Shown here piece after piece: positions 1-64,000 of a stretch of 64,000 nucleotides of DNA. How positions within the stretch are numbered: the first letter of the stretch is position 1; each line of letters starts with the position of its first letter. A program made the position numbers and the translations under genes. The notes below the pieces were generated by a model. That model was not told the DNA's origin. It saw only the letters and a program-made list of their open reading frames with translations, and searched no databases. The DNA is from Alphaproteobacteria bacterium (GTDB lineage: Bacteria; Pseudomonadota; Alphaproteobacteria; UBA9219; RFNS01): the NCBI GenBank assembly GCA_037200005.1, contig JBBCGY010000002.1, forward strand, positions 62,001 to 126,000, given 5' to 3'.

Positions 1-67
1 CGGCCAGCGCATCCTGCGTCCATCCCAGCAGAGCCCGCGCGGCCTTGATCTGCGGCAATGTGATCAT
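1..67 (-). CDS. XRE-type helix-turn-helix regulator, N-terminal fragment
   Basis: The reading frame starts at an ATG (positions 67-65) with an AGGAG ribosome site eight bases upstream and runs off the left edge. The first residues, MITLPQIKAARALLGWTQ, match the opening of XRE/Cro-type DNA-binding domains, where a helix with A-R-A-L-L-G-W is followed by the first helix of the turn. Only 22 codons are visible, so the target and the rest of the protein are unknown. It is divergent from the small gene at 183; the AT-rich gap between them probably holds both promoters. Confidence 0.6.
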   Translation of the reverse strand, partial: MITLPQIKAARALLGWTQDALA

Positions 68-182
68 GGTTAAGACTCCTTGCGGTTCAAGAATACAGTA
101 TGAAACTAATTTATGTATTTGACATTAAAATATATGTTTATTACATTATGGATATTACATAATTAATTTATGGAGAATAACT

Positions 183-569
183 ATGGATAGGGCCGATAGA
201 TACGCTTATGGGATGGCCGCCGCGATCGTAACGGCGAGCATTATTTCTCTCACGCGCGACGAAGTCATGATCGATCCCGCCAAACCGGCGCAACAGCAGA
301 TTGACGCGGCTCGGAAATTGCTTCCCGACCCATACAAAGGCAAGCAAGGCTCACGCGAAGGCTATGTAGTGGCCTGTTTTTTGGCGGGTCGTTTCGTGGG
401 AATGACACCGGGCCTGGAAGTCAACGAGCCGCCGCCGGAAAATTATGTAAGAGGCCTGCAAAACGGCGATTGCATAATCGCGCAAATGTCATTTCCGCCC
501 GAGTGGCCGTCCTTGGCCAGGCCGCAACGACGGCCTCTTCACAAAATGGGCGACGCCAAACCTCTTTAA
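183..569 (+). CDS. hypothetical protein, 128 aa
   Basis: I do not recognise this protein. The start at 183 is supported by a GGAG ribosome site seven bases upstream and by an AT-rich, promoter-like gap before it. The N-terminus has a short hydrophobic stretch (about residues 10-22) that could be a weak signal or membrane segment. The middle is polar, and the C-terminal 25 residues are rich in proline and arginine, as expected of an out-of-frame tail, so a frameshift near the 3' end cannot be excluded given the damaged genes just downstream. Cytosolic or periplasmic location is undecided. Confidence 0.45.
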   Translation: MDRADRYAYGMAAAIVTASIISLTRDEVMIDPAKPAQQQIDAARKLLPDPYKGKQGSREGYVVACFLAGRFVGMTPGLEVNEPPPENYVRGLQNGDCIIAQMSFPPEWPSLARPQRRPLHKMGDAKPL

Positions 570-658
570 AAAGTCGTTGATGGCTAAATAAAATTAGCTC
601 TTTCTCTCTTGCCGGGGTGAAGCTACTGTTTGTGTCCATTTTATGAGAAAGCTCCCCC

Positions 659-1618
659 ATGGACCGTAACCTAGCCCTTGAAGTCGTGCGCGTGACCGAA
701 GCCGCCGCGCTGTCCTGCTCGCGGCTGGTGGGACGCGGCGACGAGAAACAGGCCGACCAGCTTGCGGTCAACGCGATGCGCGACCGGCTGAACAGCCTGG
801 ACATCGACGGTACCGTAGTCATCGGCGAAGGCGAGCGCGACGAAGCGCCGATGCTTTTCATCGGCGAGAAAGTCGGTTCCGGCAAAGGGCCGAAGGTCGA
901 TATCGCGCTTGATCCACTGGAAGGAACCACAATTACCGCACGCGGCGGGACCAATGCTCTTGCCGTCGTGGCAATGGCGCAGGCGGGCGGATTCCTGAAC
1001 GCGCCCGATGTCTATATGGACAAGATCGCCGTCGGCCCCGGCATGCCTGACGGCGTCATCGATCTCGACGCTTCGCCGGGCGAGAATCTCCGCAATATCG
1101 CCGCCGCCAAAGGCGCGGCGATGGACGATCTTCAGGTCTGCATTCTCGACCGGGATCGCCATGCCGAACTGATCGCCAAGGTGCGAGAAACAGGCGCGCG
1201 GATTATGCTGATTACCGACGGCGACGTTTCCGGCGTCATCGCGACGGCGCAGCCGGAAAGCGGCGTCGATGTCTATATGGGCACGGGCGGCGCGCCGGAA
1301 GGCGTGCTGGCCGCCGCCGCGCTGCAATGCATCGGCGGGCAGATGCAGGGGCGGCTGGTGTTCCGCAACGACGACGAAAAGGCGCGGGCGGCGCGCATGG
1401 GGATTACCGATCTGGGCCGTAAATATATGCTCGGCGATCTGGCCCATGGCGACGTGATGTTCGCGGCGACCGGCGTGACCAATGGCGCGATGCTGAAGGG
1501 CGTGCGGCTTTTTCCCGGCGGCGCGGCGACGCATTCCATCGTCATGCGCTCTATCACCGGCACCGTGCGCACCATCGAGGCCATGCATAATTTCCGCCGG
1601 AAGCCGTTTGATTTATGA
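659..1618 (+). CDS. glpX: class II fructose-1,6-bisphosphatase
   Basis: This 319-residue protein matches GlpX over its full length. GlpX hydrolyses fructose-1,6-bisphosphate to fructose-6-phosphate in gluconeogenesis, and in some bacteria also sedoheptulose-1,7-bisphosphate. Metal and substrate motifs of the lithium-sensitive phosphatase fold are visible: GEGERDEAP at residues 56-64 and DPLEGTT at 85-91, followed by the TARGGTNALAVVA segment. In many alphaproteobacteria glpX sits between hom and recJ; here recJ follows after one intervening gene, while hom is absent from the visible upstream side. A weak GAGAAAG ribosome site precedes the start. The gene is intact, unlike its next three neighbours. 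Confidence 0.95.
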   Translation: MDRNLALEVVRVTEAAALSCSRLVGRGDEKQADQLAVNAMRDRLNSLDIDGTVVIGEGERDEAPMLFIGEKVGSGKGPKVDIALDPLEGTTITARGGTNALAVVAMAQAGGFLNAPDVYMDKIAVGPGMPDGVIDLDASPGENLRNIAAAKGAAMDDLQVCILDRDRHAELIAKVRETGARIMLITDGDVSGVIATAQPESGVDVYMGTGGAPEGVLAAAALQCIGGQMQGRLVFRNDDEKARAARMGITDLGRKYMLGDLAHGDVMFAATGVTNGAMLKGVRLFPGGAATHSIVMRSITGTVRTIEAMHNFRRKPFDL

Positions 1619-1721
1619 GTTGCCGTTTTGGTTAACGGGTAACGCAAAATCGATGATTTACTTTCACGTTTTCATGATAAAAACATGGCAACGCGAAATT
1701 TCATTGAAAGGAGAAAATATT

Positions 1722-2466
1722 ATGAGCGACGCTCCATCTCAATTAACGGAAGCCGTTGTGGGCCCTAAAAGAAATCTCGATGGCTTATATAATTTAGCGA
1801 AAGAGTTATTCGCCGATATGGCCGATAGAGTTCAGGTTTCTCCGCCTGTCAATGCTTGCGATTCCAATAGTGATGCTTTTTTTACGATATATAGTCTGAC
1901 CAAGAAGAAAAAAGAGCGTTGTGAAGAGATCGCCCGCGTCGGAGCTTGTGGTGATTCGAGTTATGAGCTTCATATTGGAGGTTTGGTCTGTGGTCGAAGG
2001 CTCAACGACGATATTGCTAGAAATATTGTGGGGGCCTCGCCAAGGTCTCCATCAAGCCTTCGGCACCGAGGCCGAGACCGTGACCAGATTACGCAAGATT
2101 AACCTGGTGCTGCGGAGCTTCGCAGATTCTTCCTATTCCTATAATATATCCGCTAATGAGCGGCTGATGAAGGGCCTTAGAAAGATTTCCTATGACGCTG
2201 AATCCGTTCGCCCCGAATTGCAGCAGGCTTTCGATGAAGGCACGAAAGTATCGTCTCATCCGCCCGGCATTTGTGATTTATGGAGACTGGCGAAAAAGGA
2301 ATTTTCCGGCACGAATTATACCGTTGAGAATTTCGATTCTTATGAAGGTCATACATATTTTAGCATCAAGAAGAAAGACGGTGCGACTGTCGCCAACATA
2401 CATTCCCATGCGGGCGAGGACACGATTCTCATGGTGACTAAAAACAGGGACTGCTCGTGTCATTGA
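1722..2466 (+). pseudogene. hypothetical protein, frameshifted
   Basis: A frame opens at an ATG (1722) after a clear GGAG site and encodes about 95 plausible residues (MSDAPSQLTEAVVGPKRN onward). It then degenerates into Arg/Ser-rich sequence and stops at 2102. The next frame (+1) carries a plausible continuation from about 2040 to the stop at 2466 (for example VLRSFADSSYSYN and a GATVANIHSHAGEDTILMV segment). One reading-frame change near 1990-2060 would join them into a protein of about 247 residues. I do not recognise the family. Its codon use is more AT-rich than its neighbours. It lies between glpX and recJ, both on the same strand. Confidence 0.5.
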
Positions 2467-2582
2467 GACGGGGCCCTCGTTATGAAGGAACACCGATCGA
2501 AATCGCCCGCGCTTTAGGCTGCATTAAGAGCGGCCGCCCGATCGATCTGAAGCCGTCACCCTGATCTGCGGCTGCGCGGAAA

Positions 2583-2612
2583 CGCGCGCCGGGGCAATGG
2601 TTTCGGCGCGCG
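2583..2612 (+). other. GC hairpin upstream of recJ
   Basis: CGCGCGCC (2583-2590) and GGCGCGCG (2605-2612) form an eight-base-pair stem with a 14-base loop, 16 bases before the recJ start. There is no T tract after it, so it is not a typical intrinsic terminator. It could affect recJ translation or be chance in GC-rich DNA. Confidence 0.3.
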
Positions 2613-2628
2613 TGACATAGCGCCGGGA

Positions 2629-4440
2629 ATGACGCATATTGAAAATATGCTTCAGCAAACCCCGGCGGAACCTATCGTCGCTCCAGTCTCCTTTCTCTCC
2701 GTCACGCAATCCCTGACCGGCCGGATGTGGCAGGCGCGGGCTTGCGACGAGCGCATCGCCGAAGCCCTGGCGCAGCGTTTTACGCTGCCGGATATTCTGG
2801 CTCGCGCGATGGCGGTGCGCGGCATCACGCTCGAAACCGCCGCCGATTATCTCGATCCGACCTTGCGCCTGCTGATGCCCGACCCGTCGTCCTTTAAGGA
2901 CATGGACAAAGCGGCAGCGCGATTGGTTGCCGCGATTACGGCGCAGGAATCCATCACGATTTTCGGCGATTACGATGTCGATGGTGGAACCTCCACGGCG
3001 CTTCTGGTTCGGTTTTTGCGCGCCTGCGGCGCCGCGCCGCAGCTTTATATTCCGGACAGGACGGCGGAAGGTTATGGGCCGAATGCCGCCGCCATGGAGC
3101 GCATCGCGGCCAGCAGCGCGAAGCTGGTGGATCTGCGTCGATTGCGGCACGACTGCGCACGAGCCGCTGGCCCGCGCGCGCGATCTTGGCCTTGATGTCA
3201 TCGTGCTGGATCATCATGCGGCGGAACCGGTTTTGCCGCCGGTTCTCGCGCTGGTCAATCCGAACCGCATCGACGAAGGCGATGGATACCGGAATCTTGC
3301 CGCTATCGGCGTGACGTTTCTTTTCGTCGCCGCCGTGAATCGCGCGCTGCGCGGCGGCGGATTTTATAGTGATGAGCGCAAAGAGCCCGATTTGATGCAA
3401 TGGCTCGATCTGGTGGCGCTCGGCACCGTGGCCGATATCGTGCCGCTCACGGGGCTTAACCGCGCCTATGTCGCGCAGGGCTTGCGCGTGATGGCGCGAT
3501 CCGGCAATGCGGGGTTGCTGGCGCTGATGAAAGCCGGGCGCGCGAGCATGCCGCCGGATACCTTCACGGCGGGATTCATTCTCGGCCCGCGCGTCAATGC
3601 GGGCGGGCGCGTCGGCAAATCCAATCTCGGCGCGCGGCTGCTGTCCTGCGACGATCCCCTGGAGGCCGAGGCGCTGGCGATTCATCTCGACCAGCTGAAC
3701 GCCAGCGCAAGGATATCGAAGTCGACGTTCTGGCCGCGGCGGAATATCAGATTCAGCAGAATGACGGCATGCCGCTTTTGTTCGCGGCGGGCGAGGGCTG
3801 GCATCCTGGAGTCATCGGCATCGTCGCGGCGCGGCTTAAGGAGCGCTATCACCGCCCGGCCATCGTCGTCGCGCTCGACGGCGGCATCGGCAAGGGATCG
3901 GGCCGCTCGGTGCGCGGCCTCGATCTCGGCGCGATGGTGATCGCGGCGCGGCAGTCCGGATTGCTCGTCAATGGCGGCGGCCACGCGATGGCGGCGGGAC
4001 TGACCGTCGCGCAGGACAAAATTCCGGAATTGCGCGCTTTCCTCACCGCCCGCGTGGAGAAATTCCTCGAAGCTTCCCCGCTGGTTCCGACATTGATGCT
4101 CGACGGGATGCTGGCGGGCGCGGCGGCGACGCCCGACTTCATCGCGCAGCTCGACCGGCTGAAACCCTTCGGCACCGGCAATCCCGAGCCGCGCTTTGCC
4201 ATTCCGTCATGCCGGATCGTTCGCGCCGATCTGGTGGGCGACAAGCATGTGCGCTGTATTTTGAGCGCGGCAGGCGCGACCGTGAAAGGCATCGCCTTCC
4301 GCGCGCTGGACAATCCGCTCGGCGCGGCGCTGCTCAAGCCGCAAGGCCGCGCGCTGCATCTCGCGGGCTATCTCCGCCGCGACAACTGGAACGGCCAGGA
4401 TAGGGTGCAGTTTCAGATCGAGGACGGGGCTTTCGCTTAA
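2629..4440 (+). pseudogene. recJ: single-stranded-DNA exonuclease RecJ, two frameshifts
   Basis: Three overlapping frames together encode a full RecJ of about 600 residues, the 5'-3' single-strand exonuclease of recombination and repair. Frame one (2629 to about 3130) carries the DHH motif FGDYDVDG. Frame two (about 3132-3700) carries VDCGTTAHEPLA, LDHH, LVNPNRIDEG, ALGTVADIVPL and GPRVNAGGRVG. Frame three (about 3705-4440) carries GWHPGVIGIVAARLK, GSGRSVRGLDLG and GGHAMAAGL. The breaks fit one extra base near 3131-3134 and one missing base near 3706-3710. All catalytic motifs are intact and there are no internal stops, so this is either very recent decay or assembly error. The start may instead be the ATG at 2647. 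Its stop overlaps that of convergent putA. Confidence 0.85.
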
Positions 4441-7400
4441 TCTGCTCCCGCCGCCGCGAGCAGGGTGGCGTTGCCGCCCGCCGCCGTGGTGTTGATCGAG
4501 ACGGTGCGCTCGAGCGCGAAGCGGGGCAGGTAATGCGGCCCGCCCGCTTTGGGACCGGTGCCGGAGATGCCTTCGCCGCCGAAAGGCTGCGTGCCGACGA
4601 CCGCGCCGATGATGCTGCGGTTGACATAGAGATTGCCGACGTGAAGCTCTTCCGCGATTTCGCCGGCGACGGCATCGATGCGGCTATGCACGCCGCCCGT
4701 CAGACCGAAGCCCGTCGCGTTGATCGCGGCGACAAGCTTGGGCAAGTCTTCGGGTTTGTAACGGACGACATGCAGGATCGGGCCGAAAACCTCGTCCGTC
4801 AGGAATGCGACATTGGGGATTTCCCATATCTGCGGGCTGAAGAAGGCGTGATCTATATTCGAACAAACGGGATTCCCGCTCGCCGCTTCGCGGCGTCGGG
4901 AATGACGGAGTTCTTCTGGTAAGGGCAATGTGAATATTTCTTTCGCCTCGGCGCGGAGGCGTTCGACATGTTTCTCCAGCCGCGCGCGCGCGTCATGATC
5001 GATCAGCGGGCCGATATCGGTCTTGAGGGCCGCGGGATCGCCGATGACCAGTTCCTTCATCGCCGGAGGCCAGCGCGGCGATCATGCTGTCCGCCGTCGC
5101 GTGAGGCAGGCAGAGAATGCGGGCGGCGGAGCATCGCTGTCCGGCGGAGCGGAAGGCGCTGGCGATAACATCGTCGATCACCTGTTCGGGCAATGCCGAA
5201 CTGTCGATGATAATCGCGTTCTGTCCGCCGGTCTCGGCAATTAGGGGCACGATAGGGCCGTCTTTAGCGGCCAAGGCGCGGTTGATGCGCCCGCGCCGCC
5301 GCGACCGAACCGGTGAAGGCCACGCCCGCCAGAGCCGGATGCGCGACCAGCGCCGCGCCAATATCGGCTCCGCCCGGCAGCAGTTGCAGAGCGTCGGGCG
5401 GGAATACCCGCTTCATGCGCCAGCCTGACGGCATGAGCCGCCACGCGCGGCGTCTGCGGCGCGGGCTTGGCGATGACGCTGTTTCCGGCGGCGAGCGCGG
5501 GCGGCGACCTGGCCGAGGAAAATCGCCAGTGGAAAATTCCACGGGCTGATGCAGGCGAACACGCCGCGCCCGTGCAGCGTCAGCGTATTCCGTTCGCCGG
5601 TCGGACCGGGGAGGATTTCCGGCGTGAAATCCTGCCGCGCGCGGGCGGCGTAGTAGCGGCAGAAATCCGTCGCCTCGCGCACTTCGGATAGCGCGTCGGG
5701 CAGCGTCTTGCCGCCTTCATCCGCCAGCAAAGCCATGAGCGCGGCGCGGTCGCGTTCCAACAGGCCGGAAAGACGATTGAGCGCGGCGGCGCGTTCCTCC
5801 ACCGGACGGCGATGCCATGTGCCGAACGCGGCTTGCGCGGCGGAGAAAACCTTATCGAGCGGCGGCGCGGCGGGAACAGGCCATTCTTTCTTCCTCGCCT
5901 CTTGCATGGCGGCCAGCAAAGGTTCCGTCACGCCCGGATCGGTGAGATCGAGGCCGGAGGAATTGGCGCGTTCCGGCGCGTATATATATTTCGGCAAGAT
6001 AACGGCGGGATGACGTTTTTGCTCCTTGGCCTTAAGCAAAGCGGCGGGATCGGCAGTCAGATGCGCGATATCGATACGCGGATCGGTAAGCTGGTTGATG
6101 AAGGAACTGTTCGCGCCATTCTCCAGCAATCGCCGCACGAGGTAGCCGAGCAAAACATCATGGCCGCCGACGGGAGAATAAAAGCAGGTGCGATAGCCTT
6201 CGGGCGCGCAGCAGTTCGAAAAGCTCCGTCGCCATGCCGAACAGGCACTGAAATTCTATTTTCTTCGGGTCGGGCGCGAGGCGGCGATGATCGCGGCGAT
6301 GGTCAGCGCGTTATGCGAGCCGAAAACCGGCGTCAGCCATTCACCATGCGCCAGCAACGTCCCTGGCGCAGGCAAGATAGGAAACATCGGTCGTCATCTT
6401 CCGCGTATAGACCGGAAATTCGTCCCAGCCGCGCTCCTGTGCGCGCTTGATCTCGGTATCCCAATAAGCGCCCTTGATCAGCCGCACCACCATGCGCCGC
6501 TGGAATTTTTGCGCGAAATGCGCGGCGGCATCGATGATTGCCGGAGCGCGCTTCTGATAGGCTTGCACAGCGAGTCCGAAACCCGTCCATGCGCCGAGCT
6601 TAGCGGTCTCCAGGGTCTTTTCTATCACGCCGAGCGAAAGCAACAGCCGGTCGGCTTCCTCGGCATCCACGACCATGAAAATGTCATGACGCGCCGAGGC
6701 TTCGGCCAGCGCCACGAGACGCGGCACGAGTTCGGCATAAACCCGTTCCGCCTGCGCCGCTTCATAACGCGGATGCAGGGCCGAAAGCTTGACCGATATT
6801 CCCGACGGCGCATGGCCGGGATAGAGAAGGTTATTCGAGGCCGTCGCGTCGATGGCATTCAAGTATGATTGATAATAACGCTCGGCGTCTTCGGCGGTGC
6901 GCGCGCCTTCGCCCAGCATGTCGTAGGAATAGCGGGTGCGCGCGTCGCTGATCTTATTGGCGCGCATGATCGCCGCGTCGATATCGTGGCCGATCACGAA
7001 CTGATCGCCGAGCCAGCGCATCGCCATGCGGATCGCCTCGCGCACCGCGCCGTGACCGAGCTTGCCCGCGAGCAGGCCGAGCATCGCGCTTGCGCTGCCG
7101 TGGCCGTCCTCATGCGCGCCGGATATCCTGCCGGTGAGATTCAGCGCCCAGCTCGCGGCGCGCAGCGTCCATGGCGTGTCCTGGCCGAGGTGGGCCTCGA
7201 AATCGGCGGCGGTCATTTTGTCGCGGATCAGCGCGTCGGCCGTCGCCGCGTCGGGAATGCGCAGCAGCGCCTCGGCTAGGCACATCAGAGCGATGCCTTC
7301 TTTCGTATCCAGGCTGAAATGGGACAGCATTTCGGCGATGCCGGGCAGGGCCTTTTTGTGGGCGCGGATTTTGCCGATCCAGCTCGCGGCGCGATCCTGC

Positions 7401-7531
7401 GCCTGGCGAAGAAGCTGCGGATCGAACGCCGCTTGCGGCAGCAAATCCGCGACGGCCTGCTCTTCATCGGCGCGGTAAAGCCGGGCAAGCCTGTCTTTCA
7501 ATTCCGGGGGCAGGGCAGGGGAATAGTCCAT
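4437..7531 (-). pseudogene. putA: bifunctional proline dehydrogenase / P5C dehydrogenase PutA, several frameshifts
   Basis: PutA oxidises proline to glutamate. The intact N-terminal part (7531 to about 6360) holds the FAD-dependent proline dehydrogenase barrel with SVKLSALHPRY, VVDAEEADRLL and RLIKGAYWDTEIKRA. The aldehyde dehydrogenase half holds ACISPWNFPLAIF, VAFTGS, the general-base region LIAETGGQNA, the catalytic cysteine in SAGQRCSA, EVFGPILHVVRY and VGTQPFGGEG. Frame changes lie near 6357, 6275, 6208, 5512, 5408, 5290 and 5065. Six are best explained by one extra base, often lengthening a C or G run, and the one near 6275 by one missing base. There are no nonsense substitutions. The restored protein would be about 1,030 residues, usual for PutA without an N-terminal ribbon-helix-helix domain. 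A palindromic repeat adds about 17 in-frame codons at 4862-4908. Confidence 0.88.
4862..4908 (+). repeat. palindromic repeat copy inside putA
   Basis: This 47-bp copy is identical, including its AACAAA flank, to the copy at 8921-8967. The arms ATTCCCG and CGGGAAT enclose an inner stem GCCGC-ttc-GCGGC. On the putA strand it is read without a stop as RHSRRREAASGNPVCSN, inserted between LPLPEE and the HAFFSPQIWEI segment of the aldehyde dehydrogenase domain. The reading frame continues correctly on both sides. Confidence 0.85.
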
Positions 7532-7625
7532 GCCGGCAGTCTAGGATGGTTAACAGATTCGGGTAAAGTCTGGTAAAAAACCATATTCGCTGATTAGTTT
7601 CAGGAAATTGCGTTATTTATTGATC

Positions 7626-8468
7626 ATGCCGGATACGGATTTCAGATACGCAGCAAACTCGCTTTGCGGGCGGGCGGACGCTTTATTGATCCGTCCTTTC
7701 GACGGCTATTCGCGCGCCGTTCCGGAAGCGACGGTGGTTCATGGCTGCAAGGAAGCCGAGGACATAGCGGCGCGCCGCGTCGCCGAGCAAGCCATGCTCG
7801 GCAATACCGGCAAGATTATCTATTTCACCGGCGGGGCAAAATTATGGGGCGGCGGGCTGAAGCAGCTATTGGCCCTATATCTCATTCCCAAAGTCAGCCG
7901 CGCGATGCGCAATAAGCCTCCCAAGAAAAATGCGGTCGAGGCGATGCGCGGCGCGGAAGTCTTTTGCAGCGAACTCATCAAGCTCGGCGGTAATCCTAAC
8001 GATTTCGATATCCGCGTCTCTCCTAAAGGAAAGCATATCAAAGGCAATATCGAGGGCATTCTTGAGCATCCCGAATGGGGATTTGAAAGCCATAAAAGCA
8101 TCGGCTTTATGACTTTGCCGCCGGAATCGCTGCGCGCCATCGGCAGCTTCCATATAGTCTGCCCGAACAGCACGGCTGTCAGCATTCCGATGCCGTTCTG
8201 GCTGGACGAAATCGGCATCGGCAAGCATTTGTATGATCGCGGCGAATTAAGCTGGGTCAATAAGCGCATCGTCGATTGGCAGCTTGAAACCGAATTCAAG
8301 AAAGTCGGACTGCCGAACGCGCAGGAGCCGGACTATTGCAAGAGAGGCTTTTATCTTCCGCCGGACATGGAAAAAGAAATGGCGGCAGCGGCGGAACTGG
8401 CGGCCATTCGGCCCGCCATCCGCAATCCTTACCGGAACTTCTTCGAGGAATTGCGGGCGGCGGCATAG
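7626..8468 (+). CDS. hypothetical protein, possibly DUF218/YdcF-like
   Basis: The protein has about 280 residues and no confident family assignment. Features faintly recall the DUF218 (YdcF/ElyC) fold: an early R-A-D-A-L-L-I strand, a KIIYFTGG strand-glycine turn near residue 65, a helix with AVEAMRGAEVFCSELIKLGG, and a following SFHIVCPNST strand. No signal peptide or membrane segment is evident, so it is probably cytosolic. The ATG at 7626 is chosen; a TTG at 7608 in the same frame is an alternative. It is divergent from putA, and its stop is followed two bases later by an inverted copy of the palindromic repeat. Confidence 0.6.
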   Translation: MPDTDFRYAANSLCGRADALLIRPFDGYSRAVPEATVVHGCKEAEDIAARRVAEQAMLGNTGKIIYFTGGAKLWGGGLKQLLALYLIPKVSRAMRNKPPKKNAVEAMRGAEVFCSELIKLGGNPNDFDIRVSPKGKHIKGNIEGILEHPEWGFESHKSIGFMTLPPESLRAIGSFHIVCPNSTAVSIPMPFWLDEIGIGKHLYDRGELSWVNKRIVDWQLETEFKKVGLPNAQEPDYCKRGFYLPPDMEKEMAAAAELAAIRPAIRNPYRNFFEELRAAA

Positions 8469-8470
8469 AG

Positions 8471-8520
8471 CCGTCATTCCCGACGCCACGCTTTAGCGTG
8501 GCGAGCGGGAATCCCGTTTG
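8471..8520 (-). repeat. palindromic repeat, inverted copy
   Basis: Read on the minus strand, this copy has the same outer arms (CGGGATTCCCG and CGGGAATGACGG) as the other copies. Its inner stem differs: GCCACGC and GCGTGGC around a four-base loop. The change keeps the pairing, so the hairpin rather than the exact sequence appears to be conserved. The T-rich sequence just after it (8517-8527) could let it act as a terminator for the upstream gene. Confidence 0.8.
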
Positions 8521-8536
8521 GTTTTTCTAAAAAATA

Positions 8537-8585
8537 AAACGGGATTCCCGTTCGTCCGGCTTCGTCGGCCGCCGGGAATGACGGC
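8537..8585 (+). repeat. palindromic repeat, direct copy
   Basis: The outer arms CGGGATTCCCG and CGGGAATGACGG are conserved, while the inner part (TTCGTCCGGCTTCGTCGGCCGC) is a different palindrome centred on CCG-gcttcgt-CGG. It forms a head-to-head pair with the copy at 8471-8520 and lies 36 bp before the GIY-YIG gene. Confidence 0.8.
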
Positions 8586-8620
8586 TTTTCTTGCAGGCCG
8601 TATTCTCTTAGACTGCAATC

Positions 8621-8917
8621 ATGAGAAGCGAGAAACGGTTTTACATATACATTGTCACGGACAAACCATACGGCACCCTTTATATCGGTGTTACATCCGA
8701 TTTAGCGCGTCGTATTTATGAGCACAAAGCTGGTTTATATAAAGGATTCAGCAAAACATACGGGCTTAAGCAACTTGTCTATCATGAAGTGCAAGAAACC
8801 GCCGAGGCCGCGTTTCAGCGCGAAACTTCCCTCAAGCGTTGGAGGCGCGATTGGAAGAAGCAATTGATCGAAAGCGTAAATCCGACTTGGCGGGATTTGT
8901 ATAATGAGTTGGCATAA
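8621..8917 (+). CDS. GIY-YIG nuclease family protein
   Basis: This 98-residue protein is a stand-alone GIY-YIG domain of the UvrC N-terminal type. The family motifs are visible: YIYIV at residues 8-12, YIGVT at 21-25, the helix with LARRIYEHK (catalytic Arg), a VYHEVQ segment, and the KRWRRDWK basic helix with a downstream Asn. Such proteins probably cleave or nick DNA, but the biological substrate of this small class is not established. No strong ribosome site is seen before the ATG. The gene is bracketed by palindromic repeats at 8471-8520, 8537-8585 and 8921-8967, and is convergent with topA. Confidence 0.88.
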   Translation: MRSEKRFYIYIVTDKPYGTLYIGVTSDLARRIYEHKAGLYKGFSKTYGLKQLVYHEVQETAEAAFQRETSLKRWRRDWKKQLIESVNPTWRDLYNELA

Positions 8918-8920
8918 TTA

Positions 8921-8967
8921 AACAAACGGGATTCCCGCTCGCCGCTTCGCGGCGTCGGGAATGACGG
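8921..8967 (+). repeat. palindromic repeat, direct copy before topA stop
   Basis: The copy is identical over 47 bp to the copy inside putA. It fills the gap between the convergent GIY-YIG and topA genes, starting four bases after the GIY-YIG stop and ending three bases before the topA stop. The hairpin followed by CTTTTATTTCTT could serve as a terminator for the upstream gene. Confidence 0.85.
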
Positions 8968-8970
8968 CTT

Positions 8971-11628
8971 TTATTTCTTCTTACTCTTCGCCGCCTTGGG
9001 TTTCTTTTCTTTCTCTTCTTTCTCCGCCTTCGCCGGTTTCGGCTTGCCGCCCTTGGCGGCTTTGGCTTCCAGGATTTCGACGGCCTGATCCAGCGTCAGA
9101 TTATCGGGATCATAAGCTCGCGTGATCGTGGCCATCAGCTTGCCGTGCTTGATATAGGGGCCGAAGCGGCCAGCATGCTGGGTGATCCTGCCGCCGGACG
9201 GATGTTCGCCGATTTCCTTCGCGGGAGTCCGCGCCGCGCCGCCGCGGCCCTTGGACGGCTCGGCCAGCAGCACCACGGCGCGATTGAGGCCGATGGAAAG
9301 CAGATCATCGTCGGGAGCCAGCGACTTATAGCGCCCCTCATATTTCAGATAGGGGCCGAAGCGGCCGGTTCCGGCGACGATCATGCCGCCGGTTTCCGGA
9401 TGCGGGCCGACATCGCGCGGCAGCGACAGCAGCTTCAGCGCCGTATCGAAATCGAGCAAATTCGGGTCCATATTCTTGAGCAGCGAAACGCGTTTCGGCC
9501 CCGACGGCTTCTCGGCCTTTTCGCCTTTTTTCCGGCGCTTCGGCTTGGGCGCGGCTTCCGCGCCGGGCGCGGGGCCGAGCTGCACATACGCGCCATAGGG
9601 GCCGATGCGGACACTGACCGGCAGCGCCGTGGCGGGATCGTTGCCCAGTTCGCGCGGGCCTTCCATGGCGGGGACATCCGTATTGCCATCGGCGACAACC
9701 AGCGGGCGGGTATTGCGGCATTCCGGATAGTTCGAGCAGCCGATGAACGCGCCGAACTTGCCGAGCTTCAGCCCCAGGCGTCCGGTGCCGCAGGCGGTGC
9801 AGGGATCGACGCCGTCCGCGCGCGGCGGGAAGAAATGCGGGCCGAGCGCGGCGTCGAGCGCGTTGATGACGTCGGTGATCTTCAGGTCTTTGGTGCCGTC
9901 CACGGCGGCGGAGAAATCCCGCCAGAAATCGCGCAGCACCTGTTTCCATTTGATCCGCCCGCCGGAAATATCGTCGAGCTTGGACTCGAGGTCGGCGGTG
10001 AAATCATATTCGACGTAATTACCGAAAAAGTTTTCCAGAAAGGCGGTGACGATGCGTCCCCGGTCTTCCGGCACGAAACGCTTCTTGTCGATCTTGACGT
10101 AGCTGCGATCCTGCAAGACCTGCATGATGCTGGCATAGGTCGAGGGACGGCCGATGCCGAGTTCTTCCAGTTTTTTGACCAGGCTGGCTTCGCCATATCT
10201 GGGAGGAGGCTGCGTGAAATGCTGCTCCGGCTTGAGGGCGGTTTTGCTGACGCCTTCGGATTCTTTCAGTGGGGGCAGGCGCGTGCCTCGCGGCGCGTCG
10301 GCCTCGTCGCTGGAGGGCGGCGCGTCGTCTTCGCGCGCTTCCTGATAGACGCGCTGATAGCCGTCGAACACCACCGTCGTACCGACGGCGCGGAATACCG
10401 CCTTGTCATTGTCGCCGACGATGTCGGCGCTGACTTGATCCAGCACGGCGCTGGCCATCTGCGAGGCGACGGTGCGCTGCCAAATCAGCGTATAAAGCCT
10501 AAGCTTTTCGGCATCCAGATAGCGGGCGACCTGTTCCGGCCGGCGAGTCATATCGGTCGGGCGGATCGCTTCATGCGCTTCCTGGGCGTTTTTCGCGGCG
10601 GCCTTATAGACGCGCGGTTCGGCGGGCACATATTGATCGCCCCATTCCTTGCCGATCAGGTTGCGCGCGCTGTCGATGGCTTCTTTCGACAAGGTGACGC
10701 CGTCGGTACGCATATAGGTGATGAGGCCGACGGTTTCGCCGCCGAGTTCGATGCCTTCGTACAAGTCTTGCGCCATGCGCATGGTGCGGCTGGCGCCAAG
10801 GCCGAGCTGGCGCGAGGCTTCCTGCTGCAAGGTCGAGGTCGTGAAAGGCGGGTAGGGATTGCGGCGGATTTGCTTCTTTTCGACTTTGCCGACGCGCCAG
10901 GAAAGCTGGTTCAGGAAAGCGACGGCGGCGGTGGCTTCCGGCTCGGATTTCAGCGCGAATTTGTCGAGTTTCTTGCCCTGCAGATGCGTCAGCTTGGCGG
11001 TAAAGGCGGCGTTCGCGGCGGTCAGGAAACCGGCTTCGACGGTCCAGTATTCCTGCGCGACGAAGCTTTCGATTTCGGATTCGCGCTCGCAGATCAGGCG
11101 CAGCGCCACCGATTGCACCCGCCCCGCCGATTTCGAGCCGGGCAGCTTGCGCCACAAGACCGGCGACAGCGTGTAGCCGACCAGATAGTCGAGCGCGCGG
11201 CGCGCCATATAGGCGTCGATCAATTCCTGATCCAGCTCGCGCGGATTGGCGAGCGCCTCGCGCACGGCGGTCTTGGTGATTTCGTTGAACGTCACGCGAT
11301 GGATCGGCGTTTTCTTGTCCGTGCCTTTTTGGCGCAGCACTTCGCTGACATGCCAGGCGATAGCCTCGCCCTCGCGGTCGGGATCGCTTGCGAGATAGAC
11401 CGCGCTGGCATTCTTCGCCGATGAGACGATCTCGCTGACGGCGCGCTGGGCGCGCTCGCCAAGCTCCCAGCTCATCGCGAAATCCTCGTCGGGCTTCACT
11501 GAGCCGTCTTTTTGCACCAGATCGCGGATGTGGCCGTAGGACGCGATGACCTTATAGTCATCACCCAGATATTTGTTGATCGTTTTCGCCTTGGCGGGCG
11601 ATTCGACTATGACCAGCTTGGAAGCCAA
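8971..11628 (-). CDS. topA: DNA topoisomerase I
   Basis: TopA relaxes negatively supercoiled DNA by single-strand passage. The 885-residue protein opens with the Toprim domain (VIVESPAKAKTI, then SDPDREGEAIAWH at 81-93). The catalytic tyrosine is Tyr305 in GLITYMRTDG. A C4-type zinc-ribbon follows (CTACGTGRLG then GCSNYPEC), with further topoisomerase C-terminal repeats and a lysine-rich tail of about 30 residues, as in many alphaproteobacterial TopA proteins. The start is a TTG preceded by AAGGA, because the conserved N-terminus begins there. It lies downstream of dprA on the same strand, the usual order dprA-topA in this class. Confidence 0.96.
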   Translation of the reverse strand: MASKLVIVESPAKAKTINKYLGDDYKVIASYGHIRDLVQKDGSVKPDEDFAMSWELGERAQRAVSEIVSSAKNASAVYLASDPDREGEAIAWHVSEVLRQKGTDKKTPIHRVTFNEITKTAVREALANPRELDQELIDAYMARRALDYLVGYTLSPVLWRKLPGSKSAGRVQSVALRLICERESEIESFVAQEYWTVEAGFLTAANAAFTAKLTHLQGKKLDKFALKSEPEATAAVAFLNQLSWRVGKVEKKQIRRNPYPPFTTSTLQQEASRQLGLGASRTMRMAQDLYEGIELGGETVGLITYMRTDGVTLSKEAIDSARNLIGKEWGDQYVPAEPRVYKAAAKNAQEAHEAIRPTDMTRRPEQVARYLDAEKLRLYTLIWQRTVASQMASAVLDQVSADIVGDNDKAVFRAVGTTVVFDGYQRVYQEAREDDAPPSSDEADAPRGTRLPPLKESEGVSKTALKPEQHFTQPPPRYGEASLVKKLEELGIGRPSTYASIMQVLQDRSYVKIDKKRFVPEDRGRIVTAFLENFFGNYVEYDFTADLESKLDDISGGRIKWKQVLRDFWRDFSAAVDGTKDLKITDVINALDAALGPHFFPPRADGVDPCTACGTGRLGLKLGKFGAFIGCSNYPECRNTRPLVVADGNTDVPAMEGPRELGNDPATALPVSVRIGPYGAYVQLGPAPGAEAAPKPKRRKKGEKAEKPSGPKRVSLLKNMDPNLLDFDTALKLLSLPRDVGPHPETGGMIVAGTGRFGPYLKYEGRYKSLAPDDDLLSIGLNRAVVLLAEPSKGRGGAARTPAKEIGEHPSGGRITQHAGRFGPYIKHGKLMATITRAYDPDNLTLDQAVEILEAKAAKGGKPKPAKAEKEEKEKKPKAAKSKKK

Positions 11629-11659
11629 TGAGACTATTCCTTATGAAGTAATATGGCCT

Positions 11660-12772
11660 TTAACCCGCAAGGCAGACTCGGTTGCCCGCCATGCGCTGAA
11701 TCTTTCCGGCCAGCTCCAATTCGAGCAGGACGGTCAGGACCAGAGGGGCTGAGACATGACACTCCCGAATGAGTTCGTCAACCTCTGTTGGAGAAGTGCT
11801 AATATTATCAATGATTTGTAGGCGAATATTATCGGTTTGCTTTATAGTATCGGTTGCCGGTAGAGGGGTAAAATTGTCATTTTTCGCAGAATCGGCGAAG
11901 GCGAAGCCCATCGGCAATGCCTCGATGATTTCTTCGGCATTCTGGATGAGCGTCGCGCCCTGCTTCAACAGCCGGTTGGTTCCGCCCGCGCGCGGATCGA
12001 GCGGCGAGCCGGGCACGGCGAACACTTCGCGGCCTTGTTCGAGCGCCATGCGCGCCGTAATCAGCGAGCCGGATTGCAGGGCGGCCTCGATGACGGCGAC
12101 GCCCAGGCTGAGGCCGGAGATGATGCGGTTGCGGCGCGGAAAATGCTGCGCGCGGGGTTCGCTGCCGAAAGGCATTTCCGCGACGATGCAGCCGTTTTCG
12201 CTTATCTGTTCATAGAGCCCGGCATTTTCCGGAGGGTAGATATTGTCGACGCCTCCCGCCAGCACGGCGACGGCGCCGGTCTCGACGCTGCCCTTATGCG
12301 CGGCGGTATCGATGCCGCGCGCGAGGCCGGATACCACGATGTAGCCCGCCTTGCCCAGATCGCGGGCGATGATCTCGGCCAGCTTGCGCCCGTTGAGCGA
12401 CGCGTTGCGCGCGCCGACGATCCCCAGGCATTTTTTGTGAAGCGCCGCGATATTGCCGCGCACCGAGATAATCGGCGGCGCGTCTTCGATGGCGGCCAGA
12501 TAAGTGGGATAGTCCGGCTCGCATGACGCGATCAGCTTCGCGCCGAAATCCTCATGGAGCGCGATTTCGCGCTCGGCGTTATCAAGGCTCGGCGGCTTGA
12601 AGCTTTTTCTGCCGCCGCGCGCCGCGATCTCCGGCAGGGCTTCGAGAGCCTCGGACGCAGAGCCGTAACGCTTCATGAGATGCTTGAAACTGATCGGGCC
12701 GACATTTTCCGCCCGCGCCAGCATTAGCCAGTCCCGGCGTTCGGCATGGCTAAACGGACGCGGCTGGATCAT
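11660..12772 (-). CDS. dprA: DNA-processing protein DprA
   Basis: DprA loads RecA onto incoming single-stranded DNA during natural transformation. The 370-residue protein has an N-terminal helical domain (RRDWLMLARAENVGPISF), a central Rossmann-like domain with GIVGARNASLNGRKLAE, SGLARGIDTAAHKG and FPRRNRIISGLS, and a C-terminal winged-helix (about residues 310-370). The ATG at 12772 is chosen because AAGGA lies eight bases upstream; this overlaps the end of plsY by 23 bp, pointing to translational coupling. An upstream in-frame ATG at 12781 is less well placed. The plsY-dprA-topA order is conserved in alphaproteobacteria. Confidence 0.94.
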   Translation of the reverse strand: MIQPRPFSHAERRDWLMLARAENVGPISFKHLMKRYGSASEALEALPEIAARGGRKSFKPPSLDNAEREIALHEDFGAKLIASCEPDYPTYLAAIEDAPPIISVRGNIAALHKKCLGIVGARNASLNGRKLAEIIARDLGKAGYIVVSGLARGIDTAAHKGSVETGAVAVLAGGVDNIYPPENAGLYEQISENGCIVAEMPFGSEPRAQHFPRRNRIISGLSLGVAVIEAALQSGSLITARMALEQGREVFAVPGSPLDPRAGGTNRLLKQGATLIQNAEEIIEALPMGFAFADSAKNDNFTPLPATDTIKQTDNIRLQIIDNISTSPTEVDELIRECHVSAPLVLTVLLELELAGKIQRMAGNRVCLAG

Positions 12773-13547
12773 GGTCCGCATCCTTTTTTTCCTGCGTTTG
12801 GTGGGCGGTTTGTTCCTCGATGACTTCGACCGTTTCGGCGGGGGCGGGAACGGCATTCTCGGACGCCATCGCCGCCGCGACCGTCGTTGCCGCCATGATC
12901 GCGGCTTCGCCGGATTTGCCGAAACTGATCTGCGGTTCTTCTCCGGAGATCAACTGCCGGATATTCTTGCGGTGCCGCCACCAGATGAAGATGCCGATGC
13001 CGATGAAAAACAGCACCAAATCCCGGCGGTCGAGAATATAGGCATAGAAGGGCGCCAGCGTGACCGCCGCCAAGGCCGCGACCGACGACAGCCGTACCAT
13101 CACCAGCACGACCACCCAGGTGAATCCGGCGGCGAGGCCGAGAGGCCAATAAATGCCGCAAGTGATGCCGAACGCAGTCGCGACGCCCTTGCCTCCCTTA
13201 TAGTTCAGCCAGATGGGATAGCTGTGGCCGAGCATCGCGGCAGCGCCTGCGATCAGGCCGAGGGCAGGGGAGAAATGCAGGCCGATCATGACGGCCACGG
13301 CCCCCTTGATCGCGTCGAGCGCGAGCGTGAGCGCGGCAAGTCCTTTTTTTCCGGTACGCAGCACGTTGGTCGCGCCGATATTGCCGGAGCCGATCTGGCG
13401 GATATCGCCCGCGCCCGCGAATTTGGTCAGCAGCAGGCCGAACGGGATGCTGCCGAGCAGATAGCCGAGGCCATAGCTGACCATCAGGGCGAAGATCGCC
13501 ATGAACGGGCTGGAAAAATCGGCGGAGGGAGGAGGCGTGGCGATCAT
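12750..13547 (-). CDS. plsY: glycerol-3-phosphate acyltransferase PlsY
   Basis: PlsY transfers an acyl group from acyl-phosphate to glycerol-3-phosphate at the inner membrane, the first step of phospholipid synthesis. Five or so membrane segments are visible. The active-site loops are present: GSGNIGATNVLR near residue 53, a HSYPIWLNYKGGKGVATAFG loop near 108, and the later loop before the last helix. The protein is 265 residues, longer than the usual about 200, because of a C-terminal alanine- and glutamate-rich cytosolic tail that looks poorly conserved. It overlaps dprA by 23 bp and is probably co-transcribed with it. Confidence 0.95.
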   Translation of the reverse strand: MIATPPPSADFSSPFMAIFALMVSYGLGYLLGSIPFGLLLTKFAGAGDIRQIGSGNIGATNVLRTGKKGLAALTLALDAIKGAVAVMIGLHFSPALGLIAGAAAMLGHSYPIWLNYKGGKGVATAFGITCGIYWPLGLAAGFTWVVVLVMVRLSSVAALAAVTLAPFYAYILDRRDLVLFFIGIGIFIWWRHRKNIRQLISGEEPQISFGKSGEAAIMAATTVAAAMASENAVPAPAETVEVIEEQTAHQTQEKKDADHDPAASV

Positions 13548-13615
13548 GATGACAGGAAATAGCCCATAAAATCATGGGGGATGCAAGGGGGTTGGTTAAC
13601 GATCGCCCATATCAG

Positions 13616-13644
13616 TTACTGAAAGTATATTTATCGGTTATAGT
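13616..13644 (+). promoter_or_regulatory. sigma70-type promoter for the 64-aa gene
   Basis: TTACTG (13616-13621), a 17-base spacer and TATAGT (13639-13644) form a good vegetative promoter. The predicted start near 13651 would leave a leader of about 18 bases before the ATG at 13669. Confidence 0.5.
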
Positions 13645-13668
13645 GAAATCCAGAGGATGAGGTGCTCC

Positions 13669-13863
13669 ATGCTAAAACTTTTCAAGGAAACTGCGGCATA
13701 TCTTGTCGGCTTCGGCGTCGGCACGGCAATTTATCAGCAAGCGGCGCATGGACAAGTCGATATGAAAGAGACCGCCATCAAAGCGGCTGTATGCACGGCG
13801 CTCATGGTGCCGTATTTGATCTGGCGAAACCGGGGACACGGCAATCGGCCCGCGCCAGTCTAG
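13669..13863 (+). CDS. small hypothetical membrane-associated protein, 64 aa
   Basis: The 64-residue product begins MLKLFKETAAYLVGFGVG. It has two weakly hydrophobic segments (about residues 8-21 and 37-49) separated by a polar loop, and a basic C-terminus (WRNRGHGNRP). I do not recognise it. A promoter at 13616-13644 and a GAGG motif upstream support expression; an in-frame ATG 12 bases earlier is an alternative start. It lies between the divergent plsY and the end of pyrB, so it is a single-gene unit. Confidence 0.55.
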   Translation: MLKLFKETAAYLVGFGVGTAIYQQAAHGQVDMKETAIKAAVCTALMVPYLIWRNRGHGNRPAPV

Positions 13864-13872
13864 AGAATCCTC

Positions 13873-14826
13873 TTACCCCAACAACTCCGCGTCCATGATC
13901 CTGTCCAGCACGGCCATGCGCATGGCGACGCCGTTCCGGACCTGTTGCAGGATGACGCTGTGTTTGGGGTCGTCGGCGATATCGTCGGTGAGTTCGAGGT
14001 TGCGCGTTATGGGGCCGGGATTCATCACGATCACGTCGGGCTTGGCGAGCACTAATTTTGCACGATCGAGCCTGTAGGCTTGCTGATATTTTTCGATATC
14101 CGGTTTGTCGCTCTCCCTCATCCGTTCCAGCTGAATGCGCTGCGTCATGATGACGTCGGCATCCGCCACTCCGGCGGCATAGTCGGTGAATAGTTCCGCG
14201 CCCAGGGCTTCGGCATTGGACGGCAGAAGATTGGGCGGCGCGATCAGGCGTATCTTCACGCCGAATTTCCTGAACAGGGAGATATTGGAATGCGCCACGC
14301 GGCTATGCAGAATGTCGCCGCAAATGGCAATCGTCAGGCCTTCGATTCTGCCTTTGCATTCGCGGATCGTGTAGGCGTCGAGAAGCGCCTGGGTCGGATG
14401 CTCGTTGGTGCCGTCGCCGCCATTGATCACCGCGCAATCGACCAGACCGGCGATTTTCCCGGCGGCTCCGGCCTCGCTATGGCGGATGACGATGGCTTCC
14501 ACGCCCATGGCGTTGATCGTCCGCGCCGTATCCTCCAGCGTCTCGCCCTTTTTGGCGGAGGAGGTCGCGGCGTCGAAATTCACGACTTCCGCGCCCAGCC
14601 GCTTGGCCGCCAGCTCGAACGAGATGCGCGTCCGGGTCGAGTTCTCGAAGAAAAGATTAACGACGGTCTTTCCCGCATGATGCGGCACGGTCTTGACGTC
14701 CTGGAACTCGTCGGCGTGGGACAAAAGGTCCTCGATCTCCGCGACGGTCAAATCCTCGATGCCGAGCAAATGCGGGCGGGAGAAGGGGGAATGGACTGCT
14801 GTCATAACCGGTCTGGCAATTTTCAT
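13873..14826 (-). CDS. pyrB: aspartate carbamoyltransferase catalytic subunit
   Basis: PyrB condenses carbamoyl phosphate with aspartate, the committed step of pyrimidine synthesis. The carbamoyl-phosphate loop FENSTRTRISFE lies near residue 60. Further family motifs are EAIVIRHSEAGA, INGGDGTNEHPTQALLD, GDILHSRVAHSN and PGPITRNLEL. The length (317) is normal. The start at 14826 is preferred to an ATG at 14805 because a sigma70-like promoter (14836-14864) places the transcript start almost on it, and neither ATG has a clear ribosome site. PyrC and PyrD are encoded elsewhere in the window (58-60 kb), and no neighbouring pyrC-like gene is fused to it. Confidence 0.95.
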   Translation of the reverse strand: MKIARPVMTAVHSPFSRPHLLGIEDLTVAEIEDLLSHADEFQDVKTVPHHAGKTVVNLFFENSTRTRISFELAAKRLGAEVVNFDAATSSAKKGETLEDTARTINAMGVEAIVIRHSEAGAAGKIAGLVDCAVINGGDGTNEHPTQALLDAYTIRECKGRIEGLTIAICGDILHSRVAHSNISLFRKFGVKIRLIAPPNLLPSNAEALGAELFTDYAAGVADADVIMTQRIQLERMRESDKPDIEKYQQAYRLDRAKLVLAKPDVIVMNPGPITRNLELTDDIADDPKHSVILQQVRNGVAMRMAVLDRIMDAELLG

Positions 14827-14835
14827 CGGAAAAAG

Positions 14836-14864
14836 ACTATAAACGCATGAACCGTGTAGGACAA
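14836..14864 (-). promoter_or_regulatory. pyrB promoter, probably leaderless transcript
   Basis: On the minus strand TTGTCC (14864-14859), a 17-base spacer and TATAGT (14841-14836) precede the pyrB ATG at 14826 by only nine bases. Transcription would start about three bases before the ATG. The -35 region overlaps the start of the divergent gene at 14866. Confidence 0.5.
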
Positions 14865-14865
14865 T

Positions 14866-15882
14866 ATGGCCGAACAAATAGAAATCACCCCCGATGAAGC
14901 CGAAATCCGGCTCGACCGCTGGTTTAAGCGGCATTATCCCCATGCGACGCACGGGCAGGTGGAAAAGCTGCTCCGTACCGGCCAGGTGCGGGTGGACGGC
15001 AAGCGCGCCAAGGCCAATGCCAGGCTTGCGCCCGGGCAGAAAATCCGCGTGCCTCCCATGCTGGCCGGGGGAGAGGACAAAGCCGCCTCCGCCGCCCGCA
15101 CCGACGCCTCGACGCTGAAGCAGTTAAAACAATGGGTGCTGTTCGAGGATGCCGACGTTTTGATCCTCAATAAGCCGCCCGGCCTCGCGGTGCAGGGCGG
15201 AACCGGCCAGAAGCGCCATCTGGACGCGATGCTCGATGCCTGGCGGGACAAGGACGGCAATCGTCCGAAGCTGGTGCATCGGCTCGACCGCGATACCAGC
15301 GGCATCCTGGTGCTGGGGAAAACCGCCTTTGCCGCGGCGAAGCTGGCGGCGTCTTTTCGCGCGCGCGATACCAGGAAGATATACTGGGCCGTTACCATCG
15401 GAACGCCGCGCCCGATCAAGGGGCGGATCGACCTCGCGCTTAAAAAGCAGGGCGAGAAAATGATTTCCGCCGAGGATGGCGATGCGGAAGCAAAAGACGC
15501 AGCGACTCTTTATGCGATTATCGATCATGCAGGCAAGCAGGCGGCGCTGGTGGCGCTCTGGCCGCTGACCGGACGGACGCATCAGCTTCGCGTGCATATG
15601 CAGGCCATAGGCACGCCGATCCTCGGCGATCCGGTTTATCTCCCGGCGGAGCGCACGGACGGCTCGGCGGCGATGAACCTGCCCGAGGGCGAATTATACG
15701 ACGGATTGCATTTGCATGCCCGCCGCCTCATGATGCCGCATCCGCGCGGCGGCATGATCGACGCGATCGCGCCCGTGCCGCCCGTGATGAAAAAATCTTT
15801 CCGCTGGTTCAACTTTACCGGCGATTATCCAGACCCGTTCGACGGAGACGATCATGGCCCCCCCAAGCGCAAAGAAAAGTAA
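14866..15882 (+). CDS. rluC: RluA-family 23S rRNA pseudouridine synthase, RluC type
   Basis: The enzyme isomerises uridine to pseudouridine in 23S rRNA. An S4 RNA-binding domain occupies residues 10-70 (IRLDRWFKRHYPHATHGQVEKL read as two parts, with QVRVDGKRAKANARL). The catalytic aspartate is in HRLDRDTSGILVLGK (138-152). The later motif GRTHQLRVHM completes the RluA fold. Length (338) is usual. The RluC assignment rather than RluD rests on general resemblance and is less certain. A TAGGA ribosome site precedes the ATG. It overlaps the AsmA-like gene by 29 bp, so the two are probably translated together. Confidence 0.9.
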   Translation: MAEQIEITPDEAEIRLDRWFKRHYPHATHGQVEKLLRTGQVRVDGKRAKANARLAPGQKIRVPPMLAGGEDKAASAARTDASTLKQLKQWVLFEDADVLILNKPPGLAVQGGTGQKRHLDAMLDAWRDKDGNRPKLVHRLDRDTSGILVLGKTAFAAAKLAASFRARDTRKIYWAVTIGTPRPIKGRIDLALKKQGEKMISAEDGDAEAKDAATLYAIIDHAGKQAALVALWPLTGRTHQLRVHMQAIGTPILGDPVYLPAERTDGSAAMNLPEGELYDGLHLHARRLMMPHPRGGMIDAIAPVPPVMKKSFRWFNFTGDYPDPFDGDDHGPPKRKEK

Positions 15883-17809
15883 ACTCAAGCTCATACTGGC
15901 TATCATCGGCGTTCTTATCGCCGTGCCAGTCATCGGTATCGGCGTGGTGGTGGCGACCGTCAATCCCGACGACTACCGCGGCCAGATCGCGCAGATTCTG
16001 TCCGATAACATGGGACGCAAGGTAAGCCTTAACGGCAAAATGAGCTTCGGGATTCTGGGCGGCCTGACGCTCGAGATCAACGACGCCGCCATCGCCAATC
16101 CGTCATGGGCAAGCCGCGACATGATGGCGAAAGTCGGCAAGCTCGAACTGGCGGTGGCCCTGATGCCGCTGCTGCATAAACAGCTGGATGTGCAAAAGAT
16201 CGTCCTCAATGACGCCGATATCCTGCTCGAAACCAATAGCGCGAACAAAGGCAACTGGGAATTCGACGTAGCCTCTCCGCAAAAGAAAGAGGCCGCCGAG
16301 CAGAAGGCGGCCGCCCAGGGCGCGCCTATCGAATTGAACGTGCGTGAAGTCAAGCTGAACAATGTTCGCGCCGGGATGAAGGGCAAAGGCGACGTTCTTA
16401 TCGATAAGCTGAGCCTGCAGGCCGCGGGCAAGACCGATCTTAAATTGAACGGTAACTTCAATACGCTGCCGTTCGACGTGAAGCTTGAAGCCGGGCAATG
16501 GCAGGATTTCATGGCGGGCAAGAACTGGCCATTTACCGCCGAAGCGAGCTTCGCGGGCAATGATCTTTCCGGTTCCGGCATGGCGGAAAAGAAGGGGAAG
16601 GTTATCGACTTGGCCAGTTTCAAGCTGGCGAGCGCGATGGGCAGCAACGTGACCGGCAAATTGAATATCGATATGACGGGCAGCAAGCCGCGCATCACCG
16701 GCGACGTGAATATCGACAAGATCAAGCCGCCCGCCCCAGGTGGTGGCAGCGCGGCAGGCATAGGCCAGCCCGCGCCCGGTTCTCCCGGCGACGGCCGCTT
16801 GTTCAGCGCCGCGCCTTTCGATCTGTCGGCGCTTAAATCGGCCAATGCGGATGTGCGTGTCAACATCATCGCGATCGAGACCGACAAAATTACGCTAAGT
16901 CCCGTTCAGACCCATGTGAGTTTGCGCGAAGGCCGGCTACAGCTCGATCCGCTCACGGCAGGCTTTGGCGGGAATGAAATCAAAGGGCGCGTGGTTCTCG
17001 ACGCGGGGCAAAGTCCGGCGGCGCTGGCGCTGACCATGAATGGCAAGCAGCTCGATCTTGCGGATATCCAGCACAAGATGAACATGGATTTCATCCCGCT
17101 CGGCAAAACCGATCTGGATATCGATGTGACCAGCCGGGGCGACAGCCCGCGTGCGCTGGCGGCCGGTCTGGACGGCAAGATCAATCTGGAGGTCGGCGAG
17201 GCCGCTCAGGCCGGAAAGATGAAGCAGGGAGCGGGCGATTTGCTCATGATGCTCTCGCCGCAGACCGGCGCGCTCGCCAACGCCAAGCTCGCTTGCGCGG
17301 CGGCACGGTTCACGGCGCAGAATGGCGTCGTGACCAGCAACGGCATTCTGCTCGAAAGCAATGTCGCCACCGTGGCCGGAACCGGCTCCGCCGATCTGCG
17401 CCAGGAAAGCCTGAATTTTTTCTTCAAGCCGGTGCCGAAGGACGCTTCGGTGGCGCAGCTGATGTCGCCGCTGCATGTCGGCGGGACGCTTGCCGCGCCG
17501 GTTTTCAGGCTTGATACCGCTTCCGCCGCCGCCAATCTCGCGGGCACGTTCCTGGGCGCGAATATTCCGGGCGTCGCGGGGAACGATGTCCGCGTACCCA
17601 TCGTGAAAGCGAGCGCGGGCGGCAATCCGTGCGTCGAGGCGCTGAATAATCCGACTTATCCGGCGGCCGGCGCGCAGACCGGCGTCGCCTCTCCGGCGAT
17701 CGAGAAGGGCCGCGAGTATGTCAAAGAGCACGCCAAGGGCGTGGACGAAAAGATCGGCAAGCTCCTCGGCGGCGACAAGTCGCCGCTGAAGGGATTGTTC
17801 GGGCGGTAA
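15854..17809 (+). CDS. AsmA family protein
   Basis: This 651-residue protein has a basic N-terminus, one membrane segment (about residues 11-34) and a long periplasmic part, the layout of AsmA-like proteins that span toward the outer membrane and are thought to move phospholipids. The family opening is clear: NPDDYRGQIAQILSDNMGRK, then a glycine-rich beta region and a C-terminal AsmA-type domain (about 360-560). The last 80 residues include a GNPCVEALNNPTY segment and a lysine-rich end. It overlaps rluC and is followed one base later by the ATP12 gene, forming a three-gene run. Confidence 0.88.
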   Translation: MAPPSAKKSKLKLILAIIGVLIAVPVIGIGVVVATVNPDDYRGQIAQILSDNMGRKVSLNGKMSFGILGGLTLEINDAAIANPSWASRDMMAKVGKLELAVALMPLLHKQLDVQKIVLNDADILLETNSANKGNWEFDVASPQKKEAAEQKAAAQGAPIELNVREVKLNNVRAGMKGKGDVLIDKLSLQAAGKTDLKLNGNFNTLPFDVKLEAGQWQDFMAGKNWPFTAEASFAGNDLSGSGMAEKKGKVIDLASFKLASAMGSNVTGKLNIDMTGSKPRITGDVNIDKIKPPAPGGGSAAGIGQPAPGSPGDGRLFSAAPFDLSALKSANADVRVNIIAIETDKITLSPVQTHVSLREGRLQLDPLTAGFGGNEIKGRVVLDAGQSPAALALTMNGKQLDLADIQHKMNMDFIPLGKTDLDIDVTSRGDSPRALAAGLDGKINLEVGEAAQAGKMKQGAGDLLMMLSPQTGALANAKLACAAARFTAQNGVVTSNGILLESNVATVAGTGSADLRQESLNFFFKPVPKDASVAQLMSPLHVGGTLAAPVFRLDTASAAANLAGTFLGANIPGVAGNDVRVPIVKASAGGNPCVEALNNPTYPAAGAQTGVASPAIEKGREYVKEHAKGVDEKIGKLLGGDKSPLKGLFGR

Positions 17810-17810
17810 C

Positions 17811-18503
17811 GTGCGCCGTTTCTGGAAAATAGCTTCCGTCATCCCGCTGCCGGAAGGGTACGGCATCGCACTGGACGGCAAGGTGCTGAAAACGCCTATC
17901 GGGCATGATTATTTGTGTCCAACCGAGACATTGGCGCAGGCGATTGCCGGGGAATGGAACGCGGTTGCCGGAAAGATCGTCCCGCGATCCATGCCCATGA
18001 CGCAATTCGCCGCCACCAGCCTGGATATCACGGCGGCGCAAAGACCCGTGATCATCGATCAAGTCGCCGCCTATGCGGAAACCGACATGCTGTGTTATCG
18101 CGCCGTGGAGCCGCCCGCGCTCGTCGAACGGCAGCATGAAATCTGGCAGCCCTATCTCGATTGGGCGGCCGTTCAATTCGGCGCTTCCCTCAAGACCGCG
18201 ACCGGCATCGGCCATGTGCCGCAGGATACGTCTGCCGTGGGCGCATTACGGCAAGCTATCGAAGCTCTCGACGATTTCCGCCTGACGGCTTTGCAGAATG
18301 CGGCCAGCGCGACCGGCTCGCTTATCCTGGGCTTCGCGCTCACGCAGCATTGGCGCGGCGTGGAGGATATTTTTGCCGCCGCCGAACTCGATGCCGATTA
18401 TCAGGCGGAAAAATGGGGCGGCGACGATGAAACCCGCGCGCGGCAGGAGGCCGTTAAGGCCGAATTATCCGCGATAGCGCGGTTTGCGGGGCTGATTGAG
18501 TAA
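17811..18503 (+). CDS. ATP12 family chaperone
   Basis: The 230-residue protein is a homologue of mitochondrial Atp12, which helps assemble the F1-ATPase alpha subunit. Recognisable parts are the N-terminal RRFWKIASV and YGIALDGKVLKTP strand region, IAGEWNAVAGKIVP, the helical MPMTQFAATSLDI segment, and the C-terminal ALTQHWRGVEDIFAAAELD helix. The start is a GTG one base after the stop of the AsmA-like gene. ATP12 genes beside an RluA-type synthase are common in alphaproteobacteria. In bacteria the role is inferred from the mitochondrial protein. Confidence 0.92.
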   Translation: MRRFWKIASVIPLPEGYGIALDGKVLKTPIGHDYLCPTETLAQAIAGEWNAVAGKIVPRSMPMTQFAATSLDITAAQRPVIIDQVAAYAETDMLCYRAVEPPALVERQHEIWQPYLDWAAVQFGASLKTATGIGHVPQDTSAVGALRQAIEALDDFRLTALQNAASATGSLILGFALTQHWRGVEDIFAAAELDADYQAEKWGGDDETRARQEAVKAELSAIARFAGLIE

Positions 18504-18532
18504 TTGCCATCCTCGCGGCCATTGATTACATT
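18504..18532 (+). promoter_or_regulatory. sigma70-type promoter for a structured RNA
   Basis: TTGCCA (18504-18509), a 17-base spacer and TACATT (18527-18532) start directly after the ATP12 stop. The predicted transcript start is near 18539. Confidence 0.5.
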
Positions 18533-18538
18533 CCATGC

Positions 18539-18760
18539 AGGACGGCGAAAGCTGTTTTAGAACGGCAAACCCGTTCGGGGGCTTTGAAACCCTCACTAGC
18601 GAGCTACTTGTGCATCAGCTCGTAAATCCGATGTGCCTCTCGACCATCCGGTCGGGGTGGCGGCGGAATATAATAGCGCGAGCGAATACGCTGCGCCGTT
18701 CTAGTGCGGTTTCAAACACCCCGATCACCAGGGAATCTTCCCTGGTGATCGTTTTGTTTC
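18539..18760 (+). ncRNA. candidate independent structured RNA, about 220 nt
   Basis: Between a promoter and a strong terminator lies a gene-free stretch with a long-range stem. CGGGG, TTTGAAAC and CACTAG (about 18575-18599) pair with CTAGTG, GTTTCAAA and CCCCG (about 18701-18723), 19 base pairs in three blocks separated by small internal loops. Inside are a hairpin CGAGCT/AGCTCG (18600-18622), a hairpin CGACC/GGTCG (about 18641-18654) and a weaker stem around GCGC at 18676-18697. A further hairpin, GAACGG/CCGTTC (18560-18576), lies at the 5' side and competes for a few bases. I could not match it to 6S, tmRNA, SRP RNA, RNase P RNA or a known riboswitch. Confidence 0.5.
18723..18760 (+). terminator. 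intrinsic terminator
   Basis: GATCACCAGGGAA (18723-18735) pairs perfectly with TTCCCTGGTGATC (18738-18750) and is followed by GTTTTGTTTC. This is the strongest terminator-like hairpin in the window. It would end the RNA starting near 18539 and separates it from the small gene at 18773. Confidence 0.8.
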
Positions 18761-18772
18761 AGGGGGTAAACC

Positions 18773-18994
18773 GTGGCGGACGACCGGAAAAACAAAGACA
18801 GGAACCAATTGCTGGCCGAGGCTCTGCGGGAAACGGTTGACGGTCCGGCGGTCATTGCGCGCGAATTACGCCTGATGGCGGCGGCAAAGGACGATATCTA
18901 TAAGCGTTTCCGGACGGCATCGCCCTGGATCAAGAATGTCTGGCACGCGGCGGCGGATATGCTGGAAGAATGCGGCCGTCGCCATGGACGATAG
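18773..18994 (+). CDS. small hypothetical protein, 73 aa
   Basis: The start is a GTG with an AGGGGG ribosome site seven bases upstream. The product is a charged, probably all-helical cytosolic protein (ADDRKNKDRNQLLAEALRE at the start, then RELRLMAAAKDDIYKRF). No family is recognised. It follows the terminator of the candidate RNA by only 12 bases, so expression would need readthrough or an internal promoter; an attenuation arrangement is possible. Four bases after its stop lies half of a palindromic repeat (18999-19015). Confidence 0.5.
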   Translation: MADDRKNKDRNQLLAEALRETVDGPAVIARELRLMAAAKDDIYKRFRTASPWIKNVWHAAADMLEECGRRHGR

Positions 18995-18998
18995 ATCT

Positions 18999-19015
18999 GC
19001 CGGGAATGACGGCTT
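18999..19015 (+). repeat. half copy of the palindromic repeat
   Basis: GCCGGGAATGACGGCTT matches the right arm of the copy at 8537-8585. The left arm and inner stem are missing, so this is a remnant or a chance match of a short GC-rich word. Confidence 0.4.
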
Positions 19016-19024
19016 TGACGACTA

Positions 19025-19801
19025 TTACTCTTCATACGCCGCGGAAGTCGGCAGCGTCGAAATCACGCCAAGCCGCTTGTTCCGGTATTGCAGATAGACG
19101 CTGCGCATCTGGGCGTAGAAGTCGATCGAGCCTTTTTTCAGCTCGTCGATATCGTCGATATGGCGCTCGCGCTTGACGAGGGCGCCGACGCCGGTGCTGA
19201 CGTAATCATAGGCGTTCGACGTCGATGCCGGGCCGATGCCCGCGATGTAACCCCAGGGCGTCATGGCCATGTCCACGCCCATGCCGATGCCGTCGCGCAC
19301 GGTCGAGGGGCCGAAGAGCGGCAGAACGAGATACGGTCCCTGTCCCACGCCCCAGGTATGAAGCGTCTGGCCGAAATCGGCGGAAGTCGATTTCCAGCCG
19401 ATTTCCTTGCCCGCGATGTCCCACATGCCGCCGACTCCGGCCGTGGAATTGACGACCAGGCGGCCCAAGGTGATTCCAGCGTCCGTCGCGCGGCCCTGCA
19501 TCAGGCTGTTGGCGAACACGACCGGCTCGCCCATATTGTCGATAATGCCGCCGACCCGGTCACGGACGAATTCGGGAACGAAGAAGCGGTACATCTCGGC
19601 CAGCGGGCGGAACAGCAGGCGGTCGAAGAAATCATTGACGTCGAATACGACGCGGTTGACCGGCTCAAACGGATCATGGCTTGCATCGGATACGAATTCG
19701 TCGCGGCTGTCGCTTTTCGCCGGATCGCTGGCGCAACCGGTTATGCCGAAGCCGAGGCATAGGACGAGAACGGTAACCCGAAGGAGATTCATGGAGCGCA
19801 T
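19025..19801 (-). CDS. mlaA: MlaA (VacJ) outer-membrane lipoprotein
   Basis: MlaA sits in the outer membrane and removes phospholipids from its outer leaflet for retrograde transport. The 258-residue protein starts with a lipoprotein signal peptide ending in the lipobox ITGCA (Cys23). Family motifs follow: DPFEPVNRVVFDVNDFFD, VNSTAGVGGMWD, FGQTLHTWGVGQGPYLVLP and GPSTVRDGIG. The C-terminus is about 30 residues longer than E. coli MlaA, as is common in alphaproteobacteria. No mlaBCDEF genes are visible; instead it is 39 bases downstream of hpnN on the same strand, suggesting a shared role in lipid traffic. Confidence 0.95.
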   Translation of the reverse strand: MRSMNLLRVTVLVLCLGFGITGCASDPAKSDSRDEFVSDASHDPFEPVNRVVFDVNDFFDRLLFRPLAEMYRFFVPEFVRDRVGGIIDNMGEPVVFANSLMQGRATDAGITLGRLVVNSTAGVGGMWDIAGKEIGWKSTSADFGQTLHTWGVGQGPYLVLPLFGPSTVRDGIGMGVDMAMTPWGYIAGIGPASTSNAYDYVSTGVGALVKRERHIDDIDELKKGSIDFYAQMRSVYLQYRNKRLGVISTLPTSAAYEE

Positions 19802-19840
19802 GTGTGCCGTCGCGAAAAAAATCGAAAAGCAGAAGGGATA

Positions 19841-22414
19841 TTACACGATATTTGGTTTAACCCGTCTTAACAGCGCAGGCAATAAGAAACATGTGCAGAA
19901 TAAAGCGTAGAGCAGGGCAATTGTTAAAATTATTCCCATACTTGCGGTCCCTTTATGGGCCGATAGCGCCAGGGAGCCGAAGGCCACCAGCGTGGTCGAG
20001 GCGCTGAAAACGACCGCCCGCGCCATGCTCGATTGCAGGAAATCATCGCCTCCGGCGCGCCAGTACGTGACGAAATAAATCGCGAAGGAGACGCCCAGGC
20101 CGAGCAGCAGCGGCAGCCCGATGATATTGGCGAAATTAATCGGAATATGCGCTAAAACGCTGGTCGCCAGCGTAAGGAGCGCGGCGAGCACGAGCGGCAT
20201 CAATACCGCCAGCGCGTCGAAAATCCGGCGCAGGCTGACGAGCAATAATCCGGCGATGACGGCCATGGCAGTGAGGGCGGCGCTGACGAAAGCATGCACG
20301 ACGGTATTGCCCGATTCGGCTATCGAAATCGTCGTGCCGCCCGCGCCGGGGAACACAGTTTTGATCGCGTGATTAAAACGCAACAGATTTTCAGGATCGC
20401 GCGGATTGTCCTTCGGATAGATTTCAATTCGGGTTTTTCCGTCCGGCGCGACCCAGTCTTCGAGCAGTTCCGGGGGGAGATTCGCACTCGTCACGGCTTG
20501 CGCGGCGAGCAAATCGCGAATCATGACGAGCTGCGGGCTTAATCCGGACAGCAGGGCGTCCTGAAGGGCGAACAGTTGGTTCGCGTCATTTTGCATCGGC
20601 TGCAGGATGTCGGCGAGTTCCCCGGCCACGGGAAGCTGCTCCCGGACGCTGCCCAGCATGCCCGCGAATTGCGCCGTCGCCTGCACCAGATCGTCCGCGC
20701 GCGGCGGCGGCGCGAAATCGATCGGGGTCAGCGTTGCCGTGAGAATCATCTGCGTGTCCCGCAGCATTTGCAGTTTCGGTTCCTGGTCTTCCGGAACGAA
20801 ACTGTTCGCGGTCATTACGCGCGCCACTTCGGGCAAAGCACGCAGCCGGGCGGCGATTTCTTCGGCCTGTGCCTGCTCTGGAGCCAGGATTTGCGCGGTG
20901 TAAGGGGTGCTTTCGAGGTTCTTGGCAAGATCGAACAGCGTAGCGACCGATTCGGTCTTGGGGTCTTTCAGATTCAGCGGGTCGAAATCGAACCGCAATT
21001 GCGTCGTGACGCCGATGCAGGCGACCGCGATACCGGAAGCGGCCACGATGACCGCGATCCTGTGGCGCTGCAGGAAACCGTTCAAAGGCGCGGCCCAGCG
21101 GAAGCCGACGGATTCCTGCTCCGCAGGCGGCTTGAAGATCGCGATCAGCGCGGGCAGCAGCGTGATATTGCATAGCAGCGCGATAATCATGCCCGCGCCC
21201 GCGATCAGGCCGAGTTCGGCCACGCCCGCGTAATCGGTCGGGGTAAAAGCCAGAAATCCGGCAGCGGTGCTGGCGGCGGCAAGCGCCAACGGCAGGGCGA
21301 TCACCCGCGCGGTGGCGGAAAGGGCTTCGGACAATTCAGGATGATGGAAATGCTGGTCGCGGAACCGGACGCCGAACTGAATGCCGAAATCTACTGCGAT
21401 GCCGATGAACATCACGGCGAAGGCGACCGAAATCAAATTGAGCGAGCCGATGGCTGCGATCCCGAACGCCGTCGTCGCCACCAGTCCCGCGCCGAGCGTC
21501 AGCAGGATCGGCACGACGATGCGCAGCGATTTCAGCGCCAAGATCAGCAGCGTGCCGACCAGTATCAGCGATCCGAGGGCGGCTATTCCCATGCCGTCGG
21601 CGATGCTGGAAAATTCTTCGTCATTGAGTGCCACCGAACCGGTGAGCCGCACTTGCAGTCCCGGTTGCCGGTCGAATCCGGATTCTTTGGCCATCATCCG
21701 CACCGCGCTGGTCGCTGCTGCGCCGGGCGACAAAGCCGCGTAGTCGAGAACGGGCTGCGCCATGATAAAGCGGCGCAGACCATGCGGATCGGGCGCAGCG
21801 CCACCGCTTAGAAAGCTTTGCCAGTCCAGCTTGACGGGCTGTCCGTTTTTGACGGACGCGGCGGAGGCGGCGATTTTTTCCAGTACCGGGACGAACTGCT
21901 CCGGCTTGGCGGCGCCTTGCTTGAAGCCCATCAGCATCATGTTGAGCGCGCGGAACAGCCCGCGCAGGCTTTGATCCGCCGCCAGCGCGCCCAGCATCGG
22001 CTGCGCCCGCATCAGGCTGTCGATGGTATCGGCCAGCTTCGCTTGATCCAGATACAGCAGGCCGTTCTGCCTGAAGAAGGGCAGGACGTCCGGACGGCGC
22101 ACGGTCTTGAACAGGTCCTTGCGCTCGCTCATGCGCGCGGCCAGCGTCGCGGCGGCGATTTCAGTCTGCGCCGCGTCCTGCCCGTCGATCACGACGACCA
22201 GCAGATCATTGCGCGCCGGAAAGGATTTCTCGATTTCCTTTTCCTGTTGCCGCCACTCGAGGTTTTCGGAAAGCAGCGTATTCACGTCGGTATTCATGCG
22301 GAAATGCGCCGTCGCGTACCAGCCGCAGAAACCGGTCAGCAGAACGAACAGCAGCGCGACCGCCCAGGCGTAGCGGCGGCAGAGATCGACGAGAGTGGCG
22401 ATGGGAAAAATCAT
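19841..22414 (-). CDS. hpnN: HpnN-type RND lipid (hopanoid) transporter
   Basis: This 857-residue membrane protein has the RND layout: a first helix (about residues 15-35), a periplasmic domain, a six-helix bundle (about 275-435), a second helix at 450-470, a second periplasmic domain, and a closing bundle (about 700-850). HpnN in Rhodopseudomonas moves hopanoids to the outer membrane. Typical segments are FRMNTDVNTLLSENLEWRQ near 38-56 and FIGIAVDFGIQFGVRFRD in the fourth helix region. The mlaA gene follows. Hopanoid biosynthesis genes are not in the window, so hopanoid as substrate is an inference from family. Confidence 0.88.
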   Translation of the reverse strand: MIFPIATLVDLCRRYAWAVALLFVLLTGFCGWYATAHFRMNTDVNTLLSENLEWRQQEKEIEKSFPARNDLLVVVIDGQDAAQTEIAAATLAARMSERKDLFKTVRRPDVLPFFRQNGLLYLDQAKLADTIDSLMRAQPMLGALAADQSLRGLFRALNMMLMGFKQGAAKPEQFVPVLEKIAASAASVKNGQPVKLDWQSFLSGGAAPDPHGLRRFIMAQPVLDYAALSPGAAATSAVRMMAKESGFDRQPGLQVRLTGSVALNDEEFSSIADGMGIAALGSLILVGTLLILALKSLRIVVPILLTLGAGLVATTAFGIAAIGSLNLISVAFAVMFIGIAVDFGIQFGVRFRDQHFHHPELSEALSATARVIALPLALAAASTAAGFLAFTPTDYAGVAELGLIAGAGMIIALLCNITLLPALIAIFKPPAEQESVGFRWAAPLNGFLQRHRIAVIVAASGIAVACIGVTTQLRFDFDPLNLKDPKTESVATLFDLAKNLESTPYTAQILAPEQAQAEEIAARLRALPEVARVMTANSFVPEDQEPKLQMLRDTQMILTATLTPIDFAPPPRADDLVQATAQFAGMLGSVREQLPVAGELADILQPMQNDANQLFALQDALLSGLSPQLVMIRDLLAAQAVTSANLPPELLEDWVAPDGKTRIEIYPKDNPRDPENLLRFNHAIKTVFPGAGGTTISIAESGNTVVHAFVSAALTAMAVIAGLLLVSLRRIFDALAVLMPLVLAALLTLATSVLAHIPINFANIIGLPLLLGLGVSFAIYFVTYWRAGGDDFLQSSMARAVVFSASTTLVAFGSLALSAHKGTASMGIILTIALLYALFCTCFLLPALLRRVKPNIV

Positions 22415-22420
22415 ATGAAT

Positions 22421-22915
22421 TTACTTGCCACTCTTCCCATGCCCTTCGCTCAGCGGTATGCCCGGCGCGTTTTTGATGTTCTTGACGACCAGTGTCGAGC
22501 GGATTTTGGTCACGCGCGGCGCGGCCATGATCTGCGTGGTCAGGAATTTCTGATAGGATTCCCAGCTTTCGGCGACGACTTTCAGCAAAACATCGGCGTC
22601 GCCGGTGGTCAGATAGCTTTCGCGCACCATCGGCCAGGTTTGCAGCAGCCGCGCGAATTCGGCTAAATCGGATTCGTTGTGGCTATTGAGGTTAACCTCG
22701 GTGAAAATCGTCACGCCATAGCCCAGCTTGTCCGCCGCAAGCTCGGCGTGATATCTCTTAATGAAACCAGCCTCTTCGAGCGCCTTGACGCGGCGCAGAC
22801 AGGGCGGTGCCGAGATACCGGCTTTCTTGGCCAGTTCGACATTTGTCATGCGCCCGTTTTCCTGTAAGTTGTTCAGGATGCGCATGTCGATGCGGTCAAG
22901 TTTGATGTGCTTCAT
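22421..22915 (-). CDS. Lrp/AsnC family transcriptional regulator
   Basis: The 164-residue protein has the N-terminal winged helix-turn-helix (DRIDMRILNNLQENGRM, then ELAKKAGISAPPCLRRVKAL) and the C-terminal RAM ligand-binding domain with the SYLTTGDADVLLKVVAES segment. Members of this family sense amino acids and form octamers. Length is typical. It lies six bases upstream of hpnN on the same strand, so it may be in one transcript with hpnN and mlaA, and is divergent from the ELM1-like gene. The effector cannot be told from sequence. putA, a classical Lrp-type target in alphaproteobacteria, lies 15 kb away. Confidence 0.92.
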   Translation of the reverse strand: MKHIKLDRIDMRILNNLQENGRMTNVELAKKAGISAPPCLRRVKALEEAGFIKRYHAELAADKLGYGVTIFTEVNLNSHNESDLAEFARLLQTWPMVRESYLTTGDADVLLKVVAESWESYQKFLTTQIMAAPRVTKIRSTLVVKNIKNAPGIPLSEGHGKSGK

Positions 22916-22938
22916 AACTTACACTGGGAACCTTGTTT

Positions 22939-23952
22939 ATGATGCCTGAAGAAGGAAAGACAACTACGCCATCCGGACTGCCCGCGCAACTTTCTTGCTG
23001 GGTCGTTACCGATGGCAAAGTCGGCATGGAAAATCAATGCCTCGGTCTGGTCGAAGCGATAGGGCTGAAACCCATCGTCAAGCGCATACGCTTGCGCAGC
23101 CCATGGCGGCAATTGTCACCCTATCTTCGCCTGGGCAAGCGTTATGCCTTCAGCAGCAAAGGCGATCCCATCGCGCCGCCCTGGCCGGATTTGCTGGTGA
23201 CGACCGGACGTCTTAGCGTTCCGGCGGCGCTTCGGGTGCGCAACGCCAGCAAGCGGCATACGCTGTGCGTCCATATCCAGGACCCGGTGATCGATTCGCG
23301 GCGCTTCGATCTGGTCATCATTCCGCGCCATGACGGCACGACCGGCCCGAACGTCATGACGACGCGCGGCTCGCTGCATCGCGTTTCCGCTTCCATGCTG
23401 GCGGCGGAAGGCGAGAAATTCCGCGCCCAGTTCGCGCATCTGCCGCGCCCCTGGGTCGCGGTGCTGATCGGCGGCGCGAACGCGGTCTATCAGTTTTCGC
23501 CGCGCGAGATGATTCCGCTGTCGGTGCAGCTTGCCGATCTCGCCAAGAATATGCCCGCTAGCCTCATGGTTACGCCTTCGCGCCGTACCGGAGAAGCCAA
23601 CATGGCCGTGCTGCAAGCCGCGCTGCATGACGTGCCCAATTTCGTCTGGGACGGCACGGGGCCCAATCCTTATTATGGCATGCTGGCGCTGGCGGATTAC
23701 GTCATCGTGACCTGCGATTCCGTGAATATGGTGTCCGAAGCCTGTTCGACCGGCAAGCCGGTCTATGTCATCGATCTGCCGGGAGGATCGGAGAAGTTCA
23801 ACCGCTTTCACCAGGCGATTCGCGATGACGGCCTGGCGCGGCCCTTCAAGGGAGTGCTGGAGCCGTTTTCCTACCAGCCGCTCAATGATATGGAACTCGT
23901 GGCGGCGCGGGTGAGGCAGATGCTCCAGGAGAGAGTGGCGGCAGCGGCATGA
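22939..23952 (+). CDS. ELM1/DUF1022 family protein
   Basis: The 337-residue protein belongs to the family named for plant ELM1 (mitochondrial fission), widespread in alphaproteobacteria. Typical segments are CWVVTDGKVGMENQCLGLVEA near the N-terminus, LVIIPRHDGTTGPNVMTTRG, VAVLIGGANAVYQFS and VTCDSVNMVSEACSTGKPVY near the C-terminus. The last two resemble the nucleotide-sugar end of GT-B glycosyltransferases, so a transferase role is possible but untested. ATG at 22939 is chosen; another lies at 22942. Its stop overlaps the start of the next gene by four bases, and the two are probably one operon. Confidence 0.88.
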   Translation: MMPEEGKTTTPSGLPAQLSCWVVTDGKVGMENQCLGLVEAIGLKPIVKRIRLRSPWRQLSPYLRLGKRYAFSSKGDPIAPPWPDLLVTTGRLSVPAALRVRNASKRHTLCVHIQDPVIDSRRFDLVIIPRHDGTTGPNVMTTRGSLHRVSASMLAAEGEKFRAQFAHLPRPWVAVLIGGANAVYQFSPREMIPLSVQLADLAKNMPASLMVTPSRRTGEANMAVLQAALHDVPNFVWDGTGPNPYYGMLALADYVIVTCDSVNMVSEACSTGKPVYVIDLPGGSEKFNRFHQAIRDDGLARPFKGVLEPFSYQPLNDMELVAARVRQMLQERVAAAA

Positions 23953-24590
23953 CGGCGGATATGTTGAATTTGCAGTCTTTGGCGGCGCTGGAGCCGGTTC
24001 GCGAGCCTTTTCCACATCTCATCTTGCCCGGATTCGTGCGCCGCGAGGCGCTTGACGCTATCGAGGCGGATTTTCCTGTCATTGAGCAACCAGGAAGTTT
24101 TCCTTTACCTACATTGAGTTATGGAAAAAACTTCAAGCAGTTTATGAACGAAATCCAGGGGCCGGACATGACCCGGCTCATCAGCGAGAAATTCGGTGTC
24201 GATTTATCCGATCTTCCGACGATGGTCACCGTGCGCGGCCAATGCCGTGCGACCGACGGCCAGATTCACATCGACAGCAAGACCAAGCTGATTACCGTGC
24301 TGATCTATATGAATGGCAAATGGGAACAGCCCGGCGGCCGCCTGCGGCTGCTGCGCTCGCCGGATAATCTTGACGACGCCTTCGCCGAGGTGCCGCCCGA
24401 CCAGGGCACGATGCTGGTGTTCAAAAACCAGCCGAATGCCTGGCATGGCCATGAATCCTTCACTGGACAAAGGCGGGCGATTCAACTCAACTGGGTAACG
24501 GATTCCGGTGTCGTCTTCCGCGAGCAATTCCGGCATCGCATCAGCGCGTTTTTCAAGCAGCTTAATAAAGGCCATTCTTATGCCCCTTAA
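23949..24590 (+). CDS. 2OG-Fe(II) oxygenase
   Basis: The 213-residue protein has the double-stranded beta-helix of 2-oxoglutarate/Fe(II) dioxygenases. The iron ligands are visible as H107-x-D109 in QIHIDSKTKLITVLIY and a distal His in NAWHGHESF (166 or 168), with an Arg for 2-oxoglutarate at 175-176 (GQRRAIQLNW). It hydroxylates an unknown substrate; relatives act on protein prolyl residues or on sugars and lipids. It starts four bases inside the ELM1-like gene and ends 11 bases inside the next gene, so all three are translationally coupled. Confidence 0.85.
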   Translation: MTADMLNLQSLAALEPVREPFPHLILPGFVRREALDAIEADFPVIEQPGSFPLPTLSYGKNFKQFMNEIQGPDMTRLISEKFGVDLSDLPTMVTVRGQCRATDGQIHIDSKTKLITVLIYMNGKWEQPGGRLRLLRSPDNLDDAFAEVPPDQGTMLVFKNQPNAWHGHESFTGQRRAIQLNWVTDSGVVFREQFRHRISAFFKQLNKGHSYAP

Positions 24591-26490
24591 AATTGATACG
24601 TTCAGCAACCAGTCCGGCGGCAATGCCTTTTACAAGGCCGTGGGGCATCCGCTGGCCGCCGCGAAAGCCGACAGCCTCGTCGCGCATCTGGAGAAGAACG
24701 GCCCGGTCGCCATTTACGATCCAAGCAACCAGCTGGCCGGATTCGCCGAGTTTTATCCGTTGAACAAAATCGAGATCGCCGGGCTGTTCGTCCAGGATGT
24801 CGATCAGATCGGCAAGCCGTTTCTGAATCATACCGCGCAGCCCGTGACAGCCATATCGTCATGTCGCTGCCGGACGATTTTGGTCGCCAGCTTCGATTCG
24901 GTGAAGATCGTGGATCAGGCGCGCCATTTGTTTCCCGCCAATACGCCCTGGCACAGCTTCGATGGCTTGCGTTTGCCCGAAGCCATGCTGACCGACAAGC
25001 AGCGTTATCTCTCGACGCTGAACTTCGCCACCAATCTGGCGTTTTTCCGCGACGGCGGCGGGCATCATACCCGCATCGTCACCGCGAATTACTGGGCAAC
25101 CTATGGCGGCAGGGACGTGACCATGTGGTGCAACCTGTTCGACGCCGACGGCAAGATCATCGCCGAATGGACCGAGAAGCTGCCGGGTGCGAATGCGGTC
25201 GTCATCATCGATAGCGCCGAAGTGCGCGCGCGCTTTAGTCTGCCGGAATTCACCGGCCAGCTTTTCATGCATGTGATCGGCGCCGCCGGACATGACGTCG
25301 TCAAATACGCGCTCGACACTTATGGCGATGACGATAAGGTTTTGTCCTGCACCCACGACGCCAATTCATGGCCTTCCGATCTTTATGCCGGTCTGCCCGC
25401 GCCCGCCGCCGACGAAGATGTCGTGCTGTGGGTGCAGAACAGCCATCCCAGCCCCATTCCGGCGGGAGAGATCGGCTTCAACCTGATGGGGGATGCCGAA
25501 ACCGCCTGGCTGCAAAAGCCGCTCGCGCCGTTTGCGACGTACCGGCTGAGCGTTTCGGAATTGCTGCCCAATGCGCGCTGGCCGCAGCAGGTGGAGATTC
25601 AGGCGGGCAAGCATTTCGTCCGTCCGCGCTACGAGATATTCCAGAAAGACGGGCGGTCGCGCATCTCGCATCCGAATGTGGAGCGCAGCGATCTGAAGCC
25701 GGATAAAAGGCTCGCCGAGCTCGGCGACATTCTCGGCAAGATTCACATTCTTCCCGCGCCGGTTCTGCCGCTCGACCGGTATGACAGCCTGGCGCTGCCT
25801 ACGCCCATGTCCACGGCGCAGACTCATATGCCGCTGCAGGCGATCATCTATGACTCCACGGGGCAGGAGGCGGCGCGTCACAAATTCGGCAATCTGCCGC
25901 GCAAGCACCAGTCGCTGCTGGAAGTCGGCCAGCTGCTCGGCGGCAAGAAGCTGGCGGGGGGCTACGGCCATATCGAGCTGACCTATGATTTTGACGCCGG
26001 AGACGATGTCGATGGCTGGATGCATGCGCTGTTCCGCTACCGCGACCGCAAGACCGGCCATGCGGCGGAAACCAGCTTCGGCTCCCATGTCTTCAACACC
26101 ATCATGACCTATAAGAACGAGCCGCAATCCTATGCCGGAAAAGCTCCCGGTTTGAGCACACGGCTGTTCCTGCGCTGCGGCCCCGAGCCGCTCGATACTT
26201 TATGCCACCTGATTTACCCTGCGTCGGCGTCGTGGCATAGCGTGTCGGATACGGCCTTAGTCCTGACGCGCCGCGACGGCACGGAAATCGCCAAGCGCGC
26301 CGTGCGCATTCCCTGCCACGGCTCGCTGTTCTGGAAGGTCAGCGAAATGTTCACCCCGGACGAGCGGCAGGCGGCGGGCGATCATGGCTATGTCGTCGTT
26401 CGCGACACCACTTGCCGCCTGTTCGGTTATCATGGCCTTATCGCCAAAGACGACGCGGCGTTCAGCCTCGATCACATGTTCGGGTTTTAG
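24580..26490 (+). CDS. hypothetical protein, 636 aa
   Basis: I do not recognise this large protein. It lacks a signal peptide or membrane helix and is rich in short beta strands (for example RIVTANYWATYGGRDVTMWC and HIELTYDFDAGDDVDGWMH), suggesting repeated beta-sandwich domains. The start is the ATG at 24580 with AAAGG upstream. Residues about 88-102 (VTAISSCRCRTILV) look out of frame: the next frame there reads RDSHIVMSLPDDF, so a missing base near 24843 and an extra base near 24886 may compensate. It overlaps the oxygenase gene and ends six bases before the carbonic anhydrase gene. Confidence 0.75.
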   Translation: MPLKIDTFSNQSGGNAFYKAVGHPLAAAKADSLVAHLEKNGPVAIYDPSNQLAGFAEFYPLNKIEIAGLFVQDVDQIGKPFLNHTAQPVTAISSCRCRTILVASFDSVKIVDQARHLFPANTPWHSFDGLRLPEAMLTDKQRYLSTLNFATNLAFFRDGGGHHTRIVTANYWATYGGRDVTMWCNLFDADGKIIAEWTEKLPGANAVVIIDSAEVRARFSLPEFTGQLFMHVIGAAGHDVVKYALDTYGDDDKVLSCTHDANSWPSDLYAGLPAPAADEDVVLWVQNSHPSPIPAGEIGFNLMGDAETAWLQKPLAPFATYRLSVSELLPNARWPQQVEIQAGKHFVRPRYEIFQKDGRSRISHPNVERSDLKPDKRLAELGDILGKIHILPAPVLPLDRYDSLALPTPMSTAQTHMPLQAIIYDSTGQEAARHKFGNLPRKHQSLLEVGQLLGGKKLAGGYGHIELTYDFDAGDDVDGWMHALFRYRDRKTGHAAETSFGSHVFNTIMTYKNEPQSYAGKAPGLSTRLFLRCGPEPLDTLCHLIYPASASWHSVSDTALVLTRRDGTEIAKRAVRIPCHGSLFWKVSEMFTPDERQAAGDHGYVVVRDTTCRLFGYHGLIAKDDAAFSLDHMFGF

Positions 26491-26496
26491 GCCTGC

Positions 26497-27180
26497 ATGA
26501 AAAGCTTGGCCCAACTTTTTGCTAAAAATCGCGAATGGTCGGAGCAGCTTCGCAGCCAGGACCCCGGCTATTTCTCGCGTTTGGCAGATGGGCAAGCGCC
26601 TGAATATCTATGGATAGGCTGCTCCGATAGCCGCGTGCCGGCCAATCAGATCATTGGCTTGCCGCCGGGCGACATATTCGTGCACCGGAACATCGCCAAT
26701 GTCGTTTCGCACGGCGATCTTAATTGCTTGTCGGTTATCCAGTTCGCCGTCGAAGTTCTAAAGGTCAAGCATCTCATCGTTTGCGGCCATTACGACTGCG
26801 GCGGCATCAAAGCCGTGCAGCAGGGAGTAAGCCTCGGTTTGACCGATAACTGGCTTGAGCATGTCCATGACGTGCAATGCTTTCATTCGAAGGCTCTTGC
26901 CAAGCTGCCGCCCGAGAGCCAATTGCCGATGCTCTGCGAATTGAACGTCATCGAGCAGCTTCACCACGCCGCGCAGACCAGTATCGTTCAGCAGGCCTGG
27001 AAGCGAGGGCAGGAGCTGTATCTGCATGGATGGATATACGGCGTCGAAGACGGCTTGCTGCGCGATCTGAAAGTCGGCGCGTCGTCGGCTGCGGAGTTTC
27101 AAGGGGCATACGAAGCCGTGGTGGAATCCCTGATCTCCGGCCGCCAAAATACCTTGTCTGTCACTCTTAGAGATCATTGA
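26497..27180 (+). CDS. can: beta-class carbonic anhydrase
   Basis: The enzyme interconverts CO2 and bicarbonate with a zinc ion. The zinc and catalytic residues are clear: Cys42 and Asp44 in GCSDSRVPANQI, and His98 and Cys101 in VCGHYDCGGIKA. Length (227) fits the E. coli Can type. It starts six bases after the stop of the large unknown gene and its TGA overlaps the trxB ATG. The link to the upstream oxygenase unit may be only positional. Confidence 0.95.
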   Translation: MKSLAQLFAKNREWSEQLRSQDPGYFSRLADGQAPEYLWIGCSDSRVPANQIIGLPPGDIFVHRNIANVVSHGDLNCLSVIQFAVEVLKVKHLIVCGHYDCGGIKAVQQGVSLGLTDNWLEHVHDVQCFHSKALAKLPPESQLPMLCELNVIEQLHHAAQTSIVQQAWKRGQELYLHGWIYGVEDGLLRDLKVGASSAAEFQGAYEAVVESLISGRQNTLSVTLRDH

Positions 27181-28127
27181 TGTCAGTCACTCATAAAACC
27201 AAGACCCTCATCATCGGCGCCGGGCCCGCGGGCTATACGGCGGCGATCTATGCGGCGCGGGCTAATCTGAAGCCGATCATGGTGCAGGGGATGCAGCCGG
27301 GCGGGCAGCTCACGATCACCACCGATGTCGAAAATTATCCCGGCTTTGCCGATATCATCCAGGGGCCGTGGCTCATGGAGCAAATGGCGGCGCAGGCGGA
27401 AAAGGTCGGCACGCAGCTTATTTACGACGTTATTTCCGACGTGGATTTCACCCAGCGCCCCTATCGCTGCATCGCTGAATCCGGCGACATTTTTCTGGCC
27501 GAGACCGTCATCATCGCCACGGGCGCTCAGGCGCGCTGGCTGGGGCTGGAAAGCGAGAAGCTGTTCCAGGGTTTCGGCGTCTCCGGCTGCGCCACTTGCG
27601 ACGGATTCTTCTTCAAGGGCAAGGAAGTCGCGGTCATCGGCGGCGGCAATACCGCTCTCGAAGAGGCCCTGTATCTCACGCATCACGCAAGCAAGGTCAC
27701 GCTCGTTCACCGGCGCGATCAATTCCGGGGCGAGAAAATCCTGCACGACCGGGTCATGAGCCATCCCAAGATCGCGGTGGTCTGGAACAGCATCGTCGAG
27801 GAGGTCGTCGGCGATGCCGCGCCGGTGAAGATCGTGAAGGGCTTGAAATTGCGCGACACGCAGACCGATGCCGTAAGCGCGCTGGACGTCGAAGGCGTGT
27901 TTATCGCCATCGGCCATGATCCGGCGACAAAACTTTTTAAGGGTAAGCTGGATATGGACGAGTCGGGCTATCTACTGACCGCGCCCGATTCCACCGCCAC
28001 GAATGTTCCCGGCGTATTCGCCGCCGGCGACGTGAAAGACAAGATATTCCGCCAGGCCGTCACCGCTGCCGGCATGGGATGCATGGCGGCATTGGAAGCC
28101 GAACGCTGGCTTACGGGTGCATCGTGA
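27180..28127 (+). CDS. trxB: thioredoxin-disulfide reductase
   Basis: TrxB passes electrons from NADPH through FAD to thioredoxin. The 315-residue protein has the FAD-binding GAGPAGYTAAIYAARA, the redox pair Cys137 and Cys140 in CATCDGFF, the NADPH site GGGNTALEEALYL, and the second FAD site GVFAAGDVKD. The ATG at 27180 overlaps the carbonic anhydrase stop (ATGA). The following gene starts at a GTG that overlaps the trxB stop (GTGA), so the three are coupled. Confidence 0.96.
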   Translation: MSVTHKTKTLIIGAGPAGYTAAIYAARANLKPIMVQGMQPGGQLTITTDVENYPGFADIIQGPWLMEQMAAQAEKVGTQLIYDVISDVDFTQRPYRCIAESGDIFLAETVIIATGAQARWLGLESEKLFQGFGVSGCATCDGFFFKGKEVAVIGGGNTALEEALYLTHHASKVTLVHRRDQFRGEKILHDRVMSHPKIAVVWNSIVEEVVGDAAPVKIVKGLKLRDTQTDAVSALDVEGVFIAIGHDPATKLFKGKLDMDESGYLLTAPDSTATNVPGVFAAGDVKDKIFRQAVTAAGMGCMAALEAERWLTGAS

Positions 28128-28723
28128 GCCCTGATCATAAAAAAAAGAGCGGCAAGCGAAAGAATAAAGGGTTTCACTATATCCGTTCTGTGCTGATGCC
28201 CGGCGAGAAAATTATCTTCGCCACGACGTTGCATTGGATCGTGTATTGGCGCGCGTTGTTCGTGACATTGGTTGGGCTGGCGTTCGCTTTCGGCTCGCAT
28301 CAGATTATCGAATTCGTATTCGGCCCCATTACTGCCGCCGAATATGCCCAGCCCGCCCGATACCTCGTGATGGCTTTCGTGCTTTTGGGCTGCTTCCTGT
28401 TCGTCACGGCTTACATCAAGCATACGGAATCCGAATTGGCCGTGACCGATCAGCGCGTCGTGATGAAATTCGGCCTGGTTTCGCGCCAGACTTACGAGCT
28501 TTTTCTCGAGCAAATCGAGGGCGCGGCCATCGAACAGACTTCCGCGGGACGGATGTTTCATTACGGCTGCCTCTATGTCCGCGCCTATGGCAACGGTTTC
28601 GCGCCGGTTTTCGATATGGCCGATCCCGGAAAGTTTCAAAGCGCGCTGCTGAGCCAGCTTAGAAACCATCACGGCGAAGATAAGAATTTAAGCGCGAACA
28701 GCAGAACGCGCCCGCGGGCCTAG
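28124..28723 (+). CDS. PH-domain membrane protein (YdbS-like)
   Basis: The 199-residue protein begins with a lysine-rich stretch and LMPGEKIIFATTLHWIVYW, then two membrane helices (about 40-60 and 80-100) and a bacterial pleckstrin-homology domain with ELAVTDQRVVMKFGLVSRQT and LEQIEGAAIEQT. This layout is that of bPH2/YdbS proteins, whose function is poorly known. The GTG start at 28124 is inferred from its overlap with the trxB stop. It converges with the lipoprotein gene, overlapping by four bases. Confidence 0.8.
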   Translation: MSPDHKKKSGKRKNKGFHYIRSVLMPGEKIIFATTLHWIVYWRALFVTLVGLAFAFGSHQIIEFVFGPITAAEYAQPARYLVMAFVLLGCFLFVTAYIKHTESELAVTDQRVVMKFGLVSRQTYELFLEQIEGAAIEQTSAGRMFHYGCLYVRAYGNGFAPVFDMADPGKFQSALLSQLRNHHGEDKNLSANSRTRPRA

Positions 28724-29286
28724 TCCGCAAATTTAACCCCGGCAAGGAATTCCCGGAACGCGGCTTTGTGCGATTGCGCGTTGGAATCCTGAGCATGGTA
28801 ATTCAGGAAAAATTTATAGAGCCATTTGCCGTGCGGCACGTAGACATCCATCTGCGCGCTGTCGTCGCAAGTCTGCGGCCTTTCCTTGCACGCGGCGGCT
28901 TCCATTTCAAAATCCGCCAGCGCGCCTTTTTCTCCGGCGACTTTGACGGTTTGAATCTCGGCGGGCATGATCCTTAATTGCTCTCGGAGAAAATCCGCGA
29001 CCGGCATGCCGGGCAATTTCTCGCGCACGACGGTTATTTCCGCTCCGGCGGGAGGCACGATGCCTCCATGGCTATAGCGATGATCGAAATTATCCAGCGA
29101 GAATCCGTTATCGCTCTTGTCCAATTCATTAAGCTTCCATGGCGCGGGAGGCAATTTCGCCGCCAGGCCGATGCTTTCCTTTTTCCAATGGCCATTGGCG
29201 GCGCCTATTCCCGTATGCTGACAGCCTGCCAAAAAGCATGACGCCGCGAGAATTGCGATTGCCGGGATTTGTCTTCGTTGTGTCAT
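28720..29286 (-). CDS. putative lipoprotein, 188 aa
   Basis: The start at 29286 gives a typical lipoprotein signal (TQRRQIPAIAILAASCF then the lipobox LAGC, lipidated Cys at residue 22). The mature part is soluble and beta-rich, with two cysteines in EAAACKERPQTCDD that could form a disulfide. The family is not recognised. An upstream in-frame ATG at 29310 would add residues before the signal and is less likely. It overlaps the PH-domain gene by four bases at the stop. Confidence 0.65.
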   Translation of the reverse strand: MTQRRQIPAIAILAASCFLAGCQHTGIGAANGHWKKESIGLAAKLPPAPWKLNELDKSDNGFSLDNFDHRYSHGGIVPPAGAEITVVREKLPGMPVADFLREQLRIMPAEIQTVKVAGEKGALADFEMEAAACKERPQTCDDSAQMDVYVPHGKWLYKFFLNYHAQDSNAQSHKAAFREFLAGVKFAD

Positions 29287-29397
29287 GCAATGCGGGTCCG
29301 TTGTCATCAAATGCGATCCATGCAGCCCTGCTTCGCCAAGAGGCTTTGCAGGGCACTCGCTTTTTCTAAGCTTGCTGCGCTCGCTAAGAAAAACCGG

Positions 29398-29474
29398 TGG
29401 TGGGCCCGGTAGGACTTGAACCTACGACAACACCGTTATGAGCGGTGCGTTCTAACCAACTGAACTACAGGCCC
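29398..29474 (-). tRNA. tRNA with CAU anticodon (Ile2 or elongator Met)
   Basis: The 77-nt cloverleaf is complete on the minus strand. It has acceptor GGGCCTG paired with CGGGCCC, a D-arm TAGTTCAGTTGGTTAGAA, an anticodon stem CACCG/CGGTG with loop CTCATAA, a GGTTCAAGTCC T-loop and an encoded CCA. The G1-C72 pair and anticodon CAU exclude initiator Met. The T-arm resembles Ile2, whose C34 is changed to lysidine by TilS, but elongator Met cannot be excluded. Confidence 0.93.
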
Positions 29475-29577
29475 CCCGCCGAGAGGATTACTGCATCTTC
29501 CGTCATATGTCATCTGTCCTCTATTCCCCGGCCTTTTGGCATGCCCCTTGCAGCATCCTGGCTAGGAAGAGGATTGC

Positions 29578-30537
29578 ATGACCATAGCCGCCATATCGCC
29601 AAATTCGAAAGAAACCCAACAGATTCAAGGGGTAGGAGCCTCTTGGATGGAGAGGGTTGTGGGGGCCATTAAGACGGCCAGCAAGGAATCGGGGGTAGAT
29701 TTTACCTACCTCATGAACAAAGCTGCCCAGGAAAGCGGTTTTAAGACCGACGCCAAGGCGAAGACCAGTTCCGCCACCGGGCTATATCAATTCACCGAAC
29801 AGACCTGGCTGAAGATGGTCGCCGAATATGGCGACAAGCATGGCATGGGCGTCGTGGCCAACCAGATCGACATCCGTTCCGACGGTATGGCGGTCGTCAA
29901 GGACCGTCATGTCCGGCAGCAAATTCTTAACCTGCGGAAAAATCCGGAGATGGCGGCTTCCATGGCCGCCGAGCTCGCGCAGGAAAACAAGACCAATCTG
30001 CAGAACAATATCGGCGGCGAAATCGGCAATACCGAGCTTTACCTCGCCCATTTCCTCGGCGCATCGGGCGCCGCCAATTTTATCGAAGCCGTGCGCGGCA
30101 ATCCAGGAGCCCAGGCCGCCGCGCTGCTTCCCGACGCCGCCGCCGCCAATAAAAGCGTCTTTTACACCGCCGACGGCAAGCCCCGCACCGTGGCGCAGAT
30201 CTATGACCGTTTCGCCGCCAAGATGGAAGGGAAGGGGATCGACCTGCCCGCCGGCCTCGTCAATTCGCCGGCCCAGGCGCCCGCGATGCTGGCTCAAATC
30301 GGCAGTACGCTCAACCAATTGCCGGATATGCAGCTTCCCGTCAGCGAGAGATTGCAAACCCAAGTGGCCAGTCTCGCTTCGCCGTCCAGCTCTCTTCAAG
30401 CTCTGGCCAGCAGCGTTACGCCGGAGTCCCTGTTCTCGGTCATGGTCTTGTCGCAAATGGATAAGATGGCGCCCGCGAGCGTCGCCGTCGCGAACCGGAA
30501 CGACCGCCGCCAATCCTCCGATACGATGATGGGCTAA
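29578..30537 (+). CDS. lytic transglycosylase (SLT domain)
   Basis: The 319-residue protein carries a soluble lytic transglycosylase-like domain with the catalytic Glu52 in KAAQESGFKT and the motif SSATGLYQFTEQTW, cleaving peptidoglycan glycan strands. The second half is a low-complexity Ala/Ser/Gln-rich region. There is no clear signal peptide, as in some flagellar transglycosylases, and export by another route is possible. An AAGAGGA site precedes the ATG. No flagellar genes are nearby, so a flagellar role is only a possibility. Confidence 0.85.
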   Translation: MTIAAISPNSKETQQIQGVGASWMERVVGAIKTASKESGVDFTYLMNKAAQESGFKTDAKAKTSSATGLYQFTEQTWLKMVAEYGDKHGMGVVANQIDIRSDGMAVVKDRHVRQQILNLRKNPEMAASMAAELAQENKTNLQNNIGGEIGNTELYLAHFLGASGAANFIEAVRGNPGAQAAALLPDAAAANKSVFYTADGKPRTVAQIYDRFAAKMEGKGIDLPAGLVNSPAQAPAMLAQIGSTLNQLPDMQLPVSERLQTQVASLASPSSSLQALASSVTPESLFSVMVLSQMDKMAPASVAVANRNDRRQSSDTMMG

Positions 30538-30550
30538 ACGCTAAACGATA

Positions 30551-30598
30551 CACAACCGCCCTGGGTTGTGCTAACCAACGAAATCCCCGCTCGGGGAT
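30551..30598 (+). other. two tandem hairpins after the transglycosylase gene
   Basis: CACAACC (30551-30557) pairs with GGTTGTG (30564-30570), and ATCCCCG (30583-30589) pairs with CGGGGAT (30592-30598). Neither has a run of T after it. They could be a rho-dependent terminator region or 5' leader structures of the methyltransferase gene at 30649. Confidence 0.35.
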
Positions 30599-30648
30599 CT
30601 AAGTTTCTCTGCCGCTGTCGTTAATCTGAAATGCCAAGGGGATGAAGG

Positions 30649-31227
30649 ATGTCGCTGCCGCTCGTCTACGCCATCATAGACAAGGTCTTGTATTGGACGT
30701 TCGCCTTCACCTACGTCTGGTATGCGTATTATGTCATTTTTCATAAGAATTTCCCCAATATCCGGACGGTTCCCGCGCTTACCAAGAAAATCATCGAGCT
30801 GCTGAAGCAGGATTTCGAGGCTCATCAAGGCGGGGTTTACACGATCGTCGATCTCGGTTCCGGCACCGGCAAGCTGACCCGCGAGATAGCCAAGGCGATG
30901 CCCAAGGCGAAAGTCGTCGGCATCGAGAGAATCTGGCAGACTTACATGACGGCCGAATGGCTCAGGCGGTGGTCCAGACTCGATAATCTCGAATACAGGA
31001 AAATGGATTTTTTCTCTTACGATCTTTCGAGCGCCAATGTCATCGTGATGTATCTGTTGCCGTATGTCATGAAAGACCTCAGTGAAAAACTTCACAAGGA
31101 AATCAAACCCGGAACGCTTATCATCGCCAATAAATTCGCGTTAAATCACGGCTGGGTGCCCGAAACTTTGCCGGTCAAAACGGTATTTTTCCATCAGAAA
31201 GATTTGCACATATACCGCAAGGCTTAG
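30649..31227 (+). CDS. membrane-anchored methyltransferase, FAM173-like
   Basis: The 192-residue protein has an N-terminal membrane helix (about residues 6-28) and a class I SAM-binding domain: motif I VDLGSGTGKLT near 67-77, an acidic strand (VVGIER) ending in Glu, and a LPYVMKDLSEKLH segment. Its order of membrane anchor plus VDLGSGTG and a VIVMYLLPYVM strand matches the FAM173 family, whose mitochondrial member trimethylates a lysine in the ATP synthase c subunit. Function here is inferred. It is transcribed alone, after two hairpins. Confidence 0.75.
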   Translation: MSLPLVYAIIDKVLYWTFAFTYVWYAYYVIFHKNFPNIRTVPALTKKIIELLKQDFEAHQGGVYTIVDLGSGTGKLTREIAKAMPKAKVVGIERIWQTYMTAEWLRRWSRLDNLEYRKMDFFSYDLSSANVIVMYLLPYVMKDLSEKLHKEIKPGTLIIANKFALNHGWVPETLPVKTVFFHQKDLHIYRKA

Positions 31228-31243
31228 AAGCTCGCAGGCAAAA

Positions 31244-31579
31244 TCATCTCTCCAATTGAATCTTTGAGGCGCGTTTCAGCTTCGATGTCGGCCTCTTGCC
31301 CGAATTGGCTGGGTCGAGCTCGGCCCTTATTTTACGCTTTTCGGCGGCGGACAATTCGAGTTTCCCGACCTGCCTCCAGATGGCCAGCAGCGCCCGATTA
31401 ACAGCTTTTTCCGTCGGTTTTCCATCCGGCCCGGACGAGCGGCGCAGCATAGAAGCGGCAGACGATAAGGTGGGGGCCGGAACCCGTTTGAGAACCATCT
31501 TCGCCGTAAGCGTTATAGCCTTCGCTATCGGGTCGCGAGGTTCCACTATTTTTTTTGTCTTCGCTAATTTCTGTGCCAT
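31244..31579 (-). CDS. small basic hypothetical protein, 111 aa
   Basis: The ATG at 31579 follows a GGGAGA site seven bases upstream. The product is lysine- and arginine-rich throughout (MAQKLAKTKKIVEPRDP at the start, KRPTSKLKRASKIQLER at the end). It looks like a short cytosolic nucleic-acid-binding or ribosome-associated protein, though no known family is recognised. It follows the small gene at 31606 on the same strand and ends the hflK-hflC run. Confidence 0.55.
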   Translation of the reverse strand: MAQKLAKTKKIVEPRDPIAKAITLTAKMVLKRVPAPTLSSAASMLRRSSGPDGKPTEKAVNRALLAIWRQVGKLELSAAEKRKIRAELDPANSGKRPTSKLKRASKIQLER

Positions 31580-31605
31580 CGAATTCTCCCATCTGGTTTC
31601 ATGCG

Positions 31606-31887
31606 CTAACCGACGCCTGGGGTCTGCCCGGCCGTGCACGGCCATGGGCTGATCGCCTGCCGAATGGCGTTTAGTCTTATACGATCATCTTCAATCGTGC
31701 ATATTGTAAGAATTGTATTCGATACATACAGGACTTTTTCCTGGGCTGCCGTGTAAATGTCGGAGCTGGACTGGGGAGGGGATTGCCGCTGCAATATCTC
31801 CCGCAAGGCATTCGCCATGTCCAGCATGTCCATGCGGTTTATCTCTTCCGCGGTAGGCTCCGGCGTATCAGGCGCAGGCTTCTTCAC
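31606..31887 (-). CDS. hypothetical protein following hflC, 93 aa
   Basis: A GTG start at 31887 lies four bases after the hflC stop, with GGAAG inside the hflC end as ribosome site. The product is acidic at the start (PAPDTPEPTAEEINRMDML), then helical with a hydrophobic stretch (SNTILTICTI). No family is recognised. Tight spacing suggests it is made together with HflC; a role in the HflKC membrane complex is possible but untested. Confidence 0.55.
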   Translation of the reverse strand: MKKPAPDTPEPTAEEINRMDMLDMANALREILQRQSPPQSSSDIYTAAQEKVLYVSNTILTICTIEDDRIRLNAIRQAISPWPCTAGQTPGVG

Positions 31888-31891
31888 GGTG

Positions 31892-32758
31892 TTACTTCCC
31901 GATTCCTTGTCCGAAAAGCTTGAAGAATTCGCCGTCCGGCGCGAGGACGTAGGACGTATTTTCGGTCTTGAGAGCCGTGCGGTAAGCCTCGAGCGTGCGG
32001 TAGAAGCTGTAGAATTGCGGGTCTTTACCCATCGCGTCGCCCATGATCTTGATGGCTTCCTTGTCGCCGTCGCCGCGCAATTTCTGGGCTTCGCGCTGCG
32101 ATTGCGACAAAGTCCGGGTGCGGTCGCCGTCGGCCTTGGCGCGGATTTCAAGCGATTTCATCTCGCCTTCGGCGCGCAGCGTCGCGGCTTCCTTCTGCCG
32201 CTCTGAGCGCATCCGGTTATAGACGTTATGCACGGTTTCCAGCGGCAGGTCGGTATGACGGATGCGGACATCGACGACTTCGACGCCATAGCGGGAGACA
32301 TTAACATTCATCTCCTGCTTGATCTTGGCCATGATCGTGTCCCGCGTTTCCGACAACAGGTCGGAAACTTTGTAATTGCCCAGCACGTTGCGCAGCGAGG
32401 AATTCAGAAATCCTCCCAGCCGTTCGGTGGCGACGCGCTCATCCCGCAGGCCTTGCAGGAAAGTGAAGGGGTCTTTGATCCGCCAGCGGGCAAAGCCGTC
32501 CACGTCGAGAATCTTCTGATCGGCCAGCGTCACGCGCTGCCCCGGCGGCTCAAGCGGCAGCACCCTGCGCTCGAAATAGGTGACATCCTGAATAAAGGGG
32601 ATTTTGGCGTAGAGCCCCTCTTTCTGAATGACGCGCACATTTTCGCGGAACTGGAAAACAATAGCTTGTTCCGCCGGATTCACGACGAACAGGCTGTTGC
32701 CCATGACGAGAACAAGGGCGGCAAGAACGATAATGGGAAGCAGGATTTGCTTAGGCAT
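31892..32758 (-). CDS. hflC: FtsH protease modulator HflC
   Basis: HflC and HflK form a periplasm-facing complex of SPFH proteins around the FtsH protease. The 288-residue protein has an N-terminal membrane anchor (LLPIIVLAALVLVMGNSLFV) and the SPFH domain (FVVNPAEQAIVFQFRE, VVDVRIRHTDLPLE), followed by the coiled-coil region with repeated EAQKLRGDGDKEA. The length is usual. It starts one base after the hflK stop. Confidence 0.95.
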   Translation of the reverse strand: MPKQILLPIIVLAALVLVMGNSLFVVNPAEQAIVFQFRENVRVIQKEGLYAKIPFIQDVTYFERRVLPLEPPGQRVTLADQKILDVDGFARWRIKDPFTFLQGLRDERVATERLGGFLNSSLRNVLGNYKVSDLLSETRDTIMAKIKQEMNVNVSRYGVEVVDVRIRHTDLPLETVHNVYNRMRSERQKEAATLRAEGEMKSLEIRAKADGDRTRTLSQSQREAQKLRGDGDKEAIKIMGDAMGKDPQFYSFYRTLEAYRTALKTENTSYVLAPDGEFFKLFGQGIGK

Positions 32759-32759
32759 C

Positions 32760-33854
32760 TTATGGCTCCTCTTTCTTCGCCTGCGGCGGCTTGATCATTT
32801 CGCTCAGCGGCAAATAAGTTCCCTTAAGCGTGGGATCGACGATGACCTTGCGGGCATCCTTGAGAACCGTTTCCATCGTTTCCAGATACATCTGCCGCGC
32901 GGTTACGTCGCGGGCATTCTGGTATGACTGCAGGACGCTAAGAAAGCGTTCGGCATTGCCGTGCGCCTGATTGACGATCTGTTCCTTATAGGCGGACGCT
33001 TCCTGCAGCATTTTCGCCGCCTGGCCTTCGGCCTCCGGCACGATGTTGTTGTGATAAGTCTCGGCCTGGTTGATCTTGGTTTCCTTGTCGCTGCGGGCGC
33101 GGGTCACGTCCTGAAAGGCGTCGTTGACTTCCGGCGGCGGCATCGCGCCGCGCAGATTGACCTGAGTAATTTCGATGCCCGTCTGGTATTGATCGAGGGT
33201 TTTCTGCATCAGATCGGTCGTTTTCCGCTCGATCGCGTCGCGTCCGCTGGTAATCGCGGTCTGGATGTTGGATTGGCCGATAACTTCGCGCATCGCGCTT
33301 TCGGCAACCGCCTTGACGGTCAGCGGCGGGTCCTTGATGTTGAAGACGTAGTCTTTCACCCGGGCGGGATCGACCTGCCACAAAACATCGAAATTAACGT
33401 CGATGATATTCTCGTCGCTGGTCAGCATCATGCTTTCTTCGGGGTCGCGCGCATCGCCACTGCGATAGCCGACCTCGATTTTGCGGGCGGACGTGACTTC
33501 GGCCACGATAACGTCTTCGAGCGGATAAGGCAGGTGATAATGCAAGCCCGGCCCCACGACATTGCGGGCGTCGCCGAAGCGCATGACGATGCCTAGTTGC
33601 GCCGAATTGATTTGAAACAACCCGCTCGCGGACCAGATAAGCAGAAGCATCAGGCCGAAAATGGTGAAAACCTTGCCGCCGCCGATATGCCCGCCCATAA
33701 AGTCATTGAAGAAGGAAACCGCCGCTTTTTTCAGGCCCTCCAAGTCGGATGGCGGACGCTGGCCGTTGCCGCCGGGTTGAGTCCAGGGATTGCCGCCGGA
33801 GGGACGCTTGCCGCCCGGACTGCCCCACGGATTGCCTTGGTTTTCGCCTGCCAT
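32760..33854 (-). CDS. hflK: FtsH protease modulator HflK
   Basis: The 364-residue partner of HflC. An N-terminal glycine/proline/asparagine-rich cytosolic tail (GSPGGKRPSGGNPW) precedes a membrane segment (FGLMLLLIWSASGLFQI, near residue 70) and the SPFH domain (LGIVMRFGDARNVVGPGLHYH). A helical C-terminus follows with AETYHNNIVPEAEGQAAKML. Together with HflC it controls FtsH access to membrane substrates. The promoter lies in the AT-rich gap shared with the divergent mrp gene. Confidence 0.95.
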   Translation of the reverse strand: MAGENQGNPWGSPGGKRPSGGNPWTQPGGNGQRPPSDLEGLKKAAVSFFNDFMGGHIGGGKVFTIFGLMLLLIWSASGLFQINSAQLGIVMRFGDARNVVGPGLHYHLPYPLEDVIVAEVTSARKIEVGYRSGDARDPEESMMLTSDENIIDVNFDVLWQVDPARVKDYVFNIKDPPLTVKAVAESAMREVIGQSNIQTAITSGRDAIERKTTDLMQKTLDQYQTGIEITQVNLRGAMPPPEVNDAFQDVTRARSDKETKINQAETYHNNIVPEAEGQAAKMLQEASAYKEQIVNQAHGNAERFLSVLQSYQNARDVTARQMYLETMETVLKDARKVIVDPTLKGTYLPLSEMIKPPQAKKEEP

Positions 33855-33934
33855 CGGAATAAAGCTCCAATTTGGATGGAATGAAGTGCTATATTTAAGC
33901 TATCTATGGCTTTGTCAACATATGCTGGAAAATT

Positions 33935-35035
33935 ATGCCTGAAATAACTGAAACCGCTATTCGCAAGGCGTTAAGCCGGGTTATCGATCCCGCCCACGGC
34001 AAAGATATCGTGACGCTGAATCATGTGAGCGGAATCGCCATCAAGGACGATATCGGGGGATCGCATATATTCTTCTCGCTCGAGGTCGATCCGGCGCGTG
34101 GCCCGGTGCTGGAAGACATTCGCCAGCATGCAGAAAACGCGGTCAAGCAGATCGCCGGAGTCAGTATGGTGACGGCCGTGCTGACGGCGCATCGCGGCGC
34201 CTCGAAACAAGCCATGGGGAAGGGGCCTCCGCGCGCCTCGACGCAAGCGGCGGTGCCGGGAATCAAGCATATCGTGGCCGTGGCTTCGGGCAAGGGCGGC
34301 GTGGGCAAATCGACCATGGCCGTCAATTTGGCGGCGGCGTTCGCGGCGGACAATCTGCGCGTCGGGCTGATGGACGCGGATATCTACGGGCCTTCGGTGC
34401 CGCGCATGCTCGGCATCGCGGACAAGAAGCCGGAAATGCTGGAAGGAAAGAAGCTGCAGCCGATCCATGCGGCGGGCATGCAGGTCATGTCGATGGGGTT
34501 CCTGGTCGCCGAGGATAATCCGGTGATCTGGCGCGGCCCCATGGTCATGGGCGCGATCCAGCAGTTTCTGCGCGACGTCGCGTGGGGCGAGCTGGATATC
34601 CTGGTCGTCGATATGCCGCCGGGAACCGGGGACGCTCAATTGACTCTGGCGCAGCAAGTGCCGCTCTCCGGAGCCGTCATCGTCACGACGCCGCAAGACA
34701 TCTCCCTGATCGATGCCCGCAAGGGATTGAATATGTTTCGCCGGGTGGACGTCCCCATTTTGGGCCTCGTCGAGAATATGAGTTATTTTATCTGTCCGCA
34801 TTGCTCCGGACGCAGCGAGATTTTCAGCCATGGCGGCGGACGAAGCGAGGCCGGGAAATTGGAATGCGATTTCCTCGGCGAAGTGCCGCTTGATCTCGAA
34901 GTTCGGCAAAGCATGGATGCCGGAAAGCCTATTGTCGTCGCCAACCCTAACGGCACCCAGGCCATGGTTTTCAAAAACATCGCGGCCCGCATTCTGAAGA
35001 AGCTGAATGAAGGCGCGAAGGTTGTCGCGGAATGA
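33935..35035 (+). CDS. mrp: Mrp/ApbC iron-sulfur carrier ATPase
   Basis: The protein (366 aa) loads Fe-S clusters onto targets and belongs to the Mrp/NBP35 family. The N-terminal MIP18/DUF59 domain covers about residues 1-85 (VIDPAHGKDIVTLNHV). The deviant Walker A motif GKGGVGKST is at 119-127, with DADIYGPSVPRML at 154-166, and the CxxC in FICPHCSGRSEIF near residue 288. TGGAAA lies before the start at 33935, divergent from hflK. Gene symbol could equally be apbC. Confidence 0.95.
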   Translation: MPEITETAIRKALSRVIDPAHGKDIVTLNHVSGIAIKDDIGGSHIFFSLEVDPARGPVLEDIRQHAENAVKQIAGVSMVTAVLTAHRGASKQAMGKGPPRASTQAAVPGIKHIVAVASGKGGVGKSTMAVNLAAAFAADNLRVGLMDADIYGPSVPRMLGIADKKPEMLEGKKLQPIHAAGMQVMSMGFLVAEDNPVIWRGPMVMGAIQQFLRDVAWGELDILVVDMPPGTGDAQLTLAQQVPLSGAVIVTTPQDISLIDARKGLNMFRRVDVPILGLVENMSYFICPHCSGRSEIFSHGGGRSEAGKLECDFLGEVPLDLEVRQSMDAGKPIVVANPNGTQAMVFKNIAARILKKLNEGAKVVAE

Positions 35036-35078
35036 CTGTGGATATATAAACCGTGGATTATGCGTTGGGAGCTATTCA

Positions 35079-35579
35079 ATGACTGAAACCCCTCAAAAAT
35101 TCTTTCCGGTGAGCTGGGAAGAGCTTCACCGCCACGGCAAGGCCCTGGCATGGCGCTTGATCGACAAGGGGCCATGGCACGGCATCATCGCCATCACGCG
35201 CGGCGGGCTGGTTCCGGCGGCTATCGTGGCGCGCGAACTCGATCTCCGCGTGATTGAAACCGCCTGCATTATCGGGTATCGCGCCGAACCGGCAAGCGGC
35301 GCGTTGCCGGAAGCGCAAATCATCAAGCCGCCCGCCGTTACCGGCGACGGTTCGGGCTGGCTGGTGATCGACGATCTGGTGGATACCGGCAGGACGGCAG
35401 AAATCCTGCGCCGCACCTATCCCAAGGCGCATTTCGCGACTATCTATGCCAAGCCGCAGGGCAGGCCGCAGGTCGATACTTTCATCACCGAAGTCAGCCA
35501 GGACACCTGGATTTATTTCCCATGGGACATCGATCTGCAATTCTCGCAGCCGATTGCGAAGCAAAAGCAAAGCACGTGA
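35079..35579 (+). CDS. gpt: xanthine phosphoribosyltransferase
   Basis: The 166-residue enzyme transfers phosphoribosyl from PRPP to xanthine (and guanine) in purine salvage. The PRPP loop VIDDLVDTGRTAE (about residues 101-113) and the flexible TRGGLVPAAIVARELD region match the Gpt type. A TTGGGAG site precedes the ATG at 35079. The stop overlaps the GTG start of the following RNA methyltransferase (GTGA). Confidence 0.92.
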   Translation: MTETPQKFFPVSWEELHRHGKALAWRLIDKGPWHGIIAITRGGLVPAAIVARELDLRVIETACIIGYRAEPASGALPEAQIIKPPAVTGDGSGWLVIDDLVDTGRTAEILRRTYPKAHFATIYAKPQGRPQVDTFITEVSQDTWIYFPWDIDLQFSQPIAKQKQST

Positions 35580-36760
35580 CCTATCCCGCCATCAAACTTC
35601 AGTCTCAGCGCCATAAGCGCGCCGCGTCCGGCCATCCATGGATTTTCAGCAATGAAATCGCGATGGATGAAGCGGCGAAGGCATTGCCGCCCGGCAGCAT
35701 GGCTGAATTCCGCGAGGCGAACGGCAAGCTGATCGGCGTCGGCTCGTTCCATCCTCATACGCTTATCAGCGGCAGGATTTACGAACGCGGCGATGCGTCC
35801 ATCGACCGGAACTGGTTTGCCGAAAAGTTTCGGACGGCGCTGGCGCTGCGCCAAAAGCTTTACGGCGATCCCTTTTACCGCCTGATCCATGCCGAAGCCG
35901 ATGGTCTGCCCGGCCTGATCGTCGACCGCTATGGCAGGCATGTGATCGTTCAATTGAATATAGCGGGGATGGACCGCGCCAGAGAGGATATCATCGCGGC
36001 TTTGGATGATGTCATTGCCCCCGAGACGATCATCCTGCGCAACGATAGCGGATCGCGAACGCTGGAGGGATTATCGCAGGAGGTCGTTGCCGCCAAAGGC
36101 GCTTTGCCCGGGCGGATCGAGCTGCGCGAAAACAATTTGCGATTTGCCGCTGATTTGTCGGGCGGGCAAAAGACCGGCTGGTTCTATGACCAGCGCGGCA
36201 ACCGCGCGCTCATTGCCGGTTTTTGCCGCGATGCGAGAATGCTGGATGTCTATTGCCATACCGGCGGTTTCGCGATTAACGCCGCCGCGGCGGGCGCGGC
36301 GCATGTGACCGGCGTCGATGCTTCCGAGCTGGCGCTCGATTGCGCGGCGGAAGCGGCGAAGCTGAACGGGCTCGACGCGAAATGCTCGTGGCGACGCGGC
36401 GAAGCTTTCGCGGCGCTCGCGGACTATGCGGCGGCGGGAGAAGCATTCGACGTGGTGGTCGCCGACCCGCCCGCCTTCATCAAAAACCGCAAGGACATTG
36501 CCTCCGGTTCGCGCGGATACCGCAAGCTTGCGCGGCTGGCTGCCGCGCTGGTGACTCCGGGCGGGTTTTTATTTATCGCTTCATGCAGCCATCATATGGA
36601 GCTTGGCAATTTTATCGAGCAAACCGCTTCGGGTCTGCGCGATGCCGGGCGGACGGGGCAAATCCTGCAAACCGTGTTCGCCGCCGCCGATCACCCCATG
36701 CATCCGCATCTGCCGGAAAGCGCGTATCTGAAAGGAATCCTGTTCCGTATTGTTTCCTGA
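35576..36760 (+). CDS. RlmI-type rRNA (cytosine-C5) methyltransferase
   Basis: The 394-residue protein resembles class I SAM methyltransferases of the RlmI type that methylate 23S rRNA cytosines. An N-terminal PUA domain (about 1-80) is recognised by SGHPWIFSNEI, the central region carries AEADGLPGLIVDRYG, and the SAM domain shows the motif LDVYCHTGGFAINAAAAG and DPPAFIKNRKD. GTG at 35576 is inferred from its overlap with the gpt stop. Which rRNA site is modified is not clear from sequence. Confidence 0.88.
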   Translation: MTYPAIKLQSQRHKRAASGHPWIFSNEIAMDEAAKALPPGSMAEFREANGKLIGVGSFHPHTLISGRIYERGDASIDRNWFAEKFRTALALRQKLYGDPFYRLIHAEADGLPGLIVDRYGRHVIVQLNIAGMDRAREDIIAALDDVIAPETIILRNDSGSRTLEGLSQEVVAAKGALPGRIELRENNLRFAADLSGGQKTGWFYDQRGNRALIAGFCRDARMLDVYCHTGGFAINAAAAGAAHVTGVDASELALDCAAEAAKLNGLDAKCSWRRGEAFAALADYAAAGEAFDVVVADPPAFIKNRKDIASGSRGYRKLARLAAALVTPGGFLFIASCSHHMELGNFIEQTASGLRDAGRTGQILQTVFAAADHPMHPHLPESAYLKGILFRIVS

Positions 36761-36861
36761 GGCCGGAAAGAAGAAATTTACCGGATCATTTACGCAATCT
36801 TATGGGGCGACAAATTATATTTTGATTTTAGGCTTTCATTAACCTGGAAAGCGGCTGCGGG

Positions 36862-37464
36862 ATGCCGATGATCGCTGAACATGTTTCGTGGGGCTACGCT
36901 GGCTCGAAAGGCTGGGTGGTGGGTCATGTCGCCAATCTCGGCGGGTTCAGCTATTTCGCGGGCGATCTTTTGCTGTTCGTCGTGGGAACCGGCAATGCAT
37001 CGCTGCATCAGGTAGTTTCGTCCCTTGCTTTTCTCGCCAGTTCGGTTGTTTTCAGCCGTTATGGGCATCGCGACAACGGCTTCGCGCTGGGCTGCGCATT
37101 GTCCGGGGCTGGCATGGCAATCGCGACCATTCCCGATATCATGCATTACGCCCAAGCGGCGACCGCCGTGGGGCTGGCGGTTTTTACCGTCAGCCAGATT
37201 TTAGGGATATTCAGCCAGTCTCTCACCAAGGCTTTCGGCGAAACGGAAAGCACGGTGGTCAAGAATACGCTCGGCCATCCGCGCATGATGATGGGGATGC
37301 TGGCGCTGGTATCCAAGGCGCCGATGCTGGCGGATGCCGTCGGGAACAGCGAAGCAGGGTGGACGGCCGTCCTTATTTTATGGGCTTTCGGCGATATTTT
37401 GTGCGGTGTGTCAAAACCCAGGGCCGAGCCTGCCGCTATTTCCGCGAAACTTGACCGGGTTTAG
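36862..37464 (+). CDS. hypothetical membrane protein, 200 aa
   Basis: The protein has about five hydrophobic segments (near residues 25-40, 50-65, 72-92, 98-118 and 165-182), including [14 protein letters not shown] and [19 protein letters not shown]. No family is recognised, so it is called an integral inner-membrane protein only. A possible lipA promoter lies in its last codons, and it ends 24 bases before lipA. Confidence 0.6.
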
Positions 37465-37481
37465 TCAAATTCTGCTATATT
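37451..37481 (+). promoter_or_regulatory. lipA promoter, extended -10
   Basis: TTGACC (37451-37456) and TATATT (37476-37481) are separated by 19 bases, with a TGC extension before the -10. The lipA ATG at 37488 lies seven bases after the -10, so the mRNA would be leaderless. Confidence 0.45.
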
Positions 37482-37487
37482 CAGCCT

Positions 37488-38426
37488 ATGCTGGACAGTC
37501 CCGTCAAACCCCGCCATCCCGAAAAAGCGCACCGGCCCGATAATCCGGTTCAGCGCAAGCCGGACTGGATTCGCGTCAAGGCTCCCAACAGCCCGGAATA
37601 TTTCGCGACGCGCGATCTCGTGCGCGAGCATAAGCTGCATACCGTCTGCGAGGAAGCGGCCTGCCCGAATATCGGCGAATGCTGGAAACAGAAGCACGCC
37701 ACCTTCATGATCCTAGGTTCGGTCTGCACACGGGCCTGCTCGTTCTGCAATGTCGCGACCGGCAAGCCCGATCTCCTTGATCCGCATGAGCCGGAGCGGG
37801 TAGGGGATGCGGTTGCCAAACTTGGGCTGCATCATGTGGTGATTACCTCGGTCGACCGCGACGATCTCGATGATGGCGGCGCGGGGCATTTCGCGCGCGT
37901 CATTCTCGCCATCCGCAAATCGTCGCCCGGCACGACGGTCGAAGTGCTGACGCCCGACTTCATGCGCAAGGACGGCGCGCTGGAGCAAGTCATCGAGGCG
38001 CGGCCCGACGTGTTCAATCACAACCTCGAAACCGTGCCGCGCCTGTATCCCTCCATCCGTCCCGGCGCGCGCTATTTCACGTCGCTCGCTTTGCTGCAAC
38101 GCGCGAAGCAGCTTGATCCCACTATATTTACGAAATCAGGATTGATGGCGGGCCTCGGCGAAGAGCGCGAAGAAGTCATGCAGGTCATGGACGATCTGCG
38201 CGCCGCCGATGTCGATTTCCTGACCATCGGGCAATATCTGCAACCGACGCCCAAGCATGCCGCCGTGGCGAAATTCGCCACGCCGGACGAGTTTGCCGAT
38301 TACGCCACCCTCGGGCGCGGCAAGGGATTTCTCCTGGTCGCCAGTTCACCTTTGACACGCTCATCCTATCACGCGGGCGATGATTTCAAGAAATTGCAGG
38401 CGGCGCGGACTGCCATTCGTCCATAG
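37488..38426 (+). CDS. lipA: lipoyl synthase
   Basis: LipA is a radical-SAM enzyme that inserts two sulfurs into octanoyl groups on lipoyl domains. The auxiliary cluster cysteines are Cys54, Cys59 and Cys65 ([14 protein letters not shown]), and the radical-SAM cluster is Cys80, Cys84 and Cys87 in CTRACSFCN. Length 312 is normal. No ribosome site is seen; a promoter ends seven bases before the ATG. The COQ10/RatA gene follows after two bases, the arrangement lipA plus COQ10-like protein common in alphaproteobacteria. Confidence 0.97.
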
Positions 38427-38428
38427 CT

Positions 38429-38857
38429 ATGCCCCGCCATTCCGAAACCAGATTTTTGCCATACACGCCGGAGCAATTGTTCGATCTCGTCGCGGATATC
38501 GAACGCTATCCGGAATTCCTGCCCTGGTGCGCCGCCGCGCGCATCGTGGAGCGCAAGGGCGACACGGTGAAAGCCGATCTGATCGTCGGTTATAAGGCGC
38601 TGCGCGAGAAATTCACCTCGGTGGTGACGCTGACTCCGAAAAGCCGGATCGATGTCGCCTATGCGGGCGGGCCGCTGTCGCACCTGAAAAACGACTGGCG
38701 CTTCACGCCCGCGCCGGGCGGGTGCGACCTCAGCTTCGATCTCGAATTCGCGCTCAAATCCACGCTGCTCGCGGGCATGATGGAGGCCTTTCTGGAAAAG
38801 GCGATCATGCGCATGGCCCAGGCTTTCGAGGAGCGCGCGAAGGCGGTTTATGGTTAA
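38429..38857 (+). CDS. COQ10/RatA-family START-like protein
   Basis: The 142-residue protein belongs to the polyketide-cyclase/START family that includes mitochondrial Coq10 (ubiquinone binding) and E. coli RatA. Family segments are FLPYTPEQLFDLVADIERYP, EFLPWCAAARIVE and LKNDWRFTPAPGG near 89-101. In alphaproteobacteria it is usually next to lipA, as here, and is thought to assist respiratory quinone use rather than act as a toxin. The gene is intact. Confidence 0.9.
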   Translation: MPRHSETRFLPYTPEQLFDLVADIERYPEFLPWCAAARIVERKGDTVKADLIVGYKALREKFTSVVTLTPKSRIDVAYAGGPLSHLKNDWRFTPAPGGCDLSFDLEFALKSTLLAGMMEAFLEKAIMRMAQAFEERAKAVYG

Positions 38858-38959
38858 CGGCTTGTTGATATTTTCTATTACTTTCATGAAATCGGTGTCA
38901 TCATTTTCTTAATCTCCAAAGCGATTTTTCGCGTAAGAATTTTTAAATGGAGGCTGAAA

Positions 38960-39451
38960 ATGACGATAGATAAAGATAGCCGCTGCGCCGGAAAGATCGA
39001 CGTTCTGATCAATCTGGCTGCCGATCCCGAAAGCTCCACGCATCAACGACATACCGCTTGCTACGGTCTTGGCGCGTTCGCCGGTTTAGGCAGCGTAAAA
39101 GCCGCTGCCGCCATAACCCAAATCACCAAGGTCTACCCTTCGACGCAGGATTTCAGCACGAACGGCCAGGGGCTGATCCCGTTATTCGCGGCCATGTTCG
39201 ATACGAAAGCTGCAAGCATGGAACGGGAAGCGGCCGCTTACGGACTCGGCGCCTATGCTGCCCTTGGCAACGACCGGGCGCTGAAAGCGTTGCTGCTGGT
39301 GACCGGGAATGAGGAGCTTAATCCCACGATCCGGGCCTACGCCATCGATGCCTTGCATGTTGCGGATAGTCAAACATCTTGGGCGCGGCTTGTGCCGGAA
39401 CAGCCTTCGCGCGCCGTGAGAGCGGTCGGGTTGCCGGCATATGAAGGCTGA
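38960..39451 (+). CDS. HEAT-like repeat hypothetical protein
   Basis: The 163-residue product consists of helical pairs like HEAT repeats (HQRHTACYGLGAFAGLGSVK and REAAAYGLGAYAALGNDRAL are two near-identical units 70 residues apart). No catalytic residues are seen. It may be a scaffold for protein interactions. An AT-rich gap of about 100 bases precedes it; the ATG follows GGAGG at a nine-base spacing. Confidence 0.65.
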   Translation: MTIDKDSRCAGKIDVLINLAADPESSTHQRHTACYGLGAFAGLGSVKAAAAITQITKVYPSTQDFSTNGQGLIPLFAAMFDTKAASMEREAAAYGLGAYAALGNDRALKALLLVTGNEELNPTIRAYAIDALHVADSQTSWARLVPEQPSRAVRAVGLPAYEG

Positions 39452-39462
39452 GATGGTGGACG

Positions 39463-39798
39463 TTACGCCGCGCTGGCGACGCCCTTGTCCTTGAGCAATT
39501 GCTGCAATTCGCCGGACTGATACATTTCCTTCATGATGTCGCAGCCGCCGATGAATTCGCCCTTGATGTAAAGCTGCGGGATCGTCGGCCAGTTGCTGAA
39601 ATGCTTGATGCCTTCGCGCAGGCCGGGATCGGTCAGCACGTCGACATCCTTGAACGCCACGCCGAGCATGGTCAGGATTTGCGCCGACGCCGCCGAAAAG
39701 CCGCATTGCGGAAACGCCGCCGTGCCCTTCATGTAAAGAACGACGGCATTGGCGCTGACATCCGCCTTGATGCGCTCGAATACGGGATTGGTGTTCAT
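39463..39798 (-). CDS. grxD: monothiol glutaredoxin, Grx4 type
   Basis: The 111-residue protein has the single-cysteine active site CGFS at Cys32, the thioredoxin fold and the motifs WPTIPQLYIKGEFIGGCDI. It carries or transfers 2Fe-2S clusters, often with BolA. The ATG at 39798 has AGGAG upstream. The bolA gene is next upstream on the same strand, 14 bases away, a pairing widely conserved. Confidence 0.96.
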   Translation of the reverse strand: MNTNPVFERIKADVSANAVVLYMKGTAAFPQCGFSAASAQILTMLGVAFKDVDVLTDPGLREGIKHFSNWPTIPQLYIKGEFIGGCDIMKEMYQSGELQQLLKDKGVASAA

Positions 39799-39812
39799 AA
39801 TAGTCTCCTGTT

Positions 39813-40046
39813 TCATTCCTGTGGAATTATCGTCGTCAGCGCCAGCGCGTGCGGCAGGCCGGTTTTGCCTTCCAGCGCCGCGTAGACCATCTGATGCTGC
39901 TGCACGCGCGTTTTGCCCGCGAAGGATGGGCTTTCGACGATTGCGGCGAAATGATCGCCATCGCCGCGCGTATCCTTTACGTCGATCCGCGCGCCGGGCA
40001 GCGCCGCTTCGATCATTTGCCTGATTTGTTCCGCGTTCATGGTCAT
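39813..40046 (-). CDS. bolA: BolA family protein
   Basis: The 77-residue BolA-like protein shows the helix-turn-strand fold and the conserved His in a [13 protein letters not shown] segment. It forms a heterodimer with monothiol glutaredoxins to handle 2Fe-2S clusters. Its ATG overlaps the purL stop by four bases (ATGA) and grxD follows it, so purL, bolA and grxD are probably one transcript. Confidence 0.92.
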
Positions 40047-42259
40047 TGTTTCTTGCCCATATAATCCGGCAGCCAGCTTTCATGCGCTTTTCTCAGCGCC
40101 GCGACATCCACCGCGCTGCCGTCGATCATCTGCAGGTCGCCCCCGCCCGCGATGCCGATACGCTTCGCCGGTATACCGGCCTTTTTCGCCGCTTGCAAAA
40201 TCGGGTCCGGTTGCGCGGCGGTAACCACATAGCACGCCTGGTCTTCGCTGAACCAGTAAGTGGGGTGCGCCGGCTGGAAATCAAGCGCCGCGCCGAGATT
40301 GCCTGCCATCGCCATTTCGGCCAGCGCGATCAGCAATCCGCCGTCGCTGATGTCGTGGCAGGCGTTCACCTGGCCTTCGTCAATTAGCTTACGAACGAAA
40401 TCGCCGTGCTTCTTTTCCGCCGAAAGATCGACCGGCGGCGGCGTGCCGATTTCCTTGCCGTGGATCTCGCGTAAGTAAATCGATTGGCCGATGTGTCCGT
40501 TTAAGTTGCCGATCAGCAGGATGGAGTCGCCCTCGTTCTTGAACGCGGTATTCATGGCCTTGCCGACGTCCTGCAAAATCCCGACGCCGCCTATGGTGGG
40601 CGTGGGCAGAATAGCGACCCCCTGAGTTTCGTTATAGAGGCTGCAATTGCCGGAGACGACGGGATAATCGAGCGTGAGGCATGCTTCTTTCATGCCCTGA
40701 ATCGCGCCCGCGAACTGGCCCATGATGCGCGGCTTTTCCGGATTCCCGAAATTCATGTTGTCGGTGATGGCGAGCGGCAAAGCGCCGACCGCCGTCAGGT
40801 TGCGCCAGCTTTCGGCCACCGCCTGCTTGCCGCCCATAACCGGATCGGCGAAGCAATAGCGCGGCGTGCAGTCCGACGTCATGGCCAGCGCCTTATTCGT
40901 GCCATGCACGCGCACCACGGCGGCGTCTCCGCCGGAGCCTTGGGCAGTATCGGCGCCCACGGTGTTGTCATATTGCTCATAGACCCAGCGGCGCGAGCAT
41001 AAGTCCGCCGTCGCCAGCATTTTTTCCAGCACGGTGAAAGGATTCATGCGCGCGGGCAGGGGATAGTCGCGGCCATCGACGCCCGGCTGCGGCGGCGTGG
41101 GTTCCCAGGGGCGCTCATACAGCGGCGCCTTGTCGACCAGTTCCGCGACCGGCATATCGGCTTCGATCTTGCCATGCTGGCGCACGACCAGGCGGCCTGT
41201 GTCGGTCAGCTTGCCGACCACGGCGAAATCAAGCTCCCATTTGTGGAAGATTTTCTCCGCCGCCGCTTCGCGCCCAGGCTTGAGGATGATGAGCATCCGC
41301 TCCTGGCTTTCGGACAGCATGATGTCGTAGGCAGTCATGCCGGTTTCGCGCTGCGGCACGTTGTCGAGATCGAGATCGATGCCAAGCCCGCCGCGCGCCG
41401 CCATTTCCACCGAGGATGAGGTCAGCCCCGCCGCGCCCATATCCTGAATCGCGATGATCGCGTCGGTTGCCATCAGTTCGAGGCAGGCTTCGATCAGCAG
41501 CTTTTCGATGAAGGGATCGCCGACCTGAACGGTGGGGCGCTTGCTCTCGGCGTCGGCGCCGAATTCGGCCGAGGCCATGCTCGCGCCCTTGATGCCGTCG
41601 CGTCCGGTCTTCGAGCCGACATAGATCACATTGTTGCCGATGCCCGCCGCCTTGGCGTAGAAAATCTTGTCCGCCTGCGCGACGCCTACGGTCATCGCAT
41701 TGACCAGACAGTTACCGTTATAGCTGGGATGGAAATTCAACTCGCCGCCGACAGTGGGAATGCCGACGCAATTACCATAGCCGCCGATGCCGGACACGAC
41801 GCCGGACAATAATTGCCGTGTCTTCGGATGATCCGGCGCGCCGAAGCGCAGCGCGTTGAGGTTGGCGATCGGCCTCGCGCCCATCGTGAATACGTCTCGC
41901 AGGATGCCGCCGACGCCCGTCGCCGCGCCTTGATACGGTTCGATATAAGACGGGTGATTATGGCTTTCCATCTTGAAGATCGCCGCCTGGCCGTCGCCGA
42001 TATCGATGACGCCCGCATTCTCGCCGGGGCCGCAGATGACCCAGGGCGCGGTGGTCGGCAATTGCTTGAGCCAGACCTTGCTGGATTTATAGGAGCAATG
42101 CTCGGACCACATCACCGACGCGATGCCGAGTTCGGCGATGCCCGGCTCGCGCGCCAGCATGGCGCACAGCAAATCATATTCGCCGTCGGTCATGCCGTGC
42201 TCGCGCGCCGTGGCGCGTATGGGATCGACGGAAGACGTTTTCTGAACAGCAGCACTCAT
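40043..42259 (-). CDS. purL: FGAM synthase large subunit PurL
   Basis: PurL uses ATP and ammonia to turn FGAR into FGAM in purine synthesis. The 738-residue protein shows the small-type PurL layout with two AIR-synthase-like halves: [20 protein letters not shown] near residue 93, [16 protein letters not shown], and [20 protein letters not shown] in the second half. The glutaminase PurQ is encoded just upstream, overlapping by four bases. PurS, the third subunit of such complexes, is not seen here. Confidence 0.96.
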
Positions 42260-42918
42260 GAAAGAGACTCAACCAAACTTTTGAAAAGATTCATCCCGTC
42301 CGTATTGCCATGCAGCGGCTCGATGACGCGCTCGGGATGGGGCATCATGCCCATGACATTGCCGCGTTCATTGACGATTCCGGCGATGTCGTCGGCGGAG
42401 CCGTTGGGATTGTTCGTGTAACGAAAGACGATCTGTCCGTTATCGCGCAGCTTCTTCAGCGTCTCGCCGTCGGCGAAATAATTGCCTTCGCCATGCGCGA
42501 CGGGGATCGTGAGTTCCTGTCCCGCGGCATAGCGGCGGGTGAAATCGGTATTGGTGTTGGCGACGCTGAGGCCCACGGGCTTGGCGATGAATTTCAGGCC
42601 GCTGTTCCGCAGCAGGACGCCGGGCAATAATTGTGTTTCGCAGAGAATCTGAAAGCCGTTGCAGATGCCAAGAACGCGCACGCCTTCATGCGCGCGCTTG
42701 ATGACGGTTTTCATGATCGGCGAGTGGGCTGCCATCGCGCCGGTGCGCAGATAGTCGCCATAGGAAAACCCGCCGGGCAGGATGATGAGATCGACGGACG
42801 GCAGATCGGCGTCGCCATGCCAGGCCATGATCGCGGCCTGGCCGGTTGCCTGCTTAATGGCTTCCGCGGCGTCGCGGTCGCAATTCGATCCTGGAAAAAC
42901 AACGATAGCGGTGCGCAT
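42256..42918 (-). CDS. purQ: FGAM synthase glutaminase subunit PurQ
   Basis: PurQ releases ammonia from glutamine for PurL. The 220-residue protein has the class I amidotransferase nucleophile Cys86 in [13 protein letters not shown], and the His-Glu pair in [11 protein letters not shown]. The ATG at 42918 is chosen because the conserved [16 protein letters not shown] begins there and a GGAGAG site lies about 10 bases upstream; an in-frame TTG nine bases earlier is unlikely. It overlaps purL by four bases. Confidence 0.96.
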
Positions 42919-42984
42919 ATAATACAAGACTCTCCGGGTTTCCGGCGCACTCTAAGGACTAAATATCGGGGGAGCAATCAATAG

Positions 42985-43245
42985 TTAAGCCGCGGGCTTA
43001 ATCACGCAGACGACTTCGGGCATCACGGCGGCGACGCCGGGGCCATAGACCCTTACATCGACGATTTTGACGCCGGAGCAGGGCTGCATAGGCGCGCTTT
43101 CGCCGATATGCGGCGCAAGCACAAGGCCGGGGGACGAATTCATTCCGGGCTTGCCGTAAAAACTGTGTCTAGGTTTGGGCATTGCCAATACATAAAAATG
43201 TTGCGTATGCGAAATATTAGACTCGGTTTTGCAATTTGTCACCAT
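42985..43245 (-). CDS. hypothetical protein, 86 aa
   Basis: This weak candidate has no good ribosome site for the ATG at 43245; an internal ATG at 43182 is also possible. The C-terminal half (VDVRVYGPGVAAVMPEVVCV) looks like ordered protein, whereas the first 20 residues look less natural. It shares an AT-rich gap with the divergent ribbon-helix-helix gene. No family is recognised; it is not PurS. Confidence 0.4.
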   Translation of the reverse strand: MVTNCKTESNISHTQHFYVLAMPKPRHSFYGKPGMNSSPGLVLAPHIGESAPMQPCSGVKIVDVRVYGPGVAAVMPEVVCVIKPAA

Positions 43246-43353
43246 GAAAGTAAATGCGAATCAAATACTTATTGCAAGATGTGCTTCTTTCGCACTTGCG
43301 GTATAACAAATTGAAAAACATACTTTTTTTGACGTTTTTTGCTAGAAGGGACA

Positions 43354-43569
43354 ATGGCCTTACAGAAACGCACTATCCGCCTCGCAGGGCATAATACCAG
43401 CGTGGCGCTCGAATCGGAGTTTTGGCGAGCGCTGGAACGCTTGGCGTCGCAGCGCGGTCTTACGCTCGCTCAATTGGTGGCTGAGGTCGATAGCGGACGG
43501 ACGTCGGCGGGGCTTGCCAGCGCTTTGCGCGTCATGGCGCTTAAAAATGCTTCGCCACCCTTACAGTAA
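43354..43569 (+). CDS. ribbon-helix-helix protein
   Basis: The 71-residue protein reads ALQKRTIRLAGHNTSVALES, then FWRALERLASQRGLTLAQLV, the layout of ribbon-helix-helix DNA-binding domains used as dimeric repressors. The ATG at 43354 follows AGAAGGG. The gene overlaps the opposite-strand gene at 43561 by nine bases. Its targets are unknown, perhaps the small gene cluster beside it. It could be an antitoxin, but no toxin is identifiable. Confidence 0.75.
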   Translation: MALQKRTIRLAGHNTSVALESEFWRALERLASQRGLTLAQLVAEVDSGRTSAGLASALRVMALKNASPPLQ

Positions 43570-44133
43570 GGGCGCGCTTAGAGGGGGTGTTTCGCCCGCG
43601 GCCGGCTTGACGCTTGGGCGCTTTGATGACCGGCGGCTGTCGATGGCATCAAGTTCCGTCACGGCGGCGAGACGAACTTCCTGGGGCGTAAATCTGCCCT
43701 TTGCCACGGCATGCAGGGCGCTTCTCGCCGTCGCCCGCAGAAAATCGTCGGGATCGCCGTTTGCAATTTTGGCAAAAGCATTAACATGCTCCTGCGTGGC
43801 GGGAATATCCTGAATGAAACGCTTGAGATGCGTAAGAGCGGCATCGCGAGTCTGCCATCTGTCTTGCGTTATGCCGGTCGCCATGGAGATAAACATGGCC
43901 TCGATCGCGCGGCGGTCGTTATTGTGAGTTTGCTCGGTAGAAAATTCATCGGTGCGGGGCGCATCGAGCTTCGCAAGCGCCATCGAGGATTCGCCGACTT
44001 CTTTCATGCAAATGGCGGTGCTGGAACGCAATGCCTCACCCATGTCACGAATGATCGTTCGCTTGGAACTATCAAGGATGGCGGTGCCGTACCGATAAAT
44101 CAGCTCGGGAAGGGTAGCGTTTCTTGCGGCCAT
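43561..44133 (-). CDS. hypothetical protein, 190 aa
   Basis: The protein is largely helical, with a central region (ALTHLKRFIQDIPATQ and FLRATARSALHAVAKGRF) that resembles HEAT-type helical pairs. It has a proline/serine-rich C-terminus. It lacks a signal peptide. No family is recognised. It shares strand with the three small genes upstream (44221-45039) but is separated from them by about 90 bases with its own likely promoter. Confidence 0.6.
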   Translation of the reverse strand: MAARNATLPELIYRYGTAILDSSKRTIIRDMGEALRSSTAICMKEVGESSMALAKLDAPRTDEFSTEQTHNNDRRAIEAMFISMATGITQDRWQTRDAALTHLKRFIQDIPATQEHVNAFAKIANGDPDDFLRATARSALHAVAKGRFTPQEVRLAAVTELDAIDSRRSSKRPSVKPAAGETPPLSAPLL

Positions 44134-44220
44134 GAACGAACCCCATGCAAAAGCGGATTACGACTATAACCTAATTTCTCCGGAAATGGAATTTTTCATC
44201 CTGCCATCAAGGAGATAATT

Positions 44221-44406
44221 CTATTTCTTAAACATGGATTCTATTGCACTGCGATGCGATTCTTTTTTGGCAATAAAATCCCGCGCGCGGGCAATTTCGG
44301 CTTCGAGATTTTTAATATAATCCGCCAATTCGCCAATCGACAGCGTGCCGAGGTCGAGCGGTTTAACTTTAGTCTTCGCGGGTTCGAGTTCGTCCGGGTT
44401 AATCAT
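44221..44406 (-). CDS. DUF1192 family protein
   Basis: The 61-residue protein has the short acidic-basic coiled-coil typical of DUF1192: DLGTLSIGELADYIKNLEAE, then IARARDFIAKKESHRSAIES. These small proteins are widespread in alphaproteobacteria, with no assigned function. The start is three bases after the stop of the upstream gene, so it is probably co-translated with it. Confidence 0.8.
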   Translation of the reverse strand: MINPDELEPAKTKVKPLDLGTLSIGELADYIKNLEAEIARARDFIAKKESHRSAIESMFKK

Positions 44407-44408
44407 AA

Positions 44409-44699
44409 TTAGGGCGGTTTTATGGGGGCAAGCTGGCTGCCGAATTCTTTGGCCTTCGTGGCGATATTGCTCGGCGCCTTTGGACCGAGATTGGTGGCGA
44501 TATCGATAAATTCTCCTTTCAGGTCTATGTCGAGGGACTTATCCGTGTTTCCGTTCATAATTCTGATTAACGCATAGCCGATATCGCTGTGTAACTGAGT
44601 GTCATCTTTGGCTTCTTTGAGCGCGATCGTGAGCAGTTTTGCAACCACTCTCATTTGATCAATAATGGGCTTCGATGAAAGATTATGTAATGCGGGCAT
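44409..44699 (-). CDS. hypothetical protein, 96 aa, paralogue of its neighbour
   Basis: This protein shares a pattern with the next gene: an early MRVVAKLLTIAL helix, a DIGYALIRI helix, a GEFIDIATNLGPK stretch, an N-terminal-type Asn, and a proline-rich end. No family is recognised. It forms a tandem unit with the gene at 44725, with 25 bases between them, and precedes the DUF1192 gene by two bases. Confidence 0.6.
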   Translation of the reverse strand: MPALHNLSSKPIIDQMRVVAKLLTIALKEAKDDTQLHSDIGYALIRIMNGNTDKSLDIDLKGEFIDIATNLGPKAPSNIATKAKEFGSQLAPIKPP

Positions 44700-44724
44700 G
44701 CAGGCTCTCTTTTTTGTATAGCGT

Positions 44725-45039
44725 CTAGGGTTTCGGCGGCGCGAACGCGTTTATTTTCTTGGCTAGGCTTGTCACCGAATACGGCACATTCGACTTCCTT
44801 TTCTTCAGGCCGTTCAATTGAGTGGCAATAGCGACAAATTCGTTGTCGACGAGCCGTTGAAGGCTCGGCTCTCTTTTTACTATAGCGGGTTCGACAATCT
44901 CGACGAGTTCTTTACCGCAAAGCTCATGAATGCTTGTAACGGTAGTATGCGTCAGAGCGACCGTAAGAAGCTCTGCTGCCTCCCTCATTTTCTCTTGAAT
45001 GGGTATGAAGGCTAAGGCGTCCGGAACTTTAGCGGCCAT
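44725..45039 (-). CDS. hypothetical protein, 104 aa, paralogue of its neighbour
   Basis: The first gene of the tandem pair. Matching positions with the next gene are MREAAELLTVAL, CGKELVEIV, NEFVAIATQLN and a proline-rich C-terminus, so the two probably arose by duplication. The sequence is soluble, about 100 residues and helical. No family is recognised. The upstream gap holds the likely promoter and is shared with the divergent quinone oxidoreductase gene. Confidence 0.6.
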   Translation of the reverse strand: MAAKVPDALAFIPIQEKMREAAELLTVALTHTTVTSIHELCGKELVEIVEPAIVKREPSLQRLVDNEFVAIATQLNGLKKRKSNVPYSVTSLAKKINAFAPPKP

Positions 45040-45128
45040 CGGAAAAATCCTTATATCGGTAATGTCGGCAAGATTGAAAGCAACGCTTTGCGATAATAAA
45101 ACAGAACTTTTTCGGAGTAAATTGCATT

Positions 45129-45155
45129 TTGACTGCTTTCGGCAACCGCTATAAC
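45129..45155 (+). promoter_or_regulatory. possible promoter for the quinone oxidoreductase gene
   Basis: TTGACT (45129-45134) and TATAAC (45150-45155) are separated by a short, 15-base spacer. The ATG at 45165 is nine bases after the -10, which would give a leaderless transcript. Confidence 0.35.
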
Positions 45156-45164
45156 CTTTTCCGG

Positions 45165-46151
45165 ATGCAGACCATTGTCATCTCCACTTCCGGCGGGCCT
45201 GAGGTTCTGCAGGCCGCCGAGCGGCCCATCCCGGAACTGCAGCCCGGCCATGTGCTGGTGCGCGTCGCGGCGGCCGGGATCAACCGCATCGACATTTTAC
45301 AGCGGCGCGGAAAATATCCGCCCCATGCTGGCGCGCCGCAGGATATTCCCGGCATGGAGGTTTCCGGCACCGTCGAAGCGGTTCATGAAACATGCCTGCG
45401 CTACCGTCCCGGCGACAAGGTCATGGCGCTGCTGACGGGCGACGGCTATGCCGAATATGTAGCCGCGCCGGAAGATTTATGTCTGCCCATTCCCGCTAAT
45501 ATAGCTGTCAGGGACGCTGCCGCGCTGCCGGAGGCGATGTTTACCGTATGGGCGAATTTATTCGTTGCAGCTTGCTTGCGGCCCAGCGAAACCGTCCTGA
45601 TTCACGGCGGCGCGAGCGGCATCGGCAGCATGGCGATCCAGATGCTTCGCGCCCATGGCGCCCACCCGATTGTGACGGCCCGCAGCGAACAAAAATGCAA
45701 ATGGTGCGTGGAATTAGGCGCCGAGCTTGCAGTCAATTATCAAGCCAGCGATTTTGCCGCTGCGATCAAGGACTACACGCAGGGCAGGGGAGTCGATGTC
45801 ATTCTGGATATGATCGGGGGCGACTATTTGCCGCGCAATATATCGTTACTGGCTCCCCGAGGCCGTCTGGTGTGGATCGGCGCGCAGCGTGGCGTTAAAG
45901 GCGAGGCCGACATAACCCGAATCATGCAGCAGCGGCTGGTTATCACCGGTTCGTCTCTGCGCGGGCGCACCGTTGCCGAAAAATCGCGTCTGGCCCGCGA
46001 AATCGAACGGCGGGCCATGCCATGGCTGGTCAAAAAAGCGATTAAGCCGGTGATTTATAAAGTTTTTCCATTAAATATGGCTGCCGAAGCGCATAAAACT
46101 CTGGAATCGGGCGAACATCATGGTAAGATACTGCTCGAAGTCGCCGTTTGA
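45165..46151 (+). CDS. NAD(P)H-quinone oxidoreductase, zinc-independent MDR family
   Basis: The 328-residue protein belongs to the quinone oxidoreductase (PIG3-like) branch of medium-chain dehydrogenases. The N-terminal GroES-like part has AAGINRIDILQRRGKYPPH, and the NADPH-binding Rossmann site is IHGGASGIGSMAIQMLRAHG. Zinc ligands of alcohol dehydrogenases are absent. It may reduce quinones or enones; the natural substrate is unknown. No ribosome site is evident, consistent with the leaderless reading. Confidence 0.88.
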   Translation: MQTIVISTSGGPEVLQAAERPIPELQPGHVLVRVAAAGINRIDILQRRGKYPPHAGAPQDIPGMEVSGTVEAVHETCLRYRPGDKVMALLTGDGYAEYVAAPEDLCLPIPANIAVRDAAALPEAMFTVWANLFVAACLRPSETVLIHGGASGIGSMAIQMLRAHGAHPIVTARSEQKCKWCVELGAELAVNYQASDFAAAIKDYTQGRGVDVILDMIGGDYLPRNISLLAPRGRLVWIGAQRGVKGEADITRIMQQRLVITGSSLRGRTVAEKSRLAREIERRAMPWLVKKAIKPVIYKVFPLNMAAEAHKTLESGEHHGKILLEVAV

Positions 46152-46269
46152 GTTTGCATTGCGAATTTGCGGCGTATCTTAAATCGATCCCGATAACGCA
46201 TGTTTTTGGATCGTCCGGTTGCCACCGTGGCCGGAGGAGAAGATTTTTTTGTTCTAAGGAGAGAAGAAC

Positions 46270-46998
46270 ATGGCGCATCCCCTGATGCCGAAAGCGACCG
46301 CCGTATGGCTGGTCGAGAATACGAAACTGACGTTCGACCAGATCGCCGATTTTTGCGGCATGCATAAGCTGGAAATCCAGGCGGTCGCCGATGGCGAAGT
46401 TGCGACCGGCATGATCGGCATGAGTCCCATCGTGTCCGGGCAGCTGTCGCTCGAAGAAATCGCGCGCTGCGAGGCCGATCCGCGCACCAAGCTGAAAATG
46501 CTGCGCAGCGACTTGCCGCAGCCGGTGGCGCGCAGCAAGGGGCCGCGCTATACGCCGGTGACCAAGCGCGCCGACAAGCCGGACGGCGTGGCGTTCCTGG
46601 TGAAAAATCATCCCGAATTGCTGGACGCCCAGATCGCGCGCCTGATCGGCACGACCAAGGATACGATCGAGAAAATCCGCAGCCGCGCGCATTGGAACAG
46701 CGCCAATATCAAGCCGCGCGATCCTGTCCTTCTGGGACTCACGAAGCGCAGCGATCTCGATGCCGCTCTGCGCAAGGCCGAACGGCGCCTCGCCCGCGAA
46801 GCCAAGGCCGCAGGCAAAGACGCGCCTGAAGCCATTCCTGTCAGCCGCCCAATGCCTGAAGACCTCAATCTGGTGGCCGACGAACCGCAGGTCGAGGAAG
46901 ATTTTTCGCCTACCAATCCTTTCGGGAACAGCGATGCGCCCGCTAACGATAGTCCCGCCAATGACGATATGCCGCCGGCGACGGGAACGGGGGAATAA
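46270..46998 (+). CDS. trcR: TrcR-type cell cycle regulator (DUF1013)
   Basis: The 242-residue protein belongs to DUF1013, described in alphaproteobacteria as the cell-cycle transcriptional regulator TrcR. The first 165 residues are strongly typical: a start with PKATAVWLVENTKLTFDQIA, then CGMHKLEIQAVADGE, a helix-turn-helix with RLIGTTKDTIEKIRSRAHWN. The C-terminal 70 residues are variable and rich in Pro/Asp. A strong AAGGAG site lies before the ATG. It is followed 18 bases later by the ferredoxin reductase gene. Confidence 0.88.
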   Translation: MAHPLMPKATAVWLVENTKLTFDQIADFCGMHKLEIQAVADGEVATGMIGMSPIVSGQLSLEEIARCEADPRTKLKMLRSDLPQPVARSKGPRYTPVTKRADKPDGVAFLVKNHPELLDAQIARLIGTTKDTIEKIRSRAHWNSANIKPRDPVLLGLTKRSDLDAALRKAERRLAREAKAAGKDAPEAIPVSRPMPEDLNLVADEPQVEEDFSPTNPFGNSDAPANDSPANDDMPPATGTGE

Positions 46999-48063
<1,065 letters not shown>

Positions 48064-48080
48064 GCGCGGAGTTTAAGAGT

Positions 48081-48395
48081 ATGAAAATCGTCGTTACCGA
48101 TACTGAAGGCAAGACCCAGGACATGCACGCCGTCGAAGAGTGGAGCATCATGGAGATCATTCGCGAAGGCGGATTGCCGATCCTGGCGCAATGCGGCGGG
48201 TCATGCGCTTGCGCGACCTGCCATGTCTATGTCGATCCGGAGTGGAAAGACAAACTGCCCGAAGCGAACGAAGAAGAAATCGGCATGCTCGATGGCGCGT
48301 TTGAAGTTACCCAGGATTCGCGCCTCTCTTGCCAGCTTATCTTCACCAGCAAGCTCGACGGCATCAAGATCAAGCTCGCGCCCGGTTCGGTTTAG
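48081..48395 (+). CDS. adrenodoxin-type [2Fe-2S] ferredoxin
   Basis: The 104-residue protein has cluster ligands Cys38, Cys44, Cys47 and Cys84 in the motif C-x5-C-x2-C plus a distal C (QCGGSCACATCHVYV, then SRLSCQLIF). This is the adrenodoxin/putidaredoxin type. It receives electrons from the reductase encoded just upstream and may serve Fe-S or heme maturation or a P450. An additional Cys42 lies inside the loop. Confidence 0.92.
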   Translation: MKIVVTDTEGKTQDMHAVEEWSIMEIIREGGLPILAQCGGSCACATCHVYVDPEWKDKLPEANEEEIGMLDGAFEVTQDSRLSCQLIFTSKLDGIKIKLAPGSV

Positions 48396-48403
48396 GACAG
48401 CAG

Positions 48404-48436
48404 GGCGGGACGTCCAATTAATTGGTTGTTCCCGCC
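48404..48436 (+). other. long hairpin after the ferredoxin gene
   Basis: GGCGGGA (48404-48410) pairs with TCCCGCC (48430-48436), and the inner CCAATTAATTGG (48414-48425) is itself palindromic. There is no run of T after it, so a rho-dependent terminator or mRNA-stabilising hairpin is more likely than an intrinsic terminator. Confidence 0.5.
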
Positions 48437-48497
48437 ATAGAATCGCTCCAGTATGCAGCCGCAGCCGATCAGGCTGGGTTGTTTTCAGGTACAAAAA

Positions 48498-49238
48498 ATG
48501 TGCTGGTCAGGCGAAGCCTCCGCAGCCCTTGCCGTGGTGGGGCTGTCCAGCACGGCGTATGCTGTCTATAAAAAAGAGCCGGAAGTCCTGTGGGTGAGCC
48601 TCGGCTATTTCTCGCTGATGGAAGCCTTGCAGGCATATACCTATACCGTCATCAACCAATGCAGCCTGCCCTCCAATCAGATATCGACCCTGCTGGGCTA
48701 TCTCCACATCGCGTTCCAGCCTTTTTTCATCAACGCCGCCTCGATGTATTTCATCAACGATAAAGTGGCGAAAAAAATCCAGCTGCCGGTTTATTTCATA
48801 TGCTTCGCAACCTCCATCTATACCTTGATCCAGCTTTATCCCTTCGACTGGGCCGGCCAATGCGATCCCAGGAGAGTGATGTGCGGTAAAAGTCTTTGCT
48901 CGATCAGCGGCACCTGGCATATCGGCTGGTCCGTGCCTCTTAACGGCATCGGCAATTCCTTGATGGAGACGGGAATTCCCATGATCAGGAGCGGCTTTTC
49001 CGGCTATATGATCGCCGGATTCCTGCTGCCCTTGCTATACGGATCATGGCGCTTTACGGTTTACCATCTGATGTTCGGGCCGACTCTGGCGGGACTTCTA
49101 AGTTCCGATCATAATGAGCAGCCGGCGGTCTGGTGCCTGCTTTCGATTGCGTTGCTGCTGGTCGTTGTCAAGACCCCGATCCGCAAGTTGCTGTTCGTCA
49201 GAGACTGGTGGCTATGGCCAAAAACCGCCATGGCCTGA
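48498..49238 (+). CDS. DUF5765-like membrane protein
   Basis: The 246-residue protein starts at the ATG at 48498 with the family opening MCWSGEASAALAVVG. It continues with SLGYFSLMEALQAYTYTVI, IAFQPFFINAASMYFIN and about seven membrane helices. The protein resembles DUF5765-type proteins; the assignment is from memory of the N-terminal pattern and not certain. Function is unknown. It stands apart from the ferredoxin gene by a hairpin and about 60 bases and has its own likely promoter. Confidence 0.7.
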   Translation: MCWSGEASAALAVVGLSSTAYAVYKKEPEVLWVSLGYFSLMEALQAYTYTVINQCSLPSNQISTLLGYLHIAFQPFFINAASMYFINDKVAKKIQLPVYFICFATSIYTLIQLYPFDWAGQCDPRRVMCGKSLCSISGTWHIGWSVPLNGIGNSLMETGIPMIRSGFSGYMIAGFLLPLLYGSWRFTVYHLMFGPTLAGLLSSDHNEQPAVWCLLSIALLLVVVKTPIRKLLFVRDWWLWPKTAMA

Positions 49239-49265
49239 GATCGCGGAATAGCCGGAGAAACGGAA

Positions 49266-50180
49266 ATGAGCCTGGTTTCTTTTCAGCATTTGCGCTTGCC
49301 GGTCATCGCGGCGCCCATGTTTCTCGTGTCCGGGCCGGAGCTTGTCATCGCCGCTTCTCAGGCGGGCATTATCGGCGCATTTCCCGCCCTTAACGCGCGC
49401 ACGACGGATGAATTCGAGCAATGGCTGCGAACGATTAATAACAGTTTGCCGCAGCTCGGCAGTTACGCGGTCAATCTGATCGTTCACAAATCCGTGCCGC
49501 GCACCCCGGATGATTTACAGGTCTGCATTCGCCACAAAGTTCCCATCGTCATCACGTCGCTCGGCGCGGCCAACGAAGTCGTGGAAGCGGTGCATAGCTA
49601 CGGCGGCATGGTTCTTCACGACGTCATCTCGGAGCATCATGCCGAGAAAGCCATCGCGGCGGGCGTCGACGGCCTGATACTCGTCTGCGCTGGAGCCGGA
49701 GGCCATGCCGGAACCTTGAATCCGTTCGCCTTCGTCGCGACGATACGGCGCATGTTCAAAGGCATGATCATTCTATCGGGAGGCATCACTGACGGGCGCG
49801 GTATAGCGGCGGCGCGGGCTCTGGGCGCGGATTTCGCCTATATGGGTACGCGCTTCATGGCTACGGCGGAAAGCCGGGCCAGCGCGGCTCATAAGCAGAT
49901 GATCCTGGATTGCGGCATGAAGGATATCGTAGGCACGCCCGCCGTTTCGGGCGTGTTCGGCAATTTCCTGCGGCCCAGCCTGGAGGCGGCAGGTATCAAT
50001 CCGTCGGATATCGCTCATCTTCCCAAACTTGATCTCATGAACGAGCACAAGGCCTGGCGTGATATCTGGTCGGCGGGGCAGGGGGTCGGCGCGATCACCG
50101 ACATACCGAGTGTCTCTTCCCTGGTGGAAAGACTGCATAAGGAATATATGGAAGCGGTCGGCAGCCTGAAGCCAATCTAA
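49266..50180 (+). CDS. nitronate monooxygenase family protein
   Basis: The 304-residue flavoprotein belongs to the nitronate monooxygenase / 2-nitropropane dioxygenase family. Family motifs are LPVIAAPMFLVSGPELVIAA, CAGAGGHAGTLNPF, and the FMN phosphate site GGITDGRGIAAARALGADF plus YMGTRFMAT. It may oxidise nitronates, but relatives include enoyl-ACP reductases, so the exact reaction is open. The gene overlaps the convergent gene at 50177 by four bases. Confidence 0.88.
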   Translation: MSLVSFQHLRLPVIAAPMFLVSGPELVIAASQAGIIGAFPALNARTTDEFEQWLRTINNSLPQLGSYAVNLIVHKSVPRTPDDLQVCIRHKVPIVITSLGAANEVVEAVHSYGGMVLHDVISEHHAEKAIAAGVDGLILVCAGAGGHAGTLNPFAFVATIRRMFKGMIILSGGITDGRGIAAARALGADFAYMGTRFMATAESRASAAHKQMILDCGMKDIVGTPAVSGVFGNFLRPSLEAAGINPSDIAHLPKLDLMNEHKAWRDIWSAGQGVGAITDIPSVSSLVERLHKEYMEAVGSLKPI

Positions 50181-50527
50181 ATCGGCCTGCCCGACGATGT
50201 CGCCCGATCATAGGCTTCGGCGATCTGGACGCGCATTTTGACGCGGAGCGCGATACGATCCTGAACCGCTTTGGGCAGGTCGCCCATTTTCAGGATGTTT
50301 TTTCTCAACAGGGCGGTGATCACGTCTTCGACCGCGCGCGACATGTCCATGTCGGTGCGGCGCAGTTCGCTGAGCGCCTCGTCGACCTGCTTGAGATCGA
50401 CGCCGCGCGCCTGCATGAACGCCATGAGTTCGGGATGGCTATGCGGCACGAATTCCGTGCCGGGCACCTCCCTGGTCGTCGCTCTGATGATGACTTTAGT
50501 GACAGGATCGCGGGAAATGAAGGGCAT
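50177..50527 (-). CDS. hypothetical protein, 116 aa
   Basis: The protein is soluble and helical with an opening SRDPVTKVIIRATTREVPGT and a basic C-terminus (DRIALRVKMRVQIAEAY). It looks like a conserved short alphaproteobacterial protein, but no family name is known to me. It is on the same strand as the larger unknown gene upstream at 50613 and may be in one unit with it. Confidence 0.6.
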   Translation of the reverse strand: MPFISRDPVTKVIIRATTREVPGTEFVPHSHPELMAFMQARGVDLKQVDEALSELRRTDMDMSRAVEDVITALLRKNILKMGDLPKAVQDRIALRVKMRVQIAEAYDRATSSGRPI

Positions 50528-50612
50528 GACAGCAGACTCGATGCTCTATGGGTGAATATCCCATATAGAGCGCCAATTCCGGTTCGCGCAAGGGGCTAAA
50601 GGGGGACTTCTG

Positions 50613-51707
50613 TCATGGCGCGAACGGGAGCGCCGTCTGATATTTATGATATAAGGTGCCGCCTGGTCTGCATACAGGAAGAACGCCGTAGCTTGCGGCA
50701 CCTTTGCTGATGGCAAGAGGCATTGTCCTGCCTTCCTTGTCCCTTAATTCTTTTTCTTCTCTGCCGTTTGGAGCCCACCGGCTGTCCAATAATTTCCGCA
50801 GCATGATTTCGAGGCCGGCGGCAGCTTCGATCACCATGGAATCATCGATATTCTTGCCGGAAAGCTTATGTCGGAGTTCAAATTCGACAGTCGTGCGCTT
50901 GCCGCGATACTTTACGCCCGTAGTGTCAAAGTTCTGGAGAGCGAATAAGGCTTTTATGTCGGCGCCCGGCAAGGCTTCAAGAAACTTGGTTTTTTTATCG
51001 ATGCAGATTTCCAGACATACATATGCCTGAGATTCTTGCATTTCCTTGGTTGGCTTCGCCTCAGGCAAACCGGTCTCCGAATTCCAGTATGTATCGATGA
51101 ACTGGCGCGGCTTATTGGAAAACGTGGCGGTCTTAGGCGTGGCGATAAGGCGGCTTAAATTCTCGCTACCCATCGCGCCGCGCAGTTCTTCGCGGATTGC
51201 TTCAGGAAAATGCTCTTCCCTGACCTCTCGGAGTCTTTCGTATCCTGGGACTTGGATCGCTCTTTCGAGCTCCCGACGAATTGTCAAAGGATGCGCCAGA
51301 TTGCCATGGATTCTGCTCGTAAGCTCGTCGCTGACTGCCTGCAATTCCGGAATGCGCCGCTTGGTGCTGAAGATGGTCGGAAATACGACGCCCTTTTGGG
51401 TGGAGGCGCCATTCCGGGCGCGAAGCGTGGCATGACTGCCGAAGATGCTTAGATCGTTATCATCGAGATACGTAGTACAAGGAAATGTCGCATCGACGGG
51501 AAATTTAAGCGTATCGACAAAATGCCAAAGGATAAAGTCGCCTTGTCGATTGGTGATATCGTATGAATTTTCGGCTTCGATTGTCAGGTCTCCGGCAATA
51601 AGCCGGGTGCTCGTTCCAGGCGCCCTGTCTATGGGCGTCGATGGAACTACTCGCAAATATTCCGGTCTTAAATAATCTCGCCTTAAATCCAGAGCGCTTT
51701 CCGTCAT
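50613..51707 (-). CDS. hypothetical protein, 364 aa
   Basis: I do not recognise the family. Its halves are unlike any common domain. The C-terminal third has a repeating pattern of charged strands (TTVEFELRHKLSGK, CLEICIDKKTKFLE), loosely like the acidic-basic barrel of CYTH/triphosphate-tunnel enzymes; I rate this as weak. There is no signal peptide or membrane segment. The start at 51707 lies about 260 bases from the divergent lipoprotein gene. Confidence 0.55.
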   Translation of the reverse strand: MTESALDLRRDYLRPEYLRVVPSTPIDRAPGTSTRLIAGDLTIEAENSYDITNRQGDFILWHFVDTLKFPVDATFPCTTYLDDNDLSIFGSHATLRARNGASTQKGVVFPTIFSTKRRIPELQAVSDELTSRIHGNLAHPLTIRRELERAIQVPGYERLREVREEHFPEAIREELRGAMGSENLSRLIATPKTATFSNKPRQFIDTYWNSETGLPEAKPTKEMQESQAYVCLEICIDKKTKFLEALPGADIKALFALQNFDTTGVKYRGKRTTVEFELRHKLSGKNIDDSMVIEAAAGLEIMLRKLLDSRWAPNGREEKELRDKEGRTMPLAISKGAASYGVLPVCRPGGTLYHKYQTALPFAP

Positions 51708-51967
51708 GGCAACCCGTCAGCAAAACAGTTTGGATAAATGACCTAACCAATAATTCCGAAATCTTCCACTATTTCTATAAGGGACAAACGCCGAAAGTAA
51801 TAGTGATTCGATTGGTTAATTTGCCCATCCGCAAAAACTTTTTTCGGCGGCAACCTTGCCGCGCAACGCGCTTTCCGGCTCGCCCGGTTTTGCCCTTGTC
51901 AAGCCATCCGTCCTATGGCTATCTCTTTGCCATGGCGTAAGAATCATATCGAAAGAGGAATCTCCGC

Positions 51968-52975
51968 ATGACGGCTGTTACGCGACCTGTTGCCCGGTTT
52001 CTGGCGCTCGCAGCGATTGCTGTATTCGTCGCGTCTTGCGCGACTCAAAGCCATGAAGCGCTGGATGCGCGCCCGAGGCTGATGGCGCCCGTTCGCACCA
52101 TCGCCATCGCGACAATCAGCACCCGTCCGAGCCTCGCCTCGCCTTTGTTCACCGGCCATCGCGGCGAACTGATCGGCGTTCTCAGCAAATACGAATATGA
52201 ACTGACAAACGCGCTCACCAATCAAGGATTCAATGTCATTGCCGTCAGCAACAGCGGCATGATCTACAACGACAACAATCTGGAGTACGAGCTTGCCTAT
52301 CTCCACAACCGGCCTGAGTTCATGGTCAAGACTCGCGGCGAGGATGATGTGCAGGCCGAGGCGCGCCGTCTCCGGGCATCGTCGAACCGCCTGATCGGTA
52401 AAGTCGATGACATGACCACGTTCTATGAATCGCGCGATCCGGTCGACCAGATCACCAGCCCGAATACGCGGATTTTTCCGGAAATCGGCGTCAATTATCG
52501 CATGACTCTGCCGCGCTATACCGGGAAGGGCGGCACGATGGACAACCGCTTCATGTCCGACGCGGCCCGCATGGCGATCGGAGAAATCACCCGCGACATG
52601 GGAGCCGACGCCTATCTTTTGATCGATGGCAACCTGGTGCTTTCGGCGCGCAAGGAGGGCTACATGCTCATGGGCGCGACCGGCGGCTCGCGCTATGCCA
52701 CCTTTGACGGAACGGCGGCGCTGGTTCGCAATGACGGCGCCATCATCAGCGTCGATTGGCTGCGCAGCGAAGCGGGGGTTCCTTTCGGCGGTTCGCTCCA
52801 GGATCGTTTCACCACCGAACGCGGCTCCGGCATCGCGGGCTTTCACAAGCCGGTCGATCAGTATGGCCTGCTGGAAGCCAGCTATCAGGCGATCCGCGTC
52901 GCGGCGACCGATCTGGCGGCGCTCTATGCCGAATATCGCGCCGACGGCCGGAAAGACATGGCCAAAGGCAAATAG
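51968..52975 (+). CDS. putative lipoprotein, 335 aa
   Basis: The N-terminus is a lipoprotein signal (ARFLALAAIAVFVASCATQS, lipidated Cys24). The mature part has a region with PVRTIAIATISTRPSLASPL and later a strand-rich segment with MGADAYLLIDGNLVLSARK. Several conserved glycine turns suggest a soluble periplasmic or outer-membrane-facing domain. Family unknown. A 260-base gap lies upstream, including a seven-base-pair hairpin GCGGCAA/TTGCCGC near 51849-51864. It is followed by gapR after 60 bases. Confidence 0.65.
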   Translation: MTAVTRPVARFLALAAIAVFVASCATQSHEALDARPRLMAPVRTIAIATISTRPSLASPLFTGHRGELIGVLSKYEYELTNALTNQGFNVIAVSNSGMIYNDNNLEYELAYLHNRPEFMVKTRGEDDVQAEARRLRASSNRLIGKVDDMTTFYESRDPVDQITSPNTRIFPEIGVNYRMTLPRYTGKGGTMDNRFMSDAARMAIGEITRDMGADAYLLIDGNLVLSARKEGYMLMGATGGSRYATFDGTAALVRNDGAIISVDWLRSEAGVPFGGSLQDRFTTERGSGIAGFHKPVDQYGLLEASYQAIRVAATDLAALYAEYRADGRKDMAKGK

Positions 52976-53035
52976 CTTTCCCCGGAATGGCGTTTGTGCT
53001 TAATTACCGGCACACCCTCTATTTCGGAGACTGAC

Positions 53036-53284
53036 ATGCCTGAAGCCAGCGGCAATTTTTCCGCCGACCGCCTCAAATCTTTCGTCAAACGCATCGAGAA
53101 ACTCGAAGAAGATAAGGCAGCCCTGCTTGCCGATCTTCGCGACGTTTATGCCGAAGCGAAAAGCACCGGCTTCGATCCCAAGATCATGCGCCAGGTCGTC
53201 CGCCTGCGGAAAATGGAAGACCAGAAACGGATCGAGCAAACCGAATTGCTGGAGCTTTATCAATCCGTGCTTGGAATGGGATAG
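53036..53284 (+). CDS. gapR: GapR-like DNA-binding protein (DUF2312)
   Basis: The 82-residue protein matches DUF2312, the family of GapR, a nucleoid-associated protein of alphaproteobacteria that binds AT-rich DNA and over-twisted DNA. The coiled-coil pattern is clear: DRLKSFVKRIEKLEEDKAAL, then a helix with STGFDPKIMRQVVRLRKMED. The ATG at 53036 is seven bases after GGAG. Length agrees with the family (about 80-90). Confidence 0.9.
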   Translation: MPEASGNFSADRLKSFVKRIEKLEEDKAALLADLRDVYAEAKSTGFDPKIMRQVVRLRKMEDQKRIEQTELLELYQSVLGMG

Positions 53285-53287
53285 GGC

Positions 53288-54157
53288 TTACGCGGCTGCG
53301 GCAGGCTCCATTTTGAGGAGCACGAAGGAAGCGCCGACAATGAGCAGGGCGCTCGCGCCAACCCACGGCGTTAGCGGTTCCTGGAAGATCATGGCCGCGA
53401 ACAGGATCGCATACACAGGCTCCAGGGCCACGAAACCGCTGCATGTGCTCGCGGACAGCCGTTTCAGAGCATAGAAATAGAGCTGGTGCATAAGCGCCGT
53501 TGTGACCACGCCCAGCAAGATCAGCCATAGCCACTCCGCCGCATGGCTCGGCTGCGGCGCGGCGAAGAAAAGGCATGGCGCCGACAGAACAAAGACAACG
53601 GCGTTTTGCAGCAGAGAAATACGCCGTGGCGACAAGGCTTTCGCCAAATTTTTGCTGGCATAGCCGAACCATGCGAAAGTAACGGCGGAAGCAATTCCGG
53701 CGCCGATTCCCAGCAGATTGCCATTGTCATTCGCGGGTTTAACCAGCAAGCTAACGGCAAAGATAATTGCCGAAGCCGCTACGATTTCGGCCCAACGCGG
53801 TCTTCGCCGCTCAAAAAACGTCTCTATCACGACCGTAAATAAAGGGAACGCGGCAAATGTCAAAGTGGCGACGGCGACCCCGGAAATTTGCACGGAGGCG
53901 AAGAACATCAGCCAGTGAACGGCTAGAATAGACCCAGTGATAAGCAGGGGAGGCCATTGGTCGCGGGAAGAAACGCCGATGCTCTCTTTCTTGAAATACC
54001 CGAAAACGGATAGCGCCAGAGCCGCAAATCCGGCACGCAAGCCTACGATCCAGAAAGGCGATATGTCGAGCTTGCCATACAGGGCGGCGCTGCCGAAAAC
54101 AACGGCCGCTATGTTAATGGCGATAAGCCCCTGGGTGCGCGGTGAGAGATTGTCCAT
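53288..54157 (-). CDS. EamA/DMT family transporter
   Basis: The 289-residue protein has ten membrane helices in two EamA repeats (IAINIAAVVFGSAALYGKL at the start, and ASAVTFAWFGYASKNLAKAL opening the second half). It belongs to the drug/metabolite transporter superfamily, usually exporting small metabolites; substrate unknown. The ATG at 54157 is chosen; the long in-frame extension upstream is not coding-like. It converges with gapR and is divergent from the Rieske oxygenase gene. Confidence 0.88.
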   Translation of the reverse strand: MDNLSPRTQGLIAINIAAVVFGSAALYGKLDISPFWIVGLRAGFAALALSVFGYFKKESIGVSSRDQWPPLLITGSILAVHWLMFFASVQISGVAVATLTFAAFPLFTVVIETFFERRRPRWAEIVAASAIIFAVSLLVKPANDNGNLLGIGAGIASAVTFAWFGYASKNLAKALSPRRISLLQNAVVFVLSAPCLFFAAPQPSHAAEWLWLILLGVVTTALMHQLYFYALKRLSASTCSGFVALEPVYAILFAAMIFQEPLTPWVGASALLIVGASFVLLKMEPAAAA

Positions 54158-54202
54158 TAAAGCAAGCTGGAGTATGACTTTGAGGCACACTATAGGCGAT
54201 TG

Positions 54203-55246
54203 ATGGCCCACGAACAATTCTTCCTTCGCAATATCTGGTATCATGCGCTGCCTTCCGCGGCGCTGAAGCCGGGAGGTATGGTTTCCAAGCTGCTGCTCGG
54301 CGAGCCGGTCATATTCTGCCGCAAGAATGACGGGCAGGTTTTCGCGTTGCGCGACGTCTGCCCGCATCGCGGCATTCCCTTGTCTTACGGCAAGTTCGAC
54401 GGACAGCAGGTGGAATGCTGCTATCACGGCTGGACGTTCGACGGAGCGGGGCGCTGCACATGCATCCCGGCGCTGACCGGCCATGAGAATATCGAGCCGG
54501 GCAATATCGCCGTCCGCAGCTATCCGGTGCGCGAAGCCTCCGGCAATATCTGGATTTACATGACGGAGCCGCAAACCAAAGCGCCGCAACAGTTGCCCGA
54601 TATCCCGCAAATCCCCGATTTTTCCGCCGGGCCGCAACTGACCGAGACGATGGAATTTCCCTGCTTCATCGATCATGCCGTTATCGGCCTGATGGACCCG
54701 GCGCACGGCCCGTTCGTGCATCAATCCTGGTGGTGGCGCTCGCGGCGCTCGATCCACGAAAAGGCCAAGGCGTTCGGCCCGGAATATCTCGGTTTCGCCA
54801 TGCGGCGGCACAAGCCATCCTCAAATTCCTTCGCCTATAAAATTCTCGGCGGCGCGCCAGAGACGGAAATCCGCTTCATGCTGCCCGGCGTGCGCATCGA
54901 GCATATCGCGGCGGGCGCGACGCGCGTCGTGAACCTGACCACGGTCACGCCGATCGACGCGCAGCGCACGGCAATCACGCACAGCATCTATTGGAACTGG
55001 CCGGTTCTCAGCATGCTCAAGCCCGCGCTGCGCGTCTTCGTGCGCCGCTTTCTCGGCCAAGATCGCGGCGTCGTGATCAAGCAGCAGGAGGGACTGCGCT
55101 ATGAGCAGAACCTCATGCTGATCCGCGATTCCGACACGCAGGCGCGCTGGTACTACCAACTGAAGAACGAATATGTCCGCGCTTTGTCCGACGAGCGCGC
55201 CTTCGTCAACCCGGTTCCCGAAACGGTGCTGAAATGGCGGAGCTGA
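54203..55246 (+). CDS. Rieske aromatic ring-hydroxylating oxygenase alpha subunit
   Basis: The 347-residue protein has a Rieske [2Fe-2S] site with Cys53-x-His55 (DVCPHRGIPL) and Cys72-x2-His75 (ECCYHGWTFD), and a mononuclear iron site in a motif ending DPAHGPFVHQS. It oxidises an aromatic or other substrate that cannot be told from sequence. The gene precedes and overlaps the YdcF gene by 13 bases. No ferredoxin or reductase for it lies directly adjacent; the pair at 47-48 kb is a candidate source of electrons. Confidence 0.9.
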   Translation: MAHEQFFLRNIWYHALPSAALKPGGMVSKLLLGEPVIFCRKNDGQVFALRDVCPHRGIPLSYGKFDGQQVECCYHGWTFDGAGRCTCIPALTGHENIEPGNIAVRSYPVREASGNIWIYMTEPQTKAPQQLPDIPQIPDFSAGPQLTETMEFPCFIDHAVIGLMDPAHGPFVHQSWWWRSRRSIHEKAKAFGPEYLGFAMRRHKPSSNSFAYKILGGAPETEIRFMLPGVRIEHIAAGATRVVNLTTVTPIDAQRTAITHSIYWNWPVLSMLKPALRVFVRRFLGQDRGVVIKQQEGLRYEQNLMLIRDSDTQARWYYQLKNEYVRALSDERAFVNPVPETVLKWRS

Positions 55247-56052
55247 TATACCGGATCGGCAAATGGGTGGGGTTTCTGGCCTCGCCTGGACATATTCTTC
55301 TCGCTTGGCTGGCCGTCGGCGCGGCGCTGCTGTTCGCGCCCAAAGATTCATGGCGGAAAGCGGGACGCTTTTTGGTCGCGGTTGGCGTGGGGGCGGGCGT
55401 CGTCATCGCCGCTATTCCCTTCGGTGTCTGGGGCGTCACGATGCTGGAAAATCGCTTTCCGCAGCCGCAATTGCCGCCGCAGGTGGCCGGGATCATCGTT
55501 CTCGGCGGCGGCGAGCGCGAAGAAGTCGCCGCGCTGCGCGGAATCGATAAAGGCGGCAATGGCACGATGAGCCGCCTGCTGCATTTCAAGCTTCTGGCCG
55601 AGAAATATCCCGATGCGACGCTGGTTTTCGCCGGAGGTTCCTCGAGCCGCGCGAAGGACAAGAATAACGATTTGCGCCAGGCCGATATCGCCCGCGCCAC
55701 GCTGCAGGACATGGGGCTGCGGCGCGAGGTGATTTATGAAAACAGTTCCCGGACGACATACGAAAACGCGGTGAATAGCGGCGTCCTGGTCGGCGACAAA
55801 AAGAAAGAGCCGTGGATTCTGGTTACCAGCGCATGGCATATGCCGCGTGCGGTCGGAACCTTCCGCAAGCAAGGCTGGAACGTCATTCCCTACCCGGTCG
55901 ATTATAATACGACAGGCAGCATCGGATCGCTGATCCGCATCAGCTTCGTGGGAAACATAAACGGCCTGAACGCGGTCATGCGCGAAACGATAGGCATGGC
56001 GGGCTACTGGCTGACCGGACGCAGCGACGAACTGTTTCCGGGGCCGCGATGA
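55234..56052 (+). CDS. YdcF/ElyC family protein (DUF218)
   Basis: The 272-residue protein has two N-terminal membrane helices (about 15-60) and a periplasmic DUF218 domain with GIIVLGGGEREEV, ATLVFAGGSSSRA, and the signature TTYENAVNSG and SAWHMPRAVGTFRK. E. coli ElyC acts in envelope biogenesis at the level of undecaprenyl-phosphate. It overlaps both the oxygenase gene upstream and the MltB gene downstream (ATGA), consistent with an envelope unit. Confidence 0.9.
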   Translation: MAELIYRIGKWVGFLASPGHILLAWLAVGAALLFAPKDSWRKAGRFLVAVGVGAGVVIAAIPFGVWGVTMLENRFPQPQLPPQVAGIIVLGGGEREEVAALRGIDKGGNGTMSRLLHFKLLAEKYPDATLVFAGGSSSRAKDKNNDLRQADIARATLQDMGLRREVIYENSSRTTYENAVNSGVLVGDKKKEPWILVTSAWHMPRAVGTFRKQGWNVIPYPVDYNTTGSIGSLIRISFVGNINGLNAVMRETIGMAGYWLTGRSDELFPGPR

Positions 56053-57002
56053 TAAAAAAATATCTCGCCCTCTGTCTTATCTTGTGGAGCGTCCCCGCCC
56101 ATGCTGTCGATTTCGATGCATGGATGCGCGATTTCCGCCAGGACGCCACGCAGGCGGGCATAAGTGCGCGCGCTCTTTCGGCGCTTAACGGCCTTGCGCC
56201 CGATGCTGACGTTATCGAGCTCGACCAGAAACAGCCCGAGCACAAAATCACTTTCGCCGAATATCTCCCCAAGGTCATGTCCGCTGATCGCATAAGGCGG
56301 GGCAAAAGACTGCTGGCGGAGCATGAAGCGCGTCTGGATAAAATTGAAGAGCGTTATGGCGTGCCGGGAAAATATATCGTCGCGCTTTGGGGGATCGAAT
56401 CGAGCTTTGGCGTCAGTCCGGGAAATTTCTCGGTTCTGCAATCCCTCTCGACATTAGCCTATGAAGGCCGGCGTGCCGATTTCTTTCGCGGAGAACTGCT
56501 CGATGCGCTGCGCATCCTCGACAGCGAGCATGTCGGCCCGGATGTTCTGAGCGGTTCCTGGGCCGGAGCGATGGGGCAATGCCAGTTCATGCCTTCGACG
56601 TATTTGCGCTACGCCGTCGATGGCGACGGAGACGGCAAGCGCGACATATGGAACAGCCTGCCCGATATCTTCGCTTCCATGGCGCGCTATTTGCAGGCGG
56701 AGGGATGGAAAGCGGGGCAGGAATGGGGCATGGCGGTCAAGCCGCCGCGCGCCGTCGCGCCGCGCCTTGTCGGCCTCACGCAGGCTCAGCCGTTAACGGT
56801 TTGGAAAAAATTAGGGTTTAAGAGTATACATGGAGAGATTCTGGACGCCGACTCGGCAACCATGTATTCCTTGGTGCAGCCGGACGGTCCCAAAGGTCCA
56901 AGCTATCTGGCGGGTAACAATTTCAAAACCCTGATGCGATGGAATCGTTCTACCTATTTTGCGACGACAGTCGGGCTGCTAGCGGATCGAATCGAGCCAT
57001 AG
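56049..57002 (+). CDS. MltB-family lytic murein transglycosylase
   Basis: The 317-residue enzyme has a signal peptide (MIKKYLALCLILWSVPAHA), the catalytic Glu117 in LWGIESSFG and the motif GSWAGAMGQCQFMPSTYLR. It cuts glycan strands of peptidoglycan. Absence of a lipobox suggests a soluble periplasmic form. Its ATG overlaps the YdcF stop; rlpA follows after three bases, so both are expressed together. Confidence 0.93.
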   Translation: MIKKYLALCLILWSVPAHAVDFDAWMRDFRQDATQAGISARALSALNGLAPDADVIELDQKQPEHKITFAEYLPKVMSADRIRRGKRLLAEHEARLDKIEERYGVPGKYIVALWGIESSFGVSPGNFSVLQSLSTLAYEGRRADFFRGELLDALRILDSEHVGPDVLSGSWAGAMGQCQFMPSTYLRYAVDGDGDGKRDIWNSLPDIFASMARYLQAEGWKAGQEWGMAVKPPRAVAPRLVGLTQAQPLTVWKKLGFKSIHGEILDADSATMYSLVQPDGPKGPSYLAGNNFKTLMRWNRSTYFATTVGLLADRIEP

Positions 57003-57005
57003 GCC

Positions 57006-57986
57006 ATGTCCACATCCATATATAAGAATCTGTCACTGCTAGTTATGCTGGGATTGCTTGCCGGCTGCGGAAGCTTTTTCGGCGGCAAGGATTCCGAAGC
57101 GCCGATCACCGCCGCGCCAGTCTATAAAGTCGGCGACCCGTACACGATCAACGGCGTCCAATATTATCCCAAGGAAGATTTCAGTTATGACAAAACCGGC
57201 CTTGCCTCATGGTACGGGCCGGGATTTCATCATGGCCGCACCGCGAACGGCGACCGTTTCGACAGCAATGAACTGACTGCGGCGCATCCCACCTTGCCGA
57301 TGCCGAGTCTGGCGCGGATTACCAATCTTGAAAACGGAAAATCAATCGTGGTCAGGATCAATGATCGCGGCCCGTTTTCGGGCAAGCGGCTGATCGATGT
57401 CAGCCGCCGCTCGGCGGAATTGCTGGGCTTCGCCCAACAAGGCACCGCCAGGGTGCGGGTGCAGGTTCTGCGTGACGAGAGCATGGCCATCGCCGAGGCC
57501 GCCAAGCATTACGGCGCGAGCGCGGCGGGGCGCATGTATGCGAGTTCCACGTCGGTTTCTTCCTATGCGGCTCCTGCCGTTCCGGCGGCTCCGGTCGGGC
57601 GCGTGAGCGAGCATGTGACCGTTAGCCAGCTGCCTGCGCCTGTGGCAGTGCCTGAAAAGGCGCCGCCGCCGGTATCATTGCCGCCCGTCGTCCGCATGGC
57701 GGCAAATGCTGCCGTTCTGCCGCCCACCGTTCGTCCCATGGGCGCTCCGGCGAGAACCGCATCGCGCCTCTATGTTCAGGCGGGTGCGTTCAAGCGCGAG
57801 GAAAACGCCAACAAGCTAAAAATGCAATTGACGAAATTCGGCCAGGCTACGGTCAACCAATGCCTGATCAACGGCGTGGAATATTACCGGGTCAGGCTGG
57901 CAGTCGAGAGTGCCGCCAAGGCGGACAGCCTGCTGCAAAAACTCGCGCAGCTGGGCGTCGAAAATCCGAAAATCGTGACGGATTGA
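57006..57986 (+). CDS. rlpA: RlpA-family septal ring lytic transglycosylase with SPOR domain
   Basis: The 326-residue lipoprotein has a signal with lipobox LLAGC (Cys22), an RlpA double-psi beta-barrel (ASWYGPGFHHGRTANGDRFD, VVRINDRGPFSGKRLIDVSR), a proline/alanine-rich linker and a C-terminal SPOR domain (LYVQAGAFKREENANKLKMQ), which brings it to denuded septal glycan. The conserved Asp and His of the barrel are present. It lies three bases after MltB and ends the envelope cluster. Confidence 0.94.
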   Translation: MSTSIYKNLSLLVMLGLLAGCGSFFGGKDSEAPITAAPVYKVGDPYTINGVQYYPKEDFSYDKTGLASWYGPGFHHGRTANGDRFDSNELTAAHPTLPMPSLARITNLENGKSIVVRINDRGPFSGKRLIDVSRRSAELLGFAQQGTARVRVQVLRDESMAIAEAAKHYGASAAGRMYASSTSVSSYAAPAVPAAPVGRVSEHVTVSQLPAPVAVPEKAPPPVSLPPVVRMAANAAVLPPTVRPMGAPARTASRLYVQAGAFKREENANKLKMQLTKFGQATVNQCLINGVEYYRVRLAVESAAKADSLLQKLAQLGVENPKIVTD

Positions 57987-57990
57987 CCGC

Positions 57991-58986
57991 CTAATTTCTT
58001 AAACATCTCTTGATCTCATCCAGCAGCCCCGGGCCTTGATAGGTCAGGCCGGTATAAAGCTGAACGACGTTCGCTCCCGCCTTCAGCACCCGCAGCGCGT
58101 CCGCGCCGCTCTGGATGCCGCCGCAGCCCATGATCGGCGCGTCGGGGCCGAGGATGCGCCGGATTTCGGCGACCATCCAGCATGTCGTCTCCAGCAAGCC
58201 CGGCCCGCTATATCCGCCCACCGGCTTGCCGCCATGTTCGGGCCATTTCGTATCGGCGCGCAGCAGATGCTTCTTGTCATGGGGAACGGTGTTGGTCGCC
58301 ACGATGCCGACGGCCCCCGCCGCTTTCGCCGCTTCGACCATTTCCGTTAAAACCGCGCCATCGTTTGTCGGCCCTAGTTTGAGCAGGACGGGGCAGGGAG
58401 CCGCCGCTTCGCAAACCGCCGTTATCTGTTTCGCTATGGCCTCGATCGCATGTCCGGCTTCATGCGCGACATTGGGGCATGAAGCGTTCAGCGTCAGGTA
58501 ATCGGCCAGTGGCGCGCAGGCTTCGGCGACGGTTTTGAAATCATCAAGATTGCCTTCGGGCGAACCGATGCTCACGCCGAGTATAAGTCTTTCGCGCTCG
58601 GGCGTTTCGGAAAAGGCGCGCAGGTTTTCAACGAAAGGCGCAAGCCCGTCGCCGGGAAGCCCCATCCAATTAATAAGACTTCCGCCATCGCCGAGACGCC
58701 AGACGCGCGGCGTCGGGTTGCCTTCGCGCGGGTAAAGCGTGACCGTACCGGCTTCGACAAAGCCGAAGCCCATTTTCGTCCAGCCCTTGAGCGCTTCGGC
58801 TTTTTTTTCCGCTCCCGCCGCGAGGCCGATGGGATTGGAAAAGCGTTTGCCGAACAGCGTAACGGCAAGCGACGGGTCATCCGGCGGCGCGGTCGATCCC
58901 AGTCCGCATTTGAGCGCCAGGATTGTCGCCTTATGCGCCGTCTCCGGTGGCAGGAGATGGAGAGCATGCAAGATCATCTCCATCAT
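57991..58986 (-). CDS. pyrD: dihydroorotate dehydrogenase, quinone-dependent (class 2)
   Basis: PyrD oxidises dihydroorotate to orotate at the membrane, passing electrons to quinone. The 331-residue protein has the amphipathic N-terminal region that docks on the membrane (EMILHALHLLPPETAHK) and FMN-barrel motifs NPIGLAAGAEKKAEAL, GFGFVEAGTVTLYPREGNP, YLTLNASCPNV (catalytic Ser) and GCGGIQSGADALRVL. It starts at 58986, four bases inside the pyrC gene (ATGA overlap), and is thus translated together with pyrC. Confidence 0.96.
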   Translation of the reverse strand: MMEMILHALHLLPPETAHKATILALKCGLGSTAPPDDPSLAVTLFGKRFSNPIGLAAGAEKKAEALKGWTKMGFGFVEAGTVTLYPREGNPTPRVWRLGDGGSLINWMGLPGDGLAPFVENLRAFSETPERERLILGVSIGSPEGNLDDFKTVAEACAPLADYLTLNASCPNVAHEAGHAIEAIAKQITAVCEAAAPCPVLLKLGPTNDGAVLTEMVEAAKAAGAVGIVATNTVPHDKKHLLRADTKWPEHGGKPVGGYSGPGLLETTCWMVAEIRRILGPDAPIMGCGGIQSGADALRVLKAGANVVQLYTGLTYQGPGLLDEIKRCLRN

Positions 58987-60095
58987 GCGATGCTCCATGC
59001 CATCGTCACAGGCCCTTCGGCGTCGTCGGATTTCATGCCGAGCGGCAGGGGAACGATATCGCCTGCCGGTGTTTTCAGTTTGCCGACTTTCTGCTCGGTT
59101 TTCGTCAGCGTGAAAGTTTCCTTGGAAGGCGCGAAGCCGTAAAAAGCCGGGCCGTTGAAGCACAGGAAATTCTTGAACGCCTCTTGCGTAGCGGTGGCGT
59201 TGAAATCCGCGCCCGCCATCTCGAACGCTTCGGCATATAATTGCGGCGCGATGCCGCCGGTATAGCATCCCGCCGCGCAGCCGCAGGGCGTGACCTTTTT
59301 CGCGTGAGGCGCGCTGTCGGTTCCGGCGAAGAATTTCCTGTTGCCGGACGAAATGACGGCGGCACGCAAAGCATCGCGGTCGTCGGCGAACTTCACCAGC
59401 GGCATGCAGAACAGATGATATTTCAATCCCTGAACCAGATGGCCGACAGTATAGATCAAATGCTGCGGCGTCACGCTGGCGGCGATATTGTCTCCGGCCT
59501 TCGCGACGAAATCGGCGGCGACTTTGGTCGTGACATGCTCGCAGACGATTTTCAGCTTGGAAAATTTGTCGGCGGCGCGCGGCATACGCTCGCGGTAGAA
59601 TAATTCCTCGGCATTGGTCGAGCGCGAAAAATAATCCTCGCCGGGCAATCCATGTTCCTCGCCATGGACGCAGAGAACGACACCTGTCGCTTCCATCGCC
59701 GCGAAGACGCCGTTGTCGATGAAGGTAGTGAAGGGACGGCCATGCTCGGAGCCGGTAGTGCCGTGCGGCGGGTAGTATTTACAGGCTTTCAGGATGCCGC
59801 TCTTGGCTCCCGCCTCGATCATCGCCGGAGTCGTGTCCTGGGTCAGATAAAGCGGAACGATCATATTTTCAAAAGCTTCGCCGCCCACGCTCAACAACTG
59901 CGCGAGGTATTCCTCGATGCTCCAGCAGGGCAGGGGATCGGCGGCGAAGACCTTGGCGACCGGAGGTTTGGTATTCGGCATCGCGAGAATTCCCGCGCAG
60001 CCCATCTTGAGGTGATCCTGAATCAGCGCAGGCACAATCTCGCCTTGGCGAAAATGGGCGTGCAGATCGTGCCATTTGGGAAGGGTAAGGTGCAT
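58983..60095 (-). CDS. pyrC: dihydroorotase (type I-like, E. coli type)
   Basis: PyrC cyclises carbamoyl aspartate to dihydroorotate with two zinc ions. The 370-residue protein has the metal motif DLHAHFRQG near residues 10-18 and a carboxylated Lys candidate in KACKYYPPHGTT, with LAMPNTKPPV as substrate-binding loop. The ATG at 60095 is in the 3' arm of a perfect 16-bp hairpin (60087-60126), so its translation probably depends on the upstream gene. It overlaps pyrD. Confidence 0.95.
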   Translation of the reverse strand: MHLTLPKWHDLHAHFRQGEIVPALIQDHLKMGCAGILAMPNTKPPVAKVFAADPLPCWSIEEYLAQLLSVGGEAFENMIVPLYLTQDTTPAMIEAGAKSGILKACKYYPPHGTTGSEHGRPFTTFIDNGVFAAMEATGVVLCVHGEEHGLPGEDYFSRSTNAEELFYRERMPRAADKFSKLKIVCEHVTTKVAADFVAKAGDNIAASVTPQHLIYTVGHLVQGLKYHLFCMPLVKFADDRDALRAAVISSGNRKFFAGTDSAPHAKKVTPCGCAAGCYTGGIAPQLYAEAFEMAGADFNATATQEAFKNFLCFNGPAFYGFAPSKETFTLTKTEQKVGKLKTPAGDIVPLPLGMKSDDAEGPVTMAWSIA

Positions 60096-60126
60096 ACGAA
60101 CGTTTCTAGCCGTTCGTATGCACCTT
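60087..60126 (-). promoter_or_regulatory. hairpin sequestering the pyrC start codon
   Basis: A perfect inverted repeat (arms 60087-60102 and 60111-60126, eight-base loop) spans the end of the methyltransferase gene and the pyrC start. On the minus strand the upstream stop codon TAG (60108-60106) is in the loop, and the pyrC ATG (60095-60093) is in the 3' arm. There is no T tract. Confidence 0.65.
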
Positions 60127-61128
60127 ATGCAAGACGGTAGATGGGCGAAGCATGGGCCGTGATGGCGATGCGCCGGTTTCGGCGTCATATTCCAAAGGCG
60201 ACCGCAGGGCGATCGGCGCGTTGATGTTCTGCATCGGGAAAGGATCGGGTCGCAAAGGAGCCTGGAAAACCGCGCCGACGTAAGGCAAGGCGATGATGCC
60301 GTCCTTGCTGTGCTTATCGAACCACTGTTCCTGGAGAGCGGTCACGGCTTGAGCGAATTCCGCCGGATCGGCGGGTTTGAAGGAATAGCTGCCCAGCCAG
60401 CTTCCCACTTCATGCCGTGCAAGCTGAGAAGTCTGAACCGGCAGTATATCTGAAACTCGCATGTCTTCGGCGGACATCCATGGCTGGAAATGATTGGGAG
60501 CGAAATATTCGGCATTCAGCAGCGGCGTTTTGCTCGCGGCGTATTTCGGGCAATTCTGCAGCAACACGTCATGCAGGTCGCGCGTTATTTCCATGTGTGG
60601 ATCGGGATTGTAATACCAGACGGAAACACGCGGGCGCGCATCGTCTGGCAGCAAGGCCTGCCAATGGGCGCGCGCCACTTCTTCGGCGTTCGTTTCTTCC
60701 GAACCCGCTGGACGATATTTGTCCGAAAATTGTCCCTTCATCGTGTGCAAAGCTTGTGCGGCGACGACTAGATCGACTTTTTCCGGAATGCCGGTGTCCA
60801 TGGCGTTACCGGAAAGGAAAATCGCTTCTCCTTGCGGAATTTCTGCCAAATTTTTCTTGGCCTTTTCGAGAAGCTCGGCATTCGGCTCGACAACATAAAC
60901 CTTGCAACCGAGCGCCTTGAAAACGGCGGCATCTGACCCGGAGCCCGCGCCGATGCTGGCGACGATGGGAGGGCCGCCTGTCAGCGTATTGACCCATTTG
61001 TTATCCAGGCGCGCGATTCCAGCCTTGAATAAGCTGTGGAGAGCAAATTGTTCAGGCCAACGCGGCCTGTGTGCGTCGTATTGGCCTTCCTGGCCCTTGA
61101 AACTGTATGTATCGTTGGCTTGCGGCAT
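60106..61128 (-). CDS. class I SAM-dependent methyltransferase
   Basis: The 340-residue protein begins with PQANDTYSFKGQEGQYDAHR, the opening seen in trans-aconitate-type methyltransferases. It carries a SAM motif ASIGAGSGSDAAVFKALG and acidic strand VVEPNAE. The ATG at 61128 is preceded by GGAAG at seven bases; further in-frame ATGs upstream (61140) lack this. The substrate is unknown. It ends in the hairpin loop before pyrC, so it and pyrC may be translated in series. Confidence 0.82.
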   Translation of the reverse strand: MPQANDTYSFKGQEGQYDAHRPRWPEQFALHSLFKAGIARLDNKWVNTLTGGPPIVASIGAGSGSDAAVFKALGCKVYVVEPNAELLEKAKKNLAEIPQGEAIFLSGNAMDTGIPEKVDLVVAAQALHTMKGQFSDKYRPAGSEETNAEEVARAHWQALLPDDARPRVSVWYYNPDPHMEITRDLHDVLLQNCPKYAASKTPLLNAEYFAPNHFQPWMSAEDMRVSDILPVQTSQLARHEVGSWLGSYSFKPADPAEFAQAVTALQEQWFDKHSKDGIIALPYVGAVFQAPLRPDPFPMQNINAPIALRSPLEYDAETGASPSRPMLRPSTVLHKVHTNG

Positions 61129-61234
61129 AATAACTTCCATGAATGAGAGCCAGTTTATCAAGGCTCATTTAATAACATGATAAACCGGTTAAGCGACTTA
61201 GTTTAATTACTTTCGTGGTTAATTTAGTTACGCT

Positions 61235-61633
61235 TTATGTCGGCACGATCTTCCGGCGAAATGGAGCGGCATGAGAGACGCGAAGCGGGGGGCGGGGCGG
61301 CGGGCGCGTGGACAGGGGGGCGATCGGCGGGCCGAAGCCGCGCAGTAAAGGCTCGTCGAGCGTCAATTTCCGCTCGTCGATATGGCCTTGAAGCGCGGTG
61401 ATCAGATCGGGGCGGGCGCGGGCGACATCGCTTAAACGCCATTGGAGGGCAGCCGCCAGACTGCCCGGGCAATTGAAGGCGAATTCAACAAATCGTTCGG
61501 CTGTCGTTATGCGGCGGGCGGCAAGGGCGAGCGCAATATCCTCGGGCAAAACCAGCGCGCCGTCGCGAATATAGGCGTTGAAATCGCCCGGCTGCGAAAC
61601 TTCTCCCGATGCGGCGACGATAGGCAATGGCAT
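61235..61633 (-). CDS. hypothetical protein, 132 aa
   Basis: The product has a folded-looking first 90 residues (PGDFNAYIRDGALVLPEDIA, then LTLDEPLLRGFG) and a proline/arginine-rich end (RPPPRPPLRVS) that is GC-extreme and may be disordered. No family is recognised. No ribosome site is clear before the ATG at 61633. It lies downstream of the unknown gene at 61685 on the same strand. Confidence 0.55.
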   Translation of the reverse strand: MPLPIVAASGEVSQPGDFNAYIRDGALVLPEDIALALAARRITTAERFVEFAFNCPGSLAAALQWRLSDVARARPDLITALQGHIDERKLTLDEPLLRGFGPPIAPLSTRPPPRPPLRVSHAAPFRRKIVPT

Positions 61634-61684
61634 GGGGGCACATTTTAAAGCGTCAAACTCTTGCCGTCACGCCCTATCTTCTGT

Positions 61685-62446
61685 TTACAGAATGGGCCGC
61701 ACGCCAACGCGAATAAAGCTGGACAGAATTTGCTGGGATGGGCGGATAGAGCAATGATCCGTGCCGTCTTTGCCGCCTTTGAACGACACCACTTCATTGG
61801 AGGCCGTCGTAAAAAGCATTCCGGCATTAACGACTTCATGCTCCCAGGCTGTGTAGCGTTCCGGCGGCAGTTTATGTTTCTCTTTGAGATTTTCCAGAAG
61901 ATCCGGACGCATATGCCGGTTCTTGATCATTTTCATGCCGATGCCGAAACGGGTCGACCATAACCGCCATGGAGGTGACCCCGCATATGGGTCGAGGGAG
62001 GAATAGGGGCAGTCATAATCCCGATGCCAATGCGCTTCTCTGACAAAATTTGGGCTAGGCTGGTCTTGGGCAAAGGCAAGGCCTATAGCGACGTAACGAT
62101 CAGCATGCTTCTTATAATCTCGTTCAAGAAAATCGGCCGTCAGGGGAATAGATTTCTCGATCTGTATGAGCTGTCCGGCAGACAGGCGGTTCGTGCCGGC
62201 GATAGCCTGCGCCGTAACAATCGCCGCGGCATCGCGAAAGGGATGCAACGCTTTGAGATTATAGGCAGTCTCTACGGCCCATATATTGATAGAGAAAGGG
62301 CTAAGCCGCGGATCGGGGGCGAAGGCGCGCTGCTGAGCCGAAGTCAGCCAGCCCTCACGCGATGGATAATTTTCTTGCTCGGCCAGGTTCCGCGAAATAT
62401 ATCGCGCTCCATAATCGGCATGGGATATTGTTGTGGTCGGCTGCAT
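61685..62446 (-). CDS. hypothetical protein, 253 aa
   Basis: The ATG at 62446 follows a TTGGAA site. The protein is rich in aromatic residues (HWHRDYDCPYSSLDPYAGS, then PPWRLWSTRFGIG) and lacks membrane segments. No family is recognised. Its base composition is AT-richer than the surrounding metabolic genes, and it stands between two unrelated housekeeping genes, consistent with an acquired gene, but this is a weak sign. Confidence 0.6.
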   Translation of the reverse strand: MQPTTTISHADYGARYISRNLAEQENYPSREGWLTSAQQRAFAPDPRLSPFSINIWAVETAYNLKALHPFRDAAAIVTAQAIAGTNRLSAGQLIQIEKSIPLTADFLERDYKKHADRYVAIGLAFAQDQPSPNFVREAHWHRDYDCPYSSLDPYAGSPPWRLWSTRFGIGMKMIKNRHMRPDLLENLKEKHKLPPERYTAWEHEVVNAGMLFTTASNEVVSFKGGKDGTDHCSIRPSQQILSSFIRVGVRPIL

Positions 62447-62574
62447 AAAAATTCCAAGGCTAATCAATCAAAAATACACTCGAGCGATTTTGCAAAATAT
62501 CCGCAGATCGTGAAGGCGGCAAGCGCCACAATACTTTCATGTCGGCGACGGATGACGGTTAACGCCGCGGCCTT

Positions 62575-63732
62575 TTAAACATGCGGCAATCTCACGGTCG
62601 CGACCGCCTGCGCGACGATGCCCTCCTCGCGGCCGGTGAAGCCGAGCCTTTCGGTGGTGGTGGCTTTCACCGCCACGCGCGACAGGTCGATCTCCAGCAT
62701 TTCGGCGAGCTTGGCCCGCATGGCTTCGCGATGCGGGCCGATCTTGGGCTGCTCGGCCAGAATCGTCACGTCCAGATGCGCGATGGTGCCGCCGCGCTTG
62801 CGCACCAGATTGGCGGCGTAATGCACGAAATGCGAGCTGTCCTTGCCTTTCCACTGCGGATCGGTATTGGGAAAGTGCGAACCGATATCGCCGTCGCCGA
62901 GCGCGCCGAACAGGGCGTCGCATACGGCGTGGAGCGCAACGTCGGCATCGGAATGGCCTTCCAGCATCTTCGTGTGCGGAATCTTCACGCCGCAGAGATT
63001 AACGAACTCGCCGGGAATGAGCGCGTGAACGTCATAGCCGAAGCCGGTTCGTATATCGTCCATTTGTTCCCCCAAAAGGCGCGCGGCGCGGCCCAGATCG
63101 TCAGGATTGGTGATTTTCATGTTGTCGGGATTGGAAGGCACCAGCATCACCGGAATGCCCGCTTTCTCGGCCACGGCGGCGTCATCGGTCAGCGATGCGC
63201 CCCGGGACGCGCGATGCGCGGCCAGGATCGCCGGATAATGAAATCCTTGCGGCGTATGCGCCTGCCACAGGCTGGTACGGTCGATGGTATCGGTGATGAC
63301 GGCGCCCGTGCCGCGCTTCAAGGTATCCACCAAAGGCTTGGCCGCGATGGCGCCCTGGTTGTTCTTAAGCGCCGTGCAGACGGCGCTGATGGTTGCCGCG
63401 TCGATCAGCGGGCGGGCGGCGTCGTGAATCAGGATATTGTCCGGCGGATCGGCGGCCAGCGCTTCCAGCCCGTTCAGCACGCTCTGCTGGCGAGTATTGC
63501 CGCCCGGCACCGGGTCCGGCAGGCCGAGGTCGCCGACGGCTTTGTCGTACAAAGTACGATGCTGGGGGCTGATCGCCACCATGACGCCGCTGATATCGGG
63601 ATGTTGCAGGAAAGCCAGCACGCTACGCCGCAGAATCGGCTGTCCCGCCATGTCCATATATTGCTTGGGAATAGCGCCGCCGAACCGTTCGCCGCTTCCC
63701 GCGGCGACAATCAAAGCCATAATTTTACTCAT
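62575..63732 (-). CDS. ispDF: bifunctional IspD/IspF
   Basis: The 385-residue fusion carries the MEP isoprenoid pathway enzymes for steps 3 and 5. IspD (about residues 1-225) has VAAGSGERFGGAIPKQY and LIHDAARPLID. IspF (about 229-385) has GYDVHALIPGEFV, the metal-binding HSDADVALHAVCDALFGA and GDIGSHFPNTDPQWKG. Such fusions are usual in alphaproteobacteria; IspE acts between them. The ATG at 63732 is used; MAL at 63720 is an alternative. Confidence 0.96.
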   Translation of the reverse strand: MSKIMALIVAAGSGERFGGAIPKQYMDMAGQPILRRSVLAFLQHPDISGVMVAISPQHRTLYDKAVGDLGLPDPVPGGNTRQQSVLNGLEALAADPPDNILIHDAARPLIDAATISAVCTALKNNQGAIAAKPLVDTLKRGTGAVITDTIDRTSLWQAHTPQGFHYPAILAAHRASRGASLTDDAAVAEKAGIPVMLVPSNPDNMKITNPDDLGRAARLLGEQMDDIRTGFGYDVHALIPGEFVNLCGVKIPHTKMLEGHSDADVALHAVCDALFGALGDGDIGSHFPNTDPQWKGKDSSHFVHYAANLVRKRGGTIAHLDVTILAEQPKIGPHREAMRAKLAEMLEIDLSRVAVKATTTERLGFTGREEGIVAQAVATVRLPHV

Positions 63733-63972
63733 GCGCAGCGTTTATTAGAGTTTTGCGCCGCGCACAACAGAAAAGGTATTTCATGAATTTACCAAGGTTA
63801 ATTTTTGAGCATGCCTGCCCTATAGTGTTGCACGGGAACAACGCTCACCCAGCTTGTTCCTAAGGCGATTAACCAAATTGTTTTTCTGGTTGCCTCGATA
63901 TAAAAGACGGGTCATAAGACTTCATCTGGATTCCTTATCTCCCGCCATCGTCCAACCTCCAAGGGCAAAACC

Positions 63973-64000
63973 ATGAAAAACTCGAAATTCCTGATCGCGG
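63973..64000 (+). CDS. start of a protein with a likely signal peptide, cut by the right edge
   Basis: An ATG at 63973 with AAGGG nine bases upstream opens a frame MKNSKFLIA that runs off the edge. The basic start followed by hydrophobic residues resembles a signal peptide. The 240-base gap between it and ispDF contains a possible -10 (TATAAA near 63899), so a promoter is likely. Nothing more can be said. Confidence 0.4.

Follow-up and report, generated by a model that had tools for sequence, protein, structure and literature searches.

CGTC REPs (Di Nocera et al. 2013, PMC3733652), among them dRS3 of Neisseria and RPE-4 and RPE-6 of Rickettsia, have been described with an 8-9 bp stem, a 4-5 nt loop and a CCA-like tail. 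Their hosts include alphaproteobacteria such as Micavibrio and Bradyrhizobium, and they were stated to have no dedicated transposase (PMC3733652). In this study, we analysed a locus in which such repeats surround a small GIY-YIG nuclease gene, within a window (the whole stretch of alphaproteobacterial DNA that was analysed, 64,000 nucleotides). The likeness to CGTC REPs lies in the CGTC/TGTC tag, the AT-starting stem and the head-to-head dimers. The link with a GIY-YIG gene is new, and the stems in the window are longer and interrupted, with the tail CCCGTTT.

The RAYT/REP system (REPtron, REPIN) is similar in its nuclease gene flanked by tagged palindromes, in its dispersed head-to-head offspring and in its enzyme-repeat specificity, although binding and cleavage of its own hairpin by the GIY-YIG protein are only inferred. 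RAYT/REP has an HUH tyrosine transposase and a GTAG tag, whereas the system in the window has a GIY-YIG hydrolase and a CGTC tag; because the enzyme is a hydrolase and not an HUH transposase, strand joining would fall to other proteins. The protein itself resembles the non-eukaryotic Slx1 group (Dunin-Horkawicz et al. 2006, PMC1564403) in its single domain, motif residues and UPF0213/Slx1-like fold; no flanking repeats were described for that group in the relevant sections of PMC1564403, which did not settle the question of molecular parasites among other GIY-YIG members. GIY-YIG homing endonucleases of the I-TevI type share the catalytic domain and possibly a mobility based on break repair, but units of the window type have no intron and no NUMOD, carry terminal palindromes and occupy unrelated sites. 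Terminal inverted repeats and internally deleted derivatives recall a MITE and its parent transposon; unlike these, the unit has no DDE transposase, shows no target-site duplication in the pairs described below, and has ends that are each a hairpin. No report linking GIY-YIG to REPs, RAYT, dRS3 or RPE was found in the open-licence literature searched, and within that literature a REP-plus-enzyme arrangement with this class of enzyme is new.

The unit in the window and its repeats

Two convergent genes adjoin the unit, which takes up nearly all of the gap between their stop codons (Table 1). The original prediction was three repeat copies around a 98-aa GIY-YIG gene, with constant outer arms and inner stems that differ but still pair. 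Both claims held, and the quoted stems (GCCACGC/GCGTGGC, CCG/CGG and GCCGC/GCGGC) were verified in the three copies. We refine it in that the upstream pair is one inverted dimer in the 5' part of the unit, and that the unit fills the gap.

Table 1. Features of the window (positions count from its first letter)
Feature	Position	Strand	Remark
Whole unit, 495 bp, left CGTC tag to right GACG	8472..8966	+	Stop codons of the adjoining genes at 8468 and 8971; ends set by comparison with paralogous units of relatives
Left repeat, type A: CGTCATTCCCG-ACGCCACGCTTTAGCGTGGCGAG-CGGGAATCCCGTTT	8472..8519	+	CGTC tag at 8472
Second repeat, type B, head-to-head with the first	8537..8583	-	CGTC tag ends at 8583
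GIY-YIG nuclease gene, 98 aa, intact	8621..8917	+	Pfam GIY-YIG match
Right repeat, type A, inverted relative to the left repeat	8924..8966	-	CGTC tag ends at 8966
Lone type A repeat within a PutA-like reading frame, in-frame read-through (RHSRRREAASGNPVCSNID)	4867..4907	-	Elsewhere in the window

The lone repeat read in frame within the PutA-like frame shows the same habit as the Rickettsia RPEs. The PutA-like gene (4437-7531) is itself broken across several frames, and nuoF of the same genome (locus L276) has an in-frame TGA; either may reflect assembly indels or a pseudogene.

The outer-arm motif ACGGGATTCCCG had 5 matches against 0.62 expected, and CGGGAATGACG had 10 against 2.28; none of 100 shuffles reached 5 or 10, respectively. 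Searching the 2.36 Mb genome of the window by outer arms alone gave 18 strict copies, and the reversed-pattern control gave 0. Nearly all inner segments of the copies found in this way pair despite differing in sequence (GCCGC/GCGGC, GCCCC/GGGGC, GCTGC/GCAGC, ACCGC/GCGGT and CGACCGGC/GCCGGTCG). Because pairing of the inner segment was not demanded when the 18 copies were chosen, these variable stems are unbiased evidence of covariation, and the covariation argument of the original prediction held, mostly on genome sequence outside the stretch on which it was made. Covariation counts on another alignment (A2) were set aside, as its rows had been picked by required pairing and were 100% paired by construction.

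Of 10 copies read outside the window, 9 have an inverted partner nearby, usually of the other type (A + B), which makes them inverted dimers. The family in this genome thus consists mostly of head-to-head dimers in many copies, as in CGTC REPs. The CGTC/TGTC tag is unpaired at one end in the window copies and in nearly all copies listed from 67 loci, a list that was picked by a GTC start. Most copies of relatives have the 8-9 bp AT-starting stem, the 4-5 nt loop and the CCA tail, whereas the window copies have a 7-bp outer arm followed by the inner stem.

The 98-aa ORF matched Pfam GIY-YIG with 52.2 bits (cut-off 22.6). This was the only domain found by Pfam, which gave no NUMOD DNA-binding domain. 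The motif residues Y10, Y21, R31, E68 and N87 are invariant or nearly so in 30 homologues. The AlphaFold2 model had a pLDDT of 89.9, and Foldseek against solved structures gave 1zg2 as the best hit, followed by Slx1 structures, with only 1zg2 at E < 0.001; the nearest solved folds are therefore UPF0213 and the branched-DNA nuclease Slx1. On the basis of Pfam, motif residues and Foldseek, we consider the protein a Slx1-like GIY-YIG nuclease of the Slx1/UPF0213 type; binding and cleavage of the hairpin are inferred, without biochemistry. The single-domain ORF sits between two genes without an intron or intein, which is not the setting of a homing endonuclease, and the genome has one homologue of the gene and no more. 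Among Bradyrhizobium alleles, a dN/dS of 0.064 indicates purifying selection; such a low value is also compatible with a host function.

Repeat pairs around GIY-YIG genes across bacteria

We compared 300 bp upstream of each gene with the reverse complement of 300 bp downstream (score of at least 16) in 79 homologous loci from several phyla, the homologues having been selected on protein similarity alone. A matching inverted repeat pair brackets 63 of the 79 GIY-YIG genes and 9 of the 659 other ORFs of those loci. Most of the repeats around GIY-YIG genes are CGTC REPs; their tags point outward, and they usually lie 0-60 bp from the gene. Among close relatives, 18/30 GIY-YIG genes are bracketed at score 16 and 21/30 at score 14, against 0/29 ParE toxin genes. 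DUF559 nuclease genes are also bracketed (17/22), but by a distinct palindrome of the CCCTCTCCC type. CGTC REPs lie beside 66/79 GIY-YIG genes, 0/22 DUF559 genes and 0/29 ParE genes, so this pairing is specific to the GIY-YIG family. These results show that the locus is a local case of a broad pattern; the lack of a GIY-YIG/repeat link beyond the locus, named beforehand as the outcome that would refute the idea, was not borne out. DUF559 with its own palindromes possibly forms a parallel system with an unrelated nuclease.

The left and right repeats of one gene also belong together. In genome G010, 7 of 8 GIY-YIG genes have a private repeat pair, with a mean own-pair score of 31.9 against 10.3 between genes, and most other multi-copy genomes show the same trend. 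Since own-pair scores exceed between-gene scores, the two repeats change jointly. Both the association and the private pairing are direct results of these comparisons. A protein-repeat Mantel correlation (rho 0.39, 0/2000) was not used as proof, being confounded by host phylogeny. In a Neisseria gonorrhoeae record listed as a plasmid (L262), a GIY-YIG homologue was seen between dRS3-type (CGTC-1) repeats, and in genomes G014 and G026 (L237, L260) a single nuo operon contains two or three GIY-YIG genes or remnants that are separate from one another.

The number of repeats in whole genomes follows the gene. The median number of matches to the covariance model of the repeat was 51.5 for the 34 gene-bearing genomes, as against 1 for the 25 gene-less ones (p=9e-8), and the link remained within the order (p=0.004); at most 123 candidates were scored per genome, so high counts are lower bounds. 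RAYT presence had no significant effect on repeat number (p=0.12). The genome of the window has no match to RAYT (Y1 HUH transposase, PF01797), which is lacking in many repeat-rich relatives too. Five genomes (G019, G024, G018, G007 and G051) have 14 to 91 repeat matches and no intact GIY-YIG gene; in G019, with 91, no GIY-YIG gene was found. They could have lost the gene, or a different enzyme could move their repeats in trans. G047 has GIY-YIG genes and zero repeat matches.

Unit ends, sites and turnover

Four genomes carry two diverged units each, 69-83% identical, at unrelated sites with differing flanks. The right limit of homology between the paralogous units coincides with the tag in 4/4 pairs, and the left limit does so in 3/4 (L229/L230, L258/L259 and L239/L240); in L235/L236 it lies about 17 bases outside the tag. 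These pairs show that a unit with defined ends is present at unrelated sites. No target-site duplication is visible in the four diverged intragenomic pairs. Because the paralogous units are just 69-83% identical, their moves must be old or have come via horizontal transfer.

Deletion derivatives and presence/absence differences were observed directly. Internally deleted units, with both repeats kept but little of the gene left, were seen in Bradyrhizobium (L377, L414) and Sinorhizobium (L263), and the left breakpoint in L414 lies inside the loop of the left repeat. Within the order to which the window's genome belongs, 4 genomes have a unit between nuoF and nuoG, and the two genes abut (-8 to +4 bp) in 10 or more; three of these abutting sites come from species whose genus also includes two filled ones. 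Empty sites in relatives, which had been called for beforehand, thus exist. An attempt to use polymorphism on Sinorhizobium plasmids was uninformative, the repeats being too rare on these plasmids, and no related plasmid carrying the site of the CIAT894 plasmid was found. As a side observation, Sinorhizobium K101 (L267, about 2392-2482) has a collapsed palindrome in which the outer halves of two repeats meet, as if both had been cut in their loops and the ends joined; at this site, S. meliloti Ak57 carries a complete unit as well as a gene remnant between repeats.

Four alternative palindrome systems occupy the dnaN-recF gap (L301, L331-L420) among 89 Bradyrhizobium species: REP-GIY-REP in 17, CGTC repeats without the gene in 26 (some degenerate), DUF559 with CCCTC repeats in 36 and GTAG-type repeats in 10. 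The 36 DUF559/CCCTC rows were assigned by repeat type, and the DUF559 frame was read in six. On the tree of the flanking genes, there were 36 changes of occupant over the 89 rows. Since the adjacent intergenic sequence switches together with the occupant type, the route was likely homologous recombination; this is turnover and no proof of transposition. No bare site was found in the 89 species, and no exact insertion point can be given.

Proposed mechanism and rival explanations

We believe that the locus is likely a unit resembling a transposon, in which a structure-selective nuclease acts on the hairpins and from which CGTC REPs descend as non-autonomous offspring; cleavage of the hairpin and movement driven by the enzyme are inferred, and no biochemistry supports them. 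In this view, the window would hold one copy, made up of a CGTC palindrome, a small Slx1-like GIY-YIG gene and an inverted CGTC palindrome, which would move as a block bounded by the CGTC tags. The palindrome would form an extruded hairpin, either in single-stranded DNA or in a cruciform; the nuclease would recognise the foot of this hairpin and place a nick at the unpaired CGTC tag or directly beside it; and host replication and break repair would copy the unit into another site. The host must do the joining because GIY-YIG hydrolyses DNA and cannot rejoin strands like an HUH transposase; to our knowledge, no GIY-YIG enzyme is known to act as a transposase or to have strand-transfer chemistry. 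This last point speaks against the reading, as do the missing target-site duplication in the four pairs, the age or horizontal origin of the moves, the genomes in which gene and repeats do not go together, the low dN/dS and the probable recombination at dnaN-recF. Loss of the gene would leave repeat dimers and single repeats, which would be the known CGTC REPs, and these gene-less REPs would multiply in trans and be homogenised with the unit. The idea of a RAYT/REP-like system with a different class of nuclease, proposed from sequence alone, is supported to this extent, and cutting or moving of hairpins by the enzyme remains unproved. In evolved Legionella, 11 flanks of GIY-YIG genes were hotspots of mutation and rearrangement, and 44% of long-range junctions had both ends near a reported hotspot (PMC12308824); this lends outside support to the mechanism, with variants that were not confirmed by the authors.

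A homing-type nuclease is a possible alternative. It would cut repeat alleles that lack the gene, and repair would copy the gene in, which makes the repeats the target and not the offspring; here, too, cutting is inferred. At dnaN-recF, gene-bearing and repeat-only alleles with common repeat ends alternate at one position in the 89 Bradyrhizobium species, genes between head-to-head repeats look like a gene inserted into a dimer, and GIY-YIG enzymes include homing nucleases (PMC1564403). However, homing requires homologous flanks and the units occupy unrelated sites, the paralogous units of one genome have private, jointly changed repeats and no common target, and Pfam finds the GIY-YIG domain alone, without NUMOD. 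We regard a host gene as unlikely. According to this explanation, a domesticated structure-selective nuclease trims the cruciforms of repeats, and the flanking repeats serve regulation (terminator or autoregulation). Strong purifying selection and the Slx1-like fold favour it, and many REPs are found downstream of a gene, where they may function as hairpins in RNA (PMC3733652), but the patchy presence of the gene, its differing sites and its multiple diverged copies per genome speak against it, and regulation leaves the matching, gene-private repeat pairs unexplained.

The remaining two explanations are very unlikely. A RAYT (HUH transposase) could be the mover with GIY-YIG genes as passengers, since RAYTs are linked to GTAG REPs and Y1 transposases are encoded by some relatives. 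This is disfavoured by the absence of PF01797 matches from the window's genome and from many repeat-rich relatives, by repeat numbers with no significant dependence on RAYT presence, and by the 2013 survey, in which CGTC repeats did not flank any tyrosine transposase gene (PMC3733652). Coincidence would mean that repeats and small mobile genes both gather in permissive gaps; both are indeed intergenic, and the dnaN-recF gap houses several kinds of element. The controls refute it: none of the 29 ParE genes is bracketed, and the palindrome at DUF559 genes in the same genomes is of another kind, with no CGTC repeat beside them. The unit ends and the private pairing also contradict it.

If the transposon-like reading is true, REP-type spread has evolved with a chemistry far from that of HUH transposases. 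The GIY-YIG enzyme is then the best candidate for the missing mover of CGTC REPs (dRS3 of Neisseria, RPEs of Rickettsia and abundant alphaproteobacterial repeats), a named and testable one, but it is a candidate only, as movement is inferred. The result also bears on the question of PMC1564403 about molecular parasites among GIY-YIG enzymes. The DUF559 parallel hints at a broader principle. In a bolder reading, to which we incline slightly less than to its denial, unrelated small hydrolytic nucleases (GIY-YIG with CGTC, DUF559 of the PD-(D/E)XK class with CCCTCTCCC), none of them with strand transfer, would each maintain and spread their own hairpin via host repair. Were this so, many common orphan palindromes of bacterial genomes would be the offspring of such nucleases.

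A minor observation concerns the genome of the window itself, whose DUF559 gene (G000:C1:306192-306503, L203) belongs among the CCCTCTCCC-type DUF559 loci (L191-L213, L220).
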